NCBI RefSeq assembly: GCF_001646945.1
Contig: NZ_LUTV01000002.1
Span: forward strand, 477,289 to 516,036
Reading direction: 5' to 3'
Source of the DNA: Endozoicomonas ascidiicola
GTDB taxonomy: Bacteria > Pseudomonadota > Gammaproteobacteria > Pseudomonadales > Endozoicomonadaceae
DNA length: 38,748 nt
Shown: positions 1 to 38,748 of the stretch, one piece after another
How positions within the stretch are numbered: position 1 is the first letter of the stretch
How the letters are laid out: each line of letters begins with the position of its first letter
The notes under the pieces: generated by a model
What the model saw: only the letters and a program-made list of their open reading frames with translations
Databases searched by the model: none
What the model was told of the DNA's origin: nothing
Translations under genes and position numbers: made by a program

Positions 1-144
1 GTTATTTGTCGTATTTATTTGGATATTTGGGCATAAGAGACTGACGACATAAACAGTGCTTCCAGACTGGATTCTGTGATTTTTGACTTTATTGCTGCCC
101 ATCTCCGGTTTTTACTTTCAAGTCCGACAGCCTCCTAGACGAAA

Positions 145-175
145 AAAAAGGGCTAATCCTTTAGCCCTTTTTACT
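145..175 (-). terminator. Rho-independent terminator of pstS
   Basis: A seven-base-pair stem GGGCTAA/TTAGCCC with a TCCT loop is flanked by A and T runs. On the minus strand it is followed by eight T residues, so it ends transcription from the phosphate-binding gene about 20 bp after its stop. The flanking A/T runs could let it work in both directions. Positions 1-140 hold no gene that I can support. Confidence 0.85.
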
Positions 176-192
176 TTCCGGATCAGCTACGC

Positions 193-1197
193 TTACTTGC
201 TGGCAATATTGGTTCCATCTAAACCCAATTGAGCCAGATACTTATCAACTACCTTCCCTGGTAGTGGAATGTAGCCATCCTTCACAACCACTTCCTGACC
301 TTGCTTGGACAACACCAGCTTCACAAACTCGCTCTGCAGTGGAGACAGCGCTTTGTTAGGCTGCTTGTTCACATACACATACAGGAAGCGAGATAATGGG
401 TAGCTGCCGTCTACTGCATTCAGAGGTGTTGCATCTACAAAGCTTTGGCCGTCTTTCTTAGCCAGAGCCACTGTTCTTACGCTGGAAGTCTTGTAACCGA
501 TACCGGAATAGCCGATGCCATTCAAAGATGCAGATACAGACTGTACGACAGAAGCAGAACCAGGCTGCTCATTCACACTGTTTTTAAAGTCGCCTTTGCA
601 CAGTGCTTTCTTCTTAAAGTACCCATAAGTTCCGGATACAGAGTTACGACCGTAGAGCTGAACAGAACGGTTCTTCCAGCCGCCTTCAAGACCGACGTCG
701 CCCCAGGTATTCACTGCCGCATCAGAACCACACTTGCGTGTTGATGAGAAGATCGCATCTACCTGCGCCATGGTCAGGCCTTTGATGGGGTTATCTTTGT
801 TGACAAAAACAGCCAGCGCATCAATCGCCACAGGAATGGCAGTTGGCTTGTAGCCGTGCTTCTTCTCGAAAGCAGCCAGCTCTTTATCTTTCATCTTCCG
901 GCTCATTGGGCCAAAGTTGGACGTGCTTTCAGTCAGTGCAGGTGGAGCAGTTGAAGAACCGGCAGCCTGAATCTGAACATTGACGTTTGGATAGATACGC
1001 TTGAAGTCTTCAGCCCAAAGCGTCATCAGGTTTGCCAGAGTGTCGGAACCAACACTGGATAGGTTACCGGATACACCGCTGGATTTCTGATACTTTGGCA
1101 AAGAAGGGTCCAGCTGACTGGCCATGACAGAACCACTGGTAAAAGCCAATGCGGCAGTTGTTGACAAAGCTGTCACAAGTTTTTTTATTTTCATCAT
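193..1197 (-). CDS. pstS: PstS-family phosphate ABC transporter substrate-binding protein
   Basis: Periplasmic phosphate-binding protein that would deliver phosphate to a PstCAB importer, which is not in this window. Residues 1-26 form a signal peptide ending near VMA-SQ. The mature part shows PBP-like family features: a GSDTL phosphate-loop segment near residue 50, [10 protein letters not shown] near 80-89, and the [13 protein letters not shown] segment near residue 183. Length (334 residues) is normal. Two adjacent ATG codons (1197 and 1194) follow a GGAGAG site; the second has the better spacing (6 nt), so the true start may be 1194. The gene stands alone, with a Pho box upstream and its own terminator, which fits phosphate-starvation control. 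Such solitary PstS proteins also occur as secreted or signalling forms; that alternative cannot be excluded. Confidence 0.92.
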
Positions 1198-1277
1198 TTA
1201 CTCTCCAGAATAAACACGCCTGATTTGATTCATGATAGGGGGTCAGAAGGCGTGAGCCTCCTTGCCTGACTTCTGGT

Positions 1278-1316
1278 AACATAATTTAGCGGCGGATTAT
1301 GACAGTTCTATGAACG
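1278..1316 (-). promoter_or_regulatory. PhoB-dependent promoter (Pho box plus -10) of pstS
   Basis: Read on the minus strand, positions 1316-1295 hold two consecutive 11-mers: CGTTCATAGAA and CTGTCATAATC. The second matches the PhoB half-site CTGTCATA exactly; the first keeps TTCATA. A -10-like TATGTT (1283-1278) lies 11 bp after the box, which is the spacing of PhoB class promoters where the box replaces the -35. About 80 bp of leader with a possible CAGAAG/CTTCTG hairpin (near 1244-1275) separates it from the pstS start. Confidence 0.75.
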
Positions 1317-1391
1317 CCAGAAAATTTCTGCCAGAAAGCCTGTAAAAATGATAATAATGAGCAACCACCAACGGTTGCCGGGGAAGATTGT

Positions 1392-1925
1392 ATGCATCCC
1401 GTCTGGAGCACAACGGCTTCTGTCGTTTCCACCATCGATACCATCACTGAACGAATAGGAAGAGTCATCAGCTGGCTGACCTTGTTTCTGGTGCTCGTTG
1501 TCTGCTGCGTTGTTGTTCTTCGATACCTGCTTAATATTGGCTCCATTGCCATGCAGGAATCCGCCATGTACCTGCACTCTGTTGTCTTCCTTGGTGCCAG
1601 TGCTTATACGCTCAAGCATGATGGGCATGTGCGTGTTGATGTCTTCTACCGGAATATGAGCAAGAAATCTCAGGCGCTGGTCAATAGCCTGGGCACTGTT
1701 TTCCTATTGATGCCTGTTTGCCTGTTTATTGGTTTTATGAGTTGGGATTACATCGGGCGTTCCTGGCAAATATTGGAAACTTCCCAAGACCCCGGCGGAT
1801 TGCCGTTTATCTATTTGCTGAAAAGTCTGATTCTGGTGATGGTGGTGACACTTCTGCTTCAAGGCTTATCTGAGCTGCTGCGCTCCTTGATGATTATTGC
1901 TGATCGTCAGGAGGTGCAATCATGA
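1392..1925 (+). CDS. dctQ: TRAP transporter small permease (DctQ family)
   Basis: The 177-residue protein has four hydrophobic segments (about residues 26-46, 58-75, 95-120 and 138-160), as in the small membrane subunit of tripartite ATP-independent periplasmic transporters. The family-typical HDGHVRVDVFY segment follows the second helix. It would partner the large permease encoded next, giving Na+-driven uptake of an organic acid or similar solute. A GGGGAAG site precedes the ATG. The stop overlaps the next start (ATGA at 1922-1925), so the two are translationally coupled. No DctP-type binding protein gene is beside it. Confidence 0.88.
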   Translation: MHPVWSTTASVVSTIDTITERIGRVISWLTLFLVLVVCCVVVLRYLLNIGSIAMQESAMYLHSVVFLGASAYTLKHDGHVRVDVFYRNMSKKSQALVNSLGTVFLLMPVCLFIGFMSWDYIGRSWQILETSQDPGGLPFIYLLKSLILVMVVTLLLQGLSELLRSLMIIADRQEVQS

Positions 1926-3298
1926 TGGATGCCATTCCTTTTCTGATGTTCTTCACCGTCTGCATTGTTTTGCTGGCGGGTTATCCGGTGGCCTTTTCTC
2001 TTGCAGGTACCGCGCTGTTGTTTGCTGGAGGAGGCGCTTTGGCTGGCGTGTTTGATCTCTCCATCATGAATGCATTACCCAGTCGTTTATTTGGTGTCAT
2101 TACCAATCAGACATTAATTGCCGTGCCACTCTTTGTTTTTATGGGCGTCATGCTGGAAAAATCCAAAGTGGCAGAAAGCCTTCTGGAAAGTATGGCTCGG
2201 TTATTTGGCAAAACCCGGGGCGGGCTTGGATTATCAGTCACTGTCGTAGGCATGTTACTGGCTGCCAGTACCGGCATTGTTGGCGCCACCGTGGTCACCA
2301 TGGGCTTATTATCATTGCCAACCATGTTACGCCGGGGTTATTCACCAGCACTGGCAACCGGCACTATTTGCGCCACCGGAAGCCTTGGGCAGATCATTCC
2401 ACCTTCTATCGCGTTGGTGCTGCTCGGTGATGTGCTCTCCAGCGCGTACCAACAAGCGCAAATCAAAATGGGTATTTACTCACCAGACACAGTTTCTGTG
2501 GGAGATTTGTTTGTTGGAGCCATCATCCCCGGCCTGATACTTGTCTTTTGCTACATGGTGTACTTGATCGTTGTCGCTCGGGTAAAGCCGGAATCAGCAC
2601 CGGCATTGACGGATGAAGACCTTCAGGCGATGAAAGGCGACAGTTCACTTTTGTTGAGCTTGCTGCCGCCACTGTTATTAATAGTGGCTGTCTTGGGCTC
2701 TATTCTCGCTGGTGCAGCCACTCCCACTGAAGCGGCTAGTGTTGGCGCAGTTGGCGCTCTTATTCTTGCTCTGCTGCGCAGGCAGCTAACGATAAAAACC
2801 CTTGGGGAAGTTGTTCGTTCAACGACACAAGTCACCTGTATGGTATTTCTGATCTTGATTGGTGCATCCATATTCTCGCTGGTGTTCAGAGGGTTTAACG
2901 GGGAAGAACTAATACATGGTTATTTCGAGGCCATGCCGGGTGGTGTATTCACCGCTGTGTTTATTGTCATGCTGGTGATGTTCCTGCTTGGCTTTATTCT
3001 GGACTTTATCGAAATCACCTTTGTTGTCGTTCCTATGGTGGCTCCGGTTCTACTGGCGATGGGGCTGGATCCAGTATGGTTAGGTATTATGATTGCGGTG
3101 AATTTGCAGACATCATTTCTGACACCGCCCTTTGGCTTTGCACTGTTTTATTTACGGGGAGTCGCGCCACCAGAAGTGGCGACAGCGGATATCTATAAAG
3201 GGGTGATTCCATTTATTATCATTCAACTGGTGGTGCTTATTGCTCTTGCTGTATGGCCTGAGCTAGCCACCTGGCTGCCTGATAAAATCTATGGATGA
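1922..3298 (+). CDS. dctM: TRAP transporter large permease (DctM family)
   Basis: The 458-residue protein is built almost entirely of transmembrane helices and reads as the DctM/SiaM-type large subunit, the channel-forming partner of the preceding DctQ. Family signatures include the conserved IPLF-like AVPLFVFMGVML segment near residue 65, GxxLGQIIPPS near residue 155, AATPTEAASVGA near residue 270, and the C-terminal NLQTSFLTPPFG. An AGGAGG site lies 7 nt before the ATG. The substrate is unknown because the binding subunit that sets specificity is absent here. A terminator follows directly. Confidence 0.93.
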   Translation: MMDAIPFLMFFTVCIVLLAGYPVAFSLAGTALLFAGGGALAGVFDLSIMNALPSRLFGVITNQTLIAVPLFVFMGVMLEKSKVAESLLESMARLFGKTRGGLGLSVTVVGMLLAASTGIVGATVVTMGLLSLPTMLRRGYSPALATGTICATGSLGQIIPPSIALVLLGDVLSSAYQQAQIKMGIYSPDTVSVGDLFVGAIIPGLILVFCYMVYLIVVARVKPESAPALTDEDLQAMKGDSSLLLSLLPPLLLIVAVLGSILAGAATPTEAASVGAVGALILALLRRQLTIKTLGEVVRSTTQVTCMVFLILIGASIFSLVFRGFNGEELIHGYFEAMPGGVFTAVFIVMLVMFLLGFILDFIEITFVVVPMVAPVLLAMGLDPVWLGIMIAVNLQTSFLTPPFGFALFYLRGVAPPEVATADIYKGVIPFIIIQLVVLIALAVWPELATWLPDKIYG

Positions 3299-3303
3299 TT
3301 TGA

Positions 3304-3330
3304 TAGGGGGGAATAATTACTCCCCTTTTT
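3304..3330 (+). terminator. Terminator after the TRAP permease operon
   Basis: GGGG and CCCC arms around an AT-rich loop are followed by TTTTT on the plus strand, 6 bp after the dctM stop. It overlaps the last codons of the small convergent gene on the minus strand. Confidence 0.7.
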
Positions 3331-3496
3331 CTTTCTTGAGATTTGCCACTTTGTAGAACACTTCATTAATCAAGTCTTCAGTAGTATCAGATAGCTTTGG
3401 CTCAAAATATTCGTTTGCCAACTGATCAATTGCAAAATTAATATCGATAGAAAGCTCTGGGTATTCCTCTAAAAACAATCCGAGATTATCTAGCAT
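3317..3496 (-). CDS. Small acidic protein (59 aa) downstream of the kinase gene, unknown function
   Basis: Not a recognised family. The frame opens with ATG at 3496, preceded by a GGGAAG site at good spacing, and ends with TAA at 3319-3317. The product starts MLDNLGLFLEEYPEL and is rich in Asp and Glu, with a short Lys-rich tail (KKEKG). It looks amphipathic and helical. It begins only 22 bp after the double-kinase stop on the same strand, so it is probably co-transcribed. Inference: it could be a small partner, chaperone or regulator of the kinase, although it is shorter than usual type III chaperones. Good start context, a wholly open frame and credible composition support it. Confidence 0.6.
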   Translation of the reverse strand: MLDNLGLFLEEYPELSIDINFAIDQLANEYFEPKLSDTTEDLINEVFYKVANLKKEKGE

Positions 3497-3518
3497 ATCT
3501 TCCCGTTACTTGATTAGT

Positions 3519-6458
3519 TTAATCATCTGAATCATTTGACTTTTTACTAATATCAGGGGCCTCCCAATCAGAGAATAGGACAGACTCAACACCTTCCTTA
3601 CGTGAAGCAGACATTAAGTCATCTTGAATCCTATTCCCGCCCACTATGATCTCAAGTATCTTTTCTGCGTCACGCAGTGTGGATTCTTGAAAATCATCAC
3701 TCGTTTTTTCATCTAATACTTTGTTATAAACTTTTGATACCTCCTGAAAAGCATCAAAATCGAGATCAAGATAATTGAGCTGCAAATCACTGAGATCATT
3801 AAGAATCTTACCGACATCATACTCAATACCGTTAATGCTTATAATTAGAATTTCTTTTTCATCTTCTAATCCCAATTCTTTTTCAACATTAATACTTAGA
3901 GGTTCAGGATTAATTCCTGCAGAATTTGAATTCATATCATTACTGTTAATCGACGTACTATTTTTCTCAATAGTGATGTCTTCAAACTGCACGTCTTCAT
4001 CATTTCTAACACTTACAAGATCATTCTCTGTCAAAGCATCCTCTTTCACTAAAACAGGATCGCTATCACTGCCATCAACAAAATCTTTCTTCACATCATC
4101 ACTTATGCCTTCTTCGGCAAGAGTAGTTACAGGATCATCACTATACCGACTGCTTTCAATTAGCTTTTCAATAAATTTAACAGCCTCATCAATTTTCGGT
4201 CTTTCAGTCTGATCAAGACTGGTTAAGTCGGTAGTCAATTGTATCAGACCACTAAGTTCTTCTACCTCAGCCACTGAATAAGAATCATTTTTATCAGGAT
4301 CAAAACCCCAATCAAAATTCAACGCTGCAGATAATGATAGAGCCTTCAATCTTTCCTCACGTGAAAGGCCTGAGAACTTAGCGCACCAGTTTAAATTATC
4401 CTGCTTAATCTCTTTACCTTTCAAATCTGCAAACACCTCACCGGGAGTACCCCAACACATCAGCATTGAAATAAATGCTCCAAGACTCCAGACATCAGCC
4501 GATTTTGAAATTTCCTGATTTACCAACTCAGGAGCAACATACCCAGGTGAGCCAGGCGTATTTTCTGGCCTTCTATGCAATTGTTTCTTTAAGCTTTCTA
4601 TGTCCTTTTCGCGACAAGTTGTGCCAAAGTCAATAATTTTAAGTGCTCCAGATTTCTCATCATAAACAACATTCTCAAGTTTCAAATCCAGATATAACAG
4701 GCCCGCTTTGTGCATAGCTGAAATAGCCTGACTGACCTGAAAAGACATCTTCTTGATGGTATCCACATCTAAATATTTTTGCTCATCCACTAAATCATTC
4801 ATATGATCGAATAGCTCTTTGCCAGATACATACTCTGACAGGACAGCGACGACCTCATGACCTGTAGATAATTTATCGATATCCGACGGTGAGGCAACAA
4901 CACTAATTTCTCCCGTCTTACTATTTTTCACCAACCCCATATAAGTTTTAGCAATATTTTCATGATTAACTAAAAGCGCGTTCAGCTCTGCTTTGGCCAA
5001 ATTTTGTGATGTACGACCAGGCTCCTTTAAGGCATAAACTTTATCTGTAGTTTCAGATTTAAGCTGAAAGACATTTCCAAATTCCCCAATACCTATGCTC
5101 TTACCCTTAATAAATGCATTCTTAGTTATGAATTCATTAACAGTTACGTAGGTCTCTTGAAGGTCAATTTTTGAAAAAGCTTCTTCTGTAAAAAAAGCGT
5201 CTTGACTTGTATCAATATTTTCTTGGACTTCTGAAACTGCATCTTCCCCTAGGAATTTGATTTCATACTCATCAGACTGATCTGAAATCGGCGGCGTTGA
5301 CTGGTAACCCGAGTCAATTGACGATTGGTCATTAAAAGCTATTCCCTCAGATTCTATATTAGTATTTTGCTGAGGTTCCCGGTTAGAGTTATCTACCTCA
5401 TTGTTTTGAATTTTACTCAATTCTAAAAATGCATCCATTGTCGTCAACCTCTGGCCAGGATCTTTTTTTGACAAACCAATTAATAAATTAATTAATCTAT
5501 CGGCACATTTAAGCCCCCTGCTTTCAAAAACATCAGTTAAAACTTTTCGTTTTTTTTCATCATTCCAACTAGCAAACTTGGAATTATTTATATCATCCCT
5601 GCCATTAGCTAATTCTTCATCATAAATGTCATTCAGTGTCTTTTCACATATAAGATCCGTCAGAGTTGATGCAAGTGCCCAAGAGTCATCTTTTATACTT
5701 GGCTTATATTTCCGGTCATTCACTTCTGGAGGCCGGAATCCTTCTGTACCTGCTACGCCAAGATCTTTGGTATTTGATGCTGAAACTAGAGTTGTGGCTG
5801 TTGAAAAATCAATAAACCTCAAACTTTTTTTCTTTTCATCATACATTAAGTTATCAAGTTTTAAGTCTCGATAAATTACCCCCTGCTCATTAATCTCTGA
5901 TATTCCTTTACTAATACTAACGAATATATCAAGAAACTCTTCTTCTGAAATAGGAGGGCCAAAATTTTCCCTTTTCGCTTGATATTTGCTTAAAACCTCA
6001 CCATGAATATACTCCATGCCCACGGCAGTCAAATCAAAGTGTTCAGACTTGATATCAAACTCTTCTAACGAATACACAAACTCAAGGTGCTTATCTTTTT
6101 TATGACTCACCACCCCAAAAAATGCTTTTGCTACGGAAGAGTTTTCATCTTGCAGCAAAAAAGCACTCAATTCATTTTTATCAAGTGTCTGGCAGCTTTT
6201 GGCCTGTTTAAGAACAAATGCGTTTTGATTTCCTTCTACTGTAACTGGATATACCTTAGCGAACGCTCCACTTCCAATTGGACGTCTGGACTTAGTAAAT
6301 CCATTACTTTTTAAAAGTTTGTCTATATTTATTTCGCCATCCGTAGCTCTAAGTGAAACCTTGCGGTTTTTAAAACTTGACGCGAAATCATGGCCAGATT
6401 CTGGAGATGCATTCCTTGATACAACTAAAGGGTCAACTGATGTTGGATTGATTTTCAT
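3519..6458 (-). CDS. Tandem eukaryote-like Ser/Thr protein kinase, probable secreted effector
   Basis: This 979-residue protein carries two protein kinase domains. Domain 1 (about residues 54-350): Gly-rich loop GSGAFAKV (62-69), Lys84, catalytic YRDLKLDN (196-203), DFS instead of DFG (217-219), PPE in place of APE (243-245). Domain 2 (about 443-770): loop GIGEFGNV (456-463), Lys478, YLDLKLEN (589-596, the Arg of HRD missing), DFG (610-612), APE (642-644). The domains resemble each other (DLKL-N, YDEK, IDF), so they probably arose by duplication. The linker (350-440) is polar; the tail (780-979) is acidic. No signal peptide or membrane helix, which suits type III or IV delivery or a cytoplasmic role. 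An AAGGA site precedes the ATG. The gene is visibly more AT-rich than its neighbours. Kinase assignment is firm; effector status is inferred. Confidence 0.9.
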   Translation of the reverse strand: MKINPTSVDPLVVSRNASPESGHDFASSFKNRKVSLRATDGEINIDKLLKSNGFTKSRRPIGSGAFAKVYPVTVEGNQNAFVLKQAKSCQTLDKNELSAFLLQDENSSVAKAFFGVVSHKKDKHLEFVYSLEEFDIKSEHFDLTAVGMEYIHGEVLSKYQAKRENFGPPISEEEFLDIFVSISKGISEINEQGVIYRDLKLDNLMYDEKKKSLRFIDFSTATTLVSASNTKDLGVAGTEGFRPPEVNDRKYKPSIKDDSWALASTLTDLICEKTLNDIYDEELANGRDDINNSKFASWNDEKKRKVLTDVFESRGLKCADRLINLLIGLSKKDPGQRLTTMDAFLELSKIQNNEVDNSNREPQQNTNIESEGIAFNDQSSIDSGYQSTPPISDQSDEYEIKFLGEDAVSEVQENIDTSQDAFFTEEAFSKIDLQETYVTVNEFITKNAFIKGKSIGIGEFGNVFQLKSETTDKVYALKEPGRTSQNLAKAELNALLVNHENIAKTYMGLVKNSKTGEISVVASPSDIDKLSTGHEVVAVLSEYVSGKELFDHMNDLVDEQKYLDVDTIKKMSFQVSQAISAMHKAGLLYLDLKLENVVYDEKSGALKIIDFGTTCREKDIESLKKQLHRRPENTPGSPGYVAPELVNQEISKSADVWSLGAFISMLMCWGTPGEVFADLKGKEIKQDNLNWCAKFSGLSREERLKALSLSAALNFDWGFDPDKNDSYSVAEVEELSGLIQLTTDLTSLDQTERPKIDEAVKFIEKLIESSRYSDDPVTTLAEEGISDDVKKDFVDGSDSDPVLVKEDALTENDLVSVRNDEDVQFEDITIEKNSTSINSNDMNSNSAGINPEPLSINVEKELGLEDEKEILIISINGIEYDVGKILNDLSDLQLNYLDLDFDAFQEVSKVYNKVLDEKTSDDFQESTLRDAEKILEIIVGGNRIQDDLMSASRKEGVESVLFSDWEAPDISKKSNDSDD

Positions 6459-6548
6459 ACCGATCCTTCCATGGATTTGGTAATTCCTAGGGCTTAAATC
6501 TATAAGTTCATCCTTATGAAGGATAAGTATAAAGAATAGAATTCTTTA

Positions 6549-6587
6549 CTATACTTTGATCTATAAAACACATAGATAAAAGTATAG
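6549..6587. repeat. Long imperfect inverted repeat between the LacI and kinase genes
   Basis: CTATACTTT-G-ATCTAT pairs with ATAGAT-A-AAAGTATAG across a seven-base loop, giving a 15-bp stem with one mismatch. It starts 3 bp after the regulator's stop codon, so it may act as a processing or termination hairpin of that gene, or as a binding site in the kinase promoter region. No T run follows the stem on the minus strand. A smaller palindrome ATCCTT-ATG-AAGGAT lies at about 6513-6527. Confidence 0.55.
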
Positions 6588-6589
6588 CC

Positions 6590-7576
6590 TTAAATCGTAG
6601 CAACCGATTCCCTACGAACCAGCAGTGGCTCAAACCTCCGGCAAACCCCGCTATCAGGCCCCTCTATACACAACCGGGCAGCATTCATCGCCATACTCTC
6701 AATAGGACTGCGAATCGTGGTGAGTCTGGGAGTGAAGTAGCATTGGGGGAGGACATCATCAAACCCCACCACAGAAAGCCGTTCAGGGACAGAGATATCA
6801 TGCTCTGAGAACACCTGAATAGCGGCAGCAGCAAAAAAATCGTTGTAAGAGACCAAGCCCGTGATTGGCAACCCTTTATTGAGCAAGTTGGTTGCCGCCA
6901 AAGCGCCTCCCAGCTCCCCGAAAGGAACCTCTTCTACCCAGTCCGGATTAACAGGTATACCTGCTTCTTCCAACGCCAGCTGATAACCCGAATATCGCTC
7001 AGCCTTATCATCAATATCCATCTCGCAACTGATGTAGCCAATCTTTTTATGCCCCTGATCCAAAAGGTGTTTTGTTGCAAGATAAGTCCCTTTTCGGTTC
7101 TCAAGCCAGACGCATTGTTCTTCTATTTCATGTACTCGCCGGTTCACCACCACCAGCCCGGGTAGCTTGCTGGCAAAATGCGTCAATCTTTCGTCGCTCA
7201 TGGCCTTGCTGTGCATGACAATATTCCGGCAGCCCTTGCTCAAAAGATAACTTAGGGCTTCCTCTTCCAAATCTGGATCATACTGGCCGCTGGCGACTAT
7301 CAGTTTGCGGTTGTATTTACGTGCGACTTTCTCGACGCCTTGCGTCAGTAATCCATAAAAAGGCGAGTTGAAATTACTCAGAATCAAGCCAATCGTATCA
7401 CCACCTTGATTGATGGCAAGACGGCGATTGTCTCGGGTTTGATAGCCCACCTGCGTCATCGCATGTTCCACTCGCTCAACCGTTTCCGGTAAAACATTAG
7501 AAGAACGATTGATCACTCGGGATACCGTTGCCGTAGAAACACCTGCGGCTTGCGCAACATTATTAATGGTGGACAT
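6590..7576 (-). CDS. LacI/GalR-family transcriptional regulator
   Basis: The 328-residue protein has the N-terminal LacI helix-turn-helix (residues 3-25, IDN-type motif with GVSTATVSRVIN), the hinge region, and a periplasmic-binding-protein-like sensor domain from about residue 60 (IGLILSNFNSPFYG). It diverges from nhaC, with palindromes in the shared promoter, so it most likely controls that operon and itself. Members of this family usually release DNA, or bind it, in response to a small metabolite. The effector cannot be read from sequence; the neighbouring transporter and C-S lyase suggest an amino acid or sulfur compound rather than a sugar. Confidence 0.9.
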   Translation of the reverse strand: MSTINNVAQAAGVSTATVSRVINRSSNVLPETVERVEHAMTQVGYQTRDNRRLAINQGGDTIGLILSNFNSPFYGLLTQGVEKVARKYNRKLIVASGQYDPDLEEEALSYLLSKGCRNIVMHSKAMSDERLTHFASKLPGLVVVNRRVHEIEEQCVWLENRKGTYLATKHLLDQGHKKIGYISCEMDIDDKAERYSGYQLALEEAGIPVNPDWVEEVPFGELGGALAATNLLNKGLPITGLVSYNDFFAAAAIQVFSEHDISVPERLSVVGFDDVLPQCYFTPRLTTIRSPIESMAMNAARLCIEGPDSGVCRRFEPLLVRRESVATI

Positions 7577-7602
7577 GAGCTTCTCTAAAACCTGAAACGA
7601 CC

Positions 7603-7615
7603 ATGTAAATTACAT
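7603..7615. promoter_or_regulatory. Candidate LacI-family operator 1
   Basis: Perfect odd palindrome ATGTAA-A-TTACAT, 27 bp upstream of the regulator's start codon. The same 11-bp core TGTAAATTACA recurs at 7713-7723 beside nhaC, which is what a regulator bridging the divergent promoter would need. A related half-site TTACAT lies at about 7643-7649. Confidence 0.6.
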
Positions 7616-7653
7616 CAAAAACAATCACATTCTTTCATTGATTTACATCATTA

Positions 7654-7668
7654 AAACCGAAAAGGTTT
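7654..7668. promoter_or_regulatory. Inverted repeat in the centre of the divergent promoter
   Basis: AAACC-GAAAA-GGTTT is a separate dyad midway between the two TGTAAATTACA copies. It may be another binding site, possibly for a different protein. No convincing sigma-70 -35/-10 pair could be placed around it. Confidence 0.35.
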
Positions 7669-7712
7669 GGGAATATCATGAGTTCATCTGTGAATACCTG
7701 ATCACCTTGTGG

Positions 7713-7723
7713 TGTAAATTACA
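7713..7723. promoter_or_regulatory. Candidate LacI-family operator 2, overlapping the nhaC start
   Basis: Second copy of TGTAA-A-TTACA, ending on the A of the nhaC ATG. A repressor bound here would block elongation or initiation of nhaC. It lies 110 bp (centre to centre) from operator 1, a distance compatible with looping. Confidence 0.6.
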
Positions 7724-9186
7724 TGAATACTTCCGACGTCAGCCAGACTTCAACACCTGAAACATCCTCCGCAGGGCTAGCCCTTGTTCCTATCATCTCC
7801 ATGCTGCTGTTGCTGATGGTAGGCTACGGTGTGTATGGCCTGCCCATTGAAGCACTGCTATTAACCTCAGCCATCATAGCGGCGGGCGTAGCGTGGAAAC
7901 AGGGCTACAGTTGGGATGAAATTCAGGAAGCCATCGTCGAAAGATTGGCAAAGACATTGCCAGCAGTCTTCATTCTAGTGCTGGTTGGCGGTCTGATCGG
8001 CAGCTGGATGATCGGCGGCACCATCCCAATGCTGGTTTACTACGGACTGAAAGTTATCAGCCCTGAATATCTATTGCTAACTTCATTCCTGGTCACCTGT
8101 CTGGTATCTCTGTGTACTGGTACTTCCTGGGGTTCTGCCGGTACTGTTGGTGTAGCCCTCATGGGTGTTGCCGGCGGTATGGATGCCAATCTGGCAGCTG
8201 TTGCCGGAGCCGTTGTTTCCGGTGCCTACTTTGGCGATAAGATCTCTCCGCTGTCTGACAGTACTAACTTCGCCCCTGTGGTGGCTGGTACCGATCTGTA
8301 TTCACACATTCAACATATGCTCTGGACGACACTGCCAGCCTTTCTGGTTGCGGCCACTGTCTTCTTTTTTGCGGGCACCAGTGGCGTTTCTAATGAGACA
8401 CCTGAAAAGGTGATCCACATCCTGGCCAATCTGGATCAGCTATTCACTCTGAACATCTTTCTGCTGCTGCCACCGATGATCATTCTGTTTGGTGCGATTC
8501 GTAAGCTGCCAACTATTCCTCTGATGCTGGCTGCTATTGCCGTGGGTATTTTCAATGCGGTTGTTGTGCAAGGCTTCAGCCTGATCACCGCCTTGAATTC
8601 TATGCTGGGAGGCTTCAATAGCAGCATGTTTGTCGATGCCGGCCTTGGTCAGGTGGACGTTATCAAAGATGTTATGACACTGGTGAATCGTGGCGGTATG
8701 TCCTCCATGTTGAGCATGGTACTGCTGGTATTCTGTGCCTTCTCCTTTGCGGGTACTCTGGCACTGACCGGTGGCTTGAAAGTGATGGTTAATGTGCTGG
8801 CTAAAGGCATTAAAGGCACCGCCAGCCTGATTGGTGCCACTATCGTCACTACGTTCACTGTCGTCTGCACCACGTCTGATGGCAAGCTGGCGCTGCTGAT
8901 TCCTTCTGAGCTGCTGCGCGATACTTACAAGCGCATGGGGCTGGCGGCCACCAACCTGTCTCGCACCATTGAAGATGCCGGTACGGTTATCGAGCCTCTT
9001 GTGCCATGGACCAATGCTGGTGTATTTATGGCGGCAACTCTGGGTGTTTCCACGCTTGATTACCTGCCATGGGCCATTCAAAACTACGCCGGCGTGATCT
9101 TTGCCATGATTCTTGCCTCTGCCAATATCGGCATCGCCAAGCTGAAAGACGACAACGCACCACAGGCAACGCCTGCTACGGCTTAA
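7723..9186 (+). CDS. nhaC: NhaC-family Na+/H+ antiporter or related Na+-coupled transporter
   Basis: The 487-residue inner membrane protein has about eleven hydrophobic segments. The NhaC signature is clear: SLCTGTSWGSAGTVG near residue 130, then SGAYFGDKISPLSDSTNFAP near residue 165 and a YSHIQHMLWTTLP segment. The C-terminal half contains the family TTFTVVCTTSDGKLALLIPSE region and NLSRTIEDAGTVIEPLVPWTNAG. NhaC relatives exchange Na+ for H+, but several move organic substrates such as malate/lactate or amino acids. Being controlled with a PatB-type C-S lyase gene, a sulfur amino acid substrate is possible (inference). The ribosome site before the ATG is weak (GTGGTG). A terminator hairpin follows the gene. 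Confidence 0.9.
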   Translation: MNTSDVSQTSTPETSSAGLALVPIISMLLLLMVGYGVYGLPIEALLLTSAIIAAGVAWKQGYSWDEIQEAIVERLAKTLPAVFILVLVGGLIGSWMIGGTIPMLVYYGLKVISPEYLLLTSFLVTCLVSLCTGTSWGSAGTVGVALMGVAGGMDANLAAVAGAVVSGAYFGDKISPLSDSTNFAPVVAGTDLYSHIQHMLWTTLPAFLVAATVFFFAGTSGVSNETPEKVIHILANLDQLFTLNIFLLLPPMIILFGAIRKLPTIPLMLAAIAVGIFNAVVVQGFSLITALNSMLGGFNSSMFVDAGLGQVDVIKDVMTLVNRGGMSSMLSMVLLVFCAFSFAGTLALTGGLKVMVNVLAKGIKGTASLIGATIVTTFTVVCTTSDGKLALLIPSELLRDTYKRMGLAATNLSRTIEDAGTVIEPLVPWTNAGVFMAATLGVSTLDYLPWAIQNYAGVIFAMILASANIGIAKLKDDNAPQATPATA

Positions 9187-9211
9187 TCAATTCCGCTGAA
9201 CATGAAGTATA

Positions 9212-9240
9212 AGAAAAGCCCTTTTTTTAAAGGGTTTTTC
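9212..9240 (+). terminator. Terminator or attenuator between nhaC and the C-S lyase gene
   Basis: AAAA-G-CCCTTT pairs with AAAGGG-TTTT, with a T run at the 3' side. It lies 26 bp after the nhaC stop and ends 15 bp before the next start, so it probably reduces rather than separates expression of the downstream gene; no independent promoter is visible between them. Confidence 0.7.
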
Positions 9241-9254
9241 TATTGAGGTTTATT

Positions 9255-10424
9255 ATGCACCCCGAACTGGATGCTGTTATCAACCGCTACGGCACGGACT
9301 GCCTGAAGTGGGATTATATGGAGAAGTGGCTTGGCGTTCCTGAAGGTGAAGCGCTACCCAGCTGGGTTTCGGACTGGGACTTTAAAGCGCCGGATTTTAT
9401 TCTCAAACCGCTGCAAGAGCGTCTGGATCACGGCATTTTTGGTTACTCCGAGCGCAGTGAAGAGTACTTCAATTCGTTGATTGATTGGTGGCGTGAACGC
9501 CATCAAGTCACCTTGCAAAAGGACTGGTTTCACACGACACCGGGCAGCCTTCCGGCTATCGCCATGCTGATCGAGAGCTGGAGCCAGCAACATGATCAGG
9601 TACTGGTCATGAGTCCCGTTTACCACGCTTTTTTCCGCACCATCACCAATACACAACGCACCCTCGTTACTTCTTCGCTGGTTAACGACAATGGTTACTA
9701 CACCATTGACTTTGATGATCTCGAAGAGAAATTCAAAGCCGGTGTTAAGGTGATGATTTTCTGCAACCCACACAATCCGGTGGGTCGGGTTTGGACGGAG
9801 CAGGAAGTCACCCGAGTGTGTCAACTTTGCAATCAGTATGACGTTTACCTGATCTCCGATGAAATCTGGGCAGATATCGACTTCTCCGAACATCGTTTTT
9901 TCAGCTGCCTGCGGGTGGATAATGCGCTACAGCAGAAAATGGCGGTTTGTATTGCAGGCACAAAAACCTTTGGACTGCCTTCCCTTCGCCTGACGAACAC
10001 CATGATCCCTAATAATCAGGTCGCCACGCCTTTCAAAAATAAGCTACAAGCTTATGGTATTGATGTTTACAGCGCGTTTAGCTTGGTCGCTAACCAAGCC
10101 GCATATCGTGATGGTGCGGATTGGGTTGATCAAACGGTCGGGTACTTGAACGAGAACAGTCGTATTCTGGATGAGTTTATTAAGGCAGAGCTGCCACACA
10201 TCATCTATCGTCGCCAAGAGTCTACTTATCTTGCCTGGTTGGATTGTCGGAGCCTTGGACTGAGCGATGACGTGTTAGAAAAAAAGGTTCATGACGCCGG
10301 TGTTATCCCCAGCATGGGATATGCTTTTGGTGAAGATGGCAAAGGATTTATCCGCCTGAACCTGGGGTGTCCAAAAAGTGTTCTGGAAGAAAAGCTGGTT
10401 CGTTTAAAAACAGCCCTCGCCTGA
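9255..10424 (+). CDS. PatB/MalY-type PLP-dependent C-S lyase (cystathionine beta-lyase)
   Basis: Class I/II-fold aminotransferase-like enzyme of the PatB/MalY group, which cleaves the C-beta-S bond of cystathionine or related thioethers to give pyruvate, ammonia and a thiol. Signs: CNPHNPVGRVW (170-180), the SDEIWADIDF segment (201-210) with the PLP-ring Asp, and PLP-binding Lys237 in AGTKTFGLPSLR; the C-terminal FIRLNLGCP is also typical. The ATG at 9255 is preferred over the upstream TTG at 9243 because a TGAGG site lies 6 nt before it. Product 389 residues, normal for the family. Transcribed behind nhaC, convergent with metY. Exact substrate unknown. Confidence 0.9.
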   Translation: MHPELDAVINRYGTDCLKWDYMEKWLGVPEGEALPSWVSDWDFKAPDFILKPLQERLDHGIFGYSERSEEYFNSLIDWWRERHQVTLQKDWFHTTPGSLPAIAMLIESWSQQHDQVLVMSPVYHAFFRTITNTQRTLVTSSLVNDNGYYTIDFDDLEEKFKAGVKVMIFCNPHNPVGRVWTEQEVTRVCQLCNQYDVYLISDEIWADIDFSEHRFFSCLRVDNALQQKMAVCIAGTKTFGLPSLRLTNTMIPNNQVATPFKNKLQAYGIDVYSAFSLVANQAAYRDGADWVDQTVGYLNENSRILDEFIKAELPHIIYRRQESTYLAWLDCRSLGLSDDVLEKKVHDAGVIPSMGYAFGEDGKGFIRLNLGCPKSVLEEKLVRLKTALA

Positions 10425-10432
10425 CAACAAAG

Positions 10433-10466
10433 AGATTGCCCGCTCTATACGGGCAATCTGCTTTTC
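10433..10466 (+). terminator. Terminator between the convergent C-S lyase and metY genes
   Basis: A perfect 10-bp stem AGATTGCCCG/CGGGCAATCT with a 7-nt loop is followed by GCTTTTCTT on the plus strand. It is 8 bp past the C-S lyase stop. On the other strand it lies just past the metY stop and may serve both genes. Confidence 0.85.
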
Positions 10467-11741
10467 TTACTTACTGGCTGCAAGCGCCTGTTCAATATCG
10501 GCAATAATATCGTCGATATGCTCAATACCAATGGATAGACGAACCATGTCTTCTGATACACCCGCCGATTCCAGTTCCTGAGGATTCAACTGTCGGTGAG
10601 TCGTTGATGCAGGGTGGCAGGCTAAAGACTTCGCATCGCCAATATTCACCAAGCGCAGAATCATCTGCAACGCATCGATAAAACGTCCACCAGCTTCTTT
10701 ACCACCTTTAATGCCAAAGCTGATAATGCCGGATGCCTTACCACCGGTGATCTTTTCTGCCGTTTCACGGAATGGACTTTCATCCATGGCCGCATAATTA
10801 ACCCAATTCACCTGTGGATGGTTTTTCAGGTAAGCCGCTACTTTTTCAGTGTTTTCGCAGTGTCTTTCCATTCTCAAAGACAGCGTTTCCAAGCCTTGCA
10901 TAAGCTGGAAAGCACTTTGTGCTGCCAGAGCGCCACCGGTATTTCTTAAAGGGACAACCCGGGCACGACCAATAAATGCGGCGGCACCCAGTGCTTCGGT
11001 ATACACGACACCGTGATAAGAAGGATCCGGTTCATTAAGAATAGGGAAGCGTTTCTTATTAGCCGTCCAATCAAATTTACCACTGTCGATAATTGCGCCA
11101 CCCAGTGTTGTACCATGACCGCCAATGTATTTAGTCAGAGAGTGCACAACAATATCTGCGCCGTGCTCAATTGGACGACACAGTATTGGCGTTGCCACAG
11201 TGTTATCCACAATCAGTGGCACACCGTGCCTATGCGCAATGTCTGCCAGCTTCTGAATATCAACAATATTGCCCAGCGGGTTGCCGATAGATTCACAGAA
11301 TAACGCCCGGGTATTCTCATCAATCAATGCTTCCAGAGCTGTGTAATCATCGTGGGAAGCAAAACGAACATCAATGCCCTGTCGTGGAAAGGTATGGGCA
11401 AACAAGTTATAGGTGCCGCCATACAATTGACTGGTTGAGACAATATTGCTGCCAGCATCGGCGATGGTTTGAATCGCGTAGGTTATGGCGATCATGCCGG
11501 AAGCCACGGTCAGTGCCGCAATGCCACCTTCTAACGCTGCCAGTCTGGATTCCAGCACCGCATTAGTGGGGTTCATGATACGGGAGTAAATGTTGCCCGG
11601 TACTTTCAGATCAAACAGATCAGCACCGTGCTGAGTATCATCAAATGTGTAAGAGACCGTTTGGTAAATTGGCGTTGTTGCAGCGTTGGTGGAAGAATCA
11701 CCTTCATAACCTGCGTGCAGGGCGATGGTTTCCGGCTTCAT
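10467..11741 (-). CDS. metY: O-acetylhomoserine aminocarboxypropyltransferase (MetY family)
   Basis: Cys/Met metabolism PLP enzyme that makes homocysteine from O-acetylhomoserine and sulfide (or methionine from methanethiol). The family order is intact: YSRIMNPTN (52-60), SGMIA at 81-85, DN at 179-180, the PLP lysine in VVHSLTKYIGGHG (Lys204), and the C-terminal SLACHPASTTHRQL and VRLSIGIEHIDDI. The 424-residue length matches MetY better than the shorter MetB/MetC group. An AAGGTG site precedes the ATG. It sits next to a C-S lyase, so the region may link thiol release with sulfide or thiol reuse; this is inference from neighbourhood only. Confidence 0.94.
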   Translation of the reverse strand: MKPETIALHAGYEGDSSTNAATTPIYQTVSYTFDDTQHGADLFDLKVPGNIYSRIMNPTNAVLESRLAALEGGIAALTVASGMIAITYAIQTIADAGSNIVSTSQLYGGTYNLFAHTFPRQGIDVRFASHDDYTALEALIDENTRALFCESIGNPLGNIVDIQKLADIAHRHGVPLIVDNTVATPILCRPIEHGADIVVHSLTKYIGGHGTTLGGAIIDSGKFDWTANKKRFPILNEPDPSYHGVVYTEALGAAAFIGRARVVPLRNTGGALAAQSAFQLMQGLETLSLRMERHCENTEKVAAYLKNHPQVNWVNYAAMDESPFRETAEKITGGKASGIISFGIKGGKEAGGRFIDALQMILRLVNIGDAKSLACHPASTTHRQLNPQELESAGVSEDMVRLSIGIEHIDDIIADIEQALAASK

Positions 11742-11899
11742 TAATTAGCACCTTGGTATTATTCTTGTGGTGTTAATCATACACCTTGCCAACGACCTCG
11801 TGCAGTGTTTGCAGGCCGTAATATCAGGTCTTTTTCTCATAATTTCAGCACTATTCGATATATTCTAATGGCTGCTAACATTTTCCAGTGAATCACTCT

Positions 11900-12163
11900 A
11901 TGAAACCTTCTACGCCCGATGCCATGGCAACATTGATTGCGGATATTCGCACTGCCATTCCTTTTGGCCTCTCTGAAGCGGAGCTGTGTTCAGGAAACTG
12001 CAAAGGTTGCTCTAAAAAGTTGCTGGAATTTCTGGATCAGGAGTTGCTCGATTGGAGCCATCGACTCGGTCATGGCGAAAAACCCAATCTCGGGGATATC
12101 GGTCGGTTGGAAAAAACTGCCCGAAAAATTTACGCAGCGCTCAAGAAGAGTCAGTTAGTCTGA
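11900..12163 (+). CDS. Small conserved hypothetical protein with Cys-rich motif
   Basis: Function unknown. The product (87 residues from this ATG) contains IPFGLSEAELC, then CSGNCKGCSKKLLEFLDQEL with three cysteines, and a C-terminal helix with LEKTARKIYAAL. I recall similar short proteins in gammaproteobacteria only as hypothetical proteins. The clustered Cys residues could bind a metal, but there are too few for a classic zinc ribbon. A GTG at 11888 in the same frame could also be the start; neither has a clear ribosome site. It lies just upstream of the glutaredoxin-like gene on the same strand (41 bp). Confidence 0.7.
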   Translation: MKPSTPDAMATLIADIRTAIPFGLSEAELCSGNCKGCSKKLLEFLDQELLDWSHRLGHGEKPNLGDIGRLEKTARKIYAALKKSQLV

Positions 12164-12204
12164 TACACTGAAGCTTCGATCCACATTCATTAAATGACCA
12201 AAAC

Positions 12205-12573
12205 ATGCTTTTAAAAATAATTCGTAACGTGTTGGGATACAGTATTGCAGCCATGGATGTGGTGACTCGGCCCCGAGGCCTCAAACGCACTCCACAGGCG
12301 CAGGCAGAAGTGGACGCTCAGACTGCCAATATGAGTTTGTACCAATTCACAGCCTGCCCGTTTTGCATCAAAGTGCGTCGTGGTATGCATAAACTGGGTC
12401 TGAATATTCAGACCCAGGATGCCATGAATGACCCAAAAGCCCGCCAGGAATTGCAGGAGAACGGTGGTAAAGTCAAAGTTCCTTGTCTCCGTATTCAAGA
12501 AGCCGGAAAGCCGGATGTGTGGATGTACGAATCCGGCGATATTCTGAATTTCCTGCAGCAGAAATTTGGCTAA
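12205..12573 (+). CDS. Glutaredoxin-like protein with CPFC active site
   Basis: The 122-residue protein has a glutaredoxin/GST N-terminal thioredoxin fold from about residue 43: SLYQFTACPFCIKVRRGMHKLGL with the CPFC redox pair (Cys52, Cys55), a cis-proline segment KVPCLRI (residues 90-96) and MYESGDILNFL (108-118) at the C-terminus. The N-terminal 40 residues are an added basic, partly hydrophobic segment that may anchor it to the membrane. Expected role: glutathione-dependent thiol-disulfide exchange. It ends 25 bp before radD and may be co-transcribed with it. Confidence 0.85.
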   Translation: MLLKIIRNVLGYSIAAMDVVTRPRGLKRTPQAQAEVDAQTANMSLYQFTACPFCIKVRRGMHKLGLNIQTQDAMNDPKARQELQENGGKVKVPCLRIQEAGKPDVWMYESGDILNFLQQKFG

Positions 12574-12598
12574 CCACTTTTTAGATTTCGACTTCTGA

Positions 12599-14380
12599 AT
12601 GGCTTATCAGCTTCGCCCCTACCAAACCGATGCCGTACACAGTGTGATACGGCACTTTCGCCAATCCAACGATCCTGCATTATTGGTTTTACCCACCGGC
12701 GCCGGAAAGAGCTTGGTTATTTCAGAGCTGGCACGCATCGCTCGTGGGCGAGTACTGATTCTGGCTCATGTGAAAGAATTGGTGGAACAAAACCACAATA
12801 AGTATGAAAGCTATGGTCTGAAAGCGTCTATTTTCAGCGCCGGGCTTGGGCAAAAAGAAGCCATTGAACAGGTCGTTTTTGGCAGTGTGCAAAGCGTGGT
12901 TCGTAACCTGAGTCAATTCCACCATGAGCCCGAACAAAAAGCATTCACCTTACTGGTGATTGACGAATGCCATCGGGTTTCCATGGAGAAAAACTCCAGC
13001 TATCAGAAAGTGGTGGAACACTTTAAGCGGTTAAACCCTAACCTGAAAGTGCTTGGTTTAACTGCAACGCCTTATCGTCTTGGCATGGGCTGGCTCTATC
13101 AATATAAGAATGGATTGAACAATAAAGGCATTGTTAGAACCGAAGAGCCTCGTTTCTTTAAACACTGCCTTTTTGAACTGCCACTCTCTTATATGGTCAA
13201 TAACGGCTATCTAACAAAACCCAATGTGGTGGATGCACCGATTGTTTTTTACGACTTCAGCCTTTTATACACAGACAGCTTTGGTCGTTATCCGGAACAA
13301 GAATTGAACCAGTTGCTAAAAGGCAACACCCGGGCAACCAGGCAAATCATTGACCAGGTGAAAAGCGAAGCCACTGATCGCAAAGGTGTGATGGTTTTTG
13401 CCTCCACCGTTGATCATGCCAGGGAAATTATTAGCTACCTTCCAGAGAATGAAAGTGCGCTGATTATTGGCGATACACCAGCAAAAGAGCGGGACCATTT
13501 GATCAATGATTTCAAAGATCAGCAACTGAAGTTTCTGGTTAACGTATCTGTCTTAACCACCGGCTTTGATGCGCCTCATGTGGATTTAATTGCGATCCTT
13601 CGTCCGACAGAATCAGTCAGCCTTTATCAGCAAATTGCTGGTCGTGGGCTGAGACTTGCTGAAGGAAAAGAAGAATGTTTGATCATTGATTATGCCGGTA
13701 ACCGCTTCAGCCTGTTCAGCCCGGAAGTTGGTGAACCAAAGCCTGATTCAAAAGCAGTACCGGTCACCGTCCCTTGTCCTGCCTGCGGAAACGAGAACAG
13801 TTTCTGGGGAATTGTTGATGGCGATGGGGACCTGGTTGAACATTATGGACGACGCTGCCAGGGTTTTGAGGAGTTTGAAGGCGAAAAAGAACAATGCAGT
13901 TTTCGTTATCGCTTCAAAGAGTGTGACAAATGTGGTGCTGAAAATGACATTGCCGCCAGAAAGTGTCATGAGTGTCAGAACGGCCTTGTAGACCCCGATA
14001 AAAAACTGCGGGATGCCCTGAACTTAAAAAACTGCATGGTTATCCGTTGCTCCGGCATGGAGATGAATTGCAGTAAAGATAGTAAGGGAAATACACGCCT
14101 GAAAGTCACTTATCACGATGAAGATGGCGCTGAGGTGGGTGAGTATTTTCGGCTCGACACACCGGCTCAGCAAGGTGCCTTCTACCACTACTTTGGTAAA
14201 CATGCCCTGATTAATCGGGGTGCGCCGTTTAAAGCATCAACTGTGGATAATGTTATCCACAACCGCAAAAAGTTCCGTAAACCGGATTTTGTGATTGCCC
14301 ACAAGGAAAAGCACTACTGGAAAATCATTGATAAGATTTTTGATTATCAAGGGAGTTTCAGAAAAGCAGGCATGCTTTAG
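12599..14380 (+). CDS. radD: RadD (YejH) DNA repair helicase-like ATPase
   Basis: Superfamily 2 helicase. It starts LRPYQTDAV (Q-motif-like), then Walker A PTGAGKS (32-38), DECH (122-125), the LTATPYRLG motif III region, and motifs V/VI in TTGFDAPHVDLIAILRPTESVS and QQIAGRGLR. The C-terminal part has a Cys-rich zinc region (CPACG, then CDKCGAENDIAARKCHEC), as in Escherichia coli RadD. Total 593 residues, close to E. coli RadD (about 586), with collinear similarity as I recall it. RadD supports recombination and repair, interacting with SSB and RecA in E. coli. The gene ends just before a stem-loop shared with the convergent tpsA. Confidence 0.95.
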   Translation: MAYQLRPYQTDAVHSVIRHFRQSNDPALLVLPTGAGKSLVISELARIARGRVLILAHVKELVEQNHNKYESYGLKASIFSAGLGQKEAIEQVVFGSVQSVVRNLSQFHHEPEQKAFTLLVIDECHRVSMEKNSSYQKVVEHFKRLNPNLKVLGLTATPYRLGMGWLYQYKNGLNNKGIVRTEEPRFFKHCLFELPLSYMVNNGYLTKPNVVDAPIVFYDFSLLYTDSFGRYPEQELNQLLKGNTRATRQIIDQVKSEATDRKGVMVFASTVDHAREIISYLPENESALIIGDTPAKERDHLINDFKDQQLKFLVNVSVLTTGFDAPHVDLIAILRPTESVSLYQQIAGRGLRLAEGKEECLIIDYAGNRFSLFSPEVGEPKPDSKAVPVTVPCPACGNENSFWGIVDGDGDLVEHYGRRCQGFEEFEGEKEQCSFRYRFKECDKCGAENDIAARKCHECQNGLVDPDKKLRDALNLKNCMVIRCSGMEMNCSKDSKGNTRLKVTYHDEDGAEVGEYFRLDTPAQQGAFYHYFGKHALINRGAPFKASTVDNVIHNRKKFRKPDFVIAHKEKHYWKIIDKIFDYQGSFRKAGML

Positions 14381-14399
14381 CACGAGTGAATCTATCGGG

Positions 14400-14452
14400 T
14401 ATGATAACAACCAACCCATATAGTCAAAGTTATTATCATAATCCTATATGGG
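14400..14452. terminator. Nested inverted repeat between convergent radD and tpsA
   Basis: CCCATATAG (14415-14423) pairs with CTATATGGG (14444-14452), and an alternative pairing joins TATGATAAC (14400-14408) with GTTATTATCATA (about 14430-14441). No clear T run follows in either direction, so factor-independent termination is uncertain, but the position between two gene ends suggests 3'-end formation. Confidence 0.5.
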
Positions 14453-14470
14453 CAGAAACATACCAGCTAC

Positions 14471-17400
14471 TTATGGTTCAGAAGGTAAGTCAGCATTAGA
14501 ATCTTCACCTGTAGGCACTACAACATTAATCTTGCTGCCGTTACCATAAACGGCTCGGAAGCTAATATCTTCTAGCAACTGCTCTTCCGTATATCTGATA
14601 ACTAATGAACATGTTGAATTGCTAGCCAGAATGCCTGAACAATTGTTAGAAACCAGCTCCGTACCTTCTGGCAGCTCATAATCATACCTGACATCGTTGA
14701 CGGAATCAGGGGTTTGATTTGTCAACGTAATGACTACAACCTTATTATCTTTAAAGTCACCATTCACGTGTGTTCGCGAGTAATACTTTTGTTGTTCCTC
14801 TTTCTTTATATAACGATAATTTCCTTTAATCCCCAAGGTTCCAACGGCATCCAGGCTTATTGGATCAGCTGATTCATCCTCAGAATCATCCTTAATAAGA
14901 TCAGGCTCTGTTGGATCTGTTGGATCTGTTGGATCTGTTGGATCTGTTGGATCTGTTGGATCTGTTGGACCTGTTGGACCTGTTGGACCTGTTGGACCTG
15001 TTGGATCTGTTGGATCTGTTGGATCTGTTGGATCTGTTGGATCTGTTGGACCTGTTGGACCTGTTGGACCTGTTGGATCTGTTGGATCTGTTGGATCTGT
15101 TGGATCTACCGGAGGCTGTACTGGTGGAATTACCGGTGGCACTACTGGATCTGTTGGATCTGTTGGATCTACCGGAGGCTGTACTGGTGGAATTACCGGT
15201 GGCACTACTGGCGGCTCTACAGGTGGATCTACCGGACCTGGCTCAGGTACTGGTGGCAATTCCTCATAGGGCACATCTAAGAAAGCAGTGTACTCAGGGT
15301 CTAAATAATCCACCACATTATCTCTAAGCTCGAGATGATCCCTGAAAATAAAAGGATACCGATATCTTTGTTTTGGTGGCGGAGTATAAGTATTAACATC
15401 CGGCCCAGTGGTCGTAATGGTTTGACTCGGATCTGCTTCATATTTACCAGGTGTGCCTGGAACTAACTCCAATGTGATCTTCGTCTTATCTGGCTCTGCC
15501 GGAGTTTGTACAACAATGTCTTTTGTAATTTCTGGTTTGTAATTTGGATTAGGTACATCAACGTCTTTGTAAGTAGCCGGCTTGTAAGGTGTCACAACAT
15601 CCACTACATCTTTATACTCCGCTGGCTCAGCCTTCTGCACTACCTTCTCGACATCTTTATACTCCGCTGGCTCGGCCTTCTGAACAACTCTTTCTACATC
15701 TCTATAGACCGCATCCTTAGCATCTTCGACCTTAACACTCCGAATTTCTTTTTCTGTTTCTTTATGAGAACCCGTTTCTTTTAGTGTTAATTTTTTAAAC
15801 TCATCAAATGAAATGAGATTTTTATCAGAATCCAGCTTCTTCTTAATATTGGCTAAATCTCTATCCGTCATTTTATCTTTAAGCAGACCATCAGATCTTA
15901 ATGATTCAATAGCCTTAGCAAGCTTTTCACCCGTCTCTTTATCAACCGTTTTTTTACTCTTGTCAACTGGCGCCGAGTTTTGGTTGCTGGCTTGAGCGTT
16001 TTTCTTTGCTGCAGCAAGTACTTCACTATTCTGATTTTTTGCTCCCGTTGCAGACTTACCATCTATTTTTCTTGTTGATAGCTTTCCTTGTAACTTAGCG
16101 GTTGCTACTGTTGTTTTATTATTGTTTTTATCAGTGGAAGATACCGTCTTTAATTTAACATCTCCAACCTGGTTCTTAGCCAAGTTCTCCCGAAGCTCTT
16201 TCACGCTTTTACCAGCTGAACTGTTATTCAGCTTTTTGAGGGAATCTTTCCCGCCAGCAATTTTAAAGGTTCTGGCTGCCATATAAATATCATTATTGAC
16301 ATATAGTGCACGTTGCTCTTCTGGCAGGGTTTCAAGATATTTCTTCTTATCATCTTCAAATGCTTGATTTCCTTTCTTAGTTGCAGTCGATGATCTGTAT
16401 AAAGCCTCAAGATTGTTAATTTCCTTAGCTTGGGCTTTATCCAAAACTTTATTGGACTTTAACGTTGTCACAACATCATTTAGCGCCCTTGTTTGTGCGG
16501 CTCTTAATGTAACATCACCATCATCTTTTCTGACAGCCGCGCTCTGTCCTGCTTTATTAGTCGTTGAATACGCTCCCCCACCAAGGGCTGGATCTTTTGA
16601 TTCACTGCTTACATTGGGAGCCTCAAATGCGTAGTCTTTAACTTCAACTTCTTTCTCAAACTCTTGATCTTCATATTTTGCAGGTTTTGCATCTTCAACT
16701 AACTCTTTCACTGTTTCCTTTTTTTCAAGAACTTCAGCTTTCACTAATTCTTTCACTGTTTCCTTTTTCTCAGGCACTGCAGCTTTAACCAGTTCTTGCC
16801 TTGTTTTGGTGACTTCAGGCTGTTCAGGCTGGTCCTCGACTGTTTTCTTTATTGTTTTCGGGCCTGATTCAGCTTGCACCACTACGGTTTGAGTTGTAGA
16901 TGTCGCAGGCTTGCCCGGAGTGGTTTGCTTAACTGCTTGTACTGTCGGCTTTTTCCCCGGTACAAATTTAACAGCATAAGGGTCTCGCTTAGAAGATGTT
17001 GCCCCTGCTGCAAGCCCCGCAGCGCCTTTCTTCTGTTTATCTCCTGTTTTTTCTACAGGGCCTGTGTAAAGACCAAAACTAGTAGACTCTTTAACATTTG
17101 TTCTACTCAAACCAACAACAGATTTTGCATTAATTTCCAATGAACCTGTGCCCGCTCCGGCAGATCTTGCAAGGCCATTTCCGCCACTGCCAACGTTAAA
17201 TTCAGCCTCCTGATTGACGATAGTTTCTGCATTTAATTTCACCTTACCAGAAAAGCTAGTGGCGATGCCTTGCTGCAAATTATTTTCATCGCTATCCATT
17301 TTAAAACCAAGCTTGAAACCTGACGTAGTACCACCGGCAACTTCGAAGTTGGAAGACGTTGTCAGATCACTCGTTTGATCAACATCTTTAGCTTCCAGCA

Positions 17401-20400
17401 TGTTGATATTGTTTTTTGCATCTAAGTTGATAAATCCTGCATCAGCTGCCTGGCTATTCGCACTTATAGCAGTGCCTTCAAGATTTATATTATTGCCAGA
17501 ATTGATATTTATGTTACCACCAGCCGAATTCAGTATTGCTACATTATTTTTGACTGAGTTGCCGCTCGATCTATCCATATCATTGGATCCTCCCACAGAA
17601 GTATAATCTGCAGACCCTTGGATACTTGTTGTTGTATTTGTTGATAAAGATGAGCGGTTCGAAAAATCTTTGGCTGATTCAAAGGTAACGTCTCCCCCAG
17701 AGTCAATATTGATATCTTCACCCGCACCTATACCTGTACCAACAAACCTCGCAGAGCCCTCTGTGTTAATATTTATACTGCCGCCCGCCCCCATAAAACC
17801 TGCTGTAGCTGTAGAGCTGAAGGAGCTACTTTGAGATGTTGCAACAGAAGTTTCATTAGAAATTTCGACATCAACAATTGTGGAGCCAACACCAACACCT
17901 GCTGTTGTCGTTGTATCCACATCCAGAGAGTTAGAAGACTCTATCTGAATACTTCTAGCTTCCGCAAAGTTCAGTGAACCGGCATTTATATTAATATCAC
18001 CGCCGCTATTCATCTCGGTGCCTAACAGGTTTGCATCGTCTGTTATATTAAAATTGATATCGCCTCCTGCTTGATACGATGCGGTCTTGGCGGTCATGGA
18101 TAAACTACTTGAGCTTTCCTCATTACGCTTAACCTGCACCTTCCCGCCAACTGAAGCACCACCAGATGCACCTGCCATAGCCCCTGTTGTTCCTACAGTC
18201 GCTTCTGCACCACCGTAAGCTTCCAGTGAAACGCCAACCCGCACTTCAGTATTATCTTTGTTGAATGTACTGGACTCAGTGTCGTACAGTTCTAACTCTG
18301 TATAAGATTTGCCAGTGACATTGACATCTCCTCCGGCCTCAAGCTCTGTTCCCTGGACAACGATGGCATTTCCTGCTTTACGATTCACATTCCCACCTGC
18401 CTTAATCATTGAGGCAACACCAGTGGTTTTCTTGTAAGTAGATTGTTGATTTGTATTCTTAACTCTGCCACCCACACTAACACTTGTTCCAGCATCAGCA
18501 CTAGCAGAAGCCCCACCACCAATGGCGCTAACCCCGCCTTCTGCCTGCGCACTACCACTGGCGTCCACGGATAAATATACGCCTACAGACTTTTTTGATG
18601 ATGTGCTTGTTTCCGCATAGGTGTCTTCAGCTGCCATTTCATAGAGATCACCACCGGCATCCAGGCTCACATCATTTGATGCGATAATATTTGCAGCCTG
18701 TAATGTGATGTCATTATTCGAAGTAATATTAACGTTAGTAGCAGCTATCTGACTTCCTCTATGAGTGACTTTTGTTTTGGTGTCGGTTTGCTTCGTAACT
18801 GTTAGGAAATCTAATGTAACATCCGATTTTGCATCGGCACTTGCTGAAGCACCGCCAAATGCTGAACTAACATCTTGATTACCAGAAGCTTCTGCATTTG
18901 CATTTGCATCGTTTTTATTTTCTACCATCCAACCGAGCGTAGTAGTATCGCCCGTTGACATGGAAATATCTTCATTCCTACCGGCAAGAATATTAACTTC
19001 ATCCGCTTCAATATTAATATCGCCACCGGCACCCAAGTTAGAACCAACGGTAGTAAGATCACCCTCTGCTTTTAAATTAAGGCTTCCTCCAAAATTCAGA
19101 TTACTGGCTTTACTTCTAGCGGCATATTTGTACTGGTTTTCTTTCGTGTTCTGCATAGCCGCAAAACCGATTGAGCCGGTTTGAGAGGCACTTGCGCCTG
19201 CAGAAGCCTTCCCCTCGTTTCCAGTACCATTTAGATTTCCTCCACCCGTTGCCCCCGCATAGGTACTGGCTCCGCCCGTTGATGATGGACCCAAAAATTT
19301 ACCAAAGGTGGTTGTTTCTGTCGTTGTATCTACTTCGTTATAATTAATGCCATCAAGAACGTAGATATTATTCGCCGCATCTAAATTCCCATCTCCACCG
19401 GCGGTAATATCTGAACCACGAATAACAATATCATTCCCGGCACTAACATTTAGATTTCCACCAAAATTCAAGTCAGAACCAACACTGGTACCTTTTTTGG
19501 TTTTGGTCGTGGTTTTTGACGTACCCCATATTCCTCCCCCTACACCAAAGCCGGAGTTCTCTGTGTAGGAATAGGATTCAACTTTATCAACGACATCAAC
19601 GACGAGGAAATCATTAGCTGCATCGATATCAGCATTATTACCAACATTAACGTCGGTTCCTGCAAGAATGATGTCATTACCTGAGGACATGGATAAATCA
19701 TTACCCACTTCAAGCCCTGATTTCACATTCTTGGTAACTGTCATGTTATTGTGGGCGGTACCCGTTTTTGTCACTAACTCTATGGTACTAAAGGTAATAT
19801 CCCCGCCTGAGGTAAGGTCGGCATCATTTGTAGCCTTTATCTTTGCACCCACAACGGTTATATCATTTTTCGCATTTAGTGATACGTTGTTTCCTGATAC
19901 AACAGCTTCGGCGCCTGTTAACTGTTTCAGTACTCCATCTTCTGTATAGGTTTCTATAACAATATCGCCACCAGTGCTTTCCAGAGATACATTTTCCGCT
20001 GTAATCACGCCACTTGTATTGATAATGTCATTTTTAGCAGTAATGCTCAGATTCTCATTGGCTTTTATTGTGCCACCTGTATTTTTAAGACTATCAAGAT
20101 CCGCAACAATATTATTTGCGGAAATAGTAGCACCGGAATTAACCAGATTTTTTGTGTTGTTCGATAGGTATACCTTGGGTGCCAGAATTTTCTCACCATT
20201 AACTTCGATAGAAACTACCCATACAATATCTTCGGTTAAGTTCGCTAGCTGATCTGGCGTTGGCTCCTTACCATATTGGAATCCAAGTTGATCCGCTTCT
20301 TCAGCACCTTTCTCTATTAAATGACGGAACTGATCTCTCCGGCTGACACCCGCATAAAGTAGATTAGAACCGGTCAAATCAATAAGCTGCTGTTGGATCA

Positions 20401-23400
20401 GGAAGGATTCATAATTAGCATCTCCCAATCTTCTAAGCCTTGTTTCCGGGCTATATCCATATCTATCTTCAAAATATTTAGTCGAGATGCCCATAGACCC
20501 AGTTGTATACAGTGGGTTTGTTTCAACCAAGTAATCAGAAGAAAGATTCGAAGCAAATACAAAATATCCATTCGGGTTGGAGGGTAGTAGCGTGCTAAGG
20601 TTTGGAAGATTCAATTGGCTGATTTCGATACTATTAGTATAGTTAGGCTGATTAATGGAACCGGTGACAACCTTCGAAATTGAATTGGAATTTTTTGCAC
20701 CTCCCTCAATAGCACTACCAACTGCTACCATATTCACTTGAGCACCATTTTGAGATCCTGACTCTGATGATGACGTTGAATATTGAGAGCCTTTATTATC
20801 CAACGTAAAGCCAGAGGCTACTAATGTACCAGCAAAGAGGCCTGATGGCGCATCGTAAACAATTCTTGTACTGTTTAGTGTTCTGTCTACGAAAGTCTCA
20901 TTATATGTTTCCCAACTCTGACAAAGAGTATCAAAGACTGTACAGATCTGAGATCTGGAAACAGCATAACGATCTGTATAGGTTCGCTCCTCAAGATCAC
21001 CAGAAAGATTACTAAATACAGCCCCAGAATTTCCAGTAATCGTCAGTATGTTCTCTGCTGAAATAATAGAAGAAAGATTATTTACCCGGTTAAAGTTACC
21101 TATATTGACATTCCTTGCAGTAATCGTCGGATAAAAATTCATTGGAGCCGGTGTTGGATACGACTCAGTCTCAACCACCTTATCAGAACGATACCAGGTA
21201 GTTCGATATCTGTTACCGCCCCTACCTGCATCATAACCAAGATTATCCCTGTGGCTGGAAGCCTCACTCCCTCCCGTTGTATTACTCGATGTATTGAAGG
21301 AGTTATAAACGACCGGGTTGATATTATCAATGTCTGCAGCACTAATTGAGAGATTATTGATCGCATTAATCACACTTCGGTTGATTAAGACATTACTAGT
21401 CAAAGAGATATTGCCATCTGAATGAATATCCCCGGCAGCTGCAGTAACACCATCAGAGTTATTTTCGATTAGCCCAGTGAAATTCAATGTTATATTAGCT
21501 GATGCGAAAATGAGCCCTTGGTTATATAAATCAGCACCACTTAAGCTCAGATTATTTAGCGCAGATATGGCAGAGGTATCAGTATTATTTATATTGTTTG
21601 CATTAAGAGTCAGATTATATTTTGAAAGTATTAAACCATCATTTTCAAGATTACTACTGACATCAATAACAACCTCTCCAGCCCCAGAGTTAGCTCCAAT
21701 AATTCGAGAGGTGCTATTACTAAGGTTAAACCTAGATAGGGTTAAATTCATATCAGACTCTGAAGTAATCAATGCATCATTCTGCATATCTAAAGATGAG
21801 ACATCGATATCAACTATATTTGCTGTCACATTTGAATCATCAAGAATATTTAATACACCACTATTACTACCACCATCACCAATTCGAACTTCACTATCAG
21901 ATAGAATATCACCTGAATTATTCAATGTGTTAGCGAAAATAATATCGAGGTTATCATCGGATTGAATGATCCCTTCATTATCTAAAGAGTCAGTTATTGT
22001 TATTTCAGACTCACCATCAGAGTTAATTGTTCCAGAATTCTGAATACGATCATTTGATAACGTCAGGCTTCCCTGCGCTGTCAATTCGCCACTTGTATTA
22101 ACTGTCAACATATTTGAATTCAAAATTATATTTTGACTCGACCGCAGTATATTCAGGGTTAACTGATCAGATAAATCAATATCTACATTACCGGTAGTCT
22201 CTATCCGGCCTGAGATAGTGGCATTATTACCTGATAGCGATAATGACGCAGAAAATATGTCGGATGCATTCTCAAGATCCCTAAAATCAATGGACATTAA
22301 ACCTTGTGATTGAATTGTTCCCGAGTTAGTGACATCATTTGTAGCTGTTATTGCAGAATCTCCACCCGAATATATACTTCCTGAGTTCTGAACAGTGTTA
22401 TTTGTTAGCGTTAGTTGACCCTGGGCTAATAATTCTCCATCTTCCGATACTGTAAGTTCATCTGAATTTATGGATATATCCTGATCTGAACGGACTTGAT
22501 TTAGAGTTAAATCATCCATAAGATCAATATCGATATTTCCTGACGCTGCAATTTCTCCAGATATAGTTGCATTATTACCTGACAATGCCAGTTCTGACAA
22601 AGATGATATTTCTGAATTATTTTCAAGACCACTAAACTCAACATACATTGATCCTTCAGACTGAATGCTACCTGAGTTGCTGATCGTATTTACTGCAACT
22701 ATTGTAGTATCACCTTCTGAAAATACTGCCCCTCTATTGTCAATATCATTATGGGAAAGTATTATTTGACCTTCTGCCGTTAATTCACCATCTTGAGATA
22801 TTGTCAAATTATTAGATTCCAGATTAATATTCTGACTTGTTTTTAATATATTCAAAGTCAACTGATCTGTTAACTCAATATCGATATCACCGGTTGACTC
22901 TATCCTGCCATCAGAAATCAAATCATCACCTGTAAGATTCAAATTTGATATAGAGAAAATTTCTGAAGTGTTATTAAGACTATCAAAGTCAATATCCATA
23001 ATGCCCATTGACTGAATAGTTCCTGAGTTAGTGATAGTATTAATCGTGGTTATTTCAGTTTGATCACCAGAGTATATTATTCCCGAATTATCAATATTGA
23101 TCTGGGAAAGTGTAAGTTGCCCTTCTGCAGCTATCTCTCCATCTTCTATAACTGTCAAACTATTTGAATTTACTGCTATATTCTGAGCAGATTTTATGAT
23201 GTTTAGGGTCAATGCATCTGTGAGATCGATATTTATAGATCCAGTCGCTTTAACCTCTCCATTTAGAACTGCATTCTCACCTGTTAATTCAATATCAGAC
23301 AATGAGGCAATTTCTGCTTCGTTATTAAGATTATTAACCTCTAAAGTCATAACATCATTAGACTGGATATCATTTCTGTTATCAAAAGACTCTGCCGTTA

Positions 23401-24910
23401 TATTAATCATGCCACCTTCGGCACTAATAATCCCTTCATTATCCAAAGCGTTACCAGCTTCAATACTGACATCACCACTGACGCTTTTTATAAAACTATC
23501 ATCACCTTCTGTTCCTGATGATCTCGATAGATTCACATTACTGGATACACTTTGTACTGATATATCGCCATCAGCCTCAACATTGAAGTCGGTTAAATTT
23601 ACGTCCCCAGAATTTGAAACAACGATTACGGAGTCAGCGACCACTTTTATATCATAAGAATCAATATCATTATTACTTTCTATATTGATTTCACCATCTG
23701 TCGCCTTCCATATAGAGCTCGACGTAGATATATCATCATTTGTCGTTATTCTGATCGAACCAGTTTCAGCGATTCGTTGAACCTCACTGGTGTTTTCATC
23801 AGTCAGGCTATTCGATTCAATTTCAATATCTGTTCCAGCATAAATAGTTGAATTATTTAATGTCAAATCACTGTTTTCAGCGTTGATTATGATTCTTTCT
23901 TCCGCTGAGATACCAGAATCAGAACTAGTAATAATGACCTGATCAGCATTTGCTCCTGCATCAATACGAACATCTTTAGCACTTCGTATTTTTGAGTTTA
24001 ATTCAACTCTACCATCTGCTGTGATTACAAAATCATCTGCACTGGATGCCGCATTTCCAAGAATTTTTACACCAACACCATCTTCTGTGGCTTTAAATGT
24101 AATGGTACCTGCATGCATACCTCCAAATACGGTTGAATCTATTCCATATTCAGGTGCATCTGTATCTCCATCCTGCTCTATAATTTCATCGGTCTCATAA
24201 TTCCATTCATTGGTTCCAGAGATCAGCTGAAGTTCGCCATTGGGTTCACGCTCTCCATCACCATCGCTATCATCTTTGTCCATAACAATATCGCCATCGA
24301 CAACAATCCCTCTTGCGACAATATTGAATTTCTGCTGGTTGGTGAGATCTGCGCCATCTCTTCCAAAATGGATATTTCCACCATTAACTTCAAAACCATA
24401 GAGTTTCCCAGAGCCATCTATTATGGGGTTACCCGTGGTCAAGCTGACTTTATTGGTATTTATAAACCCACAACCATTACAAGTGATTCCATTAGGGTTA
24501 GCTATGATGACATCTGCATTTCTCCCTACAACCTCGGTATAGCCTCTTAACTCACTTTTATTCGTAGTGATTACTTCATTTAAAATGATATCTGCTTGTC
24601 TATTTGAATATTGATTTCCGATAATGGAACCGGCCAATTTTGAAGGGTGTATGATACCTGAAGCGGTTGTGTTATTTAACACAACGCCAGTTGGCGTGAC
24701 ATTATAATCAAGAAATTTATTATGTGATAAGCCATGAGAGTTCGCTGTAGATATCTCAACAACTGTTGTACCATTAATACTTTGGTAAACATTTGTTGTT
24801 GAATCTGCAGAAACAACATCATTACTATATACAAGCCCAGCTTGCTGAGAAATCATAAATGTACATAGCAGTATATACGAGATTCCCTTTCTAACCGCCA
24901 GGGACAACAT
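14471..24910 (-). CDS. TpsA-type giant adhesin (filamentous haemagglutinin family) of two-partner secretion
   Basis: The 3,479-residue exoprotein would be exported by Sec, then by the adjacent TpsB. Signal peptide residues 1-29; TPS secretion domain about 30-270 with the diagnostic NPNGI (138-142) and the Cys144/Cys147 pair. Inside it lies an Asp-rich insertion (MDKDDSDGDG, 210-219). A beta-helical shaft follows: a 117-residue degenerate repeat block (about 500-1010), then filamentous-haemagglutinin repeats rich in GGD and Ala-Ser-Gly. The C-terminal third has charged 15-residue repeats (EKKETVKELV, AEPAEYKDV), a proline-rich PV/PP stretch, more than 20 DPT/GPT triplets, and a terminal domain with a C-(11)-C pair near residue 3390. 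No VENN motif or recognised toxin tail, so adhesin is preferred over contact-dependent inhibition. Start is supported by AAGGAG 8 nt upstream. Confidence 0.93.
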   Translation of the reverse strand: MLSLAVRKGISYILLCTFMISQQAGLVYSNDVVSADSTTNVYQSINGTTVVEISTANSHGLSHNKFLDYNVTPTGVVLNNTTASGIIHPSKLAGSIIGNQYSNRQADIILNEVITTNKSELRGYTEVVGRNADVIIANPNGITCNGCGFINTNKVSLTTGNPIIDGSGKLYGFEVNGGNIHFGRDGADLTNQQKFNIVARGIVVDGDIVMDKDDSDGDGEREPNGELQLISGTNEWNYETDEIIEQDGDTDAPEYGIDSTVFGGMHAGTITFKATEDGVGVKILGNAASSADDFVITADGRVELNSKIRSAKDVRIDAGANADQVIITSSDSGISAEERIIINAENSDLTLNNSTIYAGTDIEIESNSLTDENTSEVQRIAETGSIRITTNDDISTSSSIWKATDGEINIESNNDIDSYDIKVVADSVIVVSNSGDVNLTDFNVEADGDISVQSVSSNVNLSRSSGTEGDDSFIKSVSGDVSIEAGNALDNEGIISAEGGMINITAESFDNRNDIQSNDVMTLEVNNLNNEAEIASLSDIELTGENAVLNGEVKATGSINIDLTDALTLNIIKSAQNIAVNSNSLTVIEDGEIAAEGQLTLSQINIDNSGIIYSGDQTEITTINTITNSGTIQSMGIMDIDFDSLNNTSEIFSISNLNLTGDDLISDGRIESTGDIDIELTDQLTLNILKTSQNINLESNNLTISQDGELTAEGQIILSHNDIDNRGAVFSEGDTTIVAVNTISNSGSIQSEGSMYVEFSGLENNSEISSLSELALSGNNATISGEIAASGNIDIDLMDDLTLNQVRSDQDISINSDELTVSEDGELLAQGQLTLTNNTVQNSGSIYSGGDSAITATNDVTNSGTIQSQGLMSIDFRDLENASDIFSASLSLSGNNATISGRIETTGNVDIDLSDQLTLNILRSSQNIILNSNMLTVNTSGELTAQGSLTLSNDRIQNSGTINSDGESEITITDSLDNEGIIQSDDNLDIIFANTLNNSGDILSDSEVRIGDGGSNSGVLNILDDSNVTANIVDIDVSSLDMQNDALITSESDMNLTLSRFNLSNSTSRIIGANSGAGEVVIDVSSNLENDGLILSKYNLTLNANNINNTDTSAISALNNLSLSGADLYNQGLIFASANITLNFTGLIENNSDGVTAAAGDIHSDGNISLTSNVLINRSVINAINNLSISAADIDNINPVVYNSFNTSSNTTGGSEASSHRDNLGYDAGRGGNRYRTTWYRSDKVVETESYPTPAPMNFYPTITARNVNIGNFNRVNNLSSIISAENILTITGNSGAVFSNLSGDLEERTYTDRYAVSRSQICTVFDTLCQSWETYNETFVDRTLNSTRIVYDAPSGLFAGTLVASGFTLDNKGSQYSTSSSESGSQNGAQVNMVAVGSAIEGGAKNSNSISKVVTGSINQPNYTNSIEISQLNLPNLSTLLPSNPNGYFVFASNLSSDYLVETNPLYTTGSMGISTKYFEDRYGYSPETRLRRLGDANYESFLIQQQLIDLTGSNLLYAGVSRRDQFRHLIEKGAEEADQLGFQYGKEPTPDQLANLTEDIVWVVSIEVNGEKILAPKVYLSNNTKNLVNSGATISANNIVADLDSLKNTGGTIKANENLSITAKNDIINTSGVITAENVSLESTGGDIVIETYTEDGVLKQLTGAEAVVSGNNVSLNAKNDITVVGAKIKATNDADLTSGGDITFSTIELVTKTGTAHNNMTVTKNVKSGLEVGNDLSMSSGNDIILAGTDVNVGNNADIDAANDFLVVDVVDKVESYSYTENSGFGVGGGIWGTSKTTTKTKKGTSVGSDLNFGGNLNVSAGNDIVIRGSDITAGGDGNLDAANNIYVLDGINYNEVDTTTETTTFGKFLGPSSTGGASTYAGATGGGNLNGTGNEGKASAGASASQTGSIGFAAMQNTKENQYKYAARSKASNLNFGGSLNLKAEGDLTTVGSNLGAGGDINIEADEVNILAGRNEDISMSTGDTTTLGWMVENKNDANANAEASGNQDVSSAFGGASASADAKSDVTLDFLTVTKQTDTKTKVTHRGSQIAATNVNITSNNDITLQAANIIASNDVSLDAGGDLYEMAAEDTYAETSTSSKKSVGVYLSVDASGSAQAEGGVSAIGGGASASADAGTSVSVGGRVKNTNQQSTYKKTTGVASMIKAGGNVNRKAGNAIVVQGTELEAGGDVNVTGKSYTELELYDTESSTFNKDNTEVRVGVSLEAYGGAEATVGTTGAMAGASGGASVGGKVQVKRNEESSSSLSMTAKTASYQAGGDINFNITDDANLLGTEMNSGGDININAGSLNFAEARSIQIESSNSLDVDTTTTAGVGVGSTIVDVEISNETSVATSQSSSFSSTATAGFMGAGGSININTEGSARFVGTGIGAGEDINIDSGGDVTFESAKDFSNRSSLSTNTTTSIQGSADYTSVGGSNDMDRSSGNSVKNNVAILNSAGGNININSGNNINLEGTAISANSQAADAGFINLDAKNNINMLEAKDVDQTSDLTTSSNFEVAGGTTSGFKLGFKMDSDENNLQQGIATSFSGKVKLNAETIVNQEAEFNVGSGGNGLARSAGAGTGSLEINAKSVVGLSRTNVKESTSFGLYTGPVEKTGDKQKKGAAGLAAGATSSKRDPYAVKFVPGKKPTVQAVKQTTPGKPATSTTQTVVVQAESGPKTIKKTVEDQPEQPEVTKTRQELVKAAVPEKKETVKELVKAEVLEKKETVKELVEDAKPAKYEDQEFEKEVEVKDYAFEAPNVSSESKDPALGGGAYSTTNKAGQSAAVRKDDGDVTLRAAQTRALNDVVTTLKSNKVLDKAQAKEINNLEALYRSSTATKKGNQAFEDDKKKYLETLPEEQRALYVNNDIYMAARTFKIAGGKDSLKKLNNSSAGKSVKELRENLAKNQVGDVKLKTVSSTDKNNNKTTVATAKLQGKLSTRKIDGKSATGAKNQNSEVLAAAKKNAQASNQNSAPVDKSKKTVDKETGEKLAKAIESLRSDGLLKDKMTDRDLANIKKKLDSDKNLISFDEFKKLTLKETGSHKETEKEIRSVKVEDAKDAVYRDVERVVQKAEPAEYKDVEKVVQKAEPAEYKDVVDVVTPYKPATYKDVDVPNPNYKPEITKDIVVQTPAEPDKTKITLELVPGTPGKYEADPSQTITTTGPDVNTYTPPPKQRYRYPFIFRDHLELRDNVVDYLDPEYTAFLDVPYEELPPVPEPGPVDPPVEPPVVPPVIPPVQPPVDPTDPTDPVVPPVIPPVQPPVDPTDPTDPTDPTGPTGPTGPTDPTDPTDPTDPTDPTGPTGPTGPTGPTDPTDPTDPTDPTDPTDPTEPDLIKDDSEDESADPISLDAVGTLGIKGNYRYIKKEEQQKYYSRTHVNGDFKDNKVVVITLTNQTPDSVNDVRYDYELPEGTELVSNNCSGILASNSTCSLVIRYTEEQLLEDISFRAVYGNGSKINVVVPTGEDSNADLPSEP
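14906..15108 (-). repeat. 9-bp tandem repeat encoding DPT/GPT triplets in tpsA
   Basis: More than twenty copies of GTTGGATCT or GTTGGACCT (plus-strand reading). The two forms alternate in blocks: the T form gives Asp-Pro-Thr and the C form gives Gly-Pro-Thr. Copy-number change would stay in frame and alter stalk length. An apparent plus-strand frame of Leu-Asp repeats here is only a shadow. Confidence 0.95.
15102..15210 (-). repeat. 63-bp direct repeat in the proline-rich part of tpsA
   Basis: A segment beginning GGATCTACCGGAGGCTG recurs 63 bp further along (15102 and 15165), each followed by matching sequence of about 45 bp, encoding PVVPPVIPPVQPP-type residues. It adjoins the 9-bp array and shares its GGATCTGTT unit. 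Confidence 0.85.
15606..15712 (-). repeat. 45-bp tandem repeat in tpsA
   Basis: Two full copies (15606-15650, 15651-15695) and the start of a third encode QKAEPAEYKDVEKVV-like 15-mers. A related 15-residue repeat (EKKETVKELVKAEVL) occurs near 16690-16790. Both are Lys/Glu-rich and probably form a charged spacer. Confidence 0.8.
21890..23390 (-). repeat. Degenerate ~351-bp repeats (117 residues) in the tpsA shaft
   Basis: About four copies of a unit containing AEGQLTLS, then NSGTIQS, then LTGDD/LSGNN, TGDIDIEL and LTLNILKTSQN recur at roughly 350-bp steps (for instance near 23120, 22770, 22420 and 22070). Each unit probably forms several coils of the beta-helix. Divergence between copies is high, so the duplication is not recent. 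Confidence 0.8.
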
Positions 24911-24922
24911 GATATCTACTCC

Positions 24923-26659
24923 TTAAATATCAAGATTTAATCGCCACCAGAATTGACCACTTTCCTCCGGTAGAATACTTGGTTTATTTAACGGAAAATC
25001 ATAGGAGAAAGTGGCTGCCAGCTTTTTCCATAAGACTGTTAAACCTAAAGATCCACCAGAAAGCCATCCATCCAGGCTATTATTTAAATCGTATCTATTC
25101 TCAACCCAACCAATATCATATCCGGCATTTATTCTTGTGTTTATATCTTGCCATTTAATTTTAAATGGATTATTCCAAGTCAATTCATTTCTAATGTAGC
25201 TTCCGTTATCTCCTGATAATGAGTTTTCAACATAGCCACGAACGCTATACCTAGATCCAATCGAAATCCTCTGAGAAGATGGAAGATTATCAAAAGCGTA
25301 TTGTCCGCTAATGCTACTACTTAATGTCAAACCTCGGAGCATAAAGTCAAGATTTTGTATGTAAGATATTGTTCCTTCAATTTTACTAAACAAGTTGACC
25401 GGGAAATTAAAGGGCAGATTATGGATGGCTTCTTCTGCACCAAATAATGATAGACCTCTGGAAAAATCCAGTGAAAAAGAAATTGGGTTGTTAAACAACC
25501 TACTATTAAACGCGGTGCCGACAGTAGCCGTTGTGGTATCTTTGCTACTCACAGCCAAGTAAGAGCCGTTTAAATAATTCTTCCCTCTATTAAATTTTAG
25601 CCTAAGGTATGTGTTTATTATTGTATCCGCATTACGGTACATCACTCTATCCACCGTAACACCCGCATTTATGCTCTCACCAGAGCTCACAAGTACTGCA
25701 CCCGATGGCGTCAAAAGATCACTCTCATATTTTGATTTTGAGAATGTAAATGTATGTGTAAAAAATCCAAAGGGAACCACTAGTGCCAATGAATCACTGA
25801 TGGAGTCTCCAGGGTTATTAACATGGAGTTCTGAAATAGATTCACGATGGGTATATGTTAAAATATCATTGATTCCTATAAAGTTATCTGCAGTAATAGT
25901 GGTTGCGCCTTGCACTTTTCCCGTCGATCGTGAACCATGATTATCAATTGAAAAATTAAGGTGTATTGGATAACTCTTTTTGTTTTTTACCACGACAACA
26001 CTATCACCAGGATTTTCACCCGATTCTATTTCCATTGTTGCTCTGTTAGATCTTTGTTTATTGGCTTGATTAATACCTTGTTCTATTTTTGTAAGCTCTA
26101 ATGTTTTTCCTTTCATAAATGGAAACAAAGACGGTAAATAGATGCTTTTCTTTCCTCCATCCTCAAGAATGATATCTGATATTATGCCATCCTGAACTCG
26201 TAGCTTTAGGGTTCCAGCGGTCAAGTTTTGGGCTTCCAAATATATTCTGGTTGTCGAAAACCCTTCACTAATAAACCAGTTAACAACCAAAGACATTATG
26301 GATTCTATGTCAATCACTGTCAGGCATTTATTGAGGTATTCTGCATTGATATCTTCTTTAAAGCTTAGTGGTATTCTATCATCACCTTCATACTCTATTT
26401 CGGTAATATTTATACAATTTCCATCACCACTATCCTTTTTCATTTCTTTTTCATCAACCTTAAACTCAAGCTTATTAAATCCACCTTTATTTCCGATACC
26501 TCTTTCTATATCTTCTTTTACCTGATCCTCAAGTTGCCGCTGTGTTTCATTGATATTTTTTTGAACAGCCCTGATATCTTCAGCATCCGTCGCGAATGCA
26601 GAAGGGAAATATAAAAGACTTAATAATAAAACCTCTTTCCTAAGAAGAACCGCTATCAT
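24923..26659 (-). CDS. TpsB outer-membrane transporter (ShlB/FhaC family)
   Basis: Outer-membrane partner that exports TpsA. Residues 1-23 form a signal peptide (ending SAFA). A coiled, charged linker (25-75) is followed by a POTRA domain (about 82-165, starting NCINITEIEYEGDD, with a Cys82-Cys112 pair) and then a beta-barrel of the ShlB type. The conserved SVRGY motif near residue 472 that lies in the channel is present, and the protein ends in WWRLNLDI, a typical terminal barrel strand. Length 578 is normal. It precedes tpsA by 12 bp, and its stop adjoins the tpsA ribosome site, so the two form one operon. A TAAGGA site lies about 10 nt before the ATG. Confidence 0.94.
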   Translation of the reverse strand: MIAVLLRKEVLLLSLLYFPSAFATDAEDIRAVQKNINETQRQLEDQVKEDIERGIGNKGGFNKLEFKVDEKEMKKDSGDGNCINITEIEYEGDDRIPLSFKEDINAEYLNKCLTVIDIESIMSLVVNWFISEGFSTTRIYLEAQNLTAGTLKLRVQDGIISDIILEDGGKKSIYLPSLFPFMKGKTLELTKIEQGINQANKQRSNRATMEIESGENPGDSVVVVKNKKSYPIHLNFSIDNHGSRSTGKVQGATTITADNFIGINDILTYTHRESISELHVNNPGDSISDSLALVVPFGFFTHTFTFSKSKYESDLLTPSGAVLVSSGESINAGVTVDRVMYRNADTIINTYLRLKFNRGKNYLNGSYLAVSSKDTTTATVGTAFNSRLFNNPISFSLDFSRGLSLFGAEEAIHNLPFNFPVNLFSKIEGTISYIQNLDFMLRGLTLSSSISGQYAFDNLPSSQRISIGSRYSVRGYVENSLSGDNGSYIRNELTWNNPFKIKWQDINTRINAGYDIGWVENRYDLNNSLDGWLSGGSLGLTVLWKKLAATFSYDFPLNKPSILPEESGQFWWRLNLDI

Positions 26660-26703
26660 CCTTGATAATTCCTTACTTTAAACATTGATATCTGGCATTT
26701 AAT

Positions 26704-26793
26704 CTAATAGCCAGATAACCATTTAATAGCCAGGAAGACAACTGAGCTTAAAACCCAGAATACAGCATCGTTCCGTTCTAAAAACTGCATCAT
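26704..26793 (-). CDS. Possible 29-residue single-span membrane peptide upstream of tpsB
   Basis: ATG ATG at 26793-26788 opens a short frame ending in TAG at 26706-26704. The peptide begins MMQFLERNDAVFWV and has one hydrophobic segment (about residues 10-25), ending WLSGY. It stops 44 bp before tpsB on the same strand, so it would be in the operon leader. The ribosome site is poor. The frame stays open upstream to about 26844 without an ATG, so it might also be the tail of a decayed gene. Confidence 0.35.
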   Translation of the reverse strand: MMQFLERNDAVFWVLSSVVFLAIKWLSGY

Positions 26794-27149
26794 TGAATCT
26801 ATTTTCTTGGTAAATCCATATCTGCAAAATTGAGAAAAATTCCCTATCACTTATTTAATTCTAGTTTTTTTATATTCTTCGTCCACAATTTACATATAAT
26901 ACTTTACGTATCAGATAGATATGAATTCACTGTGTATTTTTTACAGCTTAATTAATTTTTTGATAGGCATTAAACTGTCAACCTCCTATTCATTAATTGC
27001 TGACTTCTTATTTTAGTACTATCATTCTCGATTTCGTTATTCCTAGACTCGAATATTGGCTTAAATTAGCCCCTGTCATTTGCTTGGATCAACAGCCTTC
27101 TCAGTACAGCCGCCCTTTATACTTATAGAGAATAAAAAAACTATTTTAT
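26794..27149. other. AT-rich intergenic region upstream of tpsBA and the YcxB-like gene
   Basis: No gene was found. It is very AT-rich and must hold divergent promoters. A -10-like TATACT (27118-27123) lies 26 bp before the YcxB-like start without a good -35. For tpsBA a weak TTGTGG-19-TAGAAT pair can be placed near 26858-26888 on the minus strand. Neither is convincing. Confidence 0.5.
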
Positions 27150-27674
27150 ATGCAATATACCCTACAGATTTCCTACACCATTACAGGTAAGGCTCAGAAC
27201 CGCATTAATGCGTTGATGGCCAAGTACAGTCCGAAGCATACAGCCGTTATCTGGATCGCTTCTCTATCCTGCCTTTGCGTTCCACTTTTGGTTTTCAAGA
27301 ACAATCTCAGTTCTATCATGCTTTCCGGCTTGTTTGGGTCTGCATTTATTACCTTCTGGATTTTGAACCTCGGGCTCCGTTACGCAGTACACAAACGCTT
27401 CAGCCTTCACTACCAACCGGAACTTGAACTTGAAACCCGTATTCTGCAGCTGGAGGATAATGGCATCCGTATCGATTCATCGCTGCTCAAACCAGCGTTT
27501 CGACCTTATCGACAGATCAAAGCCATTGTCGTTGAGGATAATATCATCATAATTTCTGGCAAAAATGGCTGGATTGAGATGATTCCAAGAGACTGTATTA
27601 TCGAAGGAAATTCCGGTTTTCTTCTGGAGCAGATTAGTCAAAAGTCAGGAAAAAGTGCTAAAAACCCAAATTGA
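27150..27674 (+). CDS. YcxB-like small membrane protein
   Basis: The 174-residue protein begins with a beta-rich MQYTLQISYTI segment, has two transmembrane helices (about residues 31-50 and 56-76) and a C-terminal PH-like YcxB domain: LQLEDNGIRIDSS, RPYRQIKAIVVEDNIIIISGKNG, and IPRDCI. Proteins with this architecture are membrane-attached with unknown function. The ATG lacks a clear ribosome site. It lies 52 bp upstream of the broken cystatin-like lipoprotein gene on the same strand; they may have formed one unit. Confidence 0.75.
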   Translation: MQYTLQISYTITGKAQNRINALMAKYSPKHTAVIWIASLSCLCVPLLVFKNNLSSIMLSGLFGSAFITFWILNLGLRYAVHKRFSLHYQPELELETRILQLEDNGIRIDSSLLKPAFRPYRQIKAIVVEDNIIIISGKNGWIEMIPRDCIIEGNSGFLLEQISQKSGKSAKNPN

Positions 27675-27726
27675 CAACCATTGCTCATCTACACTTACTG
27701 CCTGACTTCCTGACCCAGAGGGCAAT

Positions 27727-28083
27727 ATGTATAGATCAATCGCTACCATTTTAGTGTGCTTGTTGCTCATTAACTGCTCTTTAACTCAAACCAGAAGAGC
27801 TTCAAGCCTCTCAGGCTCCGCGGATCATTGACACGCGCTTGAGCCTGAAAAGGAAAGAATATCTCTGGCACAGTTTGCGCTCAGAGACCAACCTGCTAAT
27901 ACCTTATTAAGAGTCACTAACGCCCAATTTCAAGCAATTTATGGGACTTATTATCAGGTCAACCTACAGAGCCGAACTAGTGGCTTTTGGCTGGCAGAGC
28001 TGTATCGACGTCCAAGTGGGGAATTGACATTACTTGAGCTACGGCCAGACAATCATTTCTACCAGCCCCAAGGCAACCCTTGA
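27727..28083 (+). pseudogene. Cystatin-like lipoprotein gene interrupted by one in-frame TGA
   Basis: An AGAGGG site 6 nt upstream introduces ATG at 27727. The frame encodes MYRSIATILVCLLLINC, a lipoprotein signal with the lipid Cys at residue 17, then meets TGA at 27829-27831 (codon 35). The same frame continues open for 83 codons to TGA at 28081-28083. That second part reads like a cystatin: LAQFALRD matches the LARFAV-type helix, QAIYG aligns with the QxVxG inhibitory loop, GTYYQVNLQ follows as in cystatins, and LYRRPSGELTLLEL resembles the closing strands. Expected original role: surface inhibitor of papain-like cysteine proteases. One nonsense codon with no frameshift implies recent inactivation, readthrough or a sequencing error. 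Its 3' end overlaps the M2 peptidase remnant by 25 bp on the opposite strand. Confidence 0.7.
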
Positions 28084-28226
28084 TTCTGTTCATCAAGATA
28101 AGCTTGCAGTGGCACAAAATATTCCAGCATTGCTGATGCATCAAATACTTCCTTTTCTGTGAAGTCAGCATAGATCTCCTGCCATGGTAGGCTAGTTCCC
28201 GTTTCCAACGTATCACCAAATGATAA
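28059..28226 (-). pseudogene. C-terminal remnant of an M2-family (ACE-like) peptidase
   Basis: A 55-codon open stretch with no start codon ends in TAG (28061-28059). It reads LETGTSLPWQEIY, then FDASAMLEYFVPLQAYL, then DEQNQG, and closes with WGW. This matches the extreme C-terminus of bacterial angiotensin-converting-enzyme-like dipeptidyl carboxypeptidases (SRPW, then SASAML-YF-PL, then EQN, ending GW). The catalytic HEXXH part and everything upstream is missing, so it is a truncated relic. A stop codon at 28229-28227 and the Fur-box sequence mark the junction. Confidence 0.7.
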
Positions 28227-28235
28227 TTATTTTCA
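28221..28235. promoter_or_regulatory. Fur-box-like palindrome 1
   Basis: TGATAATTATTTTCA matches the 7-1-7 Fur core TGATAAT-N-ATTATCA at all but one of the 14 defined positions. It also sits inside a wider CCAAATGA/TCATTTGG inverted repeat (28216-28239). Confidence 0.6.
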
Positions 28236-28243
28236 TTTGGTAC

Positions 28244-28293
28244 TTGTACTTGCACAAACACCCACCCATATACTAGAATGATAACCATTCTCA
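28244..28293 (+). promoter_or_regulatory. Candidate promoter with Fur-box-like palindrome 2
   Basis: TGATAACCATTCTCA (28279-28293) matches the Fur 7-1-7 core with two differences. It overlaps the expected start point of a promoter with -10 TATACT (28269-28274) and -35 TTGTAC (28244-28249). The 19-bp spacer is longer than ideal. Together with palindrome 1 it would let Fur cover both sides of the promoter. Confidence 0.5.
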
Positions 28294-28480
28294 TTAATCG
28301 AATAAGTTCGGATTAACCTCAGGCTCAACTTGACTCTCCCCAAGCCTTTTTGAGCCCCCCAAGCATGCAACCCCACTTATGGAGGGACTGCCATCGAAGA
28401 AAACAGACCTGACTAACTGGCAAATGCCAGTGATTCGCAAATCCTCATCTTTACGGCCTGAATTTCAGGCCGTTTTTTTA
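28281..28480 (+). ncRNA. Candidate Fur-regulated small RNA
   Basis: Between the Fur-box promoter and a strong intrinsic terminator lies about 200 nt without a credible gene. Predicted hairpins in order: GGCTCAA/TTGAGCC (28322-28328 with 28350-28356), ACTGGCA/TGCCAGT (28418-28433), and the terminator (28453-28473) with a long T tail. A pyrimidine-rich single-stranded stretch lies just before the terminator. This is the architecture of RyhB-type iron-starvation sRNAs; Vibrio RyhB is of similar length. I do not recognise the conserved RyhB or PrrF core, so the class is unassigned. It could instead be a leader of the glutathione peroxidase gene. A 60-codon frame from 28379 runs through the terminator and is rejected. 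Confidence 0.5.
28453..28480 (+). terminator. Strong intrinsic terminator
   Basis: A perfect stem ACGGCCTGAA-T-TTCAGGCCGT is followed by seven further T. No protein gene on the plus strand ends near it, so it most likely ends a non-coding transcript; it lies 105 bp before the glutathione peroxidase start. Confidence 0.9.
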
Positions 28481-28584
28481 TTGTCTGACCGCCACTTTCT
28501 GTTCATTATAAAAACCCTGCTGAGATCAGAGCGAAAGCCCGCCTTTCAAAAGAACCATTAATAAAGTAATAACGAGGCCACTCC

Positions 28585-29070
28585 ATGGATCTGAACAAGT
28601 ACACAATGCCTTTGCTCAATGGCACCACCCAGCCGCTGTCAGGGTATCAGGGCAAAGTGCTTTTGATTGTCAATACAGCCAGTAAGTGTGGTTTCACTCC
28701 TCAATACAAAGGGCTGGAAGATCTTTACAACAAATATAAAGACCAGGGCCTGGTTATTCTTGGTTTTCCCTGCAATCAGTTTGGTAAACAAGAACAAGGC
28801 GACAGCGCAGAGATTGGTGCTTTCTGTGAGAAAAACTATGGCGTCACTTTCCCAATATTTGAAAAGATTGAAGTCAACGGCGATCAAGCTGCTCCGCTCT
28901 ATCAAGACTTGAAAGCAGAGGCCCCCGGGTTATTGGGCACTCAGGGCATCAAATGGAATTTCACGAAGTTTCTGATCAGCAGTAAAGGCAACGTTATCGA
29001 TCGTTACGCACCCACGACCAAGCCTGAAGATCTGGAAGAAGATATCTGCACAGCATTAAGAGAGCGCTGA
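28585..29070 (+). CDS. Glutathione peroxidase family protein (thiol peroxidase)
   Basis: Reduces hydrogen peroxide and organic hydroperoxides. The peroxidatic Cys35 is in [12 protein letters not shown], Gln69 in [12 protein letters not shown], and Trp124-Asn125 in WNFTKFL, completing the catalytic set. It uses Cys rather than selenocysteine, and Cys81 ([11 protein letters not shown]) is at the place of the resolving Cys, so thioredoxin may be the true reductant, as in non-animal members. Length 161 is standard. A CGAGG site precedes the ATG. No signal peptide; cytoplasmic. A TATAAA at 28507-28512 may be its -10, but the -35 is unclear. Confidence 0.95.
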
Positions 29071-29115
29071 GCACGCCGAAATATTAAGAGTCTAATCATT
29101 GAAGCTCTTACTATT

Positions 29116-30222
29116 GTGGATATTTATAAAGCCCTGAAAATGCTGGCTGAAAAGAATGGCTCAGAGCTGTTCCTGACAGTCGGCTACCCTCCCTGCCTTA
29201 AGGTTAATAGTCAGCTTATTCCCATGTCAAAAGCATCCCTGACAAGTCAGCAGGCACATCACAGTTTCCAGAACTTAATGGGCGAACAAGACTATCAGGC
29301 GTTTCAGTCGAGCCACGAGCACAACTATGCCATTCAAACACCTGAATCTGGTCGTTTTCGCATCAGTGCTTTTTTCCAAAAGGGCGAGCCCGGCATGGTG
29401 ATTCGTAGAATTCATCATCACATTGGCTCACCAGATGAACTTGGCGTACCCAAGATATTCACAGATTTGATTCTCAAAAAGCGTGGCCTGATTCTAGTCA
29501 CTGGCCCTGCAGGTGCTGGCAAGTCAACCTCAATGGCCTCTCTGGTAAAGCATCGGAACCAAGAAGGCAAAGGACACATCATCACCGTTGAGGACCCTAT
29601 TGAATTTGTCCATGAACACAACAACTGCATCATCACACAGCGGGAAGTGGGTATTGATACAGACAGTTATGAAGAAGGCCTAGCCAACACCTTGCGTCAG
29701 GCACCGGACTTGATAGTGATTGGGGAAATCCGGTCTACTCAGTCAATGAAGCATACACTTGAGTTTGTTCAGACTGGCCACCTGGTCATTGCGACACTGC
29801 ACGCCAATACAGCTTATCAGGCACTTGAGAGGATCATTAATTTTTTTCCCCATGACCAGCATCAGGAAATATTGCTAAACCTTTCGTTAAGTTTGCTCGG
29901 CATTCTGGGTCAGCAAATGATCAGCGCTCAGGATGGAAGCAAATCGACCATTGCCCATGAGATCCTATTAAATAGCCCTGCTCTGGCCAAATTGATCCGA
30001 AAGGGCGCCATCAATGAAATCTCAGATTTAATGGAACGTTCAAAAGAGTCTGGCATGCAAACCATTGATCAGTCCGTTTTCGGCTTATACAAAAATGGAA
30101 AGATTACCGCGCAACAAGCCATCCAACATGCTGACTCAGCAAACAACATGCGTCTTATGATTAAGTTTGATGGACATAAAGGAGATAGTGATCTTGATCA
30201 TCTTAGTATTGCAGATGATTGA
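29116..30222 (+). CDS. pilU: PilT/PilU-family type IV pilus retraction ATPase, most like PilU
   Basis: Hexameric secretion ATPase that works with PilT in pilus retraction (twitching, DNA uptake). The N-terminal domain includes SELFLTVGYPPCLKVN; Walker A is GPAGAGKST (130-138), the Asp box VEDPIEFVH (158-166), Walker B LIVIGEIRS (199-207), His box GHLVIATLHAN (221-231). At 368 residues with an extended C-terminus it fits PilU better than PilT. The Walker B end reads GEIRSTQS where relatives usually have GEIRDxET. The start is GTG with a poor ribosome site. No pilT is adjacent. Confidence 0.88.
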   Translation: MDIYKALKMLAEKNGSELFLTVGYPPCLKVNSQLIPMSKASLTSQQAHHSFQNLMGEQDYQAFQSSHEHNYAIQTPESGRFRISAFFQKGEPGMVIRRIHHHIGSPDELGVPKIFTDLILKKRGLILVTGPAGAGKSTSMASLVKHRNQEGKGHIITVEDPIEFVHEHNNCIITQREVGIDTDSYEEGLANTLRQAPDLIVIGEIRSTQSMKHTLEFVQTGHLVIATLHANTAYQALERIINFFPHDQHQEILLNLSLSLLGILGQQMISAQDGSKSTIAHEILLNSPALAKLIRKGAINEISDLMERSKESGMQTIDQSVFGLYKNGKITAQQAIQHADSANNMRLMIKFDGHKGDSDLDHLSIADD

Positions 30223-30336
30223 TTCATCATTAACTCATCAAATGCGGCTTCTCTCACATACGCTTAAAAACGACTATGGACATTTAGTATTTCTGATATT
30301 CTTTACCTAACTTCGTTTATGTTTAAGGAATATCAG

Positions 30337-31167
30337 ATGGACTTTGATTTAGCTGCGCAGTCCTCAGACTGGCTGCAGAACAACCAAGCTTTGTTAATCG
30401 ATTATTGCGTCAATGTCATCTCAGCCTTGCTGACATTAGTGATTGGCATACTGATAGCCCGATTTGTCAGTAACGCTTTAAATCGCGTCATGGTGAAGAA
30501 AAACGTCGATGGCATTGTAGCTAGCTTCACCAGCAATATGACCAAGTACCTGATCATCGCTTTCGTCGTTGCTGCATCTCTCAGCCGGATTGGTATTCAG
30601 ACGGCATCCTTAATCGCCATTATCGGTGCCGCAGGTCTGGCTATTGGCCTGGCACTGCAGGGCTCTCTTTCGAACTTTGCTGCTGGTGTACTGCTGATTA
30701 TTTTCCGCCCTATCAAGAAGGGAGAGTTTGTGGAGATTGCCGGCGTTGGTGGATCTGTAGAATCTGTTCAGATTTTTACCACGGTTGTCATTACACCGGA
30801 CAATAAGATGGTGGTCGTTCCAAATAACAACGTTCTTAGTAACAACATCGTTAACTACACCCGAACAGGGCAACGCCGAGTTGATCTGGTGATTGGTGTT
30901 AGCTATTCCGCCGATCTGAAAAAGACAAGAGAGATTCTTGAGAAAGTACTCAGCGAAGATGATCGTATATTGAAAGATCCTTCCTGGACCATCGGTGTTC
31001 TGGCGTTGGCTGACTCTTCGGTTAACTTTGCTGTGCGTCCATGGGCTAAGTCCAGTGATTACTGGGATGTCTATTTCTCACTTCATGAGAACATTAAGAA
31101 TGCCCTTGATGAAGCGGGTATTGAAATTCCGTTCCCTCAAAGAGATGTTCATCTCATTCAACAATAA
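30337..31167 (+). CDS. mscS: Small-conductance mechanosensitive channel MscS
   Basis: Releases solutes on hypo-osmotic shock; inner membrane heptamer. Three N-terminal helices, with pore helix TM3 containing AAGLAIGLALQGSLSNFAAGVLLIIFRP, here split as AAGLAIGLALQG and SLSNFAAGVLLII, followed by the beta domain (GEFVEIAGVGGSVESVQIF), PNNNVLSNNIVNY, and the alpha/beta C-terminal domain with ILKDPSWTIGV. The ATG at 30337 is chosen because TAAGGA lies 7 nt upstream; an ATG at 30319 in frame lies before that site. Product 276 residues, close to the E. coli 286-residue MscS. Confidence 0.95.
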   Translation: MDFDLAAQSSDWLQNNQALLIDYCVNVISALLTLVIGILIARFVSNALNRVMVKKNVDGIVASFTSNMTKYLIIAFVVAASLSRIGIQTASLIAIIGAAGLAIGLALQGSLSNFAAGVLLIIFRPIKKGEFVEIAGVGGSVESVQIFTTVVITPDNKMVVVPNNNVLSNNIVNYTRTGQRRVDLVIGVSYSADLKKTREILEKVLSEDDRILKDPSWTIGVLALADSSVNFAVRPWAKSSDYWDVYFSLHENIKNALDEAGIEIPFPQRDVHLIQQ

Positions 31168-31369
31168 TCAAGAAGGAAACAGGTGTCGGTAACTCCTACG
31201 CCTGCTTCTCTACAATAAGTCTGATTAGAAGAACAACCTGTCAGAATTGCTGCTGCAGTCTTATCCCACTCATTGGAATCTAATTATCTGTATGCTCAGA
31301 GAGATAGCTTTCAGGCAGAAAAGGTCAGTTGAGAATAACGAAACGCTATTTGTTAAGAGATAGGAAAAC

Positions 31370-31400
31370 AGATACTGCCAAGGTAGCAGTATCTGAGTAG
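31370..31400 (-). terminator. Hairpin after ilvC
   Basis: Perfect 9-bp stem AGATACTGC/GCAGTATCT (31370-31378 with 31386-31394) just past the ilvC stop. Read on the minus strand it is followed by GTTTTCC, a short T run. The rest of 31168-31369 carries no gene I can support. Confidence 0.7.
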
Positions 31401-31408
31401 AGATATAC

Positions 31409-32470
<1,062 letters not shown>

Positions 32471-32542
32471 TCATTGAATGTTGTTTTTGGTGTTTCGTTC
32501 AACTTGGAGGGAACAATAGCCGAAAGAGATCAACACGTATAG

Positions 32543-32566
32543 TTGCAAATGATGATATATTTGCAA
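32543..32566. promoter_or_regulatory. IlvY operator between ilvC and ilvY
   Basis: Perfect inverted repeat TTGCAAAT-N8-ATTTGCAA in the 180-bp divergent intergenic region, with the T-N11-A pattern of LysR-type sites. Its place between ilvC and ilvY fits the known IlvY arrangement, where the bound activator controls both directions. Confidence 0.7.
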
Positions 32567-32605
32567 GTAAATGTCCTATTTTATGCAACGCTACTAATAT
32601 TAAGT

Positions 32606-33487
32606 ATGGCTATTGATCTTCGACCACTTAAACAGTTTCTGGCTCTGGCAGAATCATTGCACTTTCATCGTGCCAGTCTGGAGTGCCATGTCAGCCCTTC
32701 TACCTTGAGCCGTACGATAAAGCAGCTGGAGGAACAGCTTGGCGTGGCGTTGTTCGAAAGGGATAACCGAAGCGTCTTATTGACGGCTCAAGGCGTGAAA
32801 TTTAAGACCTACGCGAGGGAAACCCTATCTCAATGGGACATTATTCATAATGACCTGCTGGCTGATGCCCATGAGCTTCACGGCTCATTGAACATCTATT
32901 GTTCCGTCACCGCCAGCTATAGCTTCCTGTACGACATTCTCAAACAGTTTCGCCCCAAATACCCGGGTATTGAAATTAAGCTTCACACTGGTGATCCTGA
33001 ACCTGCCATCCAGCGAGTTTTAGCTGAACAGGAAGACTTGGCCATTGCCTCCAGGCCAGACGCTTTGCCAGTTGGCCTGGCTTTTCAATCTATTGCCATC
33101 TCCCCTCTCGTGTTTATCGCTCCAATTGACTTTCCATTGTTGGATCATTCACATCACCATTCAGCTTCTGAGCTTAAGGATGTCCCCATGATTGTGCAGG
33201 AGACTGGCACCGCCCGAAGCAGAATTGATGCATGGTTTCTGGACAGCAAGATTCAACCTCATATTTATGCCCAGGTGGCAGGTAATGAAGCCATTGTCAG
33301 TATGGTAAGCCTCGGGTTTGGAGTAGGTGTCGTGCCGAAAATCGTGCTTGAAAATAGCCCTTTGGCATGCAACGTACGGCAAATTCACACAACACCCGCA
33401 TTAGAGCCATACCATGTAGGTCTCTGTGTTTTGAAGAAAAAGCTCAAAAACCCTTTAATTGCCGCTTTTTGGGAGGAACATATATGA
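32606..33487 (+). CDS. ilvY: LysR-family activator IlvY
   Basis: Activator of ilvC that senses acetolactate and acetohydroxybutyrate. The LysR winged helix-turn-helix occupies residues 1-60 (LRPLKQFLALAES, HVSPSTLSRTIKQLEEQLG), and the substrate-binding domain keeps IlvY-like segments: CSVTASYSFLYDIL, EIKLHTGDPE, AGNEAIVSMVSLGFGVGVVPKIVLENSP. Start set at the ATG encoding MAIDLRPLK, which matches the usual IlvY N-terminus; a longer frame begins at 32543 but would pass through the operator. Product 293 residues, standard length. Confidence 0.92.
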   Translation: MAIDLRPLKQFLALAESLHFHRASLECHVSPSTLSRTIKQLEEQLGVALFERDNRSVLLTAQGVKFKTYARETLSQWDIIHNDLLADAHELHGSLNIYCSVTASYSFLYDILKQFRPKYPGIEIKLHTGDPEPAIQRVLAEQEDLAIASRPDALPVGLAFQSIAISPLVFIAPIDFPLLDHSHHHSASELKDVPMIVQETGTARSRIDAWFLDSKIQPHIYAQVAGNEAIVSMVSLGFGVGVVPKIVLENSPLACNVRQIHTTPALEPYHVGLCVLKKKLKNPLIAAFWEEHI

Positions 33488-33581
33488 AAAACTGATGTCT
33501 TAAGGCCAGTTAAACTAACTATTGTTTGACTTCACTCTATCGTAATCACACTGATTACACCTTAACTTAAGTATTCTTGAT

Positions 33582-35147
33582 ATGGTTGCTAAAACTGCTA
33601 TTTCTCCGCCCTCATTTAGGAATATCTTGAATAGGTCTGATGCTGTAGATTATCAGCGGCTATCTAAACAACGAAATAAATCCTGCCAACTTGGAAATTA
33701 CAAAGTCACTTTGATACACAGTGGGCTTCAAAGTTCAGCATCTATAAAAGTTAATGTGGTAAATACACAAACACCAAAAAACATTCTCAAACGACTCACA
33801 AAAGCCATATCTGATTTTTTTATCCGGCTAATGGATAAGGACTGCAGCTGTTTTATACCAAGAGCACACCAACTCCAAAAGCACATTGAAAAAAAATTAA
33901 ACACAACATCAATTCGTATCAATTCACATGCACTAAAAGATATCAAAGCAACACCAGGTTCCCCAAAGATAGGGCCTGATACTCGGGTTTCTAACCCGGG
34001 TTATGATTTAGATCCAGATGAAGGCTATGAGTCTGATCAAGAGGTTTCACTTTTTGAAACCATTGGCTTCAAAAATTTTGGCAGTACCTGTTTTGCCAAT
34101 AGCTGCCTGAAAGCACTAATAGGCACTTTACCGCCTGAATATTTTCAGGCGCTTAAGAACAAAAGGTTCCAAAATGACGAATCTGGCCAAAGAGTAAGAG
34201 ATGCTTTTTTGAAGCTTCATGAAAAAGCAACCAAAAGCAAAGACAGAATAATAAGCTCGCAACTAGAGAAACTGTTTCAGGAATGTTTCAACTATAAGGA
34301 TATGAATGGAAGCAAACCTTTTGCCTATATATTAAATAATAATGCAAATAACATCCGGCAGCATGATGTCCAAGAATTTATGTCTGAGCTTATGCTGGTG
34401 TTAAAAACAAGGGATGACCCTCAATTTAGAATTGAACGGTCTCCAAGAATGCATGTTATCGCAGGAAAACAACACCATTATTCAAAAAGCGCTGTTCAGC
34501 ATAATGCTGAACATGACGTTGCGACGACATTGCAGATTCCGCTTAGCAGTAAAAAAAATCAGTCAGTACAAGGAAACCTCGATAGTGAGTTAGTAGACCT
34601 CGAAGCGATGGATGAATATACATTTAATTCTGAAGACTGGCCAAACACCACTCTTTGTATTCATAAAGGAACGCTGGCGGATTTTGAACGGATTAAAGCA
34701 ACTAAAGATGGCCATAAAATCACTAATATAGATCAGGATATTAAAGTTGCCAGAAAAGATCAGTTAATCGTAGATTCTGATAAATTTCGTTTCCTTACGA
34801 TTCATCTTGGTGTCTTTCGTTGGATGCAGGGTTCCAACGACCCACAAAAATATCTACCAGAGCCAATTGCTTTGAAAAAGAGCTTGGGTGATATTTTAAA
34901 ACTACCGGTGACCGACAAGAATGGAAATCAACGGACACTGTCTTTCCGCCTTAAAAGTGCCTGTATGCATATGGGTGGGAAATCAGCTAGCTCAGGGCAT
35001 TATGTTGCAGCCATTAATCATGCTAATGGTAAAGAGCCAGAGCAATGGAGGCTGCACAGCGACAGCCACATCCACAATATAAAACACCCCGCCCAAGCAA
35101 CAGGGATCGGTGACCCTTACCTACTATTTTATGAGCGAATCGAATAA
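33582..35147 (+). CDS. Ubiquitin-specific protease (peptidase C19) domain protein, probable host-directed effector
   Basis: Residues about 158-519 form a USP/UCH catalytic domain as in eukaryotic deubiquitinases. The Cys box is GFKNFGSTCFANSCLKAL with Cys170 and oxyanion Asn165; the QHDVQEFMSELM motif follows; the His box is SSGHYVAAINH with His473; Asp494 lies in WRLHSDSHIH, and the domain closes with PYLLFYER. All triad positions are filled, so activity is plausible. The first 157 residues are basic and of unknown family, possibly for secretion or targeting. No signal peptide. Bacteria lack ubiquitin, so the expected target is in a eukaryotic host; type III delivery is inferred. The gene is AT-rich and sits between ilvY and ilvH, in an otherwise core biosynthetic locus, which suggests acquisition by transfer. 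Confidence 0.92.
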   Translation: MVAKTAISPPSFRNILNRSDAVDYQRLSKQRNKSCQLGNYKVTLIHSGLQSSASIKVNVVNTQTPKNILKRLTKAISDFFIRLMDKDCSCFIPRAHQLQKHIEKKLNTTSIRINSHALKDIKATPGSPKIGPDTRVSNPGYDLDPDEGYESDQEVSLFETIGFKNFGSTCFANSCLKALIGTLPPEYFQALKNKRFQNDESGQRVRDAFLKLHEKATKSKDRIISSQLEKLFQECFNYKDMNGSKPFAYILNNNANNIRQHDVQEFMSELMLVLKTRDDPQFRIERSPRMHVIAGKQHHYSKSAVQHNAEHDVATTLQIPLSSKKNQSVQGNLDSELVDLEAMDEYTFNSEDWPNTTLCIHKGTLADFERIKATKDGHKITNIDQDIKVARKDQLIVDSDKFRFLTIHLGVFRWMQGSNDPQKYLPEPIALKKSLGDILKLPVTDKNGNQRTLSFRLKSACMHMGGKSASSGHYVAAINHANGKEPEQWRLHSDSHIHNIKHPAQATGIGDPYLLFYERIE

Positions 35148-35228
35148 CCTTTTATGGCCTCTATTGACCACCTTCCATAAAGTCATCAATATAGCGGAAC
35201 ACTTAAAGGCGCTCCTCTATGTACTCGA

Positions 35229-35410
35229 TTAAGAGGTTGTCGAAAAACTCCAGAAACATGGTTCCCACGCAGAGCGAGGTTGTCGCAAAAGCTCTGGTTC
35301 CCATGCTTTGCGTGGGAACCCATACATCTATCTCTTTGAAAATTAAGAGGTATGCATTCCCACGCGGAGCATGGGAACGAGAAGTATGGGGTTTTGCGAC
35401 ACCCTCTTAA
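35229..35410. mobile_element. MITE-like palindromic element beside ilvH
   Basis: The ends are inverted repeats of about 23 bp: TTAAGAGGTTGTCGAAAAAC at the left (from 35229) and its near complement ending CGACACCCTCTTAA at the right (35388-35410). Inside are three GTTCCCACGC-type palindromes (about 35269, 35298-35322 and 35354-35380) and an internal copy of the end sequence (near 35277-35293). No gene fits inside. It is non-autonomous and would need a transposase elsewhere. The right end overlaps the ilvH stop codon, and its hairpins may terminate the ilvIH transcript. Confidence 0.75.
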
Positions 35411-35898
35411 AGCGATAAAACCTTTTCGCCCCGAGCAATGCCGGTTACGCCACTTCGCACTACTTCCAGTACTTGAGCTTGGCCAATTGCTTCAATAAAA
35501 GCGTCCAGTTTCTCAGCTGTACCCGTGAGCTGAATCGTGTACACCGAACTGGTAACATCGACGATCTGCCCACGGAAAATGTCCGCCGTTCGCTTCACTT
35601 CGGCACGCATTGGGCCACTGGCGCGAACTTTGATCAACATCATTTCCCGCTCGATGTGGGCGCCTTCCGTCAGATCTACCAGCTTGACCACGTCCACCAG
35701 CTTGTTCAGCTGTTTGGTGATCTGTTCAATAGATTGCGGCGTGCCCACGGTTGTAAGCGTCAATCGGGAGAGTGTTATGTCTTCCGTCGGCGCAACGTTC
35801 AACGTTTCAATGTTGTAATTGCGCTGAGAGAAGAGCCCGACAATACGGGACAGAGCACCAGGTTCGTTTTCAACCAGTACAGAGATAATCCGTCTCAT
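35407..35898 (-). CDS. ilvH: Acetolactate synthase small (regulatory) subunit
   Basis: Binds valine for feedback control of the catalytic subunit. It begins [33 protein letters not shown], quoted here in parts: ACT-domain motif NEPGALSRIVGLF near residues 10-22 and NYNIETLNVAPT after it; EIFRGQIVDV-like segment DIFRGQIVDVT and GVTGIARGEKVL close the protein. Start at 35898 gives 163 residues, the E. coli IlvH length, and overlaps the ilvI stop by one base (TGATG). An upstream in-frame start would lie inside ilvI. The TAA stop lies within the end of the MITE-like element. Confidence 0.95.
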   Translation of the reverse strand: MRRIISVLVENEPGALSRIVGLFSQRNYNIETLNVAPTEDITLSRLTLTTVGTPQSIEQITKQLNKLVDVVKLVDLTEGAHIEREMMLIKVRASGPMRAEVKRTADIFRGQIVDVTSSVYTIQLTGTAEKLDAFIEAIGQAQVLEVVRSGVTGIARGEKVLSL

Positions 35899-37652
35899 CA
35901 CGTCCTCTCCGTTTTGCTGAGCCACAAATCGGCCATATGGCCATCCTTGATCTGCATGGGGTAAACATGTTCACGGGTATCTACCTGAATATCCATAAAC
36001 ACCAGTCGGTCTTTCAGAGAGAACGCTCTTTCCATCTCTTCCCGAAGTTTCGATGGGTCCGTTACCCGGATGCCAACGTGACCATACGACTCTGCCAGTT
36101 TAACGAAGTCCGGCAGCGATTCCATGTAAGAGTGGGAATAACGGCTGTCGTACTGCATATCCTGCCATTGTCGTACCATGCCCAACGCCTGATTGTTCAG
36201 GTTGATGATCTTCACGTTGAGATCGTACTGCAAACAGGTAGACAGCTCTTGGATATTCATCTGAATACTGCCTTCACCGGTCACACAGGCAACATGACTG
36301 TCTGGGAACGAGAGCTTTACGCCCATGGCAGAAGGCAGACCAAAGCCCATGGTGCCGAGACCTCCGGAGTTGATCCAGCGGTTAGGCTTATCAAATGGGA
36401 AGTATTGAGCAGCGAACATTTGGTGCTGGCCAACATCCGAGGTCACAAACGTGTCTTCACCTTTGGTGACTTCGTACAGGGTTTCGATAACCTGCTGCGG
36501 TTTTAGAATAGTGCCGTCGCCTTTATCGTAAGGGAATAAGCCACCACGACTGTTGCGCCATTCATTTATCTGCTTCCACCAGCGTTCTAATGCGGCAGGT
36601 TCGATGGCTGTTTCATTCTCATCCACCTGCCGAAGCATGGTGTCCAGAACTGCATCCACCGGACCAACAATAGGCACATCCACCGGTACATTTTTGGCAA
36701 TACTGGCCGGATCGATATCGATATGAACGATTTTCGCACCCGGGCAGAACTTGGCTACATTGTTGGTGACCCGGTCATCAAAACGAACACCGACGGCCAG
36801 AATAAGGTCTGCGTTGTGCATGGTTTGGTTAGCACAGTAGCTGCCGTGCATTCCGAGCATCCCGACGAACTGACGGTCAGACCCCGGATAACAACCCAGC
36901 CCCATCAATGTATTAGTGACAGGTACATTTAGCTTCTTCGCCAGAGTGGTTAGCTTGTCAGAAGCGTTCCCCAAAATGACACCACCACCCGCATAGATAA
37001 TGGGTTTTTTGGCGCTGGCCAACAGCTCAACCGCTTTGCGGATTTGACCATTATGGCCTTTCAGTGGCGGGTTGTAGGATCGCATCCGGACTTTTTCAGG
37101 ATACTGATAGTCGTACTTTTTAGTGAGATCGGTGATGTCTTTCGGGATATCCACCACCACCGGGCCAGGTCGGCCAGTCTGTGCCAGATAGAATGCTTTT
37201 TTGATAATGCCCGGAATATCTTCCGCCCGCTTCACCAGAAAGCTGTGTTTTACGATAGGCCTTGAAATACCGACCATATCCACTTCCTGAAACATATCGC
37301 TACCGATAAATCCGGAAGGCACCTGACCGGAAAGCACCACCATGGGGATGGAATCCATATAGGCCGTCGCAATACCCGTAATGGTATTGGTGGCACCAGG
37401 GCCAGAAGTCACTAATGCGACGCCAGGCTTGCCCGTTGCGCGTGCGTAACCGTCTGCCATATGGGTGGCGGCTTGTTCGTGTCGTACCAGAATGTGCGTG
37501 ACTGCCTTCTGCCGGAAAATGGCATCATAGACATGCAACAGTGCACCACCCGGGTACCCGTATATGTACTCGACTCCTTCGTCAGCCAGTGATCGGACTA
37601 CCATGTCCGCGCCGGATAATTGCTCCACGTACTTACCCTCGGCTCTACTCAT
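35898..37652 (-). CDS. ilvI: Acetolactate synthase large (catalytic) subunit
   Basis: Thiamine-diphosphate enzyme that condenses pyruvate with pyruvate or 2-oxobutyrate, the first common step of branched-chain amino acid synthesis. Catalytic Glu59 is in [20 protein letters not shown]/quinone-like middle domain contains [12 protein letters not shown]; the ThDP motif is GEGSIQMN followed 24 residues on by NLNNQ. Closest by reading to IlvI of the IlvIH isozyme, 584 residues. Translationally coupled to ilvH. The ribosome site before the ATG is weak; a start at the internal Met of ADMVVRSL is possible but less likely. Confidence 0.96.
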
Positions 37653-37678
37653 CGTATGAAATGAATTTCTTATATTGT

Positions 37679-37917
37679 CCTGCTGGAAAAAGCAGGGCTT
37701 TTAGTATCTGACGATATCGTGGCTCGAAGAACCACACTCACCAGTGAGTGCAGCCTGAGGCTGCCTGAGACTCACAATTCCGGCTTGCAGAATTGCTACA
37801 TTCCTGTGCGGGTAGGAGCAGTACACCAACCCAGCATCTCAGCACGAGATCGAAGAGCCGGCATACTAAGGAACGCTATCATCTGGGCCGCAGATAAGCA
37901 GCATTAGATGGTCGCAT
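37679..37917. other. Hairpin-rich non-coding stretch upstream of ilvI
   Basis: No gene is supported between 37653 and 38041. Seven short inverted repeats follow one another: CCTGCT/AGCAGG (37679-37696), GTGG/CCAC (37719-37735), CACTCA/TGAGTG (37735-37750), CAGCC/GGCTG (37751-37763), AATTC/GAATT (37776-37794), ATCTC/GAGAT (37836-37850), ATCTG/CAGAT (37881-37895). It could be the structured leader of ilvIH on the minus strand or a plus-strand non-coding RNA that ends at the following terminator. I do not recognise a known RNA family; short frames in it look like chance. Confidence 0.4.
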
Positions 37918-37961
37918 AACTCCTGACTCAGCTTCTTGGGCAGCTTCAGGAGTTGCCATTT
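37918..37961 (+). terminator. Terminator-like stem-loop downstream of the hairpin-rich stretch
   Basis: AACTCCTGA (37918-37926) pairs with TCAGGAGTT (37946-37954), followed by GCCATTTTT on the plus strand. No protein gene ends upstream on this strand, so the transcript it would end is unknown. Confidence 0.6.
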
Positions 37962-37992
37962 TTGACGTTCAGCCTTGCACAGTCAATATAAA
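37962..37992 (+). promoter_or_regulatory. Candidate promoter of the truncated effector-like gene
   Basis: TTGACG (37962-37967) is followed by AATATA after 17 bp, or by the better TATAAA (37987-37992) after 19 bp. It lies directly after the terminator-like hairpin and would drive the gene starting at 38179 through a leader of about 180 nt. Confidence 0.45.
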
Positions 37993-38178
37993 TACGCACT
38001 TTCTTTCGGGAAATACGACAGTTCTAGATAAATAAGGTTACATGCACCCAATGTTTGCAGAGAATGCTGACGGATATGGTGGCATCGGAGTAAATTCTGT
38101 TCCTCAATACCACAGAACATTAATAAAGCAGCTGTCATGTCGATTTAGATTACATCATCTATCAGAACGTGCTGCCTT

Positions 38179-38562
38179 ATGCCTACATTTCATATTCCTC
38201 AACCCCTGCAACAAAAAACAGGTGGAGTCGGTGGCTCCGGTAGTGTTTCACCAAGCCACCAGCCCACAGGGCCAGAAAAACAAGGTTCTGGCAAAATGGG
38301 AGCACAGTCTGTATCAAAGGTTGATGCTGAAAAAAAGTTACCTGCGGCCGGTCAAACCGCAACAAAAGCTGAAACTGCAGCCGTAGATTTACATCAAAGG
38401 TCAGCAAAACCATTAGCGCCTGTTAAGCCTCTGCTATCAGCTGATCAACTGAAACAGGCAAAGAGCAAGGAAACAAAGTTATTGGATCTGGCTGATAAAC
38501 TGTTCAAAAAGCAGCAAGACAAAAGCCTGGTTAATAATGCTCTAGGAGCCTGTCGGACTTAG
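38179..38562 (+). CDS. Probable N-terminal fragment of an effector-like protein, cut by an insertion
   Basis: Unknown family. The 127-residue product begins MPTFHIPQPLQQ, is low-complexity and rich in Gly, Ser, Lys, Gln and Ala, then turns into a Lys-rich helix (LSADQLKQAKSKETKLL-DLADKLFKKQQDK). Disordered polar N-termini of this type are common in type III-delivered proteins, but that is only a suggestion. The frame ends right after NNALGACRT, where the sequence changes to what looks like the end of an insertion sequence, so the original protein was probably longer. Another overlapping frame (38042-38386) has poorer composition. The ribosome site is weak. Confidence 0.5.
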   Translation: MPTFHIPQPLQQKTGGVGGSGSVSPSHQPTGPEKQGSGKMGAQSVSKVDAEKKLPAAGQTATKAETAAVDLHQRSAKPLAPVKPLLSADQLKQAKSKETKLLDLADKLFKKQQDKSLVNNALGACRT

Positions 38563-38614
38563 AACAACTTTTGAGTATAATACCCGCAAGATCGTAAAAG
38601 ACAGCCAGAGTCTC

Positions 38615-38670
38615 TTCCAATATGAAATGAGCCTGAACGGAGCCCTTGTTTCCAAAATGAAATGAGCCTG
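38615..38670. repeat. Two direct repeats, 35-bp period
   Basis: TTCCAATATGAAATGAGCC and TTCCAAAATGAAATGAGCC occur at 38615 and 38650, each followed by TG. They precede the frame opening at 38702 and could be transposase-binding or regulatory repeats. Confidence 0.7.
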
Positions 38671-38701
38671 TGATTTCTGATCTTTCGTCCAAAATTACTG
38701 G

Positions 38702-38748
38702 ATGAAAATCATAATGGACACACGGCTCATCAAATCGCTCCAGCAGGT
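38702..38748 (+). CDS. Start of a gene cut by the window edge, possibly a transposase
   Basis: Sixteen codons are visible (MKIIMDTRLIKSLQQ and one more), open to the edge. A second ATG at 38714 could be the start instead. No ribosome site is obvious. Assignment as transposase rests only on the IS-like context. Confidence 0.3.
   Translation, partial: MKIIMDTRLIKSLQQ

What the first reader, a model, noticed from the sequence alone, without database searches (positions are those of the whole stretch)
27727..28083. Bacterial cystatin-like lipoprotein gene with a single in-frame stop
A well-placed ribosome site, a lipoprotein signal ending LLINC, one TGA at codon 35, then 83 open codons in the same frame that read as a cystatin: LAQFAL helix, QAIYG in the place of QxVxG, GTYYQVNL, and closing strands. 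Bacterial cystatins are rare. A surface-anchored inhibitor of papain-like proteases (for example host lysosomal cathepsins) would suit a symbiont or pathogen. Because the frame is broken it is easily missed in annotation. It may be a recent pseudogene, a strain-specific nonsense allele, or a readthrough product (UGA followed by C is a leaky context).
Basis: partly seen in the sequence, partly recalled or inferred. Interest (0 to 1): 0.78.

Follow-up and report, generated by a model that had tools for sequence, protein, structure and literature searches.

The report
Broken bacterial cystatin lipoprotein gene
This is probably a recently broken copy of a gene for a small, apparently membrane-anchored relative of cystatins, the protease inhibitors of animals and plants; some related marine symbiont bacteria keep the gene whole, and this genome keeps a second, intact cystatin-like gene elsewhere.

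The parts
27150..27674 (+). Conserved 174-aa gene of unknown family directly upstream; syntenic marker of the locus
   Evidence: Found in 12 of 12 genus genomes and 0 of 25 other family genomes; best Pfam match E 0.093, below cut-off
27717..27722 (+). Ribosome-binding-site-like AGAGGG, four bases before the ATG
   Evidence: Sequence
27727..27828 (+). 34-codon leader: signal-peptide-like stretch ending LLINC, then 17 residues
   Evidence: Translation; whole relatives have LSAC in their leader
27829..27831 (+). In-frame TGA, codon 35: the lesion
   Evidence: the frames of the six whole relatives have no internal stop
27832..28083 (+). 83 open codons of the cystatin domain and the gene's own stop
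27931..27945 (+). QAIYG, the place of the first inhibitory hairpin QxVxG (Ile for Val)
   Evidence: Q and G are invariant in 26 of 26 rows of A3; third place Val in 18, Ile in 8
28059..28211 (-). Tail (50 codons and stop) of a convergent M2 metallopeptidase gene; the rest is missing here
   Evidence: open over 626 codons in G017, PF01401 E 2.3e-209 on a 505-aa piece of it

Best explanation
A recent pseudogene of a cystatin-superfamily lipoprotein ('type A') of Endozoicomonas. In relatives the whole gene makes a 110-116-residue protein: exported by its signal peptide, lipidated at the Cys of LSAC, with one cystatin domain whose first hairpin (QxI/VxG) would sit in the active-site cleft of a papain-like protease. 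As no papain-family protease was found in the genus, the target is most likely a protease of the host or of other organisms. In the window translation should end after 34 codons and no domain is made. Shown: homology, the stop, whole copies elsewhere, a different lesion in the closest relative. Predicted: the fold. Inferred: export, lipidation, inhibition, target, absence of the product.
Against: The 83 codons still look constrained between window and G017 (omega 0.28, P = 0.018), as expected for a recent break but also for a gene still in use. Type A proteins match PF00031 only below its cut-off (E 0.028 to 0.12) and three of nine rows not at all, the window piece among them. Two rows match PF23780 (S-AdoMet lyase) better than PF00031, E 0.0063 and 0.00069, below cut-off. 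PW of the second hairpin is absent. Only two cysteine protease families were looked for; the window itself encodes one of another family (PF00443). One genome per species: a sequencing error or a strain allele is not excluded.
Confidence: 0.85

Rival explanations
1. Sequencing error or strain-specific nonsense allele: the species' gene is otherwise whole.
For: A single stop, rest of the frame open, constraint still visible.
Against: The closest relative's copy is split by another lesion, G012 keeps a 26-codon remnant and none was found in three genomes: the locus decays repeatedly. The convergent neighbour gene in the window is also truncated.
Confidence: 0.1
2. Translational readthrough or recoding of the TGA, giving some full-length lipoprotein.
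Against: The six whole relatives have no internal stop, so recoding is not conserved; the closest relative is broken otherwise; no ATG/GTG/TTG restart before codon 65 of the piece.
Confidence: 0.03
3. Not a cystatin: a chance open frame or another small lipoprotein.
For: No Pfam or NCBIfam match of the window piece; two intact relatives match PF23780 better than PF00031, E 0.0063 and 0.00069, 16.9 and 20 bits against a cut-off of 28.
Against: Profile, profile-profile and predicted fold point to cystatins; 23 of 26 rows of A3 match PF00031 at E<=1, PF23780 only 2 of 26.
Confidence: 0.02

Closest known systems
Bacterial cystatins of Vibrio, Photobacterium and few others (Kordis and Turk 2009, PMC2784779; passages read)
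   Same: Cystatin domain in marine Gammaproteobacteria, QxVxG place; proposed there as 'emergency inhibitors' against host proteolysis.
   Different: Type A is a separate clade in a tree of 26 rows (support 99/98, 100% of 200 bootstrap trees), with QxIxG in 8 of its 9 rows; the window copy is broken. The paper's main text does not hold the word lipoprotein.
Second ('type B') cystatin-like lipoproteins of Endozoicomonas (L036 in the own genome; L025, L027-L030, L032-L035 in relatives)
   Same: Lipobox-like Cys, one cystatin domain, same genus.
   Different: GGW and QxVxG canonical; PF00031 over cut-off in 8 of the 12 genus genomes, just under it in the own genome and G017; whole in the window's genome; 3 synonymous and 0 non-synonymous differences to G017 over 112 codons. 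Not one clade in the tree.
Eukaryotic cystatins: potato multicystatin 4lzi, tick cystatins 3l0r and 8r28
   Different: 16-28% identity in those structural alignments; no PW hairpin here; bacterial lipoprotein-like leader.
Chagasin-like inhibitor Cip1 of Pseudomonas syringae (PMC5014320; passages read)
   Same: Shows that a bacterium can secrete an inhibitor of host papain-like proteases.
   Different: Another inhibitor family (chagasin); homology to it was not tested here.

Membership tests
Cystatin superfamily (homology and fold) | Sequence-profile homology to cystatins | tested here: met
   through the relatives, not by the window piece alone
Cystatin superfamily (homology and fold) | Helix wrapped by antiparallel beta-sheet | tested here: met
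   Predicted models; superposition. Prediction, not a solved structure; the alignment behind held other cystatin relatives, that behind one search did not. Monellin, of the same fold, ranks about equally
Inhibitory cystatin | QxVxG in the first hairpin | tested here: inconclusive
   Window QAIYG; Q and G in 26 of 26 rows, third place Val in 18, Ile in 8, all 8 of type A
Inhibitory cystatin | PW in the second hairpin | tested here: not met
   Window RRPSGE, relatives DPYGK or DPHGQ: Pro only. So it is filed in the superfamily, not as a proven inhibitor
Inhibitory cystatin | Conserved Gly in the N-terminal segment | tested here: inconclusive
   GGW in L004 and L005, SGW in L007-L009, SQW in L006; in the window this stretch lies at and before the stop
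Inhibitory cystatin | Inhibits papain-like proteases | not testable with these tools
   Needs an assay
Bacterial lipoprotein | Signal peptide with lipobox before Cys | tested here: inconclusive
   LSAC in six whole relatives; window LLINC with Asn at -1; no LPAM_1 match of the leader, LPAM_1 in 5 of 26 rows of A3
Pseudogene | Disabling lesion with whole orthologues at the same place elsewhere | tested here: met
Pseudogene | Relaxed constraint | tested here: inconclusive
   Omega 0.28 against 0, 0.13 and 0.13 in three pairs of whole relatives (two share G015), still under neutral; small counts

The most novel reading that the evidence does not exclude
Endozoicomonas carries a two-gene set of cystatin lipoproteins that shields it from host lysosomal cathepsins, and type A is gained and lost with host or lifestyle, so that its decay in the window, G017 and G012 records changes of host.
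Probability: 0.2. Interest if true: 0.55.

Novelty: new member of a known kind. Interest (0 to 1): 0.38.

Why it matters
Inhibitors of host cathepsins would be a direct tool for life inside animal cells, and I saw no assay of a bacterial cystatin in the papers that my searches brought up. A genus of animal symbionts with two cystatin-like lipoproteins, no papain-family protease found and repeated loss of one of the two gives a tractable place to ask what bacterial cystatins do. The window's own copy is probably dead and by itself ordinary genome erosion, as described for E. cretensis and E. montiporae (PMC4671022, PMC4781883; passages read).

Tried and rejected
The window piece alone against Pfam and NCBIfam found nothing. 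Weak single-protein hits to other families (PF23780, DUF7796, SecG) were set aside as below cut-off and contradicted by the profile; PF23780 is told in full under the rivals. phmmer of the piece alone gave cystatins or a cystatin-type scaffold as the first three of four weak hits, E 0.09 to 1.5, suggestive only. A search of 274 genomes of the class with A2 matched the own genome and one other (G096). A host origin by transfer was not tested: no eukaryote sequences in the tree, and the tree warns that long branches meet, the type A branch among them. PF00031 counts do not see type A and are lower bounds. The 174-aa neighbour was left unnamed. The Foldseek search of PDB could not be run; VIA-align 2 was used instead, a second look and no full search. 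Papers: 0 of the library hold both Endozoicomonas and cystatin; five hold Endozoicomonas and cathepsin, listing seen only; 'bacterial cystatin' is in three, two read in passages. This is a limited open library and does not show that nothing is in print.

Full report
Observation. The frame, the start, the ribosome site, the single TGA and the 83 open codons are as described. By itself the 83-residue piece matches no Pfam or NCBIfam family at E<=1.

Relatives. The window lies in a 6.13-Mb genome in 36 contigs. Of 37 genomes of its family, 8 including itself have a match to the piece, all in its own genus. Named records carrying the same gene are 7 loci, six titled Endozoicomonas (among them E. 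elysicola, E. cretensis and E. acroporae) and one titled Salinisphaera; contig lengths tie G008 to E. elysicola, G016 to E. cretensis, G007 to E. acroporae and G017 to an uncultured Endozoicomonas. That the window is Endozoicomonas follows from this kinship; no record names it.

State of the gene. In G008, G009, G015 and G016 the order is helicase, 174-aa gene, cystatin, glutathione peroxidase. The 174-aa gene is in 12 of 12 genus genomes. Next to it the cystatin is whole in 6 (G007, G008, G009, G011, G015, G016), stopped in the window, split in G017, reduced to its last 26 codons in G012, and not found in G010, G013 and G014. The insert in G017 carries in-frame stops, has inverted ends, and is a repeat of about 126 bases with matches in 8 of 12 genus genomes. 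The window and G017 lesions differ, so at least two lesions arose apart; an earlier shared loss of function is not excluded, as both share the odd LLINC leader. Between them the 83 codons differ by 8 synonymous and 8 non-synonymous changes (omega 0.28), against 0, 0.13 and 0.13 in three pairs of whole relatives, 0.14 for the 174-aa gene, 0 for type B and 0.50 for the M2 tail: past constraint with perhaps some slackening; the numbers are small.

Own paralogue. The genome keeps an intact second cystatin-like lipoprotein (L036, PGGW and QVVNG; PF00031 E 2.5e-4, 21.7 bits against a cut-off of 22.2). A type B match was found in 10 of 12 genus genomes, a short, weak one in G012 and none in G014. In the tree type A is one clade; type B is not, the copies of the window and G017 lying apart from the others. 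In 398 genomes of the phylum 8 match PF00031 at E<=0.001, all over the cut-off, in 3 genera; the own genome falls just short there.

How it works. By analogy with cystatins (three contact regions, PMC2784779, passages read), the N-terminal segment and the QxV/IxG hairpin would enter the cleft of papain-like proteases. QAIYG fits nearly, PW does not. No Peptidase_C1 or C13 was found in 12 of 12 genus genomes, while the controls rang in 3 and 1 of 14 genomes, so an endogenous target of those families is unlikely; a host or environmental protease is the better guess. Other cysteine protease families were not searched; the window has one (PF00443). Kordis and Turk proposed host proteases as targets of bacterial cystatins. 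Whether the lipoprotein faces outward is unknown.

Verdict. The best reading is a recent pseudogene; readthrough has no support. The kind is known; I saw no description of this clade in the listings of my searches (of, 20 of 87 papers were listed).

Noticed in passing
window 14471-26659 (-): A two-partner secretion pair (3479-aa TPS/haemagglutinin-repeat protein and ShlB-type partner) lies between the helicase and the 174-aa gene, which adjoin in 8 of the 9 relatives compared that show both (G011 has a gap of about 740 bases); ShlB is next to the 174-aa gene in G017 too.
   Followed up: partly
window 28059-28215: Only the tail of a convergent M2 (ACE-like) metallopeptidase gene remains here; G017 has about 1.95 kb more at this place and a frame of 626 codons.
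   Followed up: partly
window 33582-35147 (+): Protein with a eukaryote-type ubiquitin carboxyl-terminal hydrolase domain, PF00443 E 1.4e-19.
   Followed up: no
   Followed up: partly
G000:C34:3312-3593 (L036, L060): Intact second cystatin-like lipoprotein in the window's genome; in the tree it groups with cystatins of an unnamed genus of another family rather than with the other Endozoicomonas type B, at modest support (90/83).
   Followed up: partly
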